Made by a program: the position numbers and the translations under genes
Shown here: one piece after another, positions 1-59,094 of the stretch
Layout of the letters: every line of letters starts with the position of its first letter
Numbering within the stretch: the stretch's first letter is position 1
From: Flavobacteriales bacterium
Lineage (GTDB): Bacteria > Bacteroidota > Bacteroidia > JANQJC01
Length of the DNA stretch: 59,094 nt
Direction: 5' to 3'
Assembly: GCA_028281825.1 (NCBI GenBank)
Contig: JANQJC010000081.1
Span: 1-59,094 of the forward strand
The notes under the pieces: generated by a model
Seen by the model: only the letters and a program-made list of their open reading frames with translations
Told to the model about the DNA's origin: nothing
Database searches by the model: none

Positions 1-770
1 GCTACGCCAGCCTTTCGAGCGATGGAAACCTGTTTTATTTCTGCAGCGAGCGTGAAATGGATGGTTTGAAAAGAATAGGCTTTGGTAATGGTGACATATA
101 TGTATCTAAGAAAATAGGTAGAAAGGAATGGGAAAAACCAAAAAACTTAGGTGCTCCCATTAATACGGAAGATGACCAGGTGGGTGTTTTTATTCATCCT
201 GATGGAAAAACACTCTTTTTCAGCAGCAAAGGCCATCAAGGCATGGGTGGATATGACATTTTCATAACTAAGAAACAAGAAGACGGTACATGGAGTGAAC
301 CTAAAAACCTTGGTTACCCCATCAACTCAATATACGATGATAGGGACTTCAGCATGAGTACCGATGGCTCAAAAGCCTGGTTCTGCTCTAATCGCCCGGG
401 TGGTTTCGGTTTGACAGATATTTACGAAATAGACCTAAGCAAATATGACCTATTAGATGAAGGCAAGGCTCCAGAATTGAAAGCCAATCTTTCAATCTTG
501 AAAGGAAAAGTTCGTGACTCAAAAGATGCTCGTGGACTGGAAGTAACGGTTCAAATTTTAGATAAAGAGGGAAAACCCATAAACAGGATAGACTCAGATG
601 AAAACGGTGACTACTTCATTACATTAAAAGGCGATAATGAGTATCAACTTATAGTAGAACAAGAAGGGTATGACAAGTTTACTGAAAAGGTAATGCTCAA
701 AAAAGGCGAGAAGGAAGTGTTTACACTATTCAAGCCTATCACACTAAACCAAGTTGCCCCAAAAGAATAA
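1..770 (+). CDS. PD40 beta-propeller and CRD-domain protein, 5' end cut by window
   Basis: The open frame runs in from before base 1; the first ATG, at base 57, sits inside a propeller blade and is not the start. The visible part has two to three WD40-like PD40 blades (motifs such as LSSDGNLFYF, HPDGKTLFFSS, STDGSKAWFCSNRPGG). A carboxypeptidase-regulatory-like beta-sandwich follows (about the last 95 residues, with DENGDYFITL and EGYDKF). This order occurs in Bacteroidota envelope proteins, including T9SS component PorE, but those usually end in an OmpA peptidoglycan-binding domain and this one stops right after the sandwich. The export signal is upstream and unseen. It converges with the next gene, 3 bases apart. 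Cargo or partner is unknown. Confidence 0.8.
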   Translation, partial: YASLSSDGNLFYFCSEREMDGLKRIGFGNGDIYVSKKIGRKEWEKPKNLGAPINTEDDQVGVFIHPDGKTLFFSSKGHQGMGGYDIFITKKQEDGTWSEPKNLGYPINSIYDDRDFSMSTDGSKAWFCSNRPGGFGLTDIYEIDLSKYDLLDEGKAPELKANLSILKGKVRDSKDARGLEVTVQILDKEGKPINRIDSDENGDYFITLKGDNEYQLIVEQEGYDKFTEKVMLKKGEKEVFTLFKPITLNQVAPKE

Positions 771-773
771 GGT

Positions 774-1325
774 TTATTTTTCTTCTACTTCGGGCAAGGC
801 TATCCACTTCACATCCTTATACAATGTATCGATATAGCTTTGAAACTTATTAAGCTCCATGGGGGCGTGTTGCTTATTGAAAATACGCTTGCGCTTGCCA
901 TCAATTTTCACAGTGGTAATAGTAGATGGAAAGTCTGCTATCTGGCTCGGATATTCATCTTTAAAATCAAAATAGCCTATCTCAATGGCTCTATCCTTTA
1001 TGGCTTGTAGTTTATCCTTATCTACTATGGCATAATACCTACCCACATTATCTACAAATCTTTTACCATAGTACTCTGTGTAACCACTATCATAAATTTC
1101 CATTTTGTAGATAGGGCAAGTACCAAAACAAGGGGTCCTTTCAATACTGGCAAACAAGCTATCATTGGGGTCACCATAGCTGGCTGGCGGCATCTCGACT
1201 GGTGCTTCAGTTATTTCTTCTGAAGACTGCTCAGTAGATGCAGTGTCTTTAACGGTTTCTTTCTTGCTTTTGCAGGCACCAAAACTAAGGGTAGCCGCGA
1301 TAAGTGCTAAAACAAAATATCTCAT
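774..1325 (-). CDS. DUF6438-type lipoprotein
   Basis: This 183-residue predicted lipoprotein has a signal peptide ending in a lipobox (LSFGAC) and an acidic, low-complexity linker over about residues 20-50. The C-terminal domain (about 60-175) contains the CFGTCPIYKMEIYDSG signature and a later Tyr-Gly-Lys segment, which I recognise as DUF6438, a family of unknown function common in Bacteroidota. The two Cys of CFGTC could form a disulfide. It follows yidC by 5 bases and is the last gene of a leftward pyrG-yidC-lipoprotein unit. Cell location (periplasm-facing inner or outer membrane) is inferred from the lipobox; function is unknown. Confidence 0.75.
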   Translation of the reverse strand: MRYFVLALIAATLSFGACKSKKETVKDTASTEQSSEEITEAPVEMPPASYGDPNDSLFASIERTPCFGTCPIYKMEIYDSGYTEYYGKRFVDNVGRYYAIVDKDKLQAIKDRAIEIGYFDFKDEYPSQIADFPSTITTVKIDGKRKRIFNKQHAPMELNKFQSYIDTLYKDVKWIALPEVEEK

Positions 1326-1330
1326 AAGTA

Positions 1331-3229
1331 TTATTTTCCTCCCTTTCTTCTCTCAGAACGTGGCATCTTGTAACCCTGCTGTTTTGCCATCTCTTCCAGT
1401 CTTTTTTGAAAGGCTGATTCTTTTTTAGGTTTCTTCTTATTCGCTTCAATCTTAGCATGAATAGCATCTTCGTCTATCAGCTTGGTGAAAATAAATTGCT
1501 GAGTAAATGTGATGATATTCGCCAGGAAGTAGTAGTAGCTCAACCCCGATGCGTAACTATTAAAGAAGCCCAGGAACATGATTGGCATTAGATACATCAT
1601 CCACTTCATTTGCGCAGCCATAGCATCATTGCCACCACCCATCATGTTAGAATTCATGCGGGTATAGATGATAGTAGTCACCGTCATCAAAAGTGTGAAT
1701 AGGCTCACATGATCACCATAGAAGGGGATATTAAAAGGTAAATCAAATATAGAGTCATAGCTTGATAGGTCATCCGCCCAAAGGAATGATTGCTGCCTCA
1801 ATTCAATAGAGGCGGGGAAAAAGCGGAACATGGCTATTAATATGGGCATTTGCAATAATGCAGGTATACATCCTGCTAGGGGGTTTACACCAGCCTTGCG
1901 ATAGAGTGCCATAGTTGCCTGCTGCTTCTCCATAGCATCCTTGCCCTCATATTGCTTATTAAGCTCTGCGATTTCAGGTTTTAAAACCCTCATTTTAGCT
2001 GAAGACATATATGACTTATAGGCAATTGGTAGTAATACCAATTTCAAAAGTACGGTGAGTATCAAAATGATAAGCCCATAATTTAAGCCAAAACCATCCA
2101 AAAAGTTAAAGACAGGAATAACTGCAAATTTATTTATCCAACCAAATATGCCCCAGCCAAGAGGTAGCATATCCTCAAAGTCTAGTTTATATTTTCTAAG
2201 TGTTTGATAATGAGTTGGTCCATAGAAAAGAGCCAAGTCATAACTCACATTATCAGAAGCCTGGAAAGGCAAGGTAAATTGTGCCTCAACATCCTTCACA
2301 TAGTGAGTATCGTCTTCTTTATACCTTGATTTTATTTTGGCACCAGAGTTAAAGCCTTCTTTAGAGATTATCACAGATGTAAAGAACTGCTGCTTGAACG
2401 CTATCCACCGTGTTTTTTCCTCTACTTCGTCGTCTTTTTCTTCCCCGCTTTCTGACAGATTATCCACATCATCACCTAAAACCTTGTAGTGAACAGAGGT
2501 TGCCATACGCTCATTTTGCAGGCTTTTTTCCTGACTAGGTAAACGAGCTGCCCAATCGATGGTAACCTTATCGGCGGTGTTATCAACAATACCATTGAGC
2601 CCCACAAAATTGATATCATAGTCAACCAAGTACTTATCACCATATAGCTTGTAGACATACTCAATATATCCACCATTATCGGCCATAGCTCGCATACTAA
2701 TACTAGCTGAGTCTGTTCCAGCAACATTAATAGCACCACCTACTGGCTCAAAGTACAAGTCTTCGGTTGTGATATTGCGATTGGCGTGTGAGAAAGTAAG
2801 ATTAAACTTATTAGTATCACCATCAAACAACATCAAGGGCAATGAGTCATAAGTACGATAATCTTTTAGCCTAACTGAGTAAACCCTACCACCCTTAGTT
2901 GAAAGCTTCATCACCAGCTTTTCATTCTCCAAGGTGATGAATTCCTGCTCTCCATTTGCAGAAGGAGCGAATGCGCCAAATGCATTTTTTGTCCTTTCCG
3001 CTCTTGCCGAGTCGGTTAATTCCTCTGTTTCAGCTATAATTTGGGTAGTATCAATTGGTGCTGCCGCCTTCTCAGCTTCCAACGCCTTATTCATTGAATC
3101 AACCTGTGCAATAGAATCTTGCTTGCGTTTCATAGCAGCAACTTCCTCCTTTGAAGGTTGATTGAGAATAGTAAAAACTATCATAATCACCACTATCAGC
3201 GAAATGCCGATAATAGTATTCTTATCCAT
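1331..3229 (-). CDS. yidC: Membrane protein insertase YidC
   Basis: YidC inserts and folds proteins in the inner membrane, alone or with SecYEG. The protein begins MDKNTIIGISLIVVIMIVF, a first membrane segment. A charged linker and a large periplasmic P1 domain follow (about residues 75-340), then the conserved YidC/Oxa1 core (about 355-600) with LILILTVLLKLVLLPI, the NPLAGCIPALLQMPILIAMFRFF segment split by the core loops, and a basic C-terminal tail suited to ribosome contact. Length (632 residues) is normal for Bacteroidota. An in-frame ATG five codons upstream at 3244 is possible, but family members begin at MDKNTIIG. It lies 77 bases downstream of pyrG and is probably co-transcribed. Confidence 0.96.
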   Translation of the reverse strand: MDKNTIIGISLIVVIMIVFTILNQPSKEEVAAMKRKQDSIAQVDSMNKALEAEKAAAPIDTTQIIAETEELTDSARAERTKNAFGAFAPSANGEQEFITLENEKLVMKLSTKGGRVYSVRLKDYRTYDSLPLMLFDGDTNKFNLTFSHANRNITTEDLYFEPVGGAINVAGTDSASISMRAMADNGGYIEYVYKLYGDKYLVDYDINFVGLNGIVDNTADKVTIDWAARLPSQEKSLQNERMATSVHYKVLGDDVDNLSESGEEKDDEVEEKTRWIAFKQQFFTSVIISKEGFNSGAKIKSRYKEDDTHYVKDVEAQFTLPFQASDNVSYDLALFYGPTHYQTLRKYKLDFEDMLPLGWGIFGWINKFAVIPVFNFLDGFGLNYGLIILILTVLLKLVLLPIAYKSYMSSAKMRVLKPEIAELNKQYEGKDAMEKQQATMALYRKAGVNPLAGCIPALLQMPILIAMFRFFPASIELRQQSFLWADDLSSYDSIFDLPFNIPFYGDHVSLFTLLMTVTTIIYTRMNSNMMGGGNDAMAAQMKWMMYLMPIMFLGFFNSYASGLSYYYFLANIITFTQQFIFTKLIDEDAIHAKIEANKKKPKKESAFQKRLEEMAKQQGYKMPRSERRKGGK

Positions 3230-3321
3230 GGAGTTGTTTTGCATGACCGCAAAGATATGTTATTGTGAGCAAAAGAAAGGTTAATATTACCTGTAATTGA
3301 CCTAGCGTAGTGAAGGTTTGC

Positions 3322-4938
3322 TTAGGCTTTACCAGCTTTTTCAAGAGCAGCTTTCACAAACCGTACAAATAGTGGGTGTGGATTGGCAACAGTACTCTTA
3401 TACTCGGGGTGAAACTGACAACCAATAAACCAAGGGTGGTCCTTCAATTCAACCATTTCAACCAGGTCGCCATCAGGGTTGATACCCGAAGCCACCATTC
3501 CGGCTTTCTCAAATTTGTCTTTGAATTTATTATTGAACTCATAGCGGTGGCGGTGTCTTTCCTCAATATTGGCTTTGCTGTATACCGCATGAGCCTTGGT
3601 TCCTCGCTTTAATTTACATGGGTAAGCACCCAGCCTCATGGTACCGCCTTTGTTCTTGATATTCTTTTGGTCTTCCATGATATCAATCACAGGATACCTG
3701 GTATCCGAGTCTACCTCAGTCGTATGGGCACCTTTTAGTTTTAAAACATTACGAGCAAATTCTATTACTGCACATTGCATACCCAAACATATACCTAAAA
3801 ACGGAATGTTGTTCTCCCTTGCATACTTTACAGCCTCTATCTTCCCGTCAATACCCCTATCACCAAACCCTGGGGCAACTAGTATACCTTTCAACCTTCT
3901 TAACTTACCTACAACATTGTCTGCATTGATATCTTCGGAGTGAATCATCTCTAAATTCACTTTGCACTCGTTGGAAACGCCTGCATGTATAAAGGCTTCA
4001 GCTATTGACTTATAGGCATCTTGCAACTCTACGTACTTACCCACCAGTCCAATTTTCACTTCAGCAGTAGGATTCTTTAGTATTCCCAAAAAACCTTTCC
4101 ATTGAGCCATATCAGGCTCTTTGCTCACTGGCAGTTTGAGCTTCCTGAGAACTACCTTATCCAATTCCTCTTTCATCATCAAAAGGGGAACATCATAGAT
4201 ACTCTCAGCGTCTAACGACTCGATAACTGCATTGGAAGTAACGTTACAGAAGAGTGCAATTTTCTTTTTAAGGTCTTTTGGTATATGCCTGTCACTGCGG
4301 CAGACCAATACATCTGGCTGAATACCATATTCCAAAAGTGCTTTTACTGAATGCTGGGTAGGCTTGGTCTTTAGCTCACCTGCTGCCTTCAAGTAGGGTA
4401 TTAAAGTAAGGTGAATTACCAAAAAGTTGTTGACACCAACTTCCCATCTTAACTGCCTCACAGCTTCAATGTATGGTAATGACTCAATGTCACCTACGGT
4501 ACCACCAATCTCGGTTATCACTATTTCATACTCGCCAGTCTCGCCCAGCAGTTTTATCCTTCGCTTGATTTCATCAGTGATGTGAGGGATAACCTGAACG
4601 GTTTTTCCTAAGTAAGCACCTTCACGCTCTTTATTGATAACCGTTTGGTAAATACTACCAGTAGTAACATTATTAGCTTGTGAAGTAGGTACGTTCAAAT
4701 ATCTCTCGTAGTGCCCTAGGTCTAGGTCTGTCTCTGCCCCGTCATTGGTTACGTAGCACTCGCCATGTTCGTATGGATTAAGCGTTCCCGGGTCAACGTT
4801 GATGTAAGGGTCAAGCTTCTGAATGGTAACTGATTTACCGCGCGCTTGAAGTAGTTTAGCTAAAGAAGCCGATATGATACCCTTGCCTAATGATGACGTA
4901 ACCCCTCCTGTAACGAAAATGTATTTTGTGTTTGGCAT
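3322..4938 (-). CDS. pyrG: CTP synthase
   Basis: CTP synthase makes CTP from UTP, ATP and glutamine, the last step of pyrimidine nucleotide synthesis, in the cytosol. At 538 residues it has the usual two parts. The N-terminal synthetase (about 1-270) has the SSLGKGI ATP loop, [19 protein letters not shown] and GGTVGDIES. The C-terminal class I glutamine amidotransferase (about 300-535) has the GICLGMQ nucleophile Cys and the HPEY His/Glu. All core motifs are present. It is the first gene of the leftward pyrG-yidC-DUF6438 unit. The start [13 protein letters not shown] is the family start. Confidence 0.98.
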
Positions 4939-5021
4939 AGTTGGCTCCCGGAAAAATTTTCCGAGGGCAAAACTAAAAAAATGATTGCACAGCCGAAAGA
5001 ATTAATTTGGGAGCATCCAAT

Positions 5022-5543
5022 TTAGTTACTGTACCTCACATTCTCAAAGGTGCCATTTTGTATTAAGCCAACATTATTGCTATTGTAGTAATCTCGTGCA
5101 CTGAATGAGAACCTACCACTTATAATCTTCCTAACCTGGTCATGGCTGGTGATTACCACATGGCCTGTATCAGTTATTTCAAATACAAAATAGTCATCCC
5201 CCACGTCAACTGAGGCTCCGGTAATAGGCAAAGAGGTGTTTTCTGTTACTCCAGAGAAAACAAAAAACAAATCACCCCCTCCCGTTCCTGACGAGCTTAC
5301 ACTTATCCCATTACCCTGCTGGCTGCCGCCTGCAGTATTAGCCACATAGGTCAAACCTTCCACTGAAGCTGTTAAAGTTGCTGGAAATGGGCAAGGCTCA
5401 CATTCACCACCGCAGTCTATTTCTGTTTCGCCATTATCTCTTTTATTGTTGTTGCAGGTTTCTTCAGGTGTTTCTTCCTTATTGCAACCAATAATAGCCA
5501 CACTTAGCGTGGCAGCAAACAATAGGTAAATTATCTTTTTCAT
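5022..5543 (-). CDS. Cys-rich-linker lipoprotein, unknown function
   Basis: This 173-residue lipoprotein has a signal peptide ending at AIIGC. The lipobox is followed by a short Cys-rich stretch with spacing CNNNKRDNGETEIDCGG then ECEPC, a motif I have seen in many flavobacterial surface proteins, possibly disulfide-bonded or calcium-binding. The rest (about 55-173) is Gly/Ser/Thr-rich and beta-like, ending NGTFENVRYSN. This resembles the DUF6252-type lipoproteins of this phylum, though that assignment is tentative. It lies 18 bases downstream of the beta-barrel gene on the same strand, so the two may be co-expressed at the outer membrane. No catalytic motif is seen. Confidence 0.65.
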   Translation of the reverse strand: MKKIIYLLFAATLSVAIIGCNKEETPEETCNNNKRDNGETEIDCGGECEPCPFPATLTASVEGLTYVANTAGGSQQGNGISVSSSGTGGGDLFFVFSGVTENTSLPITGASVDVGDDYFVFEITDTGHVVITSHDQVRKIISGRFSFSARDYYNSNNVGLIQNGTFENVRYSN

Positions 5544-5561
5544 ATCTAAAAACTGTTATGA

Positions 5562-6248
5562 TTAAAACTCAACGCCTATTCTGAAGGTAAGCCCACCATC
5601 AGACACAAGCGAATTTGAGATAGGAATACCCACATATTTATACCCTAAATTCAGGCCCATGCCTACTTTTTGGGTCAAGGCTACTCTCACACCAAAAGCA
5701 GGACTGGCCATGAACCCATGCAACACACCACCGCCTGCCGACCACATATTGTAACCGAGCCCTAAATCAAAGTAGGGGGTTAGGCGGCTTTTAAGAAAGT
5801 AAGCCCTAAAATCCAAGTATGCAGGCACACTCACGAATCCAGAAGCCAATTCAGCACCTATACCTAAACCCATAAAAAAGTGCGGACTAAAACGGTATCC
5901 GTTTACCAGTACCATTGAAAATGCAGTAAAATCTCCAGGGAAGGCGATAAAACCCATTTCATAAGATGCTCCAAAGCCCTTGGATTTAAAGCCATAGTCA
6001 CCAGCACCATTGGCCCCACTACCCTTTTCTGGTATCTCGCGGGTTATTTTTTCTATTTCTTCTATCTTATAGAAGAAAACGTTAGTCCCACTTTTAATTT
6101 TAAGGGAAACCCCTGGCACAAATTCTACAATAATGCCACGGATTACTGAGCCATTTTTGAGGTAGACAACTTCCTCATAATTGCTCTGGGCTATAGCACT
6201 TGCAGCAAACACCATTAAAATTAGCAGAGTAGTAAAGAGCTTTTTCAT
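5562..6248 (-). CDS. Outer membrane beta-barrel family protein
   Basis: This 228-residue protein has a clear Sec signal peptide (ending ASAIAQ). A short domain at about 22-70 (EEVVYLKNGSVIRGIIVEFVPG ... KIEEIEKITRE) resembles the small beta modules that precede barrels in Bacteroidota. Alternating hydrophobic beta-strands follow and the chain ends in Phe (TFRIGVEF), the usual signal for assembly by the outer-membrane BAM machinery. It is likely an eight-strand outer membrane barrel of unknown role. It forms a likely pair with the downstream lipoprotein, and upstream lies the strong terminator of the Omp28-like gene. Confidence 0.7.
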   Translation of the reverse strand: MKKLFTTLLILMVFAASAIAQSNYEEVVYLKNGSVIRGIIVEFVPGVSLKIKSGTNVFFYKIEEIEKITREIPEKGSGANGAGDYGFKSKGFGASYEMGFIAFPGDFTAFSMVLVNGYRFSPHFFMGLGIGAELASGFVSVPAYLDFRAYFLKSRLTPYFDLGLGYNMWSAGGGVLHGFMASPAFGVRVALTQKVGMGLNLGYKYVGIPISNSLVSDGGLTFRIGVEF

Positions 6249-6375
6249 AAAACACGATTAAAGTGCGAATTTAGGAAGTTTTGCTTTACCAGTGAAAAAG
6301 CTTTAATGCTTCGTAAACTTATGTTGGGTAGTTGCTCCATTTGAGTTTAGTTCAGGACGGGACACTTTATTTAAC

Positions 6376-6401
6376 AAAAAAGGCGGGATACTCCCGCCTT
6401 T
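6376..6401 (-). terminator. Rho-independent terminator after the Omp28-like gene
   Basis: On the minus strand a perfect 10-bp stem (arms 6379-6388 and 6392-6401, core GGCGGGA/TCCCGCC) with a 3-base loop is followed by a run of T. It lies 23 bases after the stop of the 6424-7788 gene, so it ends that transcript before the beta-barrel gene. Confidence 0.88.
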
Positions 6402-6423
6402 CAGTAATAATCTTTAACTGAGT

Positions 6424-7788
6424 TTAAAACTTCACTAAGCGTTTGGCATAAGTGTAGTTATCAGCCTGCAACCTAAGTGTATAGAAACCCGGACTCAAGC
6501 CCATACCACTCATGTCAATATTTAGCAAGCTATAGTTGCTGGTATTGCCATATTCTTTTGCGTAAACCATTTGTCCATCAATTGAATATATCTCAACAGC
6601 TACTTTATCAGCTGATTGTGGTAACTCAACTGTGAAGAAGTCATTGAATGGATTAGGATATATGTTAATACTGTTATCAACTTTAGTAGGCTCCTCCACT
6701 GAAGTTATGTAACCAGCCTTGGCTGCATTGGCTGCCCAAGTAGTGTTGCTCTCTTTTTTGAATACAACAGCAATCACTGTCAACTTATCAATATCCCATC
6801 CTGAAGGAATGGTATAGTTGTAAGAATGGCTATAATCTGTGTTAGCAGCAGGGCTAGATGGAATAATACCACCAGTACCTGTTGCACCACCTAACATATG
6901 GCGAACTAGGTTATTGTGAATATAACCTGCAGGGGCATTGGTTTGTGGACCCGAAATACCGCTCTCCAATATGTAAGCGTTAATATAATAGTCACCAGCT
7001 TCAGCATACTTGAAGTTAACATCTATATCAGCTGTAAGCACCTTGGTTGAACTGTTAACATTCATGCTCAAAGTAATTGCAACAGGGCTGATGCTGCCCG
7101 ATTTACCGCTTACTTGACTTCCCCAGGTATTGTGTCCTGAGTTGATTTCATAACCACCAAACTCTCCCATATCTAGCACACCACCAGGGGTGAATATGCC
7201 AGAAGGGTAGTAGTCTTCCATGTAGTTTTCACCAGCTGTAAATGAGTAAGAGTCACTATTGTGGAACTTAGCCACAGCTACTTCAGGGCTAGATGCCATA
7301 TCTTGGGCAACAGTATTGGCAGGTGGGCAATGCTGACACCATGTAGCTGTATACACTTCAAACAGGGTAACTTTTGAAGCATAATTGTCAATTGCCTTAA
7401 AATTAACTGTTACGGTATCATTAGCATAATTAGTCTCACCCACTGCCTGCACCCAAATCTTCAATACATGAGCACCTTGCGAACTCACATTTAAAGGAGT
7501 ATTATGGGTATGTGGCATATAATAACCACCTGTGGGAAGCCCACCGCTTGAAATGTTAACAGTTTGCCCCCAATTGATAGAGCCATTATCCAAAGTCCAA
7601 CCAATTTTAAACTGGGTGATGTTTGAACCACTGGCATTTTTTAGGTTGCACTTGATAGTATAACCAGTGTTAGTCTTGACGTAAGGGCTAACCGATACGC
7701 TGGTAAGGTAACCATCGCCCGCAAAAGTGCTTAGTGCGGGAAAAAGTAATAATGTGGTAATTACTAATAGTTGAGTAAAGTTTTTCAT
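6424..7788 (-). CDS. Omp28-like thioredoxin-fold protein with T9SS sorting domain
   Basis: This is a 454-residue exported protein. It has a signal peptide (ending TFAG), then an Ig-like N-terminal half (about 25-135). A thioredoxin-like Omp28 domain follows (about 138-330) with CTATWCQHCPPANT-type sequence, so the active-site pair is CQHC, together with YYPSGIFTPGG. The C-terminus (about 375-454) is a type A T9SS sorting domain with NIYPNPFNDFF and a final GFYTLRLQ-type strand. It is expected to be secreted across the outer membrane and attached to the surface. Omp28-related proteins are surface proteins of uncertain role; the CxxC suggests redox or structural disulfide chemistry, which is inference. 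It is a single-gene unit ended by its own terminator. Confidence 0.85.
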   Translation of the reverse strand: MKNFTQLLVITTLLLFPALSTFAGDGYLTSVSVSPYVKTNTGYTIKCNLKNASGSNITQFKIGWTLDNGSINWGQTVNISSGGLPTGGYYMPHTHNTPLNVSSQGAHVLKIWVQAVGETNYANDTVTVNFKAIDNYASKVTLFEVYTATWCQHCPPANTVAQDMASSPEVAVAKFHNSDSYSFTAGENYMEDYYPSGIFTPGGVLDMGEFGGYEINSGHNTWGSQVSGKSGSISPVAITLSMNVNSSTKVLTADIDVNFKYAEAGDYYINAYILESGISGPQTNAPAGYIHNNLVRHMLGGATGTGGIIPSSPAANTDYSHSYNYTIPSGWDIDKLTVIAVVFKKESNTTWAANAAKAGYITSVEEPTKVDNSINIYPNPFNDFFTVELPQSADKVAVEIYSIDGQMVYAKEYGNTSNYSLLNIDMSGMGLSPGFYTLRLQADNYTYAKRLVKF

Positions 7789-7912
7789 AGGCTTTATATA
7801 AATATTGTTTTATGCAAAGTTATTGCTTTTATACATACAAATAACATTCCTGTGTTTTTAAGTTAACTTTACCCCAGCCTCAGACAATTCCTTTGTTGGC
7901 GAGGCCCTCAGT

Positions 7913-8962
7913 ATGAAAGTTGCTCTTATACATTATCGTTTGTTGCACAAAGGTGGGTTAGAAACCAGGCTCATCAATTACATGAATTATTTCTTAGAGC
8001 GAGGTGATGAAGTAACCATCATTTGTGCTAAGCAGTCAAAAGAGGTTACTGTTCCTAAGGGGGTACGAATACTCAAAACTAATTTGGGTATTATGCCCAA
8101 ACTTTATCGCAAGCGGTACTTCAACCATAAGCTGGCAAAAGTGATGGAAAAAGAACGGTTTGACTTTAGCCTGTCATTGGGGAGAACCTCACATCAGCAA
8201 ATGGTTTTGGCTCCAGGGAATCACTTGGGGTATTTAACAGCCTATAGTAGAAAACCATCAGGTATTGACGACAAAAACCAAATACTGTTGGACCAACTGT
8301 CTTTTGACTATTCAAAAGTCATCTTAGCTGCCTCTCAAATGATTGCTGATGAAGTGGTGAGCATGTATGGCCTTGCTCCTGAGAAAGTAAAAGTGCTTTT
8401 CCCCCCATTGGACACCTCAAAATTCAACCAGAGCAAAGGACCACAAAGAACAGAACTTAGAAAACAGTTTGGTATTAGTGAAGACAAAATCGCTTTTGCT
8501 TTTGTGTCTGCCAGCCACAGCCGCAAAGGGATGCCGATACTGTTAGAAGTTTTTAAACAATTGCCCGAAAAGTATGTGCTTTTGGTAGCAGGTGATAGAG
8601 TAAGAACTACTCTTCCCAATGTAAAAAACCTGGGTTACATCAGAAATACAGATGAACTCTATACCGCAACAAACTATACCATCCACCCTGCTACTTATGA
8701 GCCTTTCGGGCAAATCATTAGTGAGTCATTAGCCTGTGGGACACCAGTTTTAGTATCTCATCAGGTGGGTGCCAAAGAAATAGTTGGTGAGAGCGAAGGC
8801 GTTATCATCAATTCCTTCAAGCCGCAAGATTGGCTAACGGCAATACTTGAATTGGAGAATACCCCATTCTCTATTTCAGCTGATTTTATCAAACAAAATC
8901 AACTGTCTCTAAAAGACCACATGGATAAAATGTTAAGCATTTGGAATGATGTTAATAATTAA
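7913..8962 (+). CDS. Glycosyltransferase family 4
   Basis: This 349-residue cytosolic enzyme has the GT-B layout. The N-terminal acceptor half (about 1-165) has a Gly-rich start (HYRLLHKGGLETRL). The C-terminal donor half carries the family 4 signature EPFGQIISESLACGTPVL with the paired Glu of the E-x7-E motif and VGAKEIV following. Such enzymes transfer a sugar from a nucleotide-sugar to lipid A core, O-antigen, exopolysaccharide or glycolipid acceptors; the acceptor here cannot be told. It is divergent from the Omp28-like gene, and a TTCCTTTG -7-like element lies about 20 bases upstream. It stands alone, not in a polysaccharide cluster. Confidence 0.88.
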   Translation: MKVALIHYRLLHKGGLETRLINYMNYFLERGDEVTIICAKQSKEVTVPKGVRILKTNLGIMPKLYRKRYFNHKLAKVMEKERFDFSLSLGRTSHQQMVLAPGNHLGYLTAYSRKPSGIDDKNQILLDQLSFDYSKVILAASQMIADEVVSMYGLAPEKVKVLFPPLDTSKFNQSKGPQRTELRKQFGISEDKIAFAFVSASHSRKGMPILLEVFKQLPEKYVLLVAGDRVRTTLPNVKNLGYIRNTDELYTATNYTIHPATYEPFGQIISESLACGTPVLVSHQVGAKEIVGESEGVIINSFKPQDWLTAILELENTPFSISADFIKQNQLSLKDHMDKMLSIWNDVNN

Positions 8963-9007
8963 GCCTCTTACTTTTACCTTTAAACCATAAACTAAAAAAC
9001 AAACCCA

Positions 9008-9328
9008 ATGAAAAACTTAAACTTAATTCTTGTAGCCATTATTTTGGCTGGCGTGTTCTATTTATCTTTTACTGAGAAAAGCCCAGCTAGGCCTGAAGGT
9101 GAGGAGTATGAAGTGCTGGTTATTGGCATTCGCAATACCTATGGCATCTGTGAAGCAAAAGCAGGAAGCGAACCTGTTACACATAAAATGGCAATTGCCA
9201 ACTCAAAAAAGGGATGGATGAACCAAAACAAGGATATGGCCAACTATCTCCAAGGTTTATATGACCAAGGTTGGGAACTAGAAACAAACCTTGACGATAG
9301 ACAAATACTTTTTAAAAGAAAGAAATAG
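9008..9328 (+). CDS. Small single-span membrane protein, unknown function
   Basis: This 106-residue protein has one N-terminal membrane segment or signal (MKNLNLILVAIILAGVFYLSF) followed by an 80-residue soluble domain. The ending, YLQGLYDQGWELETNLDDRQILFKRK, resembles the DUF4177-type pattern in which a short helix precedes GWEL and a beta-strand; this is only a weak likeness. It follows the glycosyltransferase by 45 bases and may share its transcript. It converges with sdhB with one base between stop codons. No function is proposed. Confidence 0.6.
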   Translation: MKNLNLILVAIILAGVFYLSFTEKSPARPEGEEYEVLVIGIRNTYGICEAKAGSEPVTHKMAIANSKKGWMNQNKDMANYLQGLYDQGWELETNLDDRQILFKRKK

Positions 9329-9329
9329 C

Positions 9330-10082
9330 CTACTTTTCCGAACTAACTGAAGCTACTAAATACTCCCTGTTCATACGGGCAATATTCTCTAAAGAGATTT
9401 CTTTAGGGCATTCCACCTCGCAGGCACCAGTATTTGAGCAGTTACCAAAGCCTTCTTCGTCCATTTGCTTCACCATGTTGAGTACACGCTCAGTACGCTC
9501 AACCTTACCTTGAGGCAATAGCGCCAACTGGCTTACTTTAGCTGAAACAAACAACATTGCCGAAGAATTCTTACAACTGGCTACGCAAGCACCACAACCG
9601 ATACAGGTAGCAGCATCAAAGGCCTTGTCTGCATCTTCTTTTGGTACTGGAATATTATTGGCATCCTGAGTTCTGCCAGAAGTATTTACTGAAACAAAGC
9701 CACCCGCAGACATTACACGGTCAAAAGCAGTGCGGTCAACCACTAGGTCTTTAATTACTGGGAACGCAGATGCCCTCCAAGGCTCGATATAGATAGTATC
9801 GCCATCCTTAAAGCTGCGCATGTGCAACTGGCAAGTTGTAATCCCTTTGCCTGGGCCATGTGCCTCACCATTGATGTATAGACTGCACATCCCACAGATA
9901 CCCTCACGGCAATCATGATCGAATGCAATAGGCTCATCCCCTGCCTCAATCAATTGATTATTCAATACATCCAGCATTTCCAAAAAAGACATATCTGGTG
10001 AAACGTCAGTGATTTTATAATCCGCCATTTTACCTTTGTCGTTTGGGCTGCTTTGCCTCCAGATTTTTAAGTTAAGATTCAT
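9330..10082 (-). CDS. sdhB: Succinate dehydrogenase/fumarate reductase iron-sulfur subunit
   Basis: This 250-residue subunit carries electrons from SdhA flavin to the membrane cytochrome. It has a plant-type [2Fe-2S] domain with CREGICGMC and a later Cys (about 55-90), then two ferredoxin-like clusters ([11 protein letters not shown] and [12 protein letters not shown]). All Cys expected for [2Fe-2S], [4Fe-4S] and [3Fe-4S] centres are visible. It is the third gene of sdhCAB, 44 bases after sdhA. Those 44 bases hold a short imperfect TAGC/TTAGC repeat (10090-10126). Confidence 0.97.
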
Positions 10083-10126
10083 AGTCTTTTGTTGCTAAAA
10101 GCTAATAGCTAGGGGCTAATAACTTA

Positions 10127-12130
10127 TTACTTATAACTCCGTTGCTTTAATTCAATATACTCGTACTTGAGGTCTTCCTTATGCAGTTCGGCTGCACCGG
10201 GGTCACCTTTATATTCCCATGCTGACACGTGTGTATAGCCATCGTCATCACGCATGGCCTCACCCTCTTCAGTTTGGTACTCCTCTCTAAAATGCCCACC
10301 ACATGATTCATTCCTTGTCAATGCATCTTTGCACATCAATTCGCCCAGCTCAAGAAAATCAGCCACGCGACCTGCTTTCTCCAACTCTGGGTTCAACTCA
10401 TCCATTTTACCAGGCACACGAACATCTTTCCAGAACTCCTCACGCAAAGCACGTATATCCTGAATAGCCTGTTCCAAACCTTCTTTATTACGTGCCATGC
10501 CGCATTTCTCCCACATAATTTTTCCTAGCTTCTTGTGGAAATAATCAACGGTTTTTGTGCCTTTATTGTTGATGAAATGCTCTAATCTTTCTTTTACTTC
10601 TTTCTCTGCTTCGTCAAACTCTGGTGAGTCAGTTGGTATAGCACCCGTCCTGATATCACCAGATAAGTAATCACCCACTGTGTAAGGTATCACGAAATAG
10701 CCATCCGCCAAGCCTTGCATCAACGCAGAAGCCCCTAAACGGTTAGCTCCGTGGTCGCTGAAGTTAGCTTCACCCAAGGCAAAGCAACCAGGAATGGTTG
10801 TCATCAAATTATAGTCTACCCAAATGCCACCCATAGTGTAGTGTACCGCAGGGTATATCATCATTGGTGTTTCGTATGGGTTATCATCCACAATTTGCTC
10901 ATACATCTGGAAAAGGTTACCGTATTTGGCTTCCACCACTTTTTTACCTAAATGGGTTACTACTTCAGAATTGTCAACATCCTCGCCTTGCACCAAAGCA
11001 GCCTCTTTACCATAACGCTGTATCGCTGAAGCAAAGTCTAAGAACACTGCTTCACCTGTAGCATTCACACCAAAGCCAGCATCACATCTTTCCTTAGCAG
11101 CACGCGACGCAACATCACGTGGCACCAGGTTACCAAAAGCCGGATACCTTCTCTCCAAATAGTAGTCCCTGTCTTCTTCTTTTAAATCGGTTGGCTTCAA
11201 CTTCTTAGCGCGGATGGCTTCAGCATCTTCTTTCTTTTTAGGCACCCAAATCCTGCCATCATTTCTTAGTGATTCAGACATCAAAGTCAACTTACTTTGG
11301 TGGTCGCCTGAAACAGGAATGCAAGTCGGGTGAATTTGCGTATAGCATGGGTTCGCGAAGAAAGCACCTTTCTTGTGTATTTTCCAACCAGCCGTAACGT
11401 TGCTGCCCATAGCATTGGTGCTCAGGAAGAATACGTTTCCATAACCACCAGAGCAAATCAACACAGCATGGGCTGAATGTCTTTCTATCTCACCAGTAGT
11501 TAAGTTACGGGCAATGATACCGCGTGCTTTACCCCCAACAACCACCAACTCTAACATCTCATGGCGGTTATACATTTTTATCTTACCCTTACCTATTTGC
11601 CTTGACATGGCTGAATATGCACCCAGCAACAACTGCTGGCCAGTCTGGCCTTTAGCGTAGAAAGTCCTGGAAACCTGAACACCGCCAAAAGAGCGATTGT
11701 CCAGCAAGCCGCCATACTCACGAGCGAAAGGAACGCCTTGTGCAACGCATTGGTCAATGATATTGGCTGATACTTCTGCCAAGCGGTAAACATTCGCCTC
11801 ACGAGAACGGTAGTCGCCACCCTTGATGGTATCATAGAACAAGCGGTAAGTGCTGTCGCCATCATTTTGGTAATTCTTGGCGGCATTGATACCCCCTTGT
11901 GCAGCAATGGAGTGCGCACGGCGTGGGCTATCCTGGTAGCAGAAAGCCTTTACGTTGTAACCCAATTCAGCAAGCGAAGCAGCGGCAGCGCCGCCAGCTA
12001 AGCCTGTACCGATTACTATCACATCTATCCTGCGCTTATTGGCAGGGCTCACCAAGTTGATATGGTTTTTATGGTTAGTCCACTTTTTGTCTATAGGACC
12101 TTCAGGTATTTTTGAATCTAGAACTGACAT
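10127..12130 (-). CDS. sdhA: Succinate dehydrogenase/fumarate reductase flavoprotein subunit
   Basis: This 667-residue catalytic subunit oxidises succinate to fumarate (or the reverse) in the TCA cycle, at the cytosolic face of the inner membrane. It has an N-terminal dinucleotide fold ([19 protein letters not shown]) and the FAD-linking His in [11 protein letters not shown]. The active-site region [15 protein letters not shown], the [15 protein letters not shown] segment and a C-terminal helical domain with the GMARNKEGL motif follow. Length fits the long Bacteroidota/Wolinella-like form. It lies 19 bases downstream of sdhC. Direction of catalysis in vivo cannot be read from sequence. Confidence 0.97.
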
Positions 12131-12149
12131 AGTCGTCTGTATGCTTTTA

Positions 12150-12818
12150 TTATTGAGCGAAATAGATCGAAATTGGAATGATAGCGAACAACAAGCAAAT
12201 GATTATACCAAATGCCATACTCACTTTCTTAATGATAGGTGTGTATTTCGCATGACTCAAACCCAATGACTGGAAACCAGATTGGAAACCATGCATCAAA
12301 TGGAAAGCCAAGGCCACCATTGAAATCACATAAAGCAGCGAATACCACCATTGCTGAAAAGCAGTCACCGTTATTTCATAAAGGTCTTTATTGCCATTAG
12401 CATCTAACGGCAGAGAGCCCCAATGGTATTCAGCCCAAAAACTTTTCATGTGAATGATGATGAATGCCAGTATTACCGTTCCTAATAAGCCCATATTGCG
12501 CGAAGCCCATGAGCTATTAGCTGCTGCATTATTTTTGGCATACCTAATTGGCCTTGCTTTGTTGTTTTGAACCGTTAATATTAGAGCCACGATAGCATGG
12601 AGTACTATACTCGCATACAAACCGTATGATACTATCTTGATAAGTGGAAAAGTGGTCATGAACAGGGCGTATTCATTAAAGCCTTCCCTGGTGCCCATGC
12701 CTGGTATCAACTGCAGGTTACCCGCCAAATGCACCACCAAAAAGGTGCAGAGAAACAAGCCCGTTAACGCCATCAGCACCTTTTGCGTGATTGAAGCCAG
12801 GCTGCGATTATTGCTCAT
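12150..12818 (-). CDS. sdhC: Succinate dehydrogenase cytochrome b subunit
   Basis: This 222-residue single membrane anchor has five predicted membrane helices and conserved His in [24 protein letters not shown] and FHLMHGF, positions that serve as ligands of two b hemes in type B enzymes. It passes electrons to menaquinone and anchors SdhAB. There is no separate SdhD, as expected for this type. It is first in the sdhCAB operon, with a Bacteroidota-type promoter 40 bases upstream. Confidence 0.93.
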
Positions 12819-12857
12819 GTTTTGCTAAGATTTAGATTTGAGAGGTTTTTCGGGGCA

Positions 12858-12889
12858 TAAAGTTACGCATGGATGATTTCTTAACCAAA
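12858..12889 (-). promoter_or_regulatory. Promoter of sdhCAB (Bacteroidota -33/-7 type)
   Basis: Reading leftward, TTTG (12886-12889) is followed after 20 bases by TAACTTTA (12858-12865). This matches the Bacteroidota primary-sigma consensus TTTG / TAnnTTTG at 7 of 8 positions in the -7 box and at the expected spacing. The sdhC start codon is about 40 bases further on. Confidence 0.6.
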
Positions 12890-12922
12890 TCCAATACCCA
12901 AAATGTGGCAATCAGCACATAT

Positions 12923-12937
12923 TGAGAATGATTCTAA
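12923..12937. promoter_or_regulatory. Fur-box-like palindrome upstream of sdhC
   Basis: The sequence TGAGAATGATTCTAA has a perfect AGAAT-G-ATTCT core. It agrees with the 7-1-7 Fur motif TGATAATnATTATCA at 11 of 14 fixed positions. It sits upstream of the -33 box, so it would be an upstream site rather than a blocking operator. Iron control of the heme and Fe-S enzyme SdhCAB would make sense, but the call rests on motif likeness alone. Confidence 0.3.
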
Positions 12938-13186
12938 ATAAGGAAGCGATATTTCTCTCCAAGTCGCCAATCACTTCATTAAATGATTGATCAGCCTTGC
13001 CATAAAATTAATATTACGAAAGACCTGAAAGACCTTTACAGGCTGCTTAAAGGTGATTTGTTGGGGTTTCATGACTTAATGTGATACAAAGATGCAACAT
13101 ATTCCTATTTCACATTCCCTAACTCACCACCCCCACCCAAATCTCCCCAATAATTCGTTCCTTTGTGAGGATTAAAATAATAAGCC

Positions 13187-14488
13187 ATGAGGTACGAAAG
13201 CATTAGTAATGAATTGTTTATCCTGAACAGGAAGAACTATACCCAACGCCTGAAGTCTAAGTCGATAGCGATATTTAACTCTAACGATCGCATGCCGACC
13301 AATGCTGATGGCACTATGCCCTTTCGCCAGAATAGCGACTTGTTCTACCTCAGTGGTGTTGACCAGGAAGAAAGCATTTTAGTACTTTTTCCTGATGCGA
13401 GGGATGAAAAACACAGGGAAATTCTATTTCTGCGCGAGACCAGCGAACTAATAGCCATTTGGGAAGGCGAAATGCTTACCAAGCAAGCTGCTTATGAGGT
13501 CTCAGGTATTAGAACGGTGTATTGGCTAGAACAATTTGAACAAATAATACACACCCTGCTACCAGAAGCAGAGGCGATATACCTCAATACCAATGAGCAT
13601 GGCCGCGCCAAAGTAGAAGTGGAAACCCGCGATGCAAGATTCTTGAAATGGTTTAAAGACAAATATCCGTTGCATAACTGCGAGCGCAGTGCCCCAATCA
13701 TGCAGGATTTACGAGAAATAAAATCTCACTGGGAAGTGGCCTTAATACAAAAAGCATGTGACATCACAGAGAAGGGGTTCCGCAGGGTGTTGGATTTCCT
13801 CAAGCCAGGAGTGATGGAGTACGAAGTGGAAGCCGAGTACTTGCATGAGTTTGTTCGCAATGGCTCACGTGGCTTTGCTTATGAGCCAATTGTTGCAGGT
13901 GGTGCCAACTCATGTGTATTGCATTACATTCAAAATGATAAACGCCTGAATGATGGTGATGTATTATTAATTGATGCCGCAGCAGAATATGCCAATTACG
14001 CTTCTGACCTAACACGCACTGTACCAGTCAATGGCCGCTTTACTGATAGACAAAAAGCTGTTTACAATGCCGTATTGCGGGTTATGAAAGAAGCCACTAA
14101 TATGCTTCGCCCAGGTACAATAATCAAAGAACTGAACGATGAAGTAGGTAAAATGATTGAGAAGGAACTCATCGGATTAGGCCTGTTCACTGAAACCGAT
14201 GCAAAAAACCATAAAGGCGAGCAACCACTATTCAAAAAGTACTTCATGCATGGTACCTCCCACTTTTTGGGACTAGATGTGCATGATGTCGGTGATTTCT
14301 TTGCCCCAGTAAAACCAGGCATGGTGTTCACTTGCGAGCCAGGCATATACATTCGCGAAGAAGGCATCGGTGTGAGAATTGAGAATAATATCCTCGTGAC
14401 CGATGACGCACCAAAAGACTTAATGGAAAACATCCCAATAGAGGTGGAAGAGATTGAAGACTTGATGAACGCTCCCGTTTCAGCCTAA
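13187..14488 (+). CDS. Aminopeptidase P family (M24B) metallopeptidase
   Basis: This 433-residue cytosolic dimetal peptidase removes N-terminal residues next to proline. An N-terminal creatinase-like domain (about 1-165) has MPFRQNSDLFYLSG. A pita-bread catalytic domain follows with metal ligands visible in DAAAEYANYASDLTRT (two Asp), HGTSHFLGLDVHD (His), CEPGIY (Glu) and RIENNILV (Glu). It is a complete, normal-length enzyme. Its stop codon interlocks with that of the next leftward gene (4-base overlap at 14485-14488). Confidence 0.94.
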   Translation: MRYESISNELFILNRKNYTQRLKSKSIAIFNSNDRMPTNADGTMPFRQNSDLFYLSGVDQEESILVLFPDARDEKHREILFLRETSELIAIWEGEMLTKQAAYEVSGIRTVYWLEQFEQIIHTLLPEAEAIYLNTNEHGRAKVEVETRDARFLKWFKDKYPLHNCERSAPIMQDLREIKSHWEVALIQKACDITEKGFRRVLDFLKPGVMEYEVEAEYLHEFVRNGSRGFAYEPIVAGGANSCVLHYIQNDKRLNDGDVLLIDAAAEYANYASDLTRTVPVNGRFTDRQKAVYNAVLRVMKEATNMLRPGTIIKELNDEVGKMIEKELIGLGLFTETDAKNHKGEQPLFKKYFMHGTSHFLGLDVHDVGDFFAPVKPGMVFTCEPGIYIREEGIGVRIENNILVTDDAPKDLMENIPIEVEEIEDLMNAPVSA

Positions 14489-15837
14489 GGTTTTTTTAAT
14501 TCTTCTAGGGTCTTTACCCGAATATTGAAGTCTAGCCCCAAAACTTGTTTCAATCCCTGATTACTGAAATGGTCAGGATATTCACTCAACTCATTGCCCT
14601 TCAGCATGCCACTTGGTGGAAGTGGGTCAAGTGAAAGCAACTCTGTCCTACCCGTTTCTTTCTCCTTCAACAATAAAGCAATACGAGCATCTTCAGCCTT
14701 TGCATAGCTCTTCACAATGGGGTATTGAGTAACTACACTATATATGTTGTAACCAGAAATGGTAACGATTGAAGCTAAAGCCAAAACAGAAAAAACTCTC
14801 TTGCTTCTCAAATGATAACCTGCATAAAAACCAATACCTATGGTACCCAACGCAAGATAGAGTGACACCTGTATCAAGTAACGTTTTGGCCCTAACGAAA
14901 CTAAAGTGTATGCCGTTGGTAACATAGCCAGGAAACACAATATTAAAGTCGCTAGCACAATTATTCCGCTAATCCTGAGAAAATTACCTGTGCCTTTGCT
15001 TTGGTTTCTCGCTCCAACTGATAACCACGCCAAACCAAAAAGCAACAAAAAAGCAAACTTGGGGATAATAAACTCTTTCACTAGTATTTTGAAAGAAACA
15101 CAAGCCACCTTAAACGCCTCAAACAGGCTTACTTCAGGAAAATTTTCTTTCCTGATGCCATTGCCCGGTGCGACATAAAGCACAATGAATCCCACAAGCA
15201 ACGCTCCCAAAGCCAAGCCCAGTTTCACTTTTGAAACACGCTTCATTAAAAATAGGCCAGGCAAAGCAACTAGAAGCACCACGGCAAAACCTTCATTAGA
15301 GCCACCCACAAACACAAAACATAAAACTATTCCTAACCAATGCCACCAAGGTTTTTCATCTTTTATTACCCAACCCAAACCCAGCAAGCAAGCCAACACA
15401 CTCCATAAATACATCACGCTGGATGTTACCCAAAACCAGGTTTCGCCAATATCAAAAGACAAGTAAAAAAGCGAAACAGCTAACAACCCCGAAAACACCC
15501 ACTGCTGTTGACTTTCAAGAACCCTACTCAATAAACCACCTATAAAAACCTTACAAGCCCAAAAACAAAAAAGTAACGTAATTGCCGAATAAAACCAAAG
15601 CCCTCCATAACTGCTAAAAAGCTTCAGAAGCCCTGCTATTATTGCGTTTGCAGCCCACCTCCCCGACCACACGTGATACCAATGCCCTACAGAGCTAAAC
15701 ACACCAATATCAACAACCCTGTCTATAACAGCAAAATCATCATGAGCAAAACGATTATACCGCCCCAAAACCAACACCAGCACTACAAAAGAGAACAGCA
15801 TCAACCAAAAGGCCCAATATGTAAGGCGTTGCATCAT
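14485..15837 (-). CDS. Polytopic membrane protein, DUF6056-like
   Basis: This 450-residue hydrophobic protein has roughly ten to twelve membrane spans. The first loop holds YNRFAHDDFAVI with an Asp-Asp pair, followed by GRWAANAI; this start resembles DUF6056 and, more distantly, GT-C membrane glycosyltransferases that have acidic pairs in the first periplasmic loop. A short soluble C-terminal tail follows the last span (from about residue 385). Substrate is unknown. A TTCCTTTG -7-like element lies at 15894-15901 on the minus strand. It converges with the aminopeptidase gene. Confidence 0.65.
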   Translation of the reverse strand: MMQRLTYWAFWLMLFSFVVLVLVLGRYNRFAHDDFAVIDRVVDIGVFSSVGHWYHVWSGRWAANAIIAGLLKLFSSYGGLWFYSAITLLFCFWACKVFIGGLLSRVLESQQQWVFSGLLAVSLFYLSFDIGETWFWVTSSVMYLWSVLACLLGLGWVIKDEKPWWHWLGIVLCFVFVGGSNEGFAVVLLVALPGLFLMKRVSKVKLGLALGALLVGFIVLYVAPGNGIRKENFPEVSLFEAFKVACVSFKILVKEFIIPKFAFLLLFGLAWLSVGARNQSKGTGNFLRISGIIVLATLILCFLAMLPTAYTLVSLGPKRYLIQVSLYLALGTIGIGFYAGYHLRSKRVFSVLALASIVTISGYNIYSVVTQYPIVKSYAKAEDARIALLLKEKETGRTELLSLDPLPPSGMLKGNELSEYPDHFSNQGLKQVLGLDFNIRVKTLEELKKP

Positions 15838-16092
15838 TGCGGGAAATTACCAAAAAACACTACTATTACAATATCTTCTGAAAGCAGCCACTACAAAGGA
15901 AAGTCATAAACAGACTATGTTATTCACGACTCAAGATTTTCCGTGAGTCCCTCGGGGATCTCGATAAAACTTTGTTTACTTTGTAAATAAATTACATTAT
16001 ACACCCAATTTATCACACCATACACACTAGATATATGAAAACCTTTTGTGCTATAATACAGTATAACCAAACTTACTTTTAAGTCTGTTCAA

Positions 16093-16497
16093 ATGAAAAA
16101 GTTTGTCTTTGTTGCCTTAGTGAGTTCATTGAGTATTGCCTTGCACAGCTGCTGCAAGTTGTGTACTGTTGATTACAGCAACATCAAATTCTATGGATTC
16201 AATGCGAACGAAATGGATAGCATCTCCATTGTCAAATATGAGGCAGGAACAGCCGTAATTAAGGATAGTATTCCAATTTATGTTGCTAATGATGGCGACC
16301 ACTTCTCTTATCGCTTAACGGAGAAAATCCGTGATGACTATGATTATCACATACTCATGCATAAAGCCAAGCAAACGCATGAAATTACCGATGTAACTAT
16401 TGACACCAGGAAATGTGATTGCGACGAAACAGAATATCTCAGGAGCTATGCACTGAATGGGGAAGGTAAGGAAGGGAATATTGAAATTCATAAATAG
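16093..16497 (+). CDS. Small lipoprotein, unknown function
   Basis: This 134-residue protein has a signal peptide ending in ALHSC, with a second Cys just after (SCCKLC), so the lipid-carrying Cys is probably the first. The mature part is beta-rich and ends in a Cys pair (KCDCDE) that may pair with the N-terminal CKLC. No family is recognised. The 255 bases upstream hold a TACTTTTA -7-like box about 12 bases before the ATG and a TATAAT at 16052-16057. The gene ends at a strong bidirectional terminator. Confidence 0.6.
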   Translation: MKKFVFVALVSSLSIALHSCCKLCTVDYSNIKFYGFNANEMDSISIVKYEAGTAVIKDSIPIYVANDGDHFSYRLTEKIRDDYDYHILMHKAKQTHEITDVTIDTRKCDCDETEYLRSYALNGEGKEGNIEIHK

Positions 16498-16499
16498 TC

Positions 16500-16533
16500 A
16501 ATAAAAAAGGGCGAGTTCTCGCCCTTTTTTATT
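16500..16533. terminator. Bidirectional rho-independent terminator
   Basis: A perfect inverted repeat has 16-base arms (16500-16515 and 16518-16533) with the GC core GGGCGAG/CTCGCCC. It has A-tracts on one side and T-tracts on the other, so it can end transcripts from both the lipoprotein gene (rightward) and the S74-domain gene (leftward). Confidence 0.92.
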
Positions 16534-16549
16534 GATTCATGTAATGATT

Positions 16550-18937
16550 TTACTTCGTTGAAACCATTCTTTCTGTTCTCACTACTTCTCCGTCCTTTAT
16601 TAATGAATAAGTGAAGATGCCTTTTCCTATCTCAGAGGAATACAACCTGACCGTTCCGTTATCGTCATTGGTTTGTATCCTTTTCACTATCCTGCCTGAA
16701 ATATCAGTTACCACAATCTCGCACTTTTCACAACCATTCGCCTCAAACTTGATGTCTGTATAATCGCTAAATGGATTGGGATCATTTTTAAGAAGCACAA
16801 ATTCTTCACTTACAGAATCGCCATTACCGTTTTCTGTGCTTCCAAGTCCGGTAACCTCAGGCTTCACAGCACAGCAACCATATAACTCTTCACGTAGCTC
16901 TTGCATTTCTCGCCTCAAGTCATCCAGTTCAGCTTTGCTCTCTTTTAGCTCAGCTATCTCGGCTTCCTGTTCTTTTACTATGGCTAATAAGTACACAGGT
17001 AACTTATGATATCTAACACCTCTTACTTCAGTTTGGCTTGGATCTTCAATAATCACCCCGTTATCATCCAGTACTATCGAACCATCAGGATTATATTTCC
17101 TTTGTGGCCCTCTCACTGCAAGCTCGGGAAAAGTCTTGTCAACTTCTTGGGCTATTAAGCCAGCATCACGTCCTCCACCATAGGCTTCTTTCCAATCAAA
17201 ATTAACAGGACGTAGACTCAAAAAGGCTTCTTTATCAAAATCTATGTCTTCAACATTTTCTTTGAAAACGGCTGATGAAGCTGTCAAATCTACTAATTGG
17301 CCATTTGTGTTAATACCCAAATTATTATCAGACATACCGGCTGCAGGAGTGTTAGTAACCGCAGCTGTACCAGTAACATGTAATGTATAACTGGGCGAGG
17401 TAGTATTAATACCTAAATTACCATTAACATCCATTAGCATTTCAGTAGTGGTATAATTTCTCCAACGGAACAATGGACGTGTTTGAACAGCGGCCTCTGA
17501 CCTTCTGGCATTAAATGATAATACCGCCGTTGTACCTGCATCTGATTCAGAATCTATTTCTCCAATCACATATAAACCACTAGCTGATGATAATGACTCA
17601 TTGTGGCCCGTAATAGACGGAGCAAAATAACCATCAGTTTGTGTAGTGTTTTGAACTATAAAGAAGTTATCCGCATCATCTGATACTGTAAATTTAGCAA
17701 TGGTCTCTCCCAATGAAGTAATAGCATCTTCTCTTACGTGCAAACGAGCGCTAGGACTTGCAGTATTGATACCTAAGTCACCATCCGCAGTCATTTGCAT
17801 TAAAACTGAGCTGCTATTTCTCCATCTAAACAATGGCCTTGTACTTAAATCCGCTCCAGTTGATAATTGTGCATCAAACGTCATAGCTGGCAAAGTACCT
17901 GAATCATACCCACTATTAACTAAGCCTCTTATAAACAAAGGTTCAAAAGTTGTACTATTAGTTTGGCCAATAATCGCCCCAGAAAAATCACCATTTCCAG
18001 TTGAGCGATTTTGAATCATCAAACGCTCATTTGATACATCGGAATCTGAAGCTGTAAATAGCGCAATGGTTTCATCAGAAGAAGCAACGGCATCAGCATG
18101 TACTTCTAGTTTAATAGATGGGCTGTTAGTACCTATTCCAACTGCATTAGTACTGGCTTTTAAGCGCATAAGCTCACCACTATTGTTCAGATAGAAACCT
18201 ATATCTTTATTATCTACCAATTGCCTCATATACAAAACATCAGCACTGCTACTATAAAGTGATGAGATAGCTGTACCAGCCTTTGCAAAATAAAGCCTAC
18301 CTACTTCTCCACTTGCTTTATCCAAATATACATCCGTATTACCGCTCGTCTCATCTCTTATGTGCAAAATCCCACTTGGGCCCGTCGTTCCGATACCTAC
18401 TCGTCCCCAATTTCCGGTAGCCCCCTCGGCACCTTCAACAAAAACGGTAGGCAAATTACTATTCATTCCAATCATGATAGAATTAGAAATATTGTTAATC
18501 ATACTATTAGACCGCAACCCTGTCCCGAATAGATAATTCTTGCTATAACTAGTATTTGCCTCCAAATCCTCACCTATCGCTACACTATTAGTCCCATCCG
18601 CATCAACTGTATTCCCAATTGCGAAGGCTTCAGAACCTGCAGCAGTTGCTGACCCACCAATTGCAACGCTAGCACTACCACTGGCCGTAGCATTTTCACC
18701 TATTGCCACACCATCTGCTCCCGATGCTGTTGTACTAACTCCAATCGCCACCGAATTATTTCCAGAAGCCACTGCAGCATCTCCTTGAGCAAATGCACAA
18801 TCTCCAGTAGCTGAAGCTGCAGTTGTGCAATTAGTAGCATTGCACTGCTCACATTGAGCAAAAACTTGCATGTTTATTCCAGTAAAAAGCATTACTATGA
18901 TGCTCAATAACCTAATTGTTTTGTGTCTTGTTTTCAT
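16550..18937 (-). CDS. Surface protein: YadA-like head repeats, S74 chaperone domain, T9SS tail
   Basis: This 795-residue exported protein has a signal peptide (ending QVFAQ), then YadA-like collagen-binding head repeats at about 41-128 (SVAIG, GVAIG, AFAIG spaced by about 14 residues). A fibre region follows with repeated GIGTxSPS/LGINTxSPS blocks, each preceding a HVRED or LHVTG segment. An S74 intramolecular chaperone domain runs from about 550 to 660 (FKENV, FLSLRPVNFDWKE, GLIAQEV), then a coiled coil (about 640-690), a Cys-bearing linker and a T9SS sorting domain (about 715-795, NDPNPFSDYTDIKF). S74 domains trimerise fibres and then cut themselves off; the Ser554-Lys559 pair expected for this is present. 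Trimeric display is inference. Confidence 0.85.
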   Translation of the reverse strand: MKTRHKTIRLLSIIVMLFTGINMQVFAQCEQCNATNCTTAASATGDCAFAQGDAAVASGNNSVAIGVSTTASGADGVAIGENATASGSASVAIGGSATAAGSEAFAIGNTVDADGTNSVAIGEDLEANTSYSKNYLFGTGLRSNSMINNISNSIMIGMNSNLPTVFVEGAEGATGNWGRVGIGTTGPSGILHIRDETSGNTDVYLDKASGEVGRLYFAKAGTAISSLYSSSADVLYMRQLVDNKDIGFYLNNSGELMRLKASTNAVGIGTNSPSIKLEVHADAVASSDETIALFTASDSDVSNERLMIQNRSTGNGDFSGAIIGQTNSTTFEPLFIRGLVNSGYDSGTLPAMTFDAQLSTGADLSTRPLFRWRNSSSVLMQMTADGDLGINTASPSARLHVREDAITSLGETIAKFTVSDDADNFFIVQNTTQTDGYFAPSITGHNESLSSASGLYVIGEIDSESDAGTTAVLSFNARRSEAAVQTRPLFRWRNYTTTEMLMDVNGNLGINTTSPSYTLHVTGTAAVTNTPAAGMSDNNLGINTNGQLVDLTASSAVFKENVEDIDFDKEAFLSLRPVNFDWKEAYGGGRDAGLIAQEVDKTFPELAVRGPQRKYNPDGSIVLDDNGVIIEDPSQTEVRGVRYHKLPVYLLAIVKEQEAEIAELKESKAELDDLRREMQELREELYGCCAVKPEVTGLGSTENGNGDSVSEEFVLLKNDPNPFSDYTDIKFEANGCEKCEIVVTDISGRIVKRIQTNDDNGTVRLYSSEIGKGIFTYSLIKDGEVVRTERMVSTK

Positions 18938-19027
18938 AACATGAATTATTTTTGGTTAATAATAATCAAATTTAACACATTATTATAAATAATAACAACA
19001 AACATTATTTTTAAATTAATAACTCGT

Positions 19028-19054
19028 TTATTGTTAATCAATGATTAACAATAA
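19028..19054. repeat. Perfect 13-base palindrome upstream of the S74-domain gene
   Basis: The arms TTATTGTTAATCA (19028-19040) and TGATTAACAATAA (19042-19054) are perfect inverses around one A. The site lies 91 bases upstream of the start of the 16550-18937 gene in an AT-rich 285-base gap (18938-19222) with no gene. It is AT-only apart from two G/C per arm and has no T-tract, so an operator for a dimeric regulator fits better than a terminator. Confidence 0.45.
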
Positions 19055-19222
19055 CATTGAAAATAAAAAACAACAGGATTCAAATAACTAGCCAAATCAC
19101 TCCCTTGGGTTGCTGATAACTAGCCTGGTATCAAAATCAAATCATTCTATCGAAGAATAGCTTAATTGTTAAGTCCAAGTTTAAAGCTTAACCGAGAGAT
19201 AATAAAATAGTAGTAATAAAAG

Positions 19223-20272
19223 CTATTTAAGATAACCCCTCAACACCAGCCTAAGGCTTTTCTTCACCACTTCACCCATCGTCTTGCACTTGAGGAAGGA
19301 CTTTTCACCATAATGCTTGGCCAACTGTGCCTTCAGCTCATTGGTTTTTTCAGTGGGAGAGGTTTCATCCAAAACCATTACATCAATCAAGTCCTTCATT
19401 TGATGTCGGGCAACCTTCATTCGTCGTGCTATTAACGAGCGCTCCTCGTTTTGGTATTGCTCCACCGTTTCACTGGTAAGCAACTTCATCCCCAATTGCA
19501 CCAATTTATTGTTCTCAATAAAAAACTGAGGGCGGTAAAGGTTTTTCCTGCCCTCATAGCTCTGTTGGTCAAAGTCAATTGCTTTTATGCGGTATTGTAT
19601 ATCGTCAAAGTCAGGTGTTATGTCTACTACGTAATTATACGAACGCATATCACCCAATAGCCTCACAAAACAGCGTTCGTTAAACTTCACAAACTCCTTG
19701 GCAATCCTCACCTTGTTCATCTGCTTTTGGCCCAGATAGCTATTGATAAACTGGTCACCAGGTATACCGGCTATATGCTCTTCAATCAAGGTGTCCCTGT
19801 CTACATAATAGTTAATGCGATTCGGCGAAAGGATATGCTCCAACTCCAGGCCATAAATACGTGACGCATCGGCCTGCTTCACATAAAAATAATCGTAATT
19901 ATCATTCAGTGTATTGATAATCCGCACCCTGAAAGGATTGGAGTTGCCAAATGTACAATAGTCTATCCTGTTCACGGTAAGGTGTTTCAAGCGAGTGCCT
20001 TCCCCTTCTGTTTTCAGCATCATGTATATAGAGGTAAGCGCCAGGTCCAGCTGCTTCGACTTCTCTTCAGTATAGGTCACGGTCTCCCACAGCGTATCCT
20101 TGCCTGTTTTATCCAACAGGGGCGCTGCAAAGTCATAATCCAACAAATGCTGATAGGTGGTGGGCAATTTCTTTGCCCTGTTGTAGCTGCGCAAATACTT
20201 ACGCAGCCCAACCGAAACAGGTATTAAGTCTTTCTTCTTTGATATAACGTTGCCCGTGCCTTCCACCTTCAA
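19223..20272 (-). CDS. Unrecognised protein with kinase-fold-like residue pattern
   Basis: This 349-residue soluble protein matches no family I can name. It shows the ordered residues of a protein-kinase/aminoglycoside-kinase fold: a strand Lys in YFYVKQAD (K132), a helix Glu (E143/E145 in GLELEH), a hinge-like LIEEHIAGIPG (162-172), a catalytic-loop-like D208-x4-N213 (GDMRSYN) and D233-F234-D235. The C-terminal part (about 260-349) is helical and basic. No signal peptide or membrane span is seen. The only usable start is TTG at 20272; the upstream lipoprotein stop is in the same frame 6 bases away. It is probably co-transcribed with that lipoprotein. Kinase activity is inference. Confidence 0.6.
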   Translation of the reverse strand: MKVEGTGNVISKKKDLIPVSVGLRKYLRSYNRAKKLPTTYQHLLDYDFAAPLLDKTGKDTLWETVTYTEEKSKQLDLALTSIYMMLKTEGEGTRLKHLTVNRIDYCTFGNSNPFRVRIINTLNDNYDYFYVKQADASRIYGLELEHILSPNRINYYVDRDTLIEEHIAGIPGDQFINSYLGQKQMNKVRIAKEFVKFNERCFVRLLGDMRSYNYVVDITPDFDDIQYRIKAIDFDQQSYEGRKNLYRPQFFIENNKLVQLGMKLLTSETVEQYQNEERSLIARRMKVARHQMKDLIDVMVLDETSPTEKTNELKAQLAKHYGEKSFLKCKTMGEVVKKSLRLVLRGYLK

Positions 20273-20278
20273 TACAAG

Positions 20279-20683
20279 CTAATTCACGTAAGTAACGTTC
20301 ACATTATCAGTCTCACTGCCGTCGCTTGCGGTATGGTTGATATTAATACTTCCGGAAACCAATGAACCCGAACCAACAAACAAACGGGCATTCACGGTTT
20401 GTGTAGGAATAGAAAGCTGGTTGCCATCTACAACTGCCACCACCCTTTCTGAAGAGCCTATCTGGTAAAAATTGTTAATATAAATTCTAGTGGAGTCAGT
20501 TGCGTGTTTTGAAATGCTAACTGAGTAATTGGAATTGCCAAACACCTGGCTTTGCTCACTGGCCTGCCAATTGCCTACAAAGTCATCCCTGATATCAAAA
20601 TCATCTGGGTCTTCTACTGTACATGAACTCAATACCACCAAACTCATCACCACTGCTCCTATATATATTCTTAAGTTTTTCAT
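20279..20683 (-). CDS. Small lipoprotein, unknown function
   Basis: This protein of about 134 residues starts MKNLRIYIG and its signal peptide ends at the lipobox VLSSC. An ATG three codons upstream (20692) is possible but gives a less usual n-region. The mature domain is a small beta-rich fold (GNWQASEQSQVFGNSNYSVSISK), reminiscent of lipocalin-like or META-type lipoproteins of this phylum, without a firm match. It precedes the kinase-like gene in the same frame, separated by a TAG stop. Confidence 0.6.
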   Translation of the reverse strand: MKNLRIYIGAVVMSLVVLSSCTVEDPDDFDIRDDFVGNWQASEQSQVFGNSNYSVSISKHATDSTRIYINNFYQIGSSERVVAVVDGNQLSIPTQTVNARLFVGSGSLVSGSININHTASDGSETDNVNVTYVN

Positions 20684-20754
20684 GATTTCCATTTTTCAAT
20701 ACGATTCCCAAAATCCGTGCCAACCAAAATTAGGGGAAATTGGACAAATAAACT

Positions 20755-21900
20755 TTACAAGCTGGATTTATCTTCCCTCACACTCCTCACCCATTCCACA
20801 ATCAAGAATATAAGGCAGGCCAGCACTACAAGTGCCATATTAGTAAAGGATATAAACTCACCCCTTCCCCCCCATATATATCGCAGGTATGATAGTGTAG
20901 ATATTGTCACAATTGTAATCGGCAACCAAAAGTGTTTCCTGTGCTTCAGTACATATATCAGTGCCAAAACATCGGCCACATAAAAATACCGCTCGTGCAT
21001 GTGTGGTAGCAAAAAAGGCACCATAACGGCAAAAGTAAGCGCACCCAAAAGCAGGCTTTCTTCTGAAAACTTCTTCCCTCTTGAGATATGCCATATATAC
21101 CCAACCAAGGTCAGGCACGCACCTCCGGTAAACACTACTCCTCCTTTGGCAAAAGTGTAGTGGTAATCTTCAGCAAAGCCAATCAGGTGATACACATTCG
21201 GGAAATTTAATGAGAGCGGCTCCCAACTTTTAGTCAGTTGCCAATATATCAGCAAAAGGCTTTGCAAGTTGCGTCCCATTAGCAATGATGGAGTGATGCA
21301 CACAAAATACATCACAGGCACCATCAGCCAATACTTCATCCATTTGATATTCTTTAGTGTCAGTAAGCCAAAAAACGGGAACACAAACACTGTTTGTATT
21401 TTAATGGCAAATGCCAACCCTAAGAATGTAAAGGCAGATAAAGGCTTCTCCCTAAACAGGTAGTACATCGCCCACACTATCATAGACGTATACAACACAT
21501 CACACTGCGCCCAGTAAGCCCCATTCAATATCACTGTGGGCAATACCAAAAACGCCAGCATTCCCCACCATGGCGCCAAACCCTCAGTAAATTTCAGCCT
21601 CAGTATTCTGAAAATACCCCAGGCAGCAATCAGCTCAAAGGCGAGTGGTATCATCTTGAGGGCAGTCAACTTTTTCAGGGGAAGCAAAGTGGCAATAGCC
21701 ATCATATGCAAATAGGGTGGCGAGTAATCAGAAAAGCGATGATGAAAAGCCTGGAAAAAACCTTTTTCAACTATAAAATCATACCAGGGCTCAAGGCTAT
21801 AAATAAAGTCATCCGTAATCGCATCAAGACACAGGTATCTCAGGTAGATGACCTCCAAAAAGCCTAAAAAAAGTATAACGATACCTATCCTTTTACTCAT
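20755..21900 (-). CDS. GT-C type membrane glycosyltransferase-like protein
   Basis: This 381-residue polytopic protein has about nine to ten membrane spans. The large first periplasmic loop carries FHHRFSDYSPPYLHM, close to the D-Y-P-P-L/Y pattern of GT87/Alg-type mannosyltransferases that use polyprenyl-phosphate sugars. HMHERYFY before the last spans is also typical of such enzymes. It probably transfers a sugar to a periplasmic or lipid acceptor; donor and acceptor are unknown. Its start lies 3 bases after the hutU stop, so it is likely translated from the hutU transcript. Confidence 0.75.
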   Translation of the reverse strand: MSKRIGIVILFLGFLEVIYLRYLCLDAITDDFIYSLEPWYDFIVEKGFFQAFHHRFSDYSPPYLHMMAIATLLPLKKLTALKMIPLAFELIAAWGIFRILRLKFTEGLAPWWGMLAFLVLPTVILNGAYWAQCDVLYTSMIVWAMYYLFREKPLSAFTFLGLAFAIKIQTVFVFPFFGLLTLKNIKWMKYWLMVPVMYFVCITPSLLMGRNLQSLLLIYWQLTKSWEPLSLNFPNVYHLIGFAEDYHYTFAKGGVVFTGGACLTLVGYIWHISRGKKFSEESLLLGALTFAVMVPFLLPHMHERYFYVADVLALIYVLKHRKHFWLPITIVTISTLSYLRYIWGGRGEFISFTNMALVVLACLIFLIVEWVRSVREDKSSL

Positions 21901-21903
21901 GGA

Positions 21904-23931
21904 TTAGAAAAGGTCATTAAGTAGTTCATCATCTACCAAATTGGGTAATGTCACCTTCAATCCTTGGGTGCGCTCCATTTCACGCTTTATGGCAGACATG
22001 GCACCTTCATTTCTGGCCCAGCTGCGGCGCGCTATGCCATTGTTCACATCCCAAAACAGCATAGACTTCAACCTCCTGCTAGCATCCTCACTACCATCCA
22101 GCACCATTCCAAAACCACCGTTAATTACCTCTCCCCAGCCTACACCACCACCATTATGGATAGAAACCCATGTTGCACCCCTAAAGGAGTCACCAATCAC
22201 ATTTTGTATAGCCATATCAGCAGTAAAGCTGGACCCGTCATAAATATTGGCTGTCTCCCTAAAAGGTGAGTCCGTGCCAGAAACATCATGATGATCTCTA
22301 CCCAACACCACTGGCGCTGATAACCTTCCGTCTTTAATGGCTTGATTAAAAGCCTCTGCTAATTTCATTCGGCCTTCAGCATCGGCATACAATATCCTAG
22401 CCTGTGAGCCTACCACTAGCTTATTCTCTCCTGCAGCCTTTATCCACCTAATGTTATCCTGCATTTGCTGTTGTATCTCCGTCGGGGAATCTTTCATTAT
22501 TTCCTCCAGTACCCCAGCTGCAATTTCATCTGTCAAAGCCAGGTCTTCAGCTCTGTTTGAAGTACACACCCACCTGAAGGGCCCAAAGCCATAATCAAAA
22601 CACATTGGTCCCATAATATCTTCCACATAAGACGGATATTTATATTTATCCCCTCTATAAATATCAGCACCTGCCCTACCCGACTCCAACAAGAATGCAT
22701 TACCATAGTCAAAGAAATACATCCCTCTTTCTGTCAGCGCATTGATGGCTATTACTTGCCTTTTCAAACTTTCTTGAACTAACCCTTTGAATTCTTCAGG
22801 CCTTTCCACCATCATCTGGTTAGCAGCCTTATACGTCAATCCAGCCGGATAATATCCCCCCGCCCAGGGATTATGTAATGAAGTTTGGTCTGAACCGATA
22901 TCCACCTTCATATCCCTTTCTACCATCCTTTCCCACAAATCCACTACATTGCCCTGATAAGCGAAGGATATCACTTCCTTATTCTCCCTCACCTGCTTCA
23001 CTCTATCCAATAACTGGTCAAGATTAGTATATATCTCATCTACCCAACCCTGCTCATGGCGCTTTTGAGCTGCCTTGGGGTTCACTTCAGCAGTGATACT
23101 TACTGCGCCTGCTATCTTAGCTGCCTTGGGCTGCGCACCACTCATACCACCTAAGCCCGCCGTCACAAACAGCTTACCTTCAAGTCCCTCACCATTCTTC
23201 GAAATAATGCGCCCAGCATTCAGCACCGTTATAGTGGTTCCATGCACTATCCCTTGTGGGCCTATATACATAAATGAGCCTGCCGTCATCTGCCCATATT
23301 GGGTCACTCCCAAGGCATTGAATTTTTCCCAATCATCAGGTTGACTGTAGTTGGGTATCATCATGCCGTTGGTTACCACCACCCGTGGCGCATCTTTATG
23401 AGATGGAAATAATCCCATCGGATGCCCTGAATACATCACCAAGGTTTGTTCATCGGTCATCTCAGCCAGATACTTCATGGTCAGCCTATACTGTGCCCAG
23501 TTTTGGAAAACAGCACCATTGCCACCATAAGTAATCAACTCATGCGGATGTTGGGCCACAGCATAATCCAGGTTATTACTCAGCATCAGCATAATAGCCG
23601 CCGCCTGCTTGCTTTGATGGGGATAATCCTCAATGCTTCTGGCGCTTATCTTATAATCAGGGCGAAAACGATACATGTATATTCGTCCATACTGTCTCAA
23701 TTCATCAGCAAATTCTTTCGCTAATACAACATGGTGTTCTTTTGCAAAATACCTCAATGCATTGCGAAGAGCTAGTTTCTTTTCCTCCTCATTCAGTATA
23801 TCCTTGCGCTTAGGAGCATGATTGATGTTTTCATCATAAGGTTTGGCCAGGGGCAGCTCAGCGGGTATGCCCTCTAGTATCTCCTGTTTGAAAAGTTCTT
23901 TCTCAGATGTTGTCATTGCTGCTTCCATCAT
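21904..23931 (-). CDS. hutU: Urocanate hydratase
   Basis: This 675-residue enzyme adds water to urocanate to give imidazolone propionate, the second step of histidine breakdown, using tightly bound NAD. It shows YGGNGAVFQNWAQYRL, MYSGHPMGLFPSH, QYGQMTAGSFMYIGPQGIVHGT, FVTAGLGGMSGAQPKA and the active-site region FDYGFGPFRWVCTS. It is the longer form found in Bacteroidota rather than the 555-residue proteobacterial form. Three in-frame ATG codons (23931, 23928, 23916) could start it. It overlaps the end of the DUF5522 gene by 29 bases. No hutH, hutI or hutG lies in the window. Confidence 0.96.
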   Translation of the reverse strand: MMEAAMTTSEKELFKQEILEGIPAELPLAKPYDENINHAPKRKDILNEEEKKLALRNALRYFAKEHHVVLAKEFADELRQYGRIYMYRFRPDYKISARSIEDYPHQSKQAAAIMLMLSNNLDYAVAQHPHELITYGGNGAVFQNWAQYRLTMKYLAEMTDEQTLVMYSGHPMGLFPSHKDAPRVVVTNGMMIPNYSQPDDWEKFNALGVTQYGQMTAGSFMYIGPQGIVHGTTITVLNAGRIISKNGEGLEGKLFVTAGLGGMSGAQPKAAKIAGAVSITAEVNPKAAQKRHEQGWVDEIYTNLDQLLDRVKQVRENKEVISFAYQGNVVDLWERMVERDMKVDIGSDQTSLHNPWAGGYYPAGLTYKAANQMMVERPEEFKGLVQESLKRQVIAINALTERGMYFFDYGNAFLLESGRAGADIYRGDKYKYPSYVEDIMGPMCFDYGFGPFRWVCTSNRAEDLALTDEIAAGVLEEIMKDSPTEIQQQMQDNIRWIKAAGENKLVVGSQARILYADAEGRMKLAEAFNQAIKDGRLSAPVVLGRDHHDVSGTDSPFRETANIYDGSSFTADMAIQNVIGDSFRGATWVSIHNGGGVGWGEVINGGFGMVLDGSEDASRRLKSMLFWDVNNGIARRSWARNEGAMSAIKREMERTQGLKVTLPNLVDDELLNDLF

Positions 23932-24115
23932 TTTTTTTCTTGCCCTCTACCCTTCCCGTTTTCTTGTTGAACCCATAAGGGCAATGGCGGCACCCATTCT
24001 TACAGCAATAGCCCCTTCTTAAAAGGTATTGCTCTGTAAAAACCCTATATCCCTCAGGGGTAAAATAATAGTCCCCCTCTTGATATTCATCCCTACCGTA
24101 AAAGCCATCCTGCAT
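23903..24115 (-). CDS. DUF5522 family small Cys-rich protein
   Basis: This protein has 70 residues and starts MQDGFYGRDEYQEGDYYF. A longer frame extends to 24313 but runs antisense to the following gene, and the family starts here. The signature is YYFTPEGYRVFTEQYLLRRGYCC followed by NGCRHCPYGF, giving a C-C-x3-C-x2-C cluster that may bind zinc or an Fe-S centre (inference). It is conserved in Bacteroidota and its function is unknown. It runs into hutU with a 29-base overlap, so the two are translationally linked, and it is divergent from the PLP enzyme 52 bases away. Confidence 0.8.
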   Translation of the reverse strand: MQDGFYGRDEYQEGDYYFTPEGYRVFTEQYLLRRGYCCKNGCRHCPYGFNKKTGRVEGKKKNDGSSNDNI

Positions 24116-24133
24116 AATTAGGCAAAATAAAGA

Positions 24134-24141
24134 TAATTTTG
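24134..24141 (+). promoter_or_regulatory. -7 promoter element of the PLP enzyme gene
   Basis: TAATTTTG is a perfect match to the Bacteroidota -7 consensus TAnnTTTG, 26 bases upstream of the ATG at 24168. No clear -33 TTTG is seen at the usual distance. Confidence 0.5.
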
Positions 24142-24167
24142 CGGAACCCCGTAGCAGCAAATTGCCT

Positions 24168-25082
24168 ATGACCAAAAAGCTACAACCGCCCGTACAACAA
24201 ATCAATGACGAGCTTTTCACTAAGCAGGGCATTGAATTGCACATAAAGCGGGAAGATTTGCTCCACCCCACCATTTCCGGCAATAAATGGAGAAAACTCA
24301 AATACAACATCATAGAAGCTTTAGAGCATAACTATGGTACCATCCTCACTTTTGGAGGAGCCTATTCCAACCACATTGCTGCCACAGCTGCCGCTGGCGA
24401 GCAATTCAATTTTAAAACCATTGGTATCATCCGAGGTGATGAACTAAAAGAAGGCGATAACCATACCCTGTGCTTTGCTAAAAAAATGGGTATGAAACTC
24501 GTTTTCGTAAGCCGTGATGAATACAACATAAAAACCGAAGCAGCTTACCTGGAAAGCCTGAAAAGGAGATTTGGAAAATTCTATCTCGTACCAGAAGGTG
24601 GCGCCAATATGGAGGGCATCACCGGATGTGTCGAAATACTATATGATGTAGAAGACAAATTCACCCACATTTGCTGCGCTTGCGGCACTGGAACTACACT
24701 GGTTGGATTGATTGTTTCTGCCAAAAAAGATGAGCAAGTGCTGGGCTTCCCCGCATTAAAAGGTGGTAAGTTTTTAGAGAAAAATATCAAAACCATGGTG
24801 CGTGAATACACGGGCCTCACTAAAAACCATACTTTCCAACTCATCATTGATTACCACTTTGGCGGCTACGCTAAATACAATAAGGAATTAATTGACTTTA
24901 TCAAGTCTTTCAAAAAGAAGCATAAAATACCCCTCGACTTTATCTATACTGGCAAAATGCTTTACGGCATTCATGATTTGGCCCGTAAGGGTTATTTCCC
25001 TCGTGGTTCCAGGATACTCGCCATACACACCGGCGGGCTGCAGGGGAATAATTCTGTTCAGGAATTAAGAAATTTAGAATGA
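24168..25082 (+). CDS. PLP-dependent D-cysteine desulfhydrase/ACC deaminase family enzyme
   Basis: This 304-residue cytosolic fold-type II PLP enzyme starts at the ATG at 24168; a TTG two codons earlier is less likely given the promoter position. PLP-binding Lys40 sits in TISGNKWRKLKYN. The phosphate and substrate loops are FGGAYSNHIAATAAAG and CACGTGTTLVG, and the end has HTGGLQGN. The family deaminates 1-aminocyclopropane-1-carboxylate or removes H2S from D-cysteine; in Bacteroidota the second or a related activity is more common. The substrate cannot be fixed from sequence. It is a single gene, divergent from DUF5522-hutU. Confidence 0.88.
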   Translation: MTKKLQPPVQQINDELFTKQGIELHIKREDLLHPTISGNKWRKLKYNIIEALEHNYGTILTFGGAYSNHIAATAAAGEQFNFKTIGIIRGDELKEGDNHTLCFAKKMGMKLVFVSRDEYNIKTEAAYLESLKRRFGKFYLVPEGGANMEGITGCVEILYDVEDKFTHICCACGTGTTLVGLIVSAKKDEQVLGFPALKGGKFLEKNIKTMVREYTGLTKNHTFQLIIDYHFGGYAKYNKELIDFIKSFKKKHKIPLDFIYTGKMLYGIHDLARKGYFPRGSRILAIHTGGLQGNNSVQELRNLE

Positions 25083-25259
25083 CAATTTCATGCTTTTCAA
25101 TCAGCAATCGTCATATTGCTATTCCCCCTTCAAATACATCCGATACAAGCTCAATATTTTGACTCCTCCCCTTTGGTTAGGTTGGGAGGGGCCACCTAAG
25201 TTAACAACCCCTTGTTTATAAATAAGAAAAAGGCAGCTTACTCGTTCTATTACTAGGAA

Positions 25260-25267
25260 TACCTTTG
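25260..25267 (+). promoter_or_regulatory. -7 promoter element of the glucosaminidase gene
   Basis: TACCTTTG matches TAnnTTTG exactly and lies 14 bases before the chosen ATG. The longer reading frame would start at a GTG only 2 bases after this element, which argues for the ATG. Confidence 0.5.
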
Positions 25268-25281
25268 TAGTGAGGCGAAAA

Positions 25282-26262
25282 ATGTATATGAAACTATCGG
25301 CACCTTTATCTCTACTGGCAATCTTGTTGATATCGGCAAGCGTTGCACAAACTCAACCTGCTGAACGCAAATTCACCCGACAAGAGTATATTCAACAATA
25401 CAAAAGCATGGCCGTGAAAGAAATGCTACAAAGTGGTGTGCCCGCCAGCATCACACTCGCTCAAGGCATTTTAGAATCCGGTGATGGCAATAGTTTATTG
25501 GCCCGAAAAGCCAATAACCATTTCGGTATTAAATGCCATGGGTCATGGCCTGGAGAGAAATTCTACATGGATGATGATACTAAAGGTGAGTGCTTTCGCG
25601 TTTACGAAAGTGTATTCGATTCGTACAAAGACCATTCTGAATTTCTAAGCACCAGAGGGCGCTATGCTGACTTGTTTAAACTGAAAAGAACCGATTACAA
25701 AGGCTGGGCTCATGGATTAAAAAAAGCAGGATATGCCACCAATCCAAAATACCCTCAACTCCTGATAAAAATAATTGAGGAGAATAATTTACAACTATAT
25801 GATGACGTGACTACCGTACCTGAAGGGAATGAAAAAGTAATTACCAAAGAAGAAAAACCCCAACCTAAAAGAGACAAGTTAGCAGATGAGTCGGAGTTTA
25901 CGGTGAGTATGGGCAGTAAAGTTAGGGTCAGCAAAAACAACATTAAATACATCGTAGCACATGAAGGCAGTACCTTTGAGGGGTTTGAGCGCAATTATGA
26001 TATCCGCAAATGGCAGCTTACCCGCTACAACGACTTTGATGATAACCATAAATTCATTGAAGGTGAAATAGTTTATCTACAACCCAAGAGAGGTAAAGCG
26101 CTTGAAGAGTATCATATTGTAGTTTCTGGAGAAACTATGAGGGACATCTCGCAAAAGTACGGGATTAAACTCAAGAAGCTGTACAAGAAAAACCGCATGG
26201 AACCAGGCACTCAACCAGTTGCAGGTCAAAAACTTTACTTGAGAAAAAATAAGCCGAGATAA
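25282..26262 (+). CDS. Exported glucosaminidase (GH73) with LysM domains
   Basis: About 326 residues. The signal peptide ends SVAQTQ. The start is ATG 25282 or 25288; a GTG at 25270 lies almost inside the promoter. A GH73/LYZ2 N-acetylglucosaminidase domain (about 30-175) has GVPASITLAQGILESGDGNS, with the catalytic Glu in LESG, then NHFGIKCHGSW and FRVYESVFDSYKDHSEFL. Two LysM-like modules follow: a degenerate one at about 215-275 and a clear one at about 280-325 (YHIVVSGETMRDISQKYGI). It cuts peptidoglycan glycan strands in the periplasm, with LysM holding it to the wall. It stands alone. Confidence 0.9.
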   Translation: MYMKLSAPLSLLAILLISASVAQTQPAERKFTRQEYIQQYKSMAVKEMLQSGVPASITLAQGILESGDGNSLLARKANNHFGIKCHGSWPGEKFYMDDDTKGECFRVYESVFDSYKDHSEFLSTRGRYADLFKLKRTDYKGWAHGLKKAGYATNPKYPQLLIKIIEENNLQLYDDVTTVPEGNEKVITKEEKPQPKRDKLADESEFTVSMGSKVRVSKNNIKYIVAHEGSTFEGFERNYDIRKWQLTRYNDFDDNHKFIEGEIVYLQPKRGKALEEYHIVVSGETMRDISQKYGIKLKKLYKKNRMEPGTQPVAGQKLYLRKNKPR

Positions 26263-26308
26263 CAATTAGCCTTATAAGAAATTGAACTTTACAAGGCGAA
26301 AATACCTC

Positions 26309-26378
26309 CGCCGCAGAGCGGCGACATATTAATAGCAAGTAAACCAGGTGAATATTGAAGCTACAGCGTAGCGACATA
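26309..26378 (+). repeat. Pair of short hairpins with a common ACATA tail
   Basis: Hairpin 1 is CGCCGC-AGA-GCGGCG followed by ACATA (26309-26328). Hairpin 2 is GCTAC-AGC-GTAGC followed by GACATA (26360-26378). Each has a 3-base loop and each ends in GCGACATA despite different stems. They lie in the 137-base gap between the glucosaminidase and pyrF stops. They look like REP-type short palindromic repeats; other copies are expected elsewhere in the genome but none was found in this window. Confidence 0.5.
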
Positions 26379-26399
26379 AAACGGTGTAGAAAACAAGTA

Positions 26400-27263
26400 T
26401 TAAATCAACTTTGCCTCACCCAGTATGCGCTCCATCTCCTTCTGTAGCTTCAGCGCCTCTTCGCGGGCAGCTTCGGCAAAGTCTTCTCCACTCGAGGCAT
26501 ATATAATCCCTCTTGAAGAATTTACCAACAATCCACAATGGTCATTTAACCCATACTTGGCCACTTCGTTCAAGTCCCCGCCTTGGGCACCAACACCTGG
26601 AACCAAAAAGAAGTGATTGGGAACTATTTTGCGTATATCGCCTATCATACTGGCTTGTGTAGCTCCTACTACATACATCATGTTGTCAGGGCTTCCCCAC
26701 TCTTGAGATCGCTCTAAGACTTTTTCAAAAAGGCGCTTATTATCAGTAGCATCTTGCATTAACTGAAAGTCCATTGCCCCTTGGTTGCTGGTCAGCGCCA
26801 ATATAATTACCCATTTATCCTGGTATTCCAGGTAAGGGGAAACCGAGTCTTTACCCATATATGGCGAGAGGGTAATCGAGTCAAAATCCATCACATCAAA
26901 AAAGGCATGGGCATATTTAGATGAAGTGTTGCCAATGTCGCCTCTTTTGGCATCAGCGATGGTAAAAACCCCATCTGGTATGTCACTCATGGTTTTTTCA
27001 AGGCTCAACCAGCCACTCACACCCAAAGCTTCATAAAAAGCAATGTTGGGCTTATAGGCCACACACAGGTCATGTGTCGCATTAATAATAGCTGTATTAA
27101 ACTCATATATCGGGTCAGGATGCTCCAACAAATGTTGGGGTATCTTGGCAATATCTGTGTCAAGACCAATACACAAAAAAGACTTCTTCTTCTTTATGTT
27201 TCGATAAAGAGCTTCTCGGTTCACATTTTTGATTTGTTCCAAATGTACAAAATTAGCTGACAT
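26400..27263 (-). CDS. pyrF: Orotidine 5'-phosphate decarboxylase, subfamily 2
   Basis: This 287-residue enzyme converts OMP to UMP, the last step of de novo UMP synthesis. It has the long subfamily 2 layout: FLCIGLDTD near the start, [12 protein letters not shown], the catalytic [18 protein letters not shown] and the phosphate-binding [11 protein letters not shown]. The start [10 protein letters not shown] adds a short N-terminal extension, and no later ATG precedes the conserved core. It stands alone, not with other pyr genes; pyrG is 21 kb away on the same strand. Confidence 0.96.
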
Positions 27264-27443
27264 GAATTACATATCTTACTCATTTTCAACAAGTTACAAC
27301 ATTGTTGTTTATCGACAATACCGCATAAACAAAGAGAAACGCAATGCCAAGTTTTTACAAAAAAATTTCATTTGATAGAAATATCCATCCTCTGAAAATC
27401 AAAAACGGCAAGGTATTTACTTATTTGATATTCTGCAACACCA

Positions 27444-28271
27444 CTATTGTGGTATGTCATGAAGGTCTTTGTATAGGTCCTCACAATCCTCTAGCATTCT
27501 GTCATTATCCAAGCCACAACGCCCGAAGTAAAACACCACTCCCAGATTAAGGTCAATCCAGGAGTCCTTTCTCGTAGGGTTACCTCTAATCGCCCTATTA
27601 TTAGGCACTATCGCAGGGTTTGAATAATATACAGCAGCAGCAGAACCCAAAACCGCTGGGTCAGGATAGGCATCGCTCACATCATCAAGGTAGTCAGTGA
27701 ACAGCTTATGATAAACAGCCTCCAACTTCACTGCCCATCTACACCTGCGATATTTGATACCCAAACCAGCAGGCACATTGGGTTGCCATAATGAGTATGG
27801 CGCCGGATATCCAGGCACTCCCTGCCCTTCAGTACCCAATGGTTGTAATGGCACCCCATTATGGGTAGGATTAAAATGAAACATACCAAAACCTACAATG
27901 GCATAAGGTATTATCCGAGGTGGGTATTCCCTAACGAAATTAAAAGTTACCCTAAAGCTAATGTCGTCAATAGTGGTAAGGAAGCGCAGGTTCCTATTGC
28001 GGCGGGCAGGGCTAACAGCATAGGCATCCTCCCCCTCTAGTTTACCACGCAGATAGTTCAGGTGTAAGCCAATTATATCACCAGCCTGATAGGTAATGCC
28101 GCCACCATAAGTCAACTTCAAAGTCCTGAAGTCGGGCAAAGCAGTTTCTTTCAAATCGCCTAAATAATACATACCCCCAATGTTGGCGTATATACCAAAC
28201 TTAGGCTGTGCTAACGCCACTGTTGGCAACAATAGCATCAAAAACAAGGCTATACTGATGGCTTTTTTCAT
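27444..28271 (-). CDS. DUF6089-type outer membrane beta-barrel
   Basis: This 275-residue protein has a signal peptide ending ALAQ. Barrel-like strands follow with KFGIYANIGGMYYLGDLKE, LTYGGGITYQAGDIIGLHLNY and YAIVGFGMFHFNP. These fit the DUF6089 family of Bacteroidota outer membrane proteins. The last barrel strand (IDLNLGVVFYFGRC) is followed by a short Cys-containing tail of about 22 residues. Role unknown. It is divergent from the methionine sulfoxide reductase gene. Confidence 0.78.
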   Translation of the reverse strand: MKKAISIALFLMLLLPTVALAQPKFGIYANIGGMYYLGDLKETALPDFRTLKLTYGGGITYQAGDIIGLHLNYLRGKLEGEDAYAVSPARRNRNLRFLTTIDDISFRVTFNFVREYPPRIIPYAIVGFGMFHFNPTHNGVPLQPLGTEGQGVPGYPAPYSLWQPNVPAGLGIKYRRCRWAVKLEAVYHKLFTDYLDDVSDAYPDPAVLGSAAAVYYSNPAIVPNNRAIRGNPTRKDSWIDLNLGVVFYFGRCGLDNDRMLEDCEDLYKDLHDIPQ

Positions 28272-28393
28272 GACTGGCTCATACTCTCTAACGTCGTGTC
28301 AGCAAAAATAGTGCTAAGACTTTTAAATAAAAGTAAAGTTCAAAACTTTCTGAAAAGAAAACATTTCCAACACACATTTCGCATCTTTGCATC

Positions 28394-28876
28394 ATGGCAG
28401 AAAGTATCATACTACCTACAAACGCTACCAAGAGTGAAATTTATCAAGGCTTAATGCCCCAATTAAAGGCGTTGACTGATGGTGAAAAAAACCTCGTAGC
28501 TAATCTTGCAAACATAGCAGCAGCACTCAAAGAGGCTTTCAATTTTTTCTGGGTAGGCTTTTACATAGTGGAGAATAATCAATTGGTATTAGGACCTTTT
28601 CAAGGGCCTGTGGCTTGCACCAGAATAGCTTTTGGGAGAGGAGTGTGCGGCACAACATGGAAAGAAAAGCGCACAATCAATGTGGCTGATGTCAATCAAT
28701 TCCCCGGGCATATTGCTTGCAGTGAACATTCTAAATCCGAAATTGTGGTTCCAATAATAAAAGATGGTGAAGTCAGGTTAATACTGGATATTGACAGTGA
28801 TAAATATTCATCATTTGATGAAGTGGATGAGCAATATTTGAATCAATTGGCTAATTTGGTAGCCTCTTTTGCGTAA
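28394..28876 (+). CDS. msrC: Free methionine-(R)-sulfoxide reductase (GAF domain)
   Basis: This 160-residue single GAF-domain enzyme reduces free Met-(R)-sulfoxide, protecting against oxidants in the cytosol. Cys75, Cys85 (GRGVCG) and Cys109 (HIACSEHSKSEIVVP) have the same spacing (10 and 24 residues) as the three redox Cys of the E. coli enzyme. The LDIDSDK motif is present. A GCATCTTTG -7-like element (28382-28389) lies just before the ATG, suggesting a very short leader. The next gene begins 3 bases after its stop in the same frame. Confidence 0.94.
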   Translation: MAESIILPTNATKSEIYQGLMPQLKALTDGEKNLVANLANIAAALKEAFNFFWVGFYIVENNQLVLGPFQGPVACTRIAFGRGVCGTTWKEKRTINVADVNQFPGHIACSEHSKSEIVVPIIKDGEVRLILDIDSDKYSSFDEVDEQYLNQLANLVASFA

Positions 28877-28879
28877 GAC

Positions 28880-30658
28880 TTGAACAGAACTTTAAAAACC
28901 GTACCTGCTTATTACCTGGCACTTGCCTTGCTCGTAGTATTGAGTAGTTGTGCCCAGCAAGGTCAACCATCAGGCGGCCCGAAAGACACCACTCCACCAG
29001 AAGTACTGGAAACTATACCACCTAACCAAAACACCAACTTCATCGGTGATAAAATCACATTCACTTTTGATGAGTACATGCAGATACAGGATGCGAGTAA
29101 TCAATTCTTTATATCACCACCATTAAAAGCACTTCCTGATTTCACCATCAAGAAAAAGTCATTAATAGTGACTTTTAAAGACACCCTTAAGCCTAATACC
29201 ACCTATAACATCAACTTCGGTGAGTCAATCAAAGACATTAATGAAAGTAATGTCTTGAATAATTTGAGCTACGCTTTCTCCACAGGGCCATATATCGATT
29301 CGCTCTCACTTTCAGGCCAGGTTGTAGATGCTTTTGATAAGTCTACCGAAAAAGCAGTGTTGGTAATGCTTTATGATACTGAAGTAGACTCCATGCCGAT
29401 GAAAAAGTTGCCAACCTATTACACCAAATGTGATGAGAATGGCAACTTCACCCTCACCAACTTAAAGGAAGGCAACTACAAACTCATCGCCCTGAAAGAC
29501 AAAAACAGCAACCTGCTTTTCGACCTGCCTGAGGAAGAAGCCATTGGATTTATCGATACCCTGATTGCCCCAATATATGTCCCAAGACCTGAACCAAAAG
29601 ATACCGCCGCACAGGATACCTTAAAGCCAAAAAAGCAACCAATCGCAGAAAAAGATTCTCTCAAAGAAAGCCCTAAACCAAAACTTACGGTTCGCACTTT
29701 TACAGAGGAAAAATCAATCCAATACCTTAAAAAGTCATTCTCACCCGAATACTGTAAGGTGGTTTTTGTGTATAACAGACCAGTTGAGAAGATTGATATA
29801 GAAAGTCTTAACCTCAAGATTGACCACGAATGGATGTTTAAGGAATTCAGCAAAAACAGGGATACCGTAGCCGTCTGGCTATTTATTAAAGCTGTTAATC
29901 ATACCGATTCACTTATACTAGAGGTTCACACTGATACCTGCAAAGCAGATACCGTAGAACTCATTATCGGCGGTGATAACGGAAAGTCAAAGAAAGGAAA
30001 GACCACGAAGAAAGAAGAAAAGAAGTCGTCGACAGAGGGAATGGCTCTAAAGCTATCGGCCCCAGGTGCTGGCAAAACACAACATCCCAATAAGGGTTTT
30101 GAGGTAAGGTTCAATCATCCTGTGCTTTACTCTGAACTGCCGCAAATAGTCCTAACAGAAGACAGTAACAGAGTGGAGTTCACCACCAGCAGCGACCACC
30201 CAGCCTTGAGAAGTTTTTACATTAACTACGATTGGAAGGAAAACAAAAAATACAAGCTTTTTATCCCTCCCAAATGTTTTAGGGACTTTTATACCCTTGA
30301 AAATGACACTTTTCAGGTTGAGTTTAAAACTGGTAATATCGAGGATTACGGCAACCTAATACTCCACCTTGAAATGCCGCAAACAACAACCCCACATATC
30401 TTACAGTTGCTGAACGATAAAACCAAAGTAGTTTCAGAAAAAATAGTTACAAAAAGTGAGAAAATCACCTTCCCATTATTACAACCTGGCAGCTATACGC
30501 TTAAAATAATAGCAGACGAAAACGCCAACGGAAAATGGGATACTGGTAACTATCTCAAACAACTGCAACCCGAAAAAATAATCCTCCACAAAGGCGCCGG
30601 TATCACCATACGCGCAAATTGGGATATGGAAGTAGAATGGCAGCTTGACTCTCCATAA
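28880..30658 (+). CDS. Ig-like (Big_5) domain lipoprotein
   Basis: This 592-residue predicted lipoprotein (lipobox VLSSC) starts at TTG 28880. An in-frame stop lies one codon upstream and no ATG precedes the signal peptide, so the TTG start is well supported. After SGGPKDTTPPEVLETIPPN comes a bacterial Ig-like Big_5 domain (about 45-140, FDEYMQIQD ... YAFSTGP). A carboxypeptidase-regulatory-like domain follows (about 145-225, DENGNFTLTNLKEGNYKLIALKD), then Lys-rich linkers and a second Big_5-like domain (about 390-490). It is widespread in Bacteroidota as an outer-membrane lipoprotein of unknown role. It is probably co-transcribed with msrC. Confidence 0.85.
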   Translation: MNRTLKTVPAYYLALALLVVLSSCAQQGQPSGGPKDTTPPEVLETIPPNQNTNFIGDKITFTFDEYMQIQDASNQFFISPPLKALPDFTIKKKSLIVTFKDTLKPNTTYNINFGESIKDINESNVLNNLSYAFSTGPYIDSLSLSGQVVDAFDKSTEKAVLVMLYDTEVDSMPMKKLPTYYTKCDENGNFTLTNLKEGNYKLIALKDKNSNLLFDLPEEEAIGFIDTLIAPIYVPRPEPKDTAAQDTLKPKKQPIAEKDSLKESPKPKLTVRTFTEEKSIQYLKKSFSPEYCKVVFVYNRPVEKIDIESLNLKIDHEWMFKEFSKNRDTVAVWLFIKAVNHTDSLILEVHTDTCKADTVELIIGGDNGKSKKGKTTKKEEKKSSTEGMALKLSAPGAGKTQHPNKGFEVRFNHPVLYSELPQIVLTEDSNRVEFTTSSDHPALRSFYINYDWKENKKYKLFIPPKCFRDFYTLENDTFQVEFKTGNIEDYGNLILHLEMPQTTTPHILQLLNDKTKVVSEKIVTKSEKITFPLLQPGSYTLKIIADENANGKWDTGNYLKQLQPEKIILHKGAGITIRANWDMEVEWQLDSP

Positions 30659-30679
30659 CCTATTGTATTATTGAAAACT

Positions 30680-30687
30680 TATCTTTG
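30680..30687 (+). promoter_or_regulatory. -7 promoter element deciding the start of the next gene
   Basis: TATCTTTG matches TAnnTTTG exactly. It overlaps a TTG (30685) that begins the longest reading frame, so that codon cannot be in the mRNA; the ATG at 30712 is the start. Confidence 0.6.
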
Positions 30688-30711
30688 CTCCATCAATTGA
30701 TACCCAAGACT

Positions 30712-31413
30712 ATGAAAAAACGCTACTCGATACTTTTGGCGGCATTGTTTGTATCGTTCAATCTTTATGCCCAGGATACTCCCGTTGAAGAATCAGAACC
30801 GCAGAAAAAGTCACCTGCTAAGGATAGGCTAATAATAGGCATGACGCTGGACAATTGGTTAAATGCTCCAGATTATATTGAGACTAAGATTTACTCACCG
30901 GGCTTCAATGTAGCAGTCATGTATGATTTGCCGTTTGGCAGAAGCACTTTTAGTTTTGCTGGCGGTGTTGGCTTTAACTCTTTCAACGCCCATTCAAATG
31001 GTCGACTGTTTTACGTACTGGATAGCACGGGTACAGTGACTGAAACCAACCTTCTGGAAATCCCCGATTCCGTAGATTATAAAAAGAATAAACTATCCCT
31101 CAATTTTGTAGAAGTGCCGATTGAGTTGCGTTTCCGCTCCAAGCCCGATAAAACCTTTAGAAGGTTTAGTGTAGCTGCTGGTTTCAAAATTGGCATCTTG
31201 GTACAAAGCCACACCAAGTACAAAGACGAAGGGATTAAACTTAAGACCTATTATATCCCAAACTTAGAGAACCTGCGCTATGGCCCTACTTTCCGCATTG
31301 GCTATGGCAAGGTAAGCCTTTTTGGTTTTTATTCTCTTGTCAATGTGTTTAAGGAGGGCAAAGGCACCGAGCTCACACCCATCTCAGCAGGTATAATGAT
31401 AGTTCCTTATTAA
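30712..31413 (+). CDS. Porin-family outer membrane beta-barrel
   Basis: This 233-residue protein has a signal peptide (MKKRYSILLAALFVSFNLYAQ) and an acidic, low-complexity stretch. A barrel of alternating strands follows (LIIGMTLDNWLN, GFNVAVMYDLPFGRSTFSFAGGVGFN, GPTFRIGYGKVSLFGFYSLVN) ending ISAGIMIVPY with a C-terminal aromatic. It has the outline of the PorT/OmpW-like small barrels of this phylum; the exact family is not fixed. It has its own promoter. Confidence 0.7.
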   Translation: MKKRYSILLAALFVSFNLYAQDTPVEESEPQKKSPAKDRLIIGMTLDNWLNAPDYIETKIYSPGFNVAVMYDLPFGRSTFSFAGGVGFNSFNAHSNGRLFYVLDSTGTVTETNLLEIPDSVDYKKNKLSLNFVEVPIELRFRSKPDKTFRRFSVAAGFKIGILVQSHTKYKDEGIKLKTYYIPNLENLRYGPTFRIGYGKVSLFGFYSLVNVFKEGKGTELTPISAGIMIVPY

Positions 31414-31436
31414 TTCAAGCACAATCAGGCATGGAT

Positions 31437-31469
31437 ATTGTCGTTGTATTGGGGAACTGAATATCTTTG
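31437..31469 (+). promoter_or_regulatory. Promoter of the SPOR-domain gene
   Basis: The -7 box TATCTTTG (31462-31469) matches TAnnTTTG exactly. ATTG (31437-31440) lies 21 bases upstream as a likely -33 box with one mismatch. Transcription would begin within a few bases of the GTG at 31474. Confidence 0.55.
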
Positions 31470-31473
31470 TAAT

Positions 31474-32028
31474 GTGATTCGTACCTCAATTATATTGTTC
31501 CTTTTCAGCGTTTCTTTTGTTTTCACTGGAGTTGCGCAAGAAGACTCATTGAAAAGAAAACGCGTTTCTCTTACAGCTTCATCTCTCTCTCGCATTATGG
31601 CGAATGGAGATACCCTTATAGAGTGGAAAACTGACCTTGATAGTGGTATGACACTAGCCACAAAAGAGGGCAGGATAACAGTACACACCAGCCCCGAGAT
31701 GGATGAACTATTTGAGAAATACATCCGCCTTTCTGAAGAAAAACGCATTCCAATAAACGGCTACAGGGTACAAATTGCGTCTGCTTCAGGCAACAATGCC
31801 AAAAGCAACGTGAATACCGTCAAATCCCGCTTTTTGACCAATTACCCTGATGTACCAGCTTATCTGATTTGGGAGTCTCCTAATTACAAGATAAGGGTTG
31901 GCAACTTTCGCAGTAAACTTGACGCTGAGAAGTTTCAAAGAACCATTGATGAGCTTTTCCCATACGCCTTTATCGTAAGAGACGATATCAACTTTCCCAA
32001 ATTAGGGAAACAGGAAGAGGAAGAATAG
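31474..32028 (+). CDS. SPOR domain-containing exported protein
   Basis: About 184 residues from GTG 31474 (MIRTSIILFLFSVSFVF). A longer frame starts at TTG 31438, but the promoter lies inside it. The signal peptide ends VFTGVAQ. A linker with VSLTASSLSRIMANGD and a conserved short domain precede a C-terminal SPOR domain (about 105-175: GYRVQIASASGNNAKSN, then YKIRVGNFRSKLDAEKF). SPOR domains bind denuded glycan strands at division sites. An acidic tail (KQEEEE) ends the protein. It could help place wall enzymes at the septum. Confidence 0.82.
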   Translation: MIRTSIILFLFSVSFVFTGVAQEDSLKRKRVSLTASSLSRIMANGDTLIEWKTDLDSGMTLATKEGRITVHTSPEMDELFEKYIRLSEEKRIPINGYRVQIASASGNNAKSNVNTVKSRFLTNYPDVPAYLIWESPNYKIRVGNFRSKLDAEKFQRTIDELFPYAFIVRDDINFPKLGKQEEEE

Positions 32029-32142
32029 CTTGGGAACACCCTCCCAGAAAAAGGCCATTTTTCTTGTGTTTGTATATTATTTGTTCCAGATTTGACAGTT
32101 ATTCGTAATTTAAACGAACAATTTTCTACACCAAAACCAATT

Positions 32143-33039
32143 ATGAGAAACAAACAGCTACTTGTTCTTCTTTTGTGTTTACTCATCAGCCTGCCAGCCA
32201 TTTCAGGTGGGCCATGGACTAAACCAAAAGGCAGTGGATATGCCCAAATTGGCATGAGCTACCTGCAATACTCCAGCATATTTGGTAACATCTCGCCACG
32301 CATTAATTTGCGCAGAGAGGTAACTGATATGACTATTCAAGGATATCTTGAATATGGAATTACTGATAAACTTACTCTTATTGGTGTACTTCCATTCAAG
32401 TCGGTAAAAACAGGCGACGACGTGTTGGAGTCCGATTACTTTTATGACACCCAAAGATTTAGTGACACTTTATTGCCTGCAAGCAGTCTTTTTGGAATTG
32501 GCAATGCAAGGTTGGGAGCCCGTTACAATTTTATCAAAAAAGCTTTTCTACTTTCCGGTGAGCTTAATGTAGAAAACGGCTCTGTTGCTTATGAATGTTC
32601 ATCCTCCCTGCGCACAGGTTACAGTGCATGGGCCATTGAGCCAAGCATCTCCTTTGGGCGTGGATGGAACAAACTATACTTCTTCATAGATAACGCTTTC
32701 AGATATAGAACTAACAATTACAGCCATGAAACTAACCACGCTGTTGAACTAGGTTATAAGCTATTCCCAAAAACATGGATAGCTTTTAGAAGTGAAGCGC
32801 GTATCTCAATGAAAAATGAACGAACAACTAACAAGGATATACACACTGGCCTCTCACCCAACAATCAGCAATATGTAGGCTATGGCTTTAAAGCCTCGCA
32901 AGGCATTGGAGACAATTTTGCAATCAACCTCGGTTTTTTTGGTGGTTTTGGAGAACTCGTGGGAGCAAGCCCATCAATCAATTTTGGGATAAGTTATCAA
33001 TGGGAGAAAAAGAAAGGAACCGAAACAACGACTGAATGA
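32143..33039 (+). CDS. Outer membrane barrel, transporter-like
   Basis: This 298-residue protein is read from ATG 32143; the longer frame from TTG 32092 lacks a signal-like start. The signal peptide ends LPAISGG, and the mature chain begins GPWTKPKGSGYAQIGMSYLQYSS, typical of MetA-like (phenol-degradation type) and related channel-forming barrels. Strand pairs continue to GISYQWEKKK. Such proteins take up small hydrophobic compounds in other bacteria; here the substrate is unknown. Its stop overlaps the start of the DinB gene (ATGA at 33036-33039), indicating coupled translation. Confidence 0.68.
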   Translation: MRNKQLLVLLLCLLISLPAISGGPWTKPKGSGYAQIGMSYLQYSSIFGNISPRINLRREVTDMTIQGYLEYGITDKLTLIGVLPFKSVKTGDDVLESDYFYDTQRFSDTLLPASSLFGIGNARLGARYNFIKKAFLLSGELNVENGSVAYECSSSLRTGYSAWAIEPSISFGRGWNKLYFFIDNAFRYRTNNYSHETNHAVELGYKLFPKTWIAFRSEARISMKNERTTNKDIHTGLSPNNQQYVGYGFKASQGIGDNFAINLGFFGGFGELVGASPSINFGISYQWEKKKGTETTTE

Positions 33040-33563
33040 CGCAAACACAACTTATAGGTGCAAATAAAGAGATACTGTTCCAGCTTAAAGTTTTGGTAGA
33101 GGGACTTCAGGATACACAATTTTCAACACCTCAAAAAGAAGCATTCAACGCTTCGATTGGTCAACATGTGAGGCATATACTAGAGTTCTACACATGTTTA
33201 TTCGAGGGAACACAAAAAGGTGAGGTAAATTATGATACCCGGAAAAGAGACAAAGCCATTGAAGAAAATAGGGTTTATGCACTGGAAGTTCTCGAAGCCA
33301 TAATTTTACAGTTGGATGAAGTATATACGGATAAACCTTTAAGGCTTAAGGTTGAATTATCCGGCAAAGGCCAATCAGTGGCTACCTTATCCACCAATTA
33401 CGAAAGAGAGTTGATCTACACCCTTGAGCATGCTATACACCACATGGCAATTATAAAGATTATCGTCAACCTGAAATATGCAGGTGTGGAGCTAATGAAA
33501 AACTTTGGTGTGGCATTCTCCACTATCGCTTTTAAAGAAGCACAAACCAATCAACATTACTAA
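33036..33563 (+). CDS. DinB-like four-helix bundle protein
   Basis: This 175-residue cytosolic protein has the DinB/YfiT helical layout with likely metal His in SIGQHVRHILEF (first helix) and LEHAIHHMAIIKI (third helix). DinB-like proteins include thiol-dependent S-transferases and metal-dependent hydrolases; no specific reaction can be named. Its start overlaps the barrel gene stop by 4 bases, and the ATP-grasp gene follows after 3 bases, forming a tight three-gene unit. Confidence 0.82.
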   Translation: MTQTQLIGANKEILFQLKVLVEGLQDTQFSTPQKEAFNASIGQHVRHILEFYTCLFEGTQKGEVNYDTRKRDKAIEENRVYALEVLEAIILQLDEVYTDKPLRLKVELSGKGQSVATLSTNYERELIYTLEHAIHHMAIIKIIVNLKYAGVELMKNFGVAFSTIAFKEAQTNQHY

Positions 33564-33566
33564 CTT

Positions 33567-34568
33567 ATGAAGCTGCAGAAGTGGCTAAATTGGGAGTTTT
33601 GGCCTTGGTGGTTCTTTTACATCCCAATGTACTTCTATGGTTTCTGGCTGAGTGTAAAAGCCGGTGCGCTTACCTTTTTTGTTGCAGCCAATCCAAAAAT
33701 GAGGTATGGTGGTATGTTCGGCACATCAAAGTATGAGATACTCAATAACTTTGATAAGCACCTGATACCTACCACACTTTTGGTTAACCCCAAAAAACAT
33801 CAAACCGCCCTTGAAAGAATAGAAAAAGCAGGCATCACCTACCCCCTAATCGCGAAGCCTGATATTGGCGAACGGGGCAAAGGGGTTCAGTTGATTAAAA
33901 CAGAAGTCAATCTTTTGGACTATCTAAAAAACACTGCTGAACTTACCATTATCCAAGAGTATATCGATTATCCTATTGAGTTGGGTATCATGTTCATCAA
34001 GATGCCAGGAGAAGAGCAGGGTAAAATCACCTCTATCGTGAGAAAAGACTTTCCTCATGTTCGCGGTGATGGAAAAACCAATCTGCAAGAGCTAATTAGA
34101 AATGATGCGCGCGGTAAATACTATTTCAAATTGCTCTCCCAGGAGTTAAAGGAAGAAATGGACACTGTTCTTGAGAAAGGAGAACTCAAAAGGCTGGTAT
34201 TTATTGGCAACCACGTAAGAGGCACCACCTTTCTCAATGCCAATCATCTTATCAATTATAAGCTTGAAAAAGTATTCGACGCTATCAGCCACCAGCAACC
34301 CGAGTTTTACATTGGCCGCTTTGACATAAAAGCCAGAAGCATTGAAGAACTTGAGAACGGACAAGGTTTCAAAATAATGGAGCTAAACGGTGTAAACTCT
34401 GAACCAGCCCACATTTACGACCCTAAAAACTCTTTACCAAAAGCCTACAAAGACCTCTTTGCACATTGGGATAAAGTCTACGAACTGTGTAGGGCAAATC
34501 ATAAAAAAGGCATCCCCTATGATAAAGCTCCTCGGGTAATCAAAGCCCTGAAAGCGCACCAAGCCTAA
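33567..34568 (+). CDS. Membrane-anchored ATP-grasp protein, unknown substrate
   Basis: 333 residues. The aromatic N-terminus (about 1-40: WEFWPWWFFYIPMYFYGFWL) looks like a membrane anchor. An ATP-grasp fold follows: PLIAKPDIGERGKGV (ATP Lys and Gly-rich loop), IIQEYIDYPIELGIMFI (hinge), VRGDGKTNLQEL, then a metal-binding segment FKIMELNGVNSEPAHIYDP with Glu and Asn ligands. Automatic annotation often calls this family D-Ala-D-Ala ligase, but the N-terminal domain of Ddl is missing and a true Ddl role is unlikely. It probably joins a carboxylate to an amine at the membrane (inference). It is the last gene of the barrel-DinB-ATP-grasp unit. Confidence 0.78.
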   Translation: MKLQKWLNWEFWPWWFFYIPMYFYGFWLSVKAGALTFFVAANPKMRYGGMFGTSKYEILNNFDKHLIPTTLLVNPKKHQTALERIEKAGITYPLIAKPDIGERGKGVQLIKTEVNLLDYLKNTAELTIIQEYIDYPIELGIMFIKMPGEEQGKITSIVRKDFPHVRGDGKTNLQELIRNDARGKYYFKLLSQELKEEMDTVLEKGELKRLVFIGNHVRGTTFLNANHLINYKLEKVFDAISHQQPEFYIGRFDIKARSIEELENGQGFKIMELNGVNSEPAHIYDPKNSLPKAYKDLFAHWDKVYELCRANHKKGIPYDKAPRVIKALKAHQA

Positions 34569-34781
34569 ATCCATCATTTGCCCTATTTTGTGGGTCTACT
34601 TAACTATGAGGACAAAAGAGTGTTGTTTTTCAATAGGAAAGCAAACAAACAGGCAGTGCACAACTCCCTTCCAGTGCAGCCACTAATAATACCTTTAGAT
34701 TTTCCTATGCCAATAATTTAGTTTTTCTTTACGAAGTAGAAACCCGCACCTGGACAGGCTATTGCGGACTAAAGTAAAACT

Positions 34782-35321
34782 GTGATAATACAATACATAA
34801 AAGCCCTACACATCATTTTCGTGGTAACTTGGTTTGCAGGGCTTTTTTATATTGTCCGCCTCTTTATTTATCATGTAGAAGCAGATAAAAAACCCGAGCC
34901 TGAGCGCTCCATACTTCAAGGCCAATTCAAAATCATGGAGAAGCGCCTGTGGTATATCATCACCGTACCATCTATGTATCTGGCTATCATTTTTGGCCTG
35001 TGGTTAGTCCATGAGTTTAATTACTGGACAAAACCCTTTATGTTAGTCAAGTTCAGTTTAGTCCTTTTGTTGGTGTTATATCACCTCACTTGTGGCAAAA
35101 TACTCCGAGAACTGCAAAATGATATCATTAAAAACCGTTCCTTCTCCCTTCGCCTGTGGAATGAAGCTGCCACCATACTATTGGTATCTATAGTTTTTGT
35201 AATAGTCCTAAAAAATGCCCTCTCATGGATTTGGGGCTTGGCTGGTTTTTTTGTCTTTGGCCTTATTCTGTTCTTAGCAACAAGAATGTATAAGAAATCA
35301 CGTGAGAAAAAAGGTGACTAG
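34782..35321 (+). CDS. hemJ: Protoporphyrinogen IX oxidase HemJ
   Basis: This 179-residue, four-to-five-span membrane enzyme oxidises protoporphyrinogen IX in heme synthesis. The family pattern is clear: IKALHIIFVVTWFAGLFYIVRLFIYHVEA split over helices 1 and 2, EKRLWYIITVPSM, and the Lys-containing helix KPFMLVKF. The start is GTG 34782, two codons before QYIKALH, and no ATG is available upstream in frame. The 213 bases before it (34569-34781) hold no supported feature. Its stop abuts that of the DUF5686 gene with no base between. Confidence 0.9.
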   Translation: MIIQYIKALHIIFVVTWFAGLFYIVRLFIYHVEADKKPEPERSILQGQFKIMEKRLWYIITVPSMYLAIIFGLWLVHEFNYWTKPFMLVKFSLVLLLVLYHLTCGKILRELQNDIIKNRSFSLRLWNEAATILLVSIVFVIVLKNALSWIWGLAGFFVFGLILFLATRMYKKSREKKGD

Positions 35322-37781
35322 CTAAAAACCGTAACTCACCCTTATGGTAGGCTTAGGAATCATCCCCTTTTGTATTGAATAAACCAGGTCAACCCTACCC
35401 ACTTTAAAGATGTGCTCAATACCAGCACTTACCTCATAATAGGTATTGATGTTCTTGGTATACAGCATATGAAAACCTCCCACCGCTTGCCAACCCAGCC
35501 TTCTCAATAGCGGCAACTTATTAAATATGAATCGGTTAAAATGATGCTCCAGGTGCACTAAGCCATACATATCATTAGAGCTGTTGGCATAGTATGACAT
35601 GGCCTTGAACCTGTCAAAATCGGCATCCACAAAATGCACTTGTGATGTCATAAAATGCCGATAATCAACAAACGGGACATTCGCATCATTTATAAAAGTA
35701 CCAGCCTCCACTTTCCATTCTGTTTCACCCAGTAAGCCCAGCCTCACTTCATCTTCTACTCCAACACTCGCAAAATCAAAATTGGTACTACTATTTAAAA
35801 CTCCTGCTACACCTTTTTGATACTTTAATTTCACCTCAGGCCACTTCGACCTCATGTTTATTTTCCTCTTGGGATACTCATAATATTTTTGAGCAAACCT
35901 TATCCTGGCACTAATGGAAATAGTGATAGCATTATGCGACTTAAAGGCTGGACTTGTCCCCTTGGGGTCCAATGGATTATTGCTGGTAAATACACTGTTA
36001 TCCCTGTCATTATACACCTTTGGCAAGCTGGTGCTATTATGCAAAGGCACACGCTCACTGTACTCAACCGAAGTATTCAAGTTAAAGCCGTTAAGCAACT
36101 CCTGCCCCCAGCTCACTTTACCATAATTCTTCTTGTATATTTTAGCCCAGTTCTGCTCCAATATCATAGTATAAAGGCTATTCATAAAAGGCCCTATAGG
36201 CTGACGCCCATTGAATTGAAACACATAAGAACCAGCTGCTAAGCCAATATTTGCCCGATTAGTAGAATTAAACCTATGATTTCCCTTTAGGTTGAAATAC
36301 AACTGTTGCTCGGTATTCACACGAACAGCTGCATTCGCACTAGTCCGGCTACGCTCTTCCTGATTGAATTTTAAGAACCCAAAATCCAAATCGAGTACAC
36401 CACCTTCAACTGTGTTGAATTGAATCGCCTCTATTAATGATGGAAAGGTCCACCTAATATTTTTAAATGAGTTGCGATAGTTATACCCGAAAAATACATT
36501 CGCAATCCTATACTTATTACCCTTTGCATCAACGGAATCTTTATACTCCTTGCTTTCCTTCACCAACTCTAGGCTATCCTTAAAACTATAGTCTTTAATC
36601 TCCAATGGTGTTAGCGGCACTATCCTCACGCCTTCCCAATAGCTCTCAGATTTTTCATTCGACTCTTCTTCCACCTTTATCTGTGGTCCCTTAAAGAACT
36701 TCTTATCATCATCACTTTGCCCCACATCATAATTGCTGAAAACCCCCAGATAGTATCCATTGCCACTTACTTTCACAAAGCCCGCCGAAAAAAATATATC
36801 GGCTCGCTGGGTACCCACCATCCAAATACTATCAGTAACAGGTATATAGACTTGGTTCAACCTAAGGCTATCCACAAAGTCTACACCTGCATCCTTGGTT
36901 AGAAAAAAATCAACTTCATGTATGCGCCAGGCTCCATCTTGTATGTATAAATCACCAGTAAAAAGCGGTGCGCCAGAGGTTCTTGGTATCACCCTTATTT
37001 TATGAACCAAAATGCCATCCTCAAGGTATTGGCCTCGATATTTATACTTGTAATGCACAGTCGCGGTACTTGCAATAGGTGATATAAAACTCCGCTCTCC
37101 AAACTCAACACCCAAAGTGTTTTCATAAAAGTTTACATCAAAGTCAAGGGCACTGTTCCATGTAAATCCTTGTGACTTTCCACTTACTTTTGAAGATACT
37201 ATCACTTCCTTCTCCTTGTCTGGCGCCTCGAAATAGTATTTTGAAACAGATTCTGATAAATAAACTATTCCACTCCGCGTGCTATCAAGCCCATCAATAT
37301 TTATGCTACGCCCCATAAAGCTTTTGGGGATATTTTTCACATAGTTCATCCCCTTGATATAAGTATCGCAAGAATACTTCTTCACCTGCTCCAGGTAATA
37401 CTTTCTCCTGCTTTGTACCTTATTGATAATCTCTAATGCATAATCCTTATCGGCTGTCACCACAACCGAGCCCAACTCAACCGATTGTAATTCCAGTCTC
37501 ACATTCAATTCCACATCAGCATTCCCAATGTTAACTTGCTGCACACTGGTTTTATACCCCACGTAGCGATAAACAATCTCATACTCACCCGACTTTAGGT
37601 CCAGAAAGTATTGCCCATCCTGGTTGGTAGTAGTTCCAGTGGTAGTTTTGTTAATGTAAACTGATACAAACGGCAATGGTTCACCCATATCATCAGTCAC
37701 CAAGCCAAAAAGTTTAGCCGCAAAACCAGAGGTTGAGAAAAGTAAAAAATAAAGAAGTGTGGTAACTAATCTTGCCCTCAT
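35322..37781 (-). CDS. DUF5686/carboxypeptidase-regulatory-like outer membrane protein
   Basis: About 819 residues. The start is ATG 37781, one codon inside a TTG. The signal peptide ends TSGFAAK. A CarboxypepD_reg-like beta-sandwich (about 22-110: GLVTDDMGEPLPFVSVYINKT, GTTTNQDGQYFLDL) leads into the large DUF5686 region (about 125-819), which is rich in aromatic barrel strands and ends VRVSYGF-like with a C-terminal Phe (SYGF). This architecture is common in Bacteroidota and resembles a TonB-receptor barrel without a plug; function is unknown. It is read in the same direction as the esterase and sensor genes upstream. Confidence 0.9.
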   Translation of the reverse strand: MRARLVTTLLYFLLFSTSGFAAKLFGLVTDDMGEPLPFVSVYINKTTTGTTTNQDGQYFLDLKSGEYEIVYRYVGYKTSVQQVNIGNADVELNVRLELQSVELGSVVVTADKDYALEIINKVQSRRKYYLEQVKKYSCDTYIKGMNYVKNIPKSFMGRSINIDGLDSTRSGIVYLSESVSKYYFEAPDKEKEVIVSSKVSGKSQGFTWNSALDFDVNFYENTLGVEFGERSFISPIASTATVHYKYKYRGQYLEDGILVHKIRVIPRTSGAPLFTGDLYIQDGAWRIHEVDFFLTKDAGVDFVDSLRLNQVYIPVTDSIWMVGTQRADIFFSAGFVKVSGNGYYLGVFSNYDVGQSDDDKKFFKGPQIKVEEESNEKSESYWEGVRIVPLTPLEIKDYSFKDSLELVKESKEYKDSVDAKGNKYRIANVFFGYNYRNSFKNIRWTFPSLIEAIQFNTVEGGVLDLDFGFLKFNQEERSRTSANAAVRVNTEQQLYFNLKGNHRFNSTNRANIGLAAGSYVFQFNGRQPIGPFMNSLYTMILEQNWAKIYKKNYGKVSWGQELLNGFNLNTSVEYSERVPLHNSTSLPKVYNDRDNSVFTSNNPLDPKGTSPAFKSHNAITISISARIRFAQKYYEYPKRKINMRSKWPEVKLKYQKGVAGVLNSSTNFDFASVGVEDEVRLGLLGETEWKVEAGTFINDANVPFVDYRHFMTSQVHFVDADFDRFKAMSYYANSSNDMYGLVHLEHHFNRFIFNKLPLLRRLGWQAVGGFHMLYTKNINTYYEVSAGIEHIFKVGRVDLVYSIQKGMIPKPTIRVSYGF

Positions 37782-37812
37782 CAAGCCTCAATATTACGGC
37801 ATTATCCCCTAT

Positions 37813-39939
37813 TTATCGATGCCGAACAACCTTATGAGTAGAAATTCCCTTTTTAGTTTCAACGCGCAATAAGTATACTCCTGAAGAGAGGTCGCTCATA
37901 TCAACCTTGCAAAAACCAGTTTGAGTTGACAAGAAAACTAGTTCCCTTCCCATCACGTCAATCAAGTGGATATTAAAACTATCAGTCCCTCTCACAAACA
38001 ACTCACCCTTTACTGGATTTGGATAGATAAAGAGTTCCGTTTGACTGATTTCTTCAACTCCCACCCACATATTATATGGTTCTGATTGATTACTGCATCC
38101 ATTAGTATCACTTATTTCAACCATGTACTCGCCCGAGTTTTGAGGGACTATATAATAATTAGTTGCATTTGCAACCATATTGCCATCCTGATACCACTGA
38201 TAATCATAGCCAAGGTAAGTAAGCAGGCTATCACCTTGCTGAAACACATCTGGAACAGGCGGTAAATCATTGACAAAAACTGTGGCTTGGTCGCTGTTTT
38301 GGCACCCCGTAATGGTATCAATAGTTGTTAAGGTATAGTTTGTAGTTACTGTAGGCGAGGCTTGTGGATGAATGAAAAAAGGATGGTCTAAACCAATTGT
38401 TGGTGACCAAATATACAATTGCCCTTGAGCCCAGCCATCTAATTGCCCTTCTTCTCCTTTGCATATTTCTACATCATTGCCAGCAGATACAAATGGAGCA
38501 GGTATTACATCAATTGAAACACTATCCAAGCTCTCACAATATCCATTAGAGACAATAACTGTATATACGCTACTAGCATCGGGAAAAGCTGCGGGGCTTG
38601 CCAGGTTGGGGTTACTCAATCCAAAAATCGGACTCCACAAATAAATAGTACCACCTGCTGCACTCAATATCACTGTCTCACCTTCACAAATAGACGTATC
38701 AGAACTAGTCAACACCTCTGGGTAATCATGGATATTAACCATCAACTCGACGGTATCACTCTCGGCTTGCCAGTGATTAATTTCTTGCACCGTTAGTTCT
38801 GAGCTGCCTATTTGGTTATAGCTTATATATACTATGCTACTATTGGCATTGCTACCTACAATTTCTCCATTACTTATTGTCCAACAATAGTTAGAACTAC
38901 TCTCCGCTCCATTGATGGCATACTCTATGGTATCCCCAATGCACACATCCTCCTCACCATCTATTTGTGGTAGTTCAGGCTTGAGCAACTGCTCATACAG
39001 AAATTTAGAAGATTTCTCTACAATGGTATCGAGTTGGTTAGGGTCCGTAAGCCAGGGCTCGTGGCCCATCCCGTCAAACACATAAAGCTGGTTGGGTATC
39101 CCAAGATGGTTAAGGCGAGCGGTTATTTCCAAGGAACCATTGACTGGAGGAAAAGCTGGATAGCTAAACGGCACTCCATTATCAAATGGCACAGCATTAT
39201 CCTGATTACCATGCATGGATAGCATAGGCGGGTCTCCGACTTCAATAATGCTGGTATCTAAAGTTGCTCCCCAATAGTTTAATACTGCCCTTGCCTTGCT
39301 TGGCCCAGGAAAATAGTTACCCGAACAATCCAGGCAGCCTAAATCTGGATTATCGTAGGTAGAGGGTATTGCCTGTCGTTCATGCTCATCACCATAGGTT
39401 GAGAATATAGCCATGATACTACCTGCACTATTACCACCTACATAGAGCTGATTAGTATCTATCCTAAAGGTATCTGCTTTGGCCTTTACCCACCTCACTG
39501 CTGCATTCATATCTTGCACTGCTCGGTATACCGCTCGCTCAATACTTGGTGTACTCACTGTATTAAAACACTTTCTATAATCGATTGAGAACACCACAAA
39601 ACCTCGCTTGGCCATTTCATAGCAATACTCTTCTACAGGTATAATGCGCTTATCACCAATCAAAAATGCACCACCATGTGCATAAACTATACATGGCCTT
39701 TTACTCAATGTATCTCCGTCTGGCTCATACACGTCAAGGTTATAATATTGTATGCTTTGATTGGTTTCAATGGCGCATGCCCCTTGCAACGCATAGGATT
39801 GGTTGTAATTCAAATCTTCATGGGTTCTGGAAGAGTTGAATATGGCATTCAGATATCTGTTGCTGGTGCATTGCGCATTAGTATCAACAAGCAATGCTAA
39901 AACCAAAAACACAGAAAGGAAATATCTCACTTGAACCAT
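37813..39939 (-). CDS. Secreted alpha/beta-hydrolase esterase with T9SS tail
   Basis: About 708 residues from ATG 39939, two codons inside a TTG. The signal peptide ends DTNAQC. A BD-FAE/carboxylesterase-type domain (about 20-320) has oxyanion HGGAF, nucleophile GGNSAGS, a likely acid in HGNQDNAVPF and the final His in GMGHEPWL. PKD/Ig-like modules follow (about 325-615; repeated CIGDT/CEGET/CKGEE starts and YLWSPIFGL / YIWSPTIGL). The protein ends in a T9SS type A sorting domain (IYPNPVKGELFV ... GVYLLRVE). It is likely displayed or released to cut ester side chains such as acetyl or feruloyl groups on polysaccharides; the substrate is inferred only from family. Confidence 0.88.
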   Translation of the reverse strand: MVQVRYFLSVFLVLALLVDTNAQCTSNRYLNAIFNSSRTHEDLNYNQSYALQGACAIETNQSIQYYNLDVYEPDGDTLSKRPCIVYAHGGAFLIGDKRIIPVEEYCYEMAKRGFVVFSIDYRKCFNTVSTPSIERAVYRAVQDMNAAVRWVKAKADTFRIDTNQLYVGGNSAGSIMAIFSTYGDEHERQAIPSTYDNPDLGCLDCSGNYFPGPSKARAVLNYWGATLDTSIIEVGDPPMLSMHGNQDNAVPFDNGVPFSYPAFPPVNGSLEITARLNHLGIPNQLYVFDGMGHEPWLTDPNQLDTIVEKSSKFLYEQLLKPELPQIDGEEDVCIGDTIEYAINGAESSSNYCWTISNGEIVGSNANSSIVYISYNQIGSSELTVQEINHWQAESDTVELMVNIHDYPEVLTSSDTSICEGETVILSAAGGTIYLWSPIFGLSNPNLASPAAFPDASSVYTVIVSNGYCESLDSVSIDVIPAPFVSAGNDVEICKGEEGQLDGWAQGQLYIWSPTIGLDHPFFIHPQASPTVTTNYTLTTIDTITGCQNSDQATVFVNDLPPVPDVFQQGDSLLTYLGYDYQWYQDGNMVANATNYYIVPQNSGEYMVEISDTNGCSNQSEPYNMWVGVEEISQTELFIYPNPVKGELFVRGTDSFNIHLIDVMGRELVFLSTQTGFCKVDMSDLSSGVYLLRVETKKGISTHKVVRHR

Positions 39940-40002
39940 TACCAAAGAGGCTTTGATAGGTTCTAAGGTATAAATAAAATGCTTTTCTAACGCAAGACGT
40001 AA

Positions 40003-43000
40003 TTAGCTTACTTTAATTCCCATCACGAGAATATCGTCAATTTGAGGTGTTTCTCCCTGCCATTGTTCTAGCTCTTTTGCCAAAGCCAGTTCCTGTTCTT
40101 TCACAGGCAATTTTGACAACTTAACCAGTAGTTTCTTAAATCTACCCGTCATATACTTCTTGGCCTTAGGACCTCCAAATTGGTCTGAGTAACCATCTGA
40201 GGACATATATATCATGTCTCCTTTGTTAAGCTTTACAATACGGTTGTCGTATGTGTAGTCCCCCTCTAGCATTCCTGATATCGGGAATTTGTCCCCTTCA
40301 ACTTCTTTTAGCTCGCCGTTGCTTATGATATATGCCGGCCTTAATGCCCCGGCAAATTCAGCTTCAAGAGTTTCAACGTTCAAGCGCATCAATACTATAT
40401 CCATGCCCTGTGCGGTATCAAACTCCTTAGCGCTTTGCATAAATGCCAGTTTCAACCCATCGTTAAGTTCCTTTAGCACTTTTGCAGGGTCGGTCATTTT
40501 ATCTTCAATAATTATGTGGTTAAGCAAGTCACTGCCTATCATTGACATAAATGCACCAGAAACTCCATGCCCTGTGCAATCTACAGCGGCCACAAACACA
40601 TCGTTGCCATTTTTGTAATACCAGTAAAAATCTCCACCTACTATATCTTTTGGTTTATAGAAGACAAAAAACTCATCAAAAGCCTTACTCAATTCCTCAT
40701 GGCTTGGAAGTATGGCCATTTGTATATTCTTGGCATAAGTGATACTCTCCGTAATGTGGGTATTCTTTTCCTCTATCACCGATTTCTGCTCCCTGATTTC
40801 CTCTGTCCTCTCCATCACCACTCGCTCAAGTTCTTCTTTCTCCTTCACAAGTCTCATCTCACGCCACTTCACATATATAATTAGTACAAGAAGTATAGAA
40901 CCACTCAAACCAGCATAAAACCAAGTAGTTTTCCAAAACGGAGGCGTTATTATAAATGAAAACTCCACTGGATTGTCATTCCACAAGCCCTCATTATTAC
41001 ACGCCCTAAGTTTAAAAGTATACTCCCCAGGTGGTAAATTAGAATAGTTGGCCTCCATCATATCCGTCGGTGGCACCCAATCTCTATCCAAACCCTCAAG
41101 CATCCATTGATATCTCACCTTTTCTGGTGAAGTATAACTAGCCGCAATAAAGTGGAACATCAAATAGTTTTGGTCATACGGCAAGGTCAGGTCAATTGGC
41201 AAACCATTGGCCGTAACCTCTTTGGCATAATCTTTCCAATCTACTTCTTTAAAAAACAACTCTATATCCGTGATAGATATTTGAGGTTCCACATAGTTCT
41301 CATGCAATTTGGCAGGATTAAGTTTGGTTACTCCGTCCATAGTGCCAAACCATAAATTACCCAGCCTGTCATAAAGAGATGCATTGTCATTACACTCTAT
41401 ACTTATAAAGCCATCCTCACGGCCATAGTGCTTTATTTCCAGCTTTTGTTGGTCATTGATGCTTATTCTATTCAACCCGTTTTGTGTACCAGCCCACAGT
41501 ATACCCGTATGGTCAAACACCAATGAGTGCACATTGTTTGAACTTAAGCCATCAGTCATGGTAATAAAGTCAGGCACCCCATTACTAAACCTCATGATAC
41601 CCTCACCTTCAACCCTAAAGAACAAATGCCCCGTTTTGTCTTGAACTATTTGCTTCACAGGAGCATTTTTCAGCCCTTCTTCTTCAGTAAAAGTCCTTAT
41701 CTCATATTCTCCCGACTTAAGTCCATCGTATATTATCTTACAAACCACACCGCTATATGTTCCCAACCAAATATTTCCAAAATGGTCTTCATGTATTGAC
41801 ATGATTCGGTTAGTATTCCGGTCTTCACTTATAGATAAGGTCTCAAAGCCTAATTGGGAGTGCCTTGCTATACCAAAATCCGTTGCGAACCAAATATTGC
41901 CCTCCTTATCACTTATCATGTCGTTGATTATATTGTCCGGCAGTCCCGACTCCTCGGTGTAATTAATCACCCTGTTTCCTTCATACTTATACACTCCACC
42001 AAAATCCATAGTGCCAAACCACAAGTTACCAGCAGCATCTTCAGCTATAGTGCTTATATAATGACTATTTAGGTCCTCATCAATGTCAAACGGAACAAAA
42101 CGCTCGTCTTTAAGCTGAAACACACCACCGCCTTCATTTCCGACGAAAACAGTCCCCTTACTGTTCTTAAAAATTCTAGTGACTTTTACAGCATTAAGAC
42201 CATCGTCTTTCCCATAGTGCATAAACGCCAAATCATACAAGCATGCCAAACCGTTATTGGTGGCTACCCATAAGTTCCCCTCCTTATCCACCAATAAGCC
42301 ATTTACCTGACTACCAGGTAACCCATTCATCTCACCTATATTGGTAATTGCATCACCCTTCAACACACTTATTCCATCATAGGTGCCTAGCCAAGTATAG
42401 CCCTTCTTATCCTCACTTATACTTGTTATTTGAAAACTTGCCAAGCCTTCCGCAGGCCCAACATTGTTAAAAAACTCTCCATCAAAACGGCTAAAACCAT
42501 TGGTAGTACCAATAAGTATCTCCCCCTTAGAGTTTTTCTCAAGTCGCGTAATATAGTTTCCAGGAAGTCCCGTTGCAGTCGTGTACCTTATTGATTCACC
42601 CTCTTGAAACCTAAATAATCCACCGCCATAGGTTCCTACCCATATATTACCATGGTCATCACATAATATGCTTTGGGCATAGGTATTATCCAACCCGTTC
42701 TGGTCGTTCAGGTCAAAAAACTTTTCGCCATCCCAACGAGATACACCACTAAAAGTAGCTACCCATATATTACCATTAGGGCCAATAGCCAGCCCTTTTG
42801 CATCATTGCTTAAAAGGCCATCATTTTGGTCGTAGCCTTTAAATCTTTTTCCATCAAATTTGGCTATCCCCTTGTTTTCGCATATCACCCACAAATTCTG
42901 CTCGGTGTCTTGTGTGATATCCACCACCTTGCTACTAGGCAAACCATGGTCAAGGCTGTAATTTTCGAACCTTCTTCCATCAAATGAACTTAGGCCACCA

Positions 43001-43176
43001 TTGGTACCTATCCAAATTACACCGTTATTCGCCTGAAAAACACAGTTTACCTGGGCCTGAACAAGTCCATCACGCGCTGTGTATACCCTGAAATTGTATT
43101 GTTGGGCAAAACAGCTATACGCTCCAAAAAAGGATAGTAAGATTAATGATAATGATAGCCAGTAAAATTTCCTCAT
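40003..43176 (-). CDS. Two-propeller periplasmic sensor with cytosolic PP2C (SpoIIE) phosphatase
   Basis: About 1057 residues. The signal peptide ends CFAQQ. About fourteen Reg_prop blades (residues about 30-620, each with GNIWVGT- or NLWFGT-like strands) make two seven-bladed propellers. A Y_Y_Y Ig-like domain follows (about 625-745, YSNLPPGEYTFKLRACN), then one membrane helix (about 750-770), a charged coiled coil (about 775-815) and a PP2C/SpoIIE domain (820-1057). All metal Asp are visible: VGGDF, DCTGHG, SSDGYSDQFG and QIDD. An external ligand would thus control dephosphorylation of a cytosolic Ser/Thr phosphoprotein. The hybrid-kinase output usual for such sensors is absent. The start is ATG 43176. 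Confidence 0.92.
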   Translation of the reverse strand: MRKFYWLSLSLILLSFFGAYSCFAQQYNFRVYTARDGLVQAQVNCVFQANNGVIWIGTNGGLSSFDGRRFENYSLDHGLPSSKVVDITQDTEQNLWVICENKGIAKFDGKRFKGYDQNDGLLSNDAKGLAIGPNGNIWVATFSGVSRWDGEKFFDLNDQNGLDNTYAQSILCDDHGNIWVGTYGGGLFRFQEGESIRYTTATGLPGNYITRLEKNSKGEILIGTTNGFSRFDGEFFNNVGPAEGLASFQITSISEDKKGYTWLGTYDGISVLKGDAITNIGEMNGLPGSQVNGLLVDKEGNLWVATNNGLACLYDLAFMHYGKDDGLNAVKVTRIFKNSKGTVFVGNEGGGVFQLKDERFVPFDIDEDLNSHYISTIAEDAAGNLWFGTMDFGGVYKYEGNRVINYTEESGLPDNIINDMISDKEGNIWFATDFGIARHSQLGFETLSISEDRNTNRIMSIHEDHFGNIWLGTYSGVVCKIIYDGLKSGEYEIRTFTEEEGLKNAPVKQIVQDKTGHLFFRVEGEGIMRFSNGVPDFITMTDGLSSNNVHSLVFDHTGILWAGTQNGLNRISINDQQKLEIKHYGREDGFISIECNDNASLYDRLGNLWFGTMDGVTKLNPAKLHENYVEPQISITDIELFFKEVDWKDYAKEVTANGLPIDLTLPYDQNYLMFHFIAASYTSPEKVRYQWMLEGLDRDWVPPTDMMEANYSNLPPGEYTFKLRACNNEGLWNDNPVEFSFIITPPFWKTTWFYAGLSGSILLVLIIYVKWREMRLVKEKEELERVVMERTEEIREQKSVIEEKNTHITESITYAKNIQMAILPSHEELSKAFDEFFVFYKPKDIVGGDFYWYYKNGNDVFVAAVDCTGHGVSGAFMSMIGSDLLNHIIIEDKMTDPAKVLKELNDGLKLAFMQSAKEFDTAQGMDIVLMRLNVETLEAEFAGALRPAYIISNGELKEVEGDKFPISGMLEGDYTYDNRIVKLNKGDMIYMSSDGYSDQFGGPKAKKYMTGRFKKLLVKLSKLPVKEQELALAKELEQWQGETPQIDDILVMGIKVS

Positions 43177-43275
43177 CAACTATTGCTTCAACAAAGCCTC
43201 CGGATAAAGACTCTGTCTTACTACGTTGATGTGTTAAGAAAGTTTCTAAAGCTGCTATGCTATTGACTTACTGCT

Positions 43276-43794
43276 TCAAGGGGTACCCGCCTCTGACTGA
43301 GCCGACGCTGCCAAGGATGCCAAATCTCTGTCAAACAGATAAAGCCCACCTTTGTCATTACCAATCAACTTCAGCTTGTCCAGCAACGTGCGAGCAAGGT
43401 TTTCCTCTTCAATTTGCTCGGCAACATACCATTGCATGAAATTATGTGTGGTGTAATCCTTTTCTTTCAAACAGGCATCTACTAACTTGTTTATTTCTGT
43501 AGAAACCTCTATCTCATGCTTCAAAACCAATTCAAAGACGGCATTCACCGTACTAAAATTGCGCTCAGGAGCATCCGCTTCAGGTACTATGGCGTGGCCA
43601 CCACGCTCATTGATAAAACGAAACAACTTAAGCATGTGCATTCTTTCCTCGTCACTTTGCCTATATAAGAACTTAGACACCCCATTAAAACCCTTAATTT
43701 CAGCCCATGAAGCCATAGCCAAATAATACTGCGATGAGTCAAACTCAAATTTCACTTGTTGATTAAGTAGTTTTTCTATTTTTTTTGAAAGCAT
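43276..43794 (-). CDS. ftnA: Ferritin
   Basis: This 172-residue non-heme ferritin forms a 24-subunit cage that oxidises and stores iron. Ferroxidase residues are visible: Glu17, Tyr24, Glu50, His53, Glu94, Gln127 and Glu130. The start is ATG 43794 (MLSKKIEKLLNQQV). A frame extending to 43857 adds 21 residues not found in ferritins, and a promoter lies within that extension. It stands alone, 100 bases downstream of nothing on its strand except the divergent PKD gene region. Confidence 0.95.
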   Translation of the reverse strand: MLSKKIEKLLNQQVKFEFDSSQYYLAMASWAEIKGFNGVSKFLYRQSDEERMHMLKLFRFINERGGHAIVPEADAPERNFSTVNAVFELVLKHEIEVSTEINKLVDACLKEKDYTTHNFMQWYVAEQIEEENLARTLLDKLKLIGNDKGGLYLFDRDLASLAASAQSEAGTP

Positions 43795-43821
43795 ATTTTT
43801 CCTGTTTGATAGTTTATTCGT

Positions 43822-43829
43822 CAAATATA
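43822..43829 (-). promoter_or_regulatory. -7 promoter element of the ferritin gene
   Basis: On the minus strand TATATTTG matches TAnnTTTG exactly, 27 bases before the chosen ATG. This supports the shorter protein. Confidence 0.5.
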
Positions 43830-44014
43830 TAAAGAAGTTTCTGCCTGTTTTGTTCATAAAATTCTATTCGGGTAAGTAATTTCTTAATGAAGCTCAAAAT
43901 AAAAAGTAAGTAGAGATATCTAATAAATATTTGAACGCGTAAGAAATTATCAAAATTATATTCCGCCTATAATTATTTAAACCAATATTTGCATCAAACA
44001 TAAAGTGTAAAGTC

Positions 44015-47000
44015 ATGAAAAAATTAGTCTACTCATTAGTTGCTCTTGCAATCTCAGCTTTTGCAATAGCTCAGCCAAACCCTAATGATTTCTTCATCAG
44101 CGGGTATGTTACAGATTCTAACACAGGTTATGCCATAAGTGGACATACGGTATGTGCATACTCCGATACCACTAACCAGGGTAACGTTATCTTTTATGGA
44201 TGTGATACTACTAACGCTAATGGTTACTATTCCATCAATGTTCCAAATGGTAGCGTTACAGGTCCGAATGTTACTTATGTGGTATACACGTGGAATTGCC
44301 AAAATCAATACTTAGATACTACCGTTATTAATGGCCAGGGCTCTATTGACCACGCTGATGTTGATTTTGCTATTTGCGATAGTAATAGCACTGGCAATTG
44401 TTCTGCTAGCTTCTCTTTTTCAGTTACTCCTAATGGTTCAGTAGCATTCACTTATACAGGCTCTACACAGCCAAATCAGACTTACTCTTGGAGTTTTGGT
44501 GACGGTTCATCTTCAAACCAGGCTAACCCATCTCATTTTTATAATAGCAATGGCCCTTGGTATGTATGCGTTACAATTAATGATGGCTTTGGTTGCACAT
44601 CAACTTACTGCGATACAGTTGGGTTTAACACACCTCCTTCTTGCAATGCCAACTTTACAATGCAAGTAGATTCATCAAATGGAGTGTATATAGTGACTTT
44701 ACAAAGTACTTCATCAGGAACAAACCCGATAAGCTATAACTGGTGGGTTGATGGTTCTCAATACTCAGGTGCCAGTGTTGTGCATACCTTTCCTGGCCAA
44801 GGTATTTACGGCATATGCCTGGATATCACCACAGCCGACTCTTGTTCTAGCTATCTGTGTGATACCCTCTACATAGGTACCGGCGGTGGAAACAACTGTA
44901 ACACACAGTTTCAGTACTCTCAAAACCCTAACGGAAGCTTTCAATTTTACTCCAATGGAAATAACAATTGGAACTACATCTGGGATTTTGGTGATAATAC
45001 TATATCACATGTATCAAATCCAACTCATTATTATACCAACCCTGGTACTTACATAGTATGCCTCACTGTAATCGATTCAATCACAAACTGCACTGCAACA
45101 CACTGTGACACTGTTGTTGTACAATCAACTACTACCTGTAATGCTGACTTTACAATGCAGGTTGATTCGTCTAATGGAGTGTATGTGGTAACACTGCAAA
45201 GTACATCGACAGGAACAAACCCCATAAGTTATAACTGGTGGGTTGATGGTTCTCAATATTCAGGTGCAAGTGTTGTACATACTTTCCCTAGCCAAGGCCA
45301 AGGTATTTATGGCATATGCCTGGATATTATCACAGCCGACTCCTGCACTAGCTATATGTGTGACACCCTATTCCTGAACAACAATGGGAATAATAACTGC
45401 AACCCCAATTTCCAATACAACATGACTGGAAGTGGAGCAGTTCAATTCTACAGTTCAGGTAACAATAACCAATCATATTCATGGGATTTTGGTGATGGGC
45501 ATACATCTTCTGTTGCAAACCCACTACATACTTATTCAAGTTCTGGTCACTATGTTGCCTGTTTAACCGTGTCTAATCCAGCTAGCGGATGCTCCGCTAC
45601 ATATTGTGACACTATCACAGTTGGAGGAAATCCTAATGGATGTCAGGCAAACTTTTACGCTGTGCCAGATAGCGTTACTTTGCCACCTCAAACATCAAAT
45701 GCAATATTCTTCTACGACCAATCTAGTGGTAATCCAAACTATTGGTATTGGGATTTCGGTGACAACTCAACATCAACACAACAGAACCCGGTACACCAAT
45801 ACAACAGCCCTGGAACCTACTATGTTTGCTTGACGATAGCTAACTTAGGTTCAAATTGCACTAGCACTTACTGTGACACTGTAGTTGTTGGCAATAACCA
45901 AACTGGCCCATGCCAGGCATCGTTCACACATTCGTTAAACCCAAATGGTGGAATTAGCTTCCACGGATACTCTAATCAAAACCTGGTTCAATACCAATGG
46001 ACTTTTGGTGATGGCTCTACAGGAACTGGTCAAAATGTTAACCATGTATATAGCAGTCCAGGCACTTACACTGTTTGCCTTACCATATACAACACATTTG
46101 GATGCCAGGACACCTATTGTGCGCAAGTGTCATATGGTAACAACAGTAGTGGCTTCTGTATTGCTGGTGAAGTTAATGCAGGTACACCAAATCAACGCGC
46201 TGATGCTGGCCTGGTATACCTTATCAGCTATGATAGCCAGACTAACATGCTAACAGCAGTGGATACTACTCTTATAGACTCTGCTGGATACTTTGCTTTC
46301 TGCCAGGTTCCAGGTGGTCAATACCTTGTAAAAGCTGCTTTAACGCCTAACTCGGTGTATTATTCCAACTACTTGCCTACTTATTATGGTAACTCTCTCT
46401 TCTGGGATTACGCACAATACGTTACGGCTAGTACGGTATACCCATTCATCACCATCAACCTGATTGCTGGAAACAACCCAGGTGGCCCAGGCTTTATAGG
46501 TGGTGATGTTACTCAAGGTGCCAATAAAACCAATGGCCCCGGTGACCCAATTGGAAGCGTACAAGTGATGTTGCTGGATATGAATGATAACCCAATAGGG
46601 TATACCTACACCAATGCGCAAGGACAATTTAGCTTCCCTGATATCGCATATGGCACTTACAAGGTATATCCAGAAGTTACGGGTATCAATACCACACCAG
46701 CCATAGTTACAATTGATGCTAACCTTCAATCTGTTGATAACATTCATCTATACCAAAGCACATCTGAAATTTCTACTGGCATAGCAAATGGCATTACTGA
46801 GGAATTAGAGGTTAGTGATATCTATCCAAATCCTACAGCTAATGAAGCGTTCATTACATTTGATTTAACTAAACCAGCTGATATAAACATCAGAATCTTC
46901 ACTTCAACTGGTCAGTTAGTTAGTGATAATATGACTCAACTAGGTGAAGGAATTCAAAAGGTTGAAATTAATACTGATGGCTTAGATGGTGGTATCTACT

Positions 47001-47065
47001 TCGTTCAGTTTACTGAAACAGAAGGCCTGTTTAACCTAAACAAGCAAATGATACTTACCAGATAG
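44015..47065 (+). CDS. Large multi-PKD surface protein with T9SS tail
   Basis: This 1016-residue secreted protein has a signal peptide ending AFAIAQ. An N-terminal carboxypeptidase-regulatory/SdrD-like sandwich (about 25-125) is followed by seven PKD-type beta-sandwiches (about 130-710) recognised by YSWSFGDGSSSNQANPSHFY, YIWDFGDNT and YQWTFGDGS motifs; each carries a Cys pair (VCVT/VCLT ... TYCDT). Two more sandwich modules (about 715-930) and a T9SS sorting domain (about 940-1016, DIYPNPTANEAFITF) complete it. It is probably an adhesin or matrix protein. Modules 2 and 4 are near-identical copies. It has its own terminator. Confidence 0.9.
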   Translation: MKKLVYSLVALAISAFAIAQPNPNDFFISGYVTDSNTGYAISGHTVCAYSDTTNQGNVIFYGCDTTNANGYYSINVPNGSVTGPNVTYVVYTWNCQNQYLDTTVINGQGSIDHADVDFAICDSNSTGNCSASFSFSVTPNGSVAFTYTGSTQPNQTYSWSFGDGSSSNQANPSHFYNSNGPWYVCVTINDGFGCTSTYCDTVGFNTPPSCNANFTMQVDSSNGVYIVTLQSTSSGTNPISYNWWVDGSQYSGASVVHTFPGQGIYGICLDITTADSCSSYLCDTLYIGTGGGNNCNTQFQYSQNPNGSFQFYSNGNNNWNYIWDFGDNTISHVSNPTHYYTNPGTYIVCLTVIDSITNCTATHCDTVVVQSTTTCNADFTMQVDSSNGVYVVTLQSTSTGTNPISYNWWVDGSQYSGASVVHTFPSQGQGIYGICLDIITADSCTSYMCDTLFLNNNGNNNCNPNFQYNMTGSGAVQFYSSGNNNQSYSWDFGDGHTSSVANPLHTYSSSGHYVACLTVSNPASGCSATYCDTITVGGNPNGCQANFYAVPDSVTLPPQTSNAIFFYDQSSGNPNYWYWDFGDNSTSTQQNPVHQYNSPGTYYVCLTIANLGSNCTSTYCDTVVVGNNQTGPCQASFTHSLNPNGGISFHGYSNQNLVQYQWTFGDGSTGTGQNVNHVYSSPGTYTVCLTIYNTFGCQDTYCAQVSYGNNSSGFCIAGEVNAGTPNQRADAGLVYLISYDSQTNMLTAVDTTLIDSAGYFAFCQVPGGQYLVKAALTPNSVYYSNYLPTYYGNSLFWDYAQYVTASTVYPFITINLIAGNNPGGPGFIGGDVTQGANKTNGPGDPIGSVQVMLLDMNDNPIGYTYTNAQGQFSFPDIAYGTYKVYPEVTGINTTPAIVTIDANLQSVDNIHLYQSTSEISTGIANGITEELEVSDIYPNPTANEAFITFDLTKPADINIRIFTSTGQLVSDNMTQLGEGIQKVEINTDGLDGGIYFVQFTETEGLFNLNKQMILTR
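44642..44869 (+). repeat. Copy A of a duplicated PKD module
   Basis: This is a 228-base coding repeat (CNANFTMQVDSSNG to DTL). It is highly similar to copy B at 45137-45370, by eye about 85 percent identical in DNA and more in protein, whereas the other PKD modules are much more diverged. Confidence 0.85.
45137..45370 (+). repeat. Copy B of a duplicated PKD module
   Basis: This is a 234-base coding repeat, six bases longer than copy A because of an in-frame tandem CCAAGG CCAAGG duplication (about 45292-45303) that turns GQG into SQGQG. Confidence 0.85.
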
Positions 47066-47104
47066 AAAGCCTTCTTGCCCGTCCTTTTTCATAGTTGGTC
47101 AAAC

Positions 47105-47142
47105 GGGGAGTTTCACAAACGGGCTGTGAACTCCCCTTTTTT
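47105..47142 (+). terminator. Rho-independent terminator of the PKD gene
   Basis: GGGGAGTTTCACA (47105-47117) pairs with TGTGAACTCCCC (47125-47136), with one bulged base. A 7-base loop separates the arms and a T-run follows. It is 40 bases after the PKD stop and just before the converging fructosamine kinase gene. Confidence 0.85.
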
Positions 47143-47154
47143 ATTGGTTCGCAT

Positions 47155-48027
47155 TTAGAATCTTCGGATTATACTCTCCACCTGAGATAGGTAGGAACCA
47201 CCAAATAGATTGACATGCACTAATAATGGATACAGATTGCAAATATCCATCCTGGCTTCCCAGCCCTGCTCCATTGGATATTCCTCATTGTAAGCGTCAT
47301 ACAATTCATATCCAAAGCCACCGAATAAACGGGTCATAGCTATGTCCATTTCTCGATGGCCAAAATAAACCGCAGGGTCAATAATGCAAGCCCTTCCTTC
47401 AGCAGAAACCATATAGTTCCCACTCCAAAGGTCGCCATGCAATAGCGCAGGAGGTTCTTGCGGAAATATTTCAGGCAGCTTCAAGTACAAGCCTTCAAAG
47501 TGCTTGATTAGCTTCTCTCCCACAAGGCCTCTATCTCTTGCTAGTTTCAATTGAGGGTTAAGCCTATTATTAATGAAAAAGCTAGGCCATGTATCTGCTT
47601 TTGTATTTGACTGTGCTAAAGAACCAATGTAATTATCATGGTCCAGGCCAAAGGAGTTACCAGAGTATCGATGGAGTCGAGCAAGTGAAGTGCCGAAATC
47701 CTCCCAAAAACTGTCTGCCTTTATATCCGACTCCACAAACTCAGTCACCAAAAATTGCTGACCACCAAATTCGCCAGTAGTGATTACTTTGGGCACATAT
47801 AATTCGTTTGCACTTCTCAACAATTTCAATCCCTTGGCTTCTGCTTCAAACATGCCAGGAAAACGGATGGCGCTATTAACTTTAATGAAAAAGTCACCAA
47901 CCGTAGTTTGCAATCTCTTGGCATCGTTAATACAGCCACCCGAAATAGGCCTAGTACCAATAACTTTGCAATCACCAAATTGCTCACTAATTGCCTTTTC
48001 AATAATTTCTATTAAGCCAGCGTTCAC
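47155..48027 (-). CDS. Fructosamine/ketosamine-3-kinase family protein
   Basis: This 290-residue cytosolic kinase phosphorylates sugar-derived adducts on amines at O3 so that they fall apart, repairing glycation. Kinase-fold motifs are FFIKVN (Lys), HGDLWSGNYMV (catalytic Asp and Asn) and IDPAVYFGHREMD (metal Asp and the family HREMD). Length is normal. The start is GTG 48027, whose GTGA overlaps the stop of the upstream aminopeptidase gene by 4 bases, so the two are translated together. Confidence 0.92.
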   Translation of the reverse strand: MNAGLIEIIEKAISEQFGDCKVIGTRPISGGCINDAKRLQTTVGDFFIKVNSAIRFPGMFEAEAKGLKLLRSANELYVPKVITTGEFGGQQFLVTEFVESDIKADSFWEDFGTSLARLHRYSGNSFGLDHDNYIGSLAQSNTKADTWPSFFINNRLNPQLKLARDRGLVGEKLIKHFEGLYLKLPEIFPQEPPALLHGDLWSGNYMVSAEGRACIIDPAVYFGHREMDIAMTRLFGGFGYELYDAYNEEYPMEQGWEARMDICNLYPLLVHVNLFGGSYLSQVESIIRRF

Positions 48028-49883
48028 GATTCTATGCCCAGTAAGGCATCCAAGGTGTTGGTTGACACAGCATGATAGTTTGTTCTGGCCTTGCTGTAAA
48101 TTTCCTTAGCGAGTTTTTTTCCTTCCTCAGTTTTAGCCAAGCCTTTATACAACGGCACCAAGAACTTTCTTCTACCCACTTTTATCAGAAACTCCTCCAT
48201 TTTAGGGTAGGCAACTTCGTAGTTATTATTGATTGATTTCTCAAACCAGGCAGCAGCTATTTCTGAGTTGCCTGAATTTGTCAAACCAAAAGCTTCGTCC
48301 AATTTAGCCATATCATCTATAGTGAGATTATCAGGTAGGTTGCGAACAAAATGTAACCATTCATGAGTTGTCCAGCCCTCAGTCTCCAACTCGCTTGGGT
48401 TATAATTGGCCAAAAACCTATTGATGGAAACTTCTACTTTCTCAAACCTTTCAGAAACAGGAGCATGAGCATTAGCAGGCACACCCGGCCCGTAAACCCA
48501 CTCATCCACATTCATATTAATTTGATTAGGCTGTAATAGCTCATTATCCAGATATTCCAAAAAGGTTTCAGTCGTAATTGTCTTAAAGGCATTAGTCTCA
48601 AAGTATTTGTTCAGAAACACATCAAACTTTTCTCTCCCTACTTGAGCTTCAATAGTCTCCAGAAACAACGTTCCCTTCTCATAGGCGATATTCGTCATAC
48701 CATCATCAGGGTCTCTACCTGCCAAATTCAGCTTAAGGTGGGTATCTTCACTTTCTTCACCTAGGTCATCAATCTCCCCTTGCAAGTCCTGAAAACCAAG
48801 CACTGAAAGCATATCCACATAATCTTCACCGTACAGGGCTTCCATAATTCTCTTCTCAAAATAAACTGTAAAACCCTCGTTCATCCAAAAGTCATCCCAA
48901 GTGGCGTTGGTTACCAAATTACCTGACCATGAATGTGCCAATTCATGCGCAACAAGAGAGGTTAATGATCTATCACCTGCTAGAATAGTTGGAGTAGCAA
49001 AGGTCAACCTTGGGTTTTCCATTCCACCAAACGGAAAGCTTGGTGGCAATACGATTACATCATATCGCTCCCACTGGTATTTGCCATACAGTTTCTCCGC
49101 GGCATCCAACATTTTACCCATATCAGCAAACTCATACACGGCTCCGTCAATCACACTCGGCTCTGCATAAACACCGGTCCTTTCATCAACAGGTTTAAAA
49201 ACTATATCCCCAACAGAAAGAGCCAACAAATAAGCTGGAATAGGTTGTTTCATTTCAAACTCATAAACTCCGGTCTCGTTCTTCGCTTGGGGGTTACTGG
49301 CGCTCATCACGGCCATTAATTCCTTGGGTACTTTCACCTTTGCGTTATAGGTAAACCTAATGCCAGGACTATCCTGAACTGGTATCCAAGTCCTTGTTAA
49401 TATCGCCTGCCCTTGTGTGAACAGAAATGGATGTTTCTTATCAGCTGTTTGTTGTGGGTTGAGCCACTGCAATGCGTGAGCCTCCTTCCCTGTCGAGTAA
49501 TATATGTTTACCCTTTTTGTATTCTCTTTGATGTCAACTTTTAAAGGAGAGCCTAAAAATTCCCTGGCTTCTCCCAATTCAAAACTTGTCTCTTGTTCAC
49601 CTTCACCTATAGTAACCCCTTCAATATTTAACCCTCTGGTATCAAACACAACTTCGTTGCTTCCGTTGTTTTGGATATCATAACTGGCATTTCCCGAAAT
49701 GGATTTCTTCTCAAAATCCACTTCTATATTCAGGTCAAGGTGTTTGATGACAACCTTTTGCGGCTTAGCAAAACTGTGTTGGTCTTTACTCATAGCTTGT
49801 ATGTCATTATGGGTTTCTTCTTGCAGCGATTGACAGGATACAACAGCCATTGCAGCAAAAACAATTGGCAATAATCTTTTCAT
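48024..49883 (-). CDS. M1 family aminopeptidase lipoprotein (LTA4-hydrolase type)
   Basis: This 619-residue zinc peptidase has a lipobox (AVVSC), so it is anchored in the envelope. An N-terminal beta-saddle (about 40-235) leads to the catalytic domain with the substrate loop GGMENPRLTF, zinc motif HELAHSW and downstream Glu in NEGFTVYFEKRI. A conserved Tyr region (TNIAYEKGTLFLE) precedes the C-terminal LTA4-hydrolase-like helical domain (about 480-615). It releases N-terminal residues from peptides. It is first in a two-gene unit with the fructosamine kinase. Confidence 0.94.
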   Translation of the reverse strand: MKRLLPIVFAAMAVVSCQSLQEETHNDIQAMSKDQHSFAKPQKVVIKHLDLNIEVDFEKKSISGNASYDIQNNGSNEVVFDTRGLNIEGVTIGEGEQETSFELGEAREFLGSPLKVDIKENTKRVNIYYSTGKEAHALQWLNPQQTADKKHPFLFTQGQAILTRTWIPVQDSPGIRFTYNAKVKVPKELMAVMSASNPQAKNETGVYEFEMKQPIPAYLLALSVGDIVFKPVDERTGVYAEPSVIDGAVYEFADMGKMLDAAEKLYGKYQWERYDVIVLPPSFPFGGMENPRLTFATPTILAGDRSLTSLVAHELAHSWSGNLVTNATWDDFWMNEGFTVYFEKRIMEALYGEDYVDMLSVLGFQDLQGEIDDLGEESEDTHLKLNLAGRDPDDGMTNIAYEKGTLFLETIEAQVGREKFDVFLNKYFETNAFKTITTETFLEYLDNELLQPNQINMNVDEWVYGPGVPANAHAPVSERFEKVEVSINRFLANYNPSELETEGWTTHEWLHFVRNLPDNLTIDDMAKLDEAFGLTNSGNSEIAAAWFEKSINNNYEVAYPKMEEFLIKVGRRKFLVPLYKGLAKTEEGKKLAKEIYSKARTNYHAVSTNTLDALLGIES

Positions 49884-49919
49884 AACGATATAATGTGCCG
49901 CTAATTTATAGAAAGTCTC

Positions 49920-49944
49920 TAGCCCGTAGGGGAATCGAACCTAT
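49920..49944 (-). other. tRNA 3'-end fragment (T-arm plus acceptor strand)
   Basis: On the minus strand 25 bases have the exact 5-7-5-7-1 layout of a tRNA 3' end: ATAGG, T-loop TTCGATT, CCCCT, acceptor strand ACGGGCT, discriminator A. Only three of five T-stem pairs form, and no matching 5' acceptor, D-arm or anticodon arm is found upstream, where PhoH coding sequence ends 6 bases away. ATAGG-TTCGATT is seen in Bacteroidota tRNA-Arg. It is probably a remnant, not a working tRNA. Confidence 0.5.
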
Positions 49945-49950
49945 ATTTTA

Positions 49951-51288
49951 TTACAAATAAGTATTTGCCAGGTTGGCTAGCTCCGAGCGCTCACCCTTTT
50001 CAAGGGTGATATGGGCGTAAAGATTATGGTTTTTAATCTTATCAATCATATATGATAAACCATTACTTTGGGTATCAAGATACGGCGTATCAATCTGATG
50101 AATATCACCTGTAAAAACAATTTTGGTCCCTTCTCCAGCCCTTGTTATTATAGTTTTCACCTCATGCGGTGTAAGGTTTTGGGCTTCATCCACAATAAAG
50201 AATATTCTTGAAAGGCTTCTACCCCTTATATAGGCCAATGGAGTGATGAGCAATTTCTCTGACTCCACCATCTCATTTATCTTCTTGAAATCCTTGCCCT
50301 TCTCAGGAAACTGGTTTTGGATAAACTTAAGATTATCCCACAAGGGTTCCATGTAGGGATTAATTTTTGATTTGATATCACCAGGCAAGTAACCAATGTC
50401 TTTATTACTCAACGGAACAATTGGTCGAGCAAGATATATCTGCCTAAAATCTGTTTTCTGCTGCAATGCGCCCGCTAATGCGAGTAAAGTCTTACCTGTA
50501 CCAGCAACACCTTGTATGGTAACCAGCTTAACTGCGGGATTAAGTATCGCGTGCAAGGCAAAGACCTGCTCAGCGTTCAACGGCTTGATGCCATATGCCA
50601 GTTGCTTCTCAACCCTTTCTATATTTTCCGTCTCTGGGTTATAATATCCCAGTGCCGAAGTTTTGCCATTCTTTATTATGTAATAGTGATTTTTAAAAGC
50701 TTCTTCAAGCCCTATTTCGTCTGGAGGGCAAAAACCTTCATCATATATCTTGTTGATTAGCTTACTATCAACACCCTCTACCAAGGTCTTGCCAGTATAT
50801 AGAGAGTCAACATTCTTTATTTTCCCTGTCTCAAAATCTTCGGCAAGTAAATTTAGGCTTTTAGCCTTCAGCCTAAGATTGATGTCCTTTGATACCAAAA
50901 TCACCCTTTTTTTCGGGTGCTCTTTTTGAAGTGATAATGCAGAGTTGAGTATCTTATGATCGGCTTTTTTCTCACCAAAAACTTTATCTGCATCAACAGT
51001 CCCATGACCGTTCATGATTACACGAAACTTACCTTTTTTGGATGAACCATTCAAAGGAACCCACTCTTGCAGCATGTGGCCCTTAGAGAGGCTGTCCAAT
51101 TGGCGGATAAATTCCCGGGCAGCGAAATTCTTCATCTCATTACCCTTTTTAAAATTATCCAACTCTTCTAAAACCGTGATGGGAATAGCTACATCATGTT
51201 CGTCAAAGTTGAGTATTGCGTTGTGGTCGTATAGAATAACTGATGTATCCAGTACGAAAATTTTCTTTTCCTTACTTTTTACTGGCAT
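49951..51288 (-). CDS. PIN-PhoH family ATPase
   Basis: About 445 residues from ATG 51288; a TTG at 51309 begins the longest frame but adds nothing conserved. The N-terminal PIN-type nuclease domain (about 10-150) has KIFVLDTSVILYDH and PITVLEELDNFKKG. The C-terminal PhoH ATPase (about 235-440) has Walker A GVAGTGKTLLAL, Walker B FIVDEAQNLTPHE and FTGDIHQID. Such PIN-PhoH (PhoH2-like) proteins unwind and cut RNA in other bacteria. The gene ends next to the tRNA fragment and is divergent from the histidine kinase. Confidence 0.93.
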   Translation of the reverse strand: MPVKSKEKKIFVLDTSVILYDHNAILNFDEHDVAIPITVLEELDNFKKGNEMKNFAAREFIRQLDSLSKGHMLQEWVPLNGSSKKGKFRVIMNGHGTVDADKVFGEKKADHKILNSALSLQKEHPKKRVILVSKDINLRLKAKSLNLLAEDFETGKIKNVDSLYTGKTLVEGVDSKLINKIYDEGFCPPDEIGLEEAFKNHYYIIKNGKTSALGYYNPETENIERVEKQLAYGIKPLNAEQVFALHAILNPAVKLVTIQGVAGTGKTLLALAGALQQKTDFRQIYLARPIVPLSNKDIGYLPGDIKSKINPYMEPLWDNLKFIQNQFPEKGKDFKKINEMVESEKLLITPLAYIRGRSLSRIFFIVDEAQNLTPHEVKTIITRAGEGTKIVFTGDIHQIDTPYLDTQSNGLSYMIDKIKNHNLYAHITLEKGERSELANLANTYL

Positions 51289-51484
51289 TAAAACTCGCTC
51301 CCTCTTCAAAATATTTCATCCAAAAGTATTGATTCAGGAATGATAAAACCTGACGTTTTATGTTATCTTATTTTATTTTTATCAACATATACCTGTTAGA
51401 AATAAATATGCTAACTTTCGACTAATGACAAATAAATATCACCTACTTTGCTGAAAATCAACTTTTTAGTTTAAAACAGTTGGT

Positions 51485-51492
51485 TATATTTG
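51485..51492 (+). promoter_or_regulatory. -7 promoter element of the histidine kinase operon
   Basis: TATATTTG matches TAnnTTTG exactly, 22 bases before the ATG at 51515. The rest of the 226-base gap (51289-51514) shows nothing further that I can support. Confidence 0.5.
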
Positions 51493-51514
51493 GTCAATTA
51501 TTGGGCCTTTAAGG

Positions 51515-54500
51515 ATGGACATTAAGCATAACCCAAAACCAAACACTGAATTAGGAGCATTTTTAACCGCCGCAATTGCTAACGACCAGCAATACAAGCC
51601 TCTTGTCTATGGCTCACCTATTGGAATTATTGAAGTTGACTTTTCAGAGGTTAAAAATTACTTCCAGTCATTACGAGCAAAAGGCATCGCCGAGATTAAG
51701 AAGTACTTAATTGAGAATATAGATGAACTTGACGCTGCCGTTGACCTAGCAAGAGTGGTAGATGTTAATCACACTGCTTTATCATTTCTTGGAGTCAGTT
51801 CCAAACCTGAGTTTATTGCACAACGCAAAAGTGTTTTTAGCACAGAATACCCAAGTGCTCTTGGGCGAGAACTACTCTCGCTGGCTAATAACCAAACAAG
51901 CTTTAGAACCCTTACAAATGTTAAGATAAAGGGCAAAAGACAAAAAAAGATTTTGTACCAAACAAGTATTCTTCCAGGGTATGAAGATAGTTTGGCCAGA
52001 GCAGTTGTCACAATTACTGACATCAGCTTTATGATGTCAGAAGACGCTTTTGCCAGTGAAAATGAAGAAATACATAAATTAATATATCATCAAGCCTATA
52101 TAGGCATTGCACGCATTAGTCGCACAGGGCGGTTTATGATGGTTAATAAACGCTTTTGTGATATTATAGGTTATACAGCCTCAGAACTTAAAAGCAAAGT
52201 CTTCTTCCAACTTACCCATCCTGATTGTGAAGAAGATAGTATTCGCAACTGGGACTTATTACTAAGTGGAGAAAGAGACAATTTTTCAACAGAGGAAATT
52301 TATGTTCACAAAAAGGGATATCAGGTTAATGTGAATATCTCTGTTACCCTCATTAGAGATAAAAAAGGAAAACCAGATTCCTATTTGGCTGTTTATGAAG
52401 ATATTACAGACAAGAAGAGAGATGAGGCAGAATTAAGGCAGTTCTCACATGCTGTAAACCATTCCATCGATGGAATAGCGGTTACTGACAATAAGGGCTT
52501 TATCACTTTTGCGAATAAAGCTACTTATGATCTTTATGAATATGGGGAAAATGAATTGATAGGGCAACACATTGACCTGCTTAACACTCCTGGCAATAAC
52601 GGGCAAAACAAAATAGCACCCTCATTAAAAGAGAAAGGCAGTTGGCATGGAGAAATGTGGCAAACCAAAAAAGATGGTACACAGTTTCTGATTGAATTGT
52701 CAACTTCAGTCATTCAAAATAGTATTGGTGAGACTTTGGGTTTAATATGTATCGCAAGGGATATCACCGAAAAAAAACTCGCTGAAGAAGCTTTTGAAAG
52801 AAATCACAACCTGCTTAAAGCAGTGTTTGAAAGCACACCTGATGCTATCTTTGTAAAAGACACCGACGGTAAGTATCTGATGATGAATTCCTATGGTGCT
52901 AAGGTCTTTAATATCACTGAAGAAGAAATTAAAGGAAAAGACGATTATGACCTTTTTCCAGAAAAGCAGGCTCTGAAAATACGTGAGATTGACAAACACA
53001 TTGTCAAGACTCAAGAGAGCATATCATATGAGGCATACCAAAAGAATGAAGAAGGACTTGAAAGAGCCTTCTCAACCACAAAGTCGCCTTTTTATGGCCA
53101 TAATGGTAAAGTTATAGGCATCATAGGTATTGCCAGAGACATAAGTGAAAAGAAAAAGGCACAAGAACAATTAGCTACAAGTGAAGAGCTATTTAGGTCT
53201 ATCACTGAAAACGCTCCAATCTTCATAGTAAAGTTAAATAAAGAAGGGAAGATACTCTACATTAATCACCTTGTATCAGGTGAACGTACCAAAGAAGAAA
53301 TCATTGGCTCTAATGCTTTCGATTTTGTAGAGAAAAAGAACCGAAGGCATTATCAAAACAAACTTTCTGAGGTATTTGAAAAAGGTAGTGTTCAGCTTCT
53401 GGAAGTGAAGGGCCCCAGCATATCCGGAGTCGATGGGTATTATCAAGTGAAAATTGCTCCAATCAAAAACAGAAAAAAGATTGATTCAGCTATCGTTCTT
53501 ATAGAAGATATCACCGAGCAAAAACTCGCCGAAGAACAACTCAATGAATCAGAATCACGCTGGCGCTCCATCTTTGAGCATGCTGAAGACATCATTATTA
53601 CTATCAATAAAGAAAATAAAGTAGTGGCAGCAAACAGAGCTTTGGGTGAATTGTCTCCAAAGGAAATTATTGGAACTCCATACATTAACCTAATCCCCAA
53701 AAATCAAAAAGAAGAGGTAAGTAATGGCATCACCTCTGTTTTTGAAACGGGTCGCCCTTTTCATTTTGAATCATCAATTCACCTGAAAGAAACTGAAGCT
53801 TTTTATTCTGTGATGGTAGCCCCAGTAGTTACAGGAACAGAGGTAGAAATGGTCAATGCTATTGTAAGGGATATTACCGAGCTAAAACAGTCTGAAGAAG
53901 CTATAATGAGCGCGATGATAGAAGGGCAAGACAATGAGAGAAAACGTATCGCCCGTGAGCTTCACGATGGCTTGGGACAAAACCTATCTGCAGTTAAAAT
54001 GAGCTTAGCATCACTCGAGGCTCAGATAAAAAGGAGCAATGTAGAATTGAAAAATGACATCCTGATTAGGATGAAAGATGTAATTAATGGTGCTATACAA
54101 GAAGTTAGAAACATCTCTCATGACCTTATGCCAGACCTTTTAGAGCAGTTTGGCATCGTTTCAGCAATGGATGAATTAAGTGAAAAGAGCTCTGGGGAAA
54201 ACATTAAGATTACATTTGAACCCATAGACATGCGAGGAAGGCTTAACTCCCGCGCAGAAACAGGTTTATATCGAATAACACAAGAATTGATAAGTAATGC
54301 AGTTCGCCATTCAATGGCACAAAATGTCCATATACAACTTATAAATCATGGCGATTCAGTTGTATTAAGCGTTGAAGATGACGGCATTGGTTTCGATCTC
54401 AAGCTCCGCTCGAAAGGCATTGGCTTAAAAAACATAGAATCAAGGGTAAAACTCATGAATGGTGAGCTAGATATTGAGACTACACCAGGAAGAGGCACCT

Positions 54501-54526
54501 TAGTTACAGTTGAAGTACCAATTTGA
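51515..54526 (+). CDS. Cytosolic six-PAS histidine kinase (NarL/HisKA_3 type)
   Basis: 1003 residues with no signal peptide or membrane span. A divergent first PAS (about 30-175, with the IIEVDFSEVKNYF and VVDVNHTALSFLG pattern) is followed by five PAS/PAC units (about 188-300, 305-425, 430-550, 555-675 and 680-795), each closed by a DITEKKLAE-like linker. The HisKA_3 dimerisation domain has phospho-acceptor His817 in RIARELHDGLGQ. The HATPase domain (about 905-1003) has ELISNAVRHS, VEDDGIGFD and GIGLKNIESRV. It senses an internal signal, perhaps redox or a small ligand, and passes phosphate to the regulator encoded 5 bases downstream. Confidence 0.95.
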   Translation: MDIKHNPKPNTELGAFLTAAIANDQQYKPLVYGSPIGIIEVDFSEVKNYFQSLRAKGIAEIKKYLIENIDELDAAVDLARVVDVNHTALSFLGVSSKPEFIAQRKSVFSTEYPSALGRELLSLANNQTSFRTLTNVKIKGKRQKKILYQTSILPGYEDSLARAVVTITDISFMMSEDAFASENEEIHKLIYHQAYIGIARISRTGRFMMVNKRFCDIIGYTASELKSKVFFQLTHPDCEEDSIRNWDLLLSGERDNFSTEEIYVHKKGYQVNVNISVTLIRDKKGKPDSYLAVYEDITDKKRDEAELRQFSHAVNHSIDGIAVTDNKGFITFANKATYDLYEYGENELIGQHIDLLNTPGNNGQNKIAPSLKEKGSWHGEMWQTKKDGTQFLIELSTSVIQNSIGETLGLICIARDITEKKLAEEAFERNHNLLKAVFESTPDAIFVKDTDGKYLMMNSYGAKVFNITEEEIKGKDDYDLFPEKQALKIREIDKHIVKTQESISYEAYQKNEEGLERAFSTTKSPFYGHNGKVIGIIGIARDISEKKKAQEQLATSEELFRSITENAPIFIVKLNKEGKILYINHLVSGERTKEEIIGSNAFDFVEKKNRRHYQNKLSEVFEKGSVQLLEVKGPSISGVDGYYQVKIAPIKNRKKIDSAIVLIEDITEQKLAEEQLNESESRWRSIFEHAEDIIITINKENKVVAANRALGELSPKEIIGTPYINLIPKNQKEEVSNGITSVFETGRPFHFESSIHLKETEAFYSVMVAPVVTGTEVEMVNAIVRDITELKQSEEAIMSAMIEGQDNERKRIARELHDGLGQNLSAVKMSLASLEAQIKRSNVELKNDILIRMKDVINGAIQEVRNISHDLMPDLLEQFGIVSAMDELSEKSSGENIKITFEPIDMRGRLNSRAETGLYRITQELISNAVRHSMAQNVHIQLINHGDSVVLSVEDDGIGFDLKLRSKGIGLKNIESRVKLMNGELDIETTPGRGTLVTVEVPI

Positions 54527-54531
54527 ATTAG

Positions 54532-55191
54532 ATGAAGAAAGCTAAAATTTTGATTGCAGATGACCATCAAATGGTGAGGAAGGGAATAGCTACATTACTT
54601 AGTGACACACCTGAACTAACTATAATAGGAGAAGCAAAAACCGGAAGAGAAGTCTTGAACTTCCTTGAGCAAAATGAGACAGATGTTGTATTGATGGATA
54701 TAACTATGCCTGAAATGAATGGTATTGAGGCTACCAAACAGATTAGTGCTCAATATGATAATGTAAAAGTCCTAGCCATATCCATGTATGACGAATATGA
54801 CTACATACAAAGTATTTTAAAAGCAGGTGCCTTTGGCTACATCCTAAAAGATGCCGATAAAGAAGAGCTTTTAATTGCCATCCGAAAACTATTACAGGGT
54901 AAAAATTATTACAGCGATAAGGTTTTGGCTAAAATCACTTCAAAGGTAGCTTATGAGCGCAAAGCTGAAGAGGGTAAAATCGCATATGAGCCCACACTCA
55001 CCAAACGCGAGTTAGAAGTAATTGGCTTAGTAGCAAAAGAGTATACCAATCAAGAGATTGCAGACATGCTCAATGTTAGTCACCGCACTGTTGACACCCA
55101 CAAGCGTAACCTACTTAAAAAGCTTAAGGTTAAAAATGTAGTTGGACTTGTAAAATATGCCTTCAAACACAATCTTATAGAGCAAAAATAG
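54532..55191 (+). CDS. NarL/FixJ-family response regulator
   Basis: 219 residues. The receiver domain (about 4-120) has acidic pair Asp10-Asp11, phospho-acceptor Asp56 (VVLMDITMPEMNG), the switch Ser in AISMYDE and Lys in GYILKDA. The LuxR-type helix-turn-helix (about 150-215) has LTKRELEVIGLVAKEYTNQEIADML and SHRTVDTHKRNLLKKL split over the recognition helices. It is the cognate regulator of the upstream kinase. Its targets are unknown; the SiaB-like gene 175 bases downstream is one candidate. Confidence 0.96.
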   Translation: MKKAKILIADDHQMVRKGIATLLSDTPELTIIGEAKTGREVLNFLEQNETDVVLMDITMPEMNGIEATKQISAQYDNVKVLAISMYDEYDYIQSILKAGAFGYILKDADKEELLIAIRKLLQGKNYYSDKVLAKITSKVAYERKAEEGKIAYEPTLTKRELEVIGLVAKEYTNQEIADMLNVSHRTVDTHKRNLLKKLKVKNVVGLVKYAFKHNLIEQK

Positions 55192-55365
55192 CACATAGAA
55201 CCTTTTTTCATTTAAGCGCACCTGATTAAACAGTTTTGCTGATTAATAAGAATGTTACTAACATCTAAGTCTTCAAAACTATTCATTATAAATCCAGTTT
55301 TTAACAACTGATATAAGCATTTCTACGTATTTTGCGCATGTTTTTCAATATCAACCGTAATAAAA

Positions 55366-55956
55366 TTGAAAATTATCAAACCAGATAACGACGACGAAAA
55401 AAACCTACACGTGCTACATGATGTATATGGCATCAAAAAATTGATGCAAGACAACGAACTACTGCTTGTTTACCATGATGAGTTCTCTAACGAGAACTAT
55501 GATGAATTGCTGAAACTCACTGAATTAAAAATGTCAGCGATGGAAAGTGACAAAAAGATTAAGAAAAGGGTGTTTCACATCATGGTAGAGTGTGTTCAAA
55601 ATATCTCCCGCCATGCTGCAATCACAAAAGACATCAACTCACAGGCTTCTTCTATTTTCGTTATTGGTAAGGATAGGACAAAGTTTTTTATCATCACAGG
55701 CAACCTTATTGAGAATGATAAAAAACAACCTTTGAAAGAGCGGATTGAGAAAATAAATGAACTTGATAGAGAAGGACTAAAAGAATTGTACAAGCACACC
55801 ATAGAGCATGAGAAACACAACGCAGCAGGTGGTGCTAACTTGGGTTTGATTGACATGGCAAGAAAAGCTGGAGGTAAGATTGAGTATCACTTTAGAGAAA
55901 TTGACACAGATCATTCATTCTTTACTTTCAAAGTAAATATTGATCCCGCACACTAA
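55366..55956 (+). CDS. SiaB-like protein kinase (DUF6272)
   Basis: 196 residues starting at TTG 55366; an in-frame ATG is absent before the conserved region. The fold is a GHKL/HATPase-type anti-sigma-like kinase: an N-box with Glu75 and Asn79 in FHIMVECVQNISRHA and a Gly-rich AGGANLGLIDMARKAGG lid. I recognise the SiaB family. In Pseudomonas, SiaB phosphorylates the small protein SiaC and the PP2C phosphatase SiaA reverses it. No SiaC (DUF1987) or diguanylate cyclase is in this window. It follows a two-component pair, after a 175-base gap. Confidence 0.85.
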   Translation: MKIIKPDNDDEKNLHVLHDVYGIKKLMQDNELLLVYHDEFSNENYDELLKLTELKMSAMESDKKIKKRVFHIMVECVQNISRHAAITKDINSQASSIFVIGKDRTKFFIITGNLIENDKKQPLKERIEKINELDREGLKELYKHTIEHEKHNAAGGANLGLIDMARKAGGKIEYHFREIDTDHSFFTFKVNIDPAH

Positions 55957-55958
55957 CA

Positions 55959-56780
55959 CTAAGGCTGGTTCATAAACTTCCTAAATCGCTTTAGTCGGTC
56001 AACATTTATCCAATCTGCACCGGCATCTATTAATTCACGCCACACTTTTTTCTTATTAGTACCAGCCCAAAACCTTACTTTTCTGCCATCAGCATGAGCC
56101 TTATCTATTATGCTTTTTAGCTTTTTTCTTTCTTCCTCGGGCATTTTACCCCTTCCCCTCCAAGTAATTACACTTTTTAAACTCGCACTAACCCTTGGTA
56201 TTACATCAGCCCCATATTCTGAGCCAATTCCACCCATCCCAGAGTCAAAGTAGAAATACCTCTTAGGGGCTTCGAGCCATTCTTTTTCCCTTCCACATGC
56301 ACCTACAATCACACTTACAGCGCCTATCTTCTTTTCACCGTTCTCCCATATTGTAAGCATCTCTTCCACTTTTTTCAGCTGACTGATTAAGGTATCCAAC
56401 AAATCAGGGCACCCCTTTTTTATATCAATGTAGAGGATAAACTCTCTTGGCCCATTGGGATAAATGCTTTCGAAATTATTCTGCTTAGCCCTCTCATACA
56501 GGGGTTTTAAATATTTTCTCCACACACTTTTCTTTCTTTTGGCAAATATCCTTTCATGGGCTACCAATAAATCTCCTTTTGTTAAATGAACATCCGCTTC
56601 TACACTCATAAAACCGTTATTCAAAGCCTGTTTCAAGGGCTTAAAGTGCCAATAATCATTATGAGCGTGTGCATTCGTCAGCGGCTTTACTTGGGCACTA
56701 CCAGCCCCAATAGTCAACACTAAACAAACGCATAAAAAGATTTTCAACATTCCGTTGCGTATAAGTTCTTTTTGCTTCAT
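55959..56780 (-). CDS. Glycerophosphodiester phosphodiesterase/PI-PLC-like exported protein
   Basis: About 273 residues. Possible starts are GTG 56789, ATG 56780 and ATG 56750; the last gives a classic signal peptide (MLKIFLCVCLVLTIGAGSAQ). The TIM-barrel begins LTNAHAHNDYWH (paired His), then SVEADVHLTKGDLLVAHE (metal Glu/Asp and second His), and ends AGADWINVDRLKRF. It lies in the AIM6/GDPD-like branch of the PI-PLC superfamily. It probably hydrolyses phosphodiesters in the periplasm; the exact substrate is unknown. It converges with the SiaB-like gene and is divergent from the MacA-like gene. Confidence 0.85.
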   Translation of the reverse strand: MKQKELIRNGMLKIFLCVCLVLTIGAGSAQVKPLTNAHAHNDYWHFKPLKQALNNGFMSVEADVHLTKGDLLVAHERIFAKRKKSVWRKYLKPLYERAKQNNFESIYPNGPREFILYIDIKKGCPDLLDTLISQLKKVEEMLTIWENGEKKIGAVSVIVGACGREKEWLEAPKRYFYFDSGMGGIGSEYGADVIPRVSASLKSVITWRGRGKMPEEERKKLKSIIDKAHADGRKVRFWAGTNKKKVWRELIDAGADWINVDRLKRFRKFMNQP

Positions 56781-56830
56781 TCCATTCACCTTCCCTTATT
56801 ATTTACTTTCAGCTTTGAAAATTAGGCATT

Positions 56831-58093
56831 ATGCAAGTTTCCCGCAAAATATGGCTCTACCTACTGAGTATAGCAGTTCTATCAACCATCGCATTTTTTG
56901 TATACCGTTCATCCAAACCACAAAATGCTTCTTCTCTCGAAGTTGAAGTAAAACGCGGACCTTTTGAAATCACAGTTTTTACCACTGGTGAGCTCGATGC
57001 AAAAAATTCAGTGAACATAATGGGTCCCTCTGGCCTGCGGGCAGTGCGCATTTGGCAAGTCAAAATAGCCGACCTTTTAACTGAAGGAACGGTAGTAAAA
57101 AAAGGACAGTATATCGGAGCGCTTGACAAAACCGAGATTACAAACAGTATAAAAGACGAGGAAAGTGAAGTAGCAAAAAAGGAATCACAGTTTATACAAA
57201 CCAAGTTAGATACCACGCTTGAATTAAGAAAAGCTCGTGATGAAATATCCAATCTTAAATACACCGTTCAGGAAAAGCAGATAATCGTTGAGCAATCAAC
57301 TTATGAGCCACCCGCCACCATAAGGCAAGTGAATAACGACCTGGACAAAGCCAAGCGTGAACTCGATCAGGCAATTAAGAATTACAAGGTAAAAGAACAA
57401 CAATCAGTGGCTAAAATGCAGGAAGTAAGTGCTTCCTTACAAATTGCCAAGAACAAATTAGAAATGCTAAAAAGCGTATTGGAAGAGTTTACCATCACCG
57501 CTCCCAAAGATGGAATGCTTATATATCACAGGAATTGGGACGGACAAAAACTTGTGGTTGGTTCTACTGTTAACGCTTGGAATCCAATAGTTGCAACATT
57601 ACCTGACTTATCAGTAATGATGTCCAAAACGTATGTGAATGAGGTTGACATACGCAAAGTAAAGATTGGGCAAGATGTAGACATTAGTTTAGATGCTTTT
57701 CCCGATAAGAAGCTAACAGGAAAGGTGAAGGAAGTAGCTAATGTTGGGGAGCAAAGTCCTAACTCAGATGCTAAAGTGTTTGAGGTGAAAATCCAAATTA
57801 ATGAAAAGGACACAACACTCCGCCCTGCCATGACCACAGGAAACAGGATAATTGCTGAAAGATTAGATAGCGTTCTTTTTGCACCGCTTGAAGCCATTCA
57901 TAGCCAGGGAGATACCATTACCTATGTATATAAAAAAGCTGGCTTAGCATCAGAAAGAACCCAAGTAACAGTGGGTAAAACCAATGACAATTTTGCTGAG
58001 ATAACAGCTGGGCTCACAGAAGGGGATATAGTGCTACTATCCATACCTAGCAAAGGCCCTGAAATGGAACTAGCTAAACTGCCTGAGGAATGA
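56831..58093 (+). CDS. MacA/HlyD-like periplasmic adaptor
   Basis: 420 residues. The N-terminal anchor is IWLYLLSIAVLSTIAFFVY. The layout is a barrel-sandwich half (about 38-105), a long coiled-coil hairpin (about 105-215, ESEVAKKESQFIQTKL to SLQIAKNKLEMLKSV), the second sandwich half (FTITAPKDGMLIYHR), a beta-barrel (KVKIGQDVDISLDAFP) and a membrane-proximal domain (about 330-420). It links an inner-membrane ABC permease to an outer-membrane channel. It overlaps the permease start by 4 bases (ATGA). The exported substrate is unknown. Confidence 0.9.
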   Translation: MQVSRKIWLYLLSIAVLSTIAFFVYRSSKPQNASSLEVEVKRGPFEITVFTTGELDAKNSVNIMGPSGLRAVRIWQVKIADLLTEGTVVKKGQYIGALDKTEITNSIKDEESEVAKKESQFIQTKLDTTLELRKARDEISNLKYTVQEKQIIVEQSTYEPPATIRQVNNDLDKAKRELDQAIKNYKVKEQQSVAKMQEVSASLQIAKNKLEMLKSVLEEFTITAPKDGMLIYHRNWDGQKLVVGSTVNAWNPIVATLPDLSVMMSKTYVNEVDIRKVKIGQDVDISLDAFPDKKLTGKVKEVANVGEQSPNSDAKVFEVKIQINEKDTTLRPAMTTGNRIIAERLDSVLFAPLEAIHSQGDTITYVYKKAGLASERTQVTVGKTNDNFAEITAGLTEGDIVLLSIPSKGPEMELAKLPEE

Positions 58094-59094
58094 CATCAGA
58101 TAAGTACTTGCTCAATTTTCAGGTCGCCTTTGAAGCCATCATGGCCAATAAGCTTAGGTCGTTGCTAACGGCTTTGGGTATTATTTTCGGTGTAGCTGCT
58201 GTAATTGCCATGCTCGCCATTGGTAATGGCGCCCGCCAGGAAATATTAGACCAAATGAAATTGGTAGGTGTGAATAATATCTTAATTCAACCCATAGTTG
58301 AACAAAAAGAGGAAATAATAGATGCTACAGAGAAGGAGGAAAAGAAAAAGTTCTCTCCAGGCCTTAATATGCAAGATGTAACAGCAATGCTGGAAGTGCT
58401 GCCTTGCATCGAGAAAATCAGCCCGGAAATAATTATTGAAACAAGCATTGTAAAAGACGGCATTCGTAAGTCAGCCAAACTGGTAGGAGTGAACAATGAC
58501 TACTTTGGCATGGGCAATTTTGAGATACAGAAAGGTGCTATCTTCAGTCAGCCACAAATCATTAATGGTGAACAAGTATGTATCATTGGCAAAGGAGTTC
58601 AAACCCGCTTTTTTAGCACGGAAGACCCTATTGGCAAGTTTATAAAATGCGGTCCATTGTGGTTTAAAGTAGTGGGAGTACTGAAAGAGAGGGTAGAATC
58701 AAATTCAAGCGATGAAAGCCAAAAATTGGGCATCCGAAATAGTAGCATGGATGTATACATACCATTACATACCATGCTGATACGTTATAAAAACAGGGCT
58801 TTAATCAACAAAAGCAAGATAAAAGAAAACACCGAGGATGAAGCAGAAGGTCAGACTTCTCAAAAATCCGAAAATTATCACCAGCTAGATAGGCTGGTGG
58901 TACAGGTAAAAGAAACTGAAGACATGCAACCTGCTTCAGAAGTGATTGCCCGTATGCTGGAACGCAGGCATTATGGTGTGGTTGATTATGAAATAACCAT
59001 CCCGGAACTATTGCTGAAACAACAACAGCGTACAAAAGATATCTTCAAATACGTTTTGGGAGCAATTGCAGGCATCTCGTTATTAGTAGGCGGT
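58090..59094 (+). CDS. MacB-like ABC transporter permease, 3' end cut by window
   Basis: The frame is open from ATG 58090 to the last base (335 codons). The start MTSDKYLLNFQVAFEAIMANKLRSLLTALGI is split over a short cytosolic helix and the first span (GIIFGVAAVIAMLAIGNGAR), typical of MacB_PCD. A large periplasmic domain follows (about 60-310), with a Lys/Glu-rich insert near residues 76-88 and a second near 240-265. The next span begins VLGAIAGISLLVGG at the window edge. There is no N-terminal ATPase domain, unlike E. coli MacB, so a separate ATPase gene is expected downstream. Confidence 0.9.
   Translation, partial: MTSDKYLLNFQVAFEAIMANKLRSLLTALGIIFGVAAVIAMLAIGNGARQEILDQMKLVGVNNILIQPIVEQKEEIIDATEKEEKKKFSPGLNMQDVTAMLEVLPCIEKISPEIIIETSIVKDGIRKSAKLVGVNNDYFGMGNFEIQKGAIFSQPQIINGEQVCIIGKGVQTRFFSTEDPIGKFIKCGPLWFKVVGVLKERVESNSSDESQKLGIRNSSMDVYIPLHTMLIRYKNRALINKSKIKENTEDEAEGQTSQKSENYHQLDRLVVQVKETEDMQPASEVIARMLERRHYGVVDYEITIPELLLKQQQRTKDIFKYVLGAIAGISLLVGG

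Follow-up and report, generated by a model that had tools for sequence, protein, structure and literature searches.

The closest described counterparts of the protein reported here are the MAT (mosaic adhesive trimer) fibres of Bdellovibrio bacteriovorus, in particular their S74 subgroup (Bd3182; PMC10769870). These are cell-encoded, secreted mosaic fibres, with 13 S74 paralogs in the Bdellovibrio genome; a conserved N-terminal β-rich domain of about 130 aa follows the signal peptide, and the chain ends in an S74 or other tip domain. Bd3182, a cellular S74 fibre, is cleaved at S782, and the S782A mutant loses its localisation (PMC10769870). In the S74 fibres of phages (endosialidase NF, T5 pb1 and the phi29-type neck appendage), a triple-β-helix is followed by a C-terminal chaperone and coiled coil with the Ser-Lys pair, and the chaperone, being the C-terminus, is shed to expose the tip. 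In MYRF/MrfA, the S74 domain (ICA) is internal, and its cut separates an N-terminal trimer from a C-terminal part that serves localisation. Two further groups are relevant for the ends of the chain: T9SS type A substrates, which combine a signal peptide with a C-terminal β-sandwich sorting domain (CTD), and the type Vc adhesins (YadA, BpaC), which carry β-roll-type head repeats.

The locus analysed here encodes a protein which has features of all of these. With the MATs it shares the mosaic, cell-encoded and secreted design, similar shaft loops (8ojn), the Ser-x4-Lys motif of S74 and a large paralogous S74 set (17 in this genome), but it ends in a T9SS CTD, fibres of its type usually lack an N-terminal module, and it has a Cys-rich, YadA-like head start, Ser555 in place of Asp and a Cys-Cys pair after the coil. 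Unlike the phage fibres, it has an export/anchor signal beyond the chaperone, and the sensor Arg was not found. It resembles MYRF/MrfA in the internal position of S74, with a localisation signal downstream of the cut; the localisation part there is a transmembrane segment and the passenger a DNA-binding domain. Compared with type Vc proteins, it has no YadA anchor and another export route; it belongs to the S74 domain family and to the T9SS type A substrates and falls outside type Vc. No single domain is new, and automated annotation names each of them. Among open-licence papers, we found none joining S74 with T9SS and none discussing the S74-plus-CTD design, its invariant pair or the Cys-Cys association; in a review of T9SS effectors from 2023 (PMC10202324), none of the terms S74, trimer, oligomer or chaperone appears.

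Results

Gene Organisation and Genomic Context

The window (the whole stretch of DNA analysed, 59,094 nucleotides) contains the fibre gene as an open reading frame of 795 aa with an ATG start (Table 1). Its exact coordinates agreed with those of the first-pass annotation, which had given no strand; the gene lies on the minus strand. It forms a single-gene unit with its own terminator, which separates it from a convergent gene (16093-16497), and the sequence TAAATTTG upstream of the ATG may serve as its promoter, judging from its consensus. The neighbours code for aminopeptidase P (M24), a DUF6056 protein, a GT87-like protein and urocanase, and no phage genes were found among them. The window also holds three further T9SS CTD proteins (CTDs at 6430-6663, 37825-38028 and 46820-47026), one of which carries PKD repeats (44015-47065), and a large sensor-type protein (40003-43179) with two-component propeller, Y_Y_Y and SpoIIE phosphatase domains.

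Table 1. Features of the fibre gene and its product, with positions in the window.
Feature	Residues	Position	Strand	Basis or remark
Fibre protein gene, 795 aa	1-795	16550..18937	minus	ORF with ATG start
TAAATTTG		18967..18974	minus	Resembles Bacteroidota -7 box TAnnTTTG, 29 nt before ATG; consensus only
Sec signal peptide	1-28	18854..18937	minus	By inspection; cleavage near AQ/C
Cys-rich start of mature chain	C29, C32, C37, C47	18797..18853	minus	
YadA-head-like repeats, period 14	41-128	18554..18817	minus	PF05658, PDB matches, shuffle test
β-helical shaft	129-545	17303..18553	minus	Bdellovibrio fibre 8ojn match, loop motifs
Shaft loop 1, VGIGTTGPSGIL	180-191	18365..18400	minus	Loop motif
Shaft loop 2, VGIGTNSPSIKL	266-277	18107..18142	minus	Loop motif
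Shaft loop 3, LGINTASPSARL	388-399	17741..17776	minus	Loop motif
Shaft loop 4, LGINTTSPSYTL	508-519	17381..17416	minus	Loop motif
Tandem shaft unit	266-387 and 388-507	17417..18142	minus	48 identities / ~120
S74 / intramolecular chaperone domain	554-642	17012..17278	minus	PF13884, AlphaFold2, Foldseek 7dc3
Ser554 (TCA), predicted nucleophile	554; scissile bond 553/554	17276..17278	minus	
Ser555, in place of usual Asp	555	17273..17275	minus	Precedes short helix in model; putative N-cap
Lys559, predicted general base	559	17261..17263	minus	
Long coiled-coil helix	643-689	16871..17011	minus	AlphaFold2 model
Vicinal Cys688-Cys689 at coil end, candidate interchain disulphide lock	688-689	16871..16876	minus	
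Flexible linker, presumed PorU cleavage zone	690-712	16802..16870	minus	Low pLDDT ~697-709; PorU role from literature
T9SS type A CTD	713-795	16553..16801	minus	TIGR04183, pLDDT, Foldseek
Bidirectional intrinsic terminator		16498..16535		RNA fold z = -8.0

N-Terminus, Head and Shaft

The Gln at position -1 of the signal peptide leaves no lipobox, which argues against a lipoprotein. Cys29 and Cys37 at the start of the mature chain are conserved in two paralogs of the same architecture (designated C83 and C30). The eight cysteines of the protein fall into three groups, at residues 29-47, 688-689 and 736-739; the last is a CxxC (Cys736, Cys739; window 16721-16732) within the CTD, also present in paralog C83 and a homologue (L207).

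The YadA-type head repeats proposed in the first-pass annotation were confirmed by YadA_head (PF05658), which matched above the Pfam cut-off (E 1.6e-7; best stretch residues 71-97), and by a shuffle test. Identity at lag 14 was 0.45 against a maximum of 0.28 across 2000 shuffles, so the period is not an artefact of composition, and in the PDB phmmer matched it to the heads of trimeric adhesins, BpaC and YadA among them. The proposal of a tail-fibre-like shaft likewise held, with a phmmer match to the Bdellovibrio fibre 8ojn. The shaft carries four loops of the motif GI(G/N)TxxPxxxL, and a unit of about 121 residues is duplicated in it, which is present as a single copy in C83 and C30.

The S74 Domain and the C-Terminal Sorting Domain

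Peptidase_S74 (PF13884) matched residues 554-606 with an E value of 7e-11 (42.6 bits against a cut-off of 22). Ser554 aligned with profile position 1, and Ser554 and Lys559 with the two catalytic residues of MYRF and of S74 proteins from phages (PMC8326128), in agreement with the Ser-x4-Lys spacing pointed out earlier. An AlphaFold2 monomer of residues 500-795 was built from an alignment (A2) of the window protein's C-terminus and 45 CTD-bearing homologues, in which Ser554 and Lys559 are invariant. Its mean pLDDT was 82, with values mostly about 95 in S74 and the coil and 92-98 over most of the CTD. The only PDB match of this model at E ≤ 0.001 in Foldseek was the MYRF ICA domain (7dc3), which together with the profile match establishes the proposed S74 domain; weaker matches were PorZ, PorU and the T9SS translocon complex 8gl8. 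By sequence, the A2 profile matched the phage tail fibre 6f45 (6e-20) and MYRF (4e-16).

For the C-terminus, NCBIfam TIGR04183 (T9SS type A sorting domain) gave 26.9 bits, over its cut-off of 23, and Por_Secre_tail matched residues 720-784 with 26.7 bits, 0.3 below the Pfam cut-off of 27. Hence, of the three profiles suggested by the first-pass annotation, YadA_head and Peptidase_S74 were found and Por_Secre_tail fell just short, with TIGR04183 above its cut-off. The genome (4.02 Mb, 144 contigs) encodes SprA (2128 bits), and type A CTDs were matched in it at least 150 times; with TIGR04183 and the fold matches of the CTD, this supports the proposed T9SS substrate. A cut at 553/554 would, as had been remarked, detach the chaperone together with the sorting signal.

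S74 Proteins in the Genome and the Class

The combination is not a one-off fusion. A CTD is present in five of the genome's 17 S74 proteins (the window protein, C83, C30, C91:74281 and C96). C83 and C30 share the full architecture, with identities to the window protein of 51% and 39% in the head and 57% and 40% in the CTD. Relatives of the same architecture were also found in Bacteroidia and Flavobacteriales MAGs (L193 and L195; L194 is cut at its 5′ end); a search for genomes of the same family returned the window's own genome only.

A second profile (A1), which begins nine residues after the Ser and hence cannot select for the Ser/Lys motif, matched in 194 of 295 genomes of the class. From its best-scoring places 162 distinct S74 domains were taken, of which 48 had a CTD, 109 ended shortly after the coil and five were of other kinds; these counts describe a sample of high-scoring matches to a CTD-bearing seed, sorted by a home-built CTD classifier made from four seeds.

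Some variants were also seen. In L163 and L173, from other genomes of the class, a tandem S74 pair with Ser-x4-Lys in both domains lies within a single protein bearing a T9SS CTD. L215 and L220 have S74, Cys-Cys and then a further region of ~200-300 residues before the CTD, so the CTD does not always adjoin the coil. Three tandem S74 paralogs with YadA-like repeats and no CTD are found on one contig (G000 contig C16:123865-128091; L028).

Several CTD-less S74 proteins, e.g., L018, L020, L023, L027 and L037, carry an N-terminal module. In those with a readable N-terminus, NYQA(V/A)xRD was found in 6/31 and LD-KGxLxPR in 12/31, and neither module occurred in the 18 CTD-bearing S74 proteins, counts by regular expressions being approximate. 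The modules are possible anchors. CTD-less fibres may thus be anchored N-terminally like MATs, and CTD-bearing ones C-terminally with the YadA-like head outermost; S74 cutting would then free the tip in the former and detach the entire fibre in the latter.

Conservation of the Ser-Lys Pair

In the A1 sample, the Ser was kept in 47/48 CTD-bearing and 109/109 CTD-less S74 domains, and the Lys in 47/47 and 109/109, respectively. The sole exception for Ser (L106), a CTD-bearing fragment, looks like a truncated gene; the N-terminal part of S74, which holds the motif, is absent in every frame. Only a conserved Gly (593) matches the pair in constancy. The Ser-to-Ala mutants T5 S1264A and MYRF S587A were both produced and crystallised (PMC4690869, PMC8326128), so the Ser is dispensable for folding; its constancy, with that of the Lys, in CTD-bearing S74 domains therefore favours cleavage, and suggests that these proteins do self-cleave.

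Two other positions were compared. The oxyanion-supporting Arg is R897 in endosialidase NF (PMC8326128) and R1250 in T5 (PMC4690869), about 14 residues upstream of the Ser; no Arg or Lys was found in residues 500-553 of the window protein, and among the CTD-bearing homologues 10/47 have one at -20 to -8. K671, the substitute basic residue of MYRF, aligns with Tyr643, and another residue could serve as the basic support in the window protein. At +3, a basic residue is present in 95% of CTD-less and 60% of CTD-bearing S74 domains; the window protein has Val.

Ser555 and the Asp-Less Clade

The motif of the window protein reads SSAVFK, against the canonical SDxxxK. An Asp after the Ser is usual in S74 and is not known to be essential; "SD" is absent here. 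At +1, Asp was found in 46/47 CTD-bearing and 108/109 CTD-less domains, the exceptions being the window protein and its paralog C6:3778. Searching with a profile (A4) made for the S74 type seen in the window protein gave 18 more members with Ser, Thr or Asn at +1, all of which (18/18) keep Ser and Lys. The resulting Asp-less clade of 19 domains had an SH-aLRT support of 99%, and with Ser and Lys kept throughout it, the reading of Ser555 as a dead, decaying S74 was rejected. In the AlphaFold2 model residue 555 stands directly before a short helix, and the common helix N-caps are Asp, Ser, Thr and Asn, which would make the substitution a structural rather than a catalytic one. An S74 domain exchange with a CTD-less paralog, as indicated by a first tree, was also rejected, since closer homologues regrouped the window S74 with CTD-bearing ones.

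A Cys-Cys Pair at the Coil End

Vicinal cysteines beside trimeric or coiled-coil segments form interchain disulphides in type III collagen and the matrilins. A Cys-Cys at the coil end was found in 20/47 CTD-bearing S74 domains of the sample versus 0/109 CTD-less ones. With the Asp-less clade included (in which 8/8 CTD-bearing and 0/11 CTD-less members have the pair), the figures were 27/54 and 0/120. To see whether it is a general feature of CTD linkers, S74-free CTD proteins were compared; the pair was rare there, in 2/24 (an apparent paralogous pair) as against 27/54 with S74. When the comparison was corrected for phylogeny, only two informative pairs on well-supported branches were left, and shared ancestry may lie behind the association. 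The position of the pair and its company with the CTD suggest that Cys688-Cys689 acts as an interchain disulphide lock on a trimer.

Discussion

We propose that the protein is a chromosomally encoded, homotrimeric surface fibre of the phage-tail-fibre or MAT kind, exported by Sec and then by T9SS. The C-terminal S74 domain and coiled coil would set three chains in register, a disulphide at Cys688-Cys689 would probably lock the trimer, and the β-helical shaft would zip towards the N-terminal YadA-like head, which would be the distal, putatively adhesive end because the CTD is C-terminal. The three CTDs would bring the folded trimer through SprA/PorV, and PorU would then remove the CTD. Ser554-Lys559 is predicted to self-cleave before Ser554, most likely after complete folding and at or after export, and the cut would separate the fibre from a chaperone stump. 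To this reading, i.e., a homotrimer which S74 and the coil assemble, which T9SS exports and which is cleaved N-terminally of Ser554 at or after export, we assign a probability of about 0.55. T9SS is described as carrying its cargo in folded form, through a barrel of 36 strands (PMC9251779); the S74 β-helix tip of Bdellovibrio is 40 Å across (PMC10769870).

The timing is a real problem for this model, since cutting in the periplasm after folding would deprive the fibre of its export signal. The main rival avoids it: S74 would be a trimerisation chaperone only and stay uncut, with PorU anchoring the C-terminus to LPS, so that the exported trimeric fibre would be a permanent adhesin. Ser555 at +1, Val at +3 and the failure to find an upstream or K671-like basic residue speak for this, as does the location of S74 next to the cell-proximal end, where cutting would detach the fibre. 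On the other hand, no intact CTD-bearing homologue departs from Ser or Lys, nor does any member of the Asp-less clade, which is hard to account for without catalysis, and we regard the uncut form as the less probable of the two, though one to be taken seriously. Cleavage in the periplasm before export is improbable. It would have a disulphide-locked S74-coil-CTD handle exported separately or with a non-covalently held fibre, in line with known S74 domains, which cut once folding completes (PMC4690869, PMC3742443), and with the Cys-Cys lying on the handle side and occurring only with a CTD in the S74 sample. However, the chaperone interface of T5 was judged weak enough to let go once the chain is cut (PMC4690869), which would probably leave the fibre behind.

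Two further readings were rejected. The S74 domain and tail-fibre-like shaft could recall a prophage or tailocin tail-fibre gene, a very improbable origin given the signal peptide, the CTD and the non-phage neighbours, in a single-gene unit with its own terminator. More improbable still is a trimeric (type Vc) autotransporter adhesin: the YadA_head match is set against a C-terminus that is a T9SS CTD, and up to E = 1 there was no YadA anchor or stalk match, the missing membrane anchor ruling this class out.

Beyond cleavage as such, the proposed trimer with its cut at or after export points, tentatively, to a recurrent device of Bacteroidota in which S74 self-cleavage would part a trimeric fibre from the T9SS signal that it carries: the chaperone and CTD would be locked by cystines, three linked signals would export the assembled trimer, and cutting would release the fibre from an anchored stump. 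If so, it would be a folding-triggered release or quality-control step, which is not described for T9SS, and an autocatalytic folding sensor would separate a cargo from the signal for its type IX export. It raises the question of whether the T9SS can carry a pre-assembled covalent trimer, and whether cutting comes before or after the outer membrane. These proteins would also widen the known range of S74 fibres, now phages, MYRF and Bdellovibrio, by a set of Bacteroidota surface proteins that is large, common and apparently unstudied.
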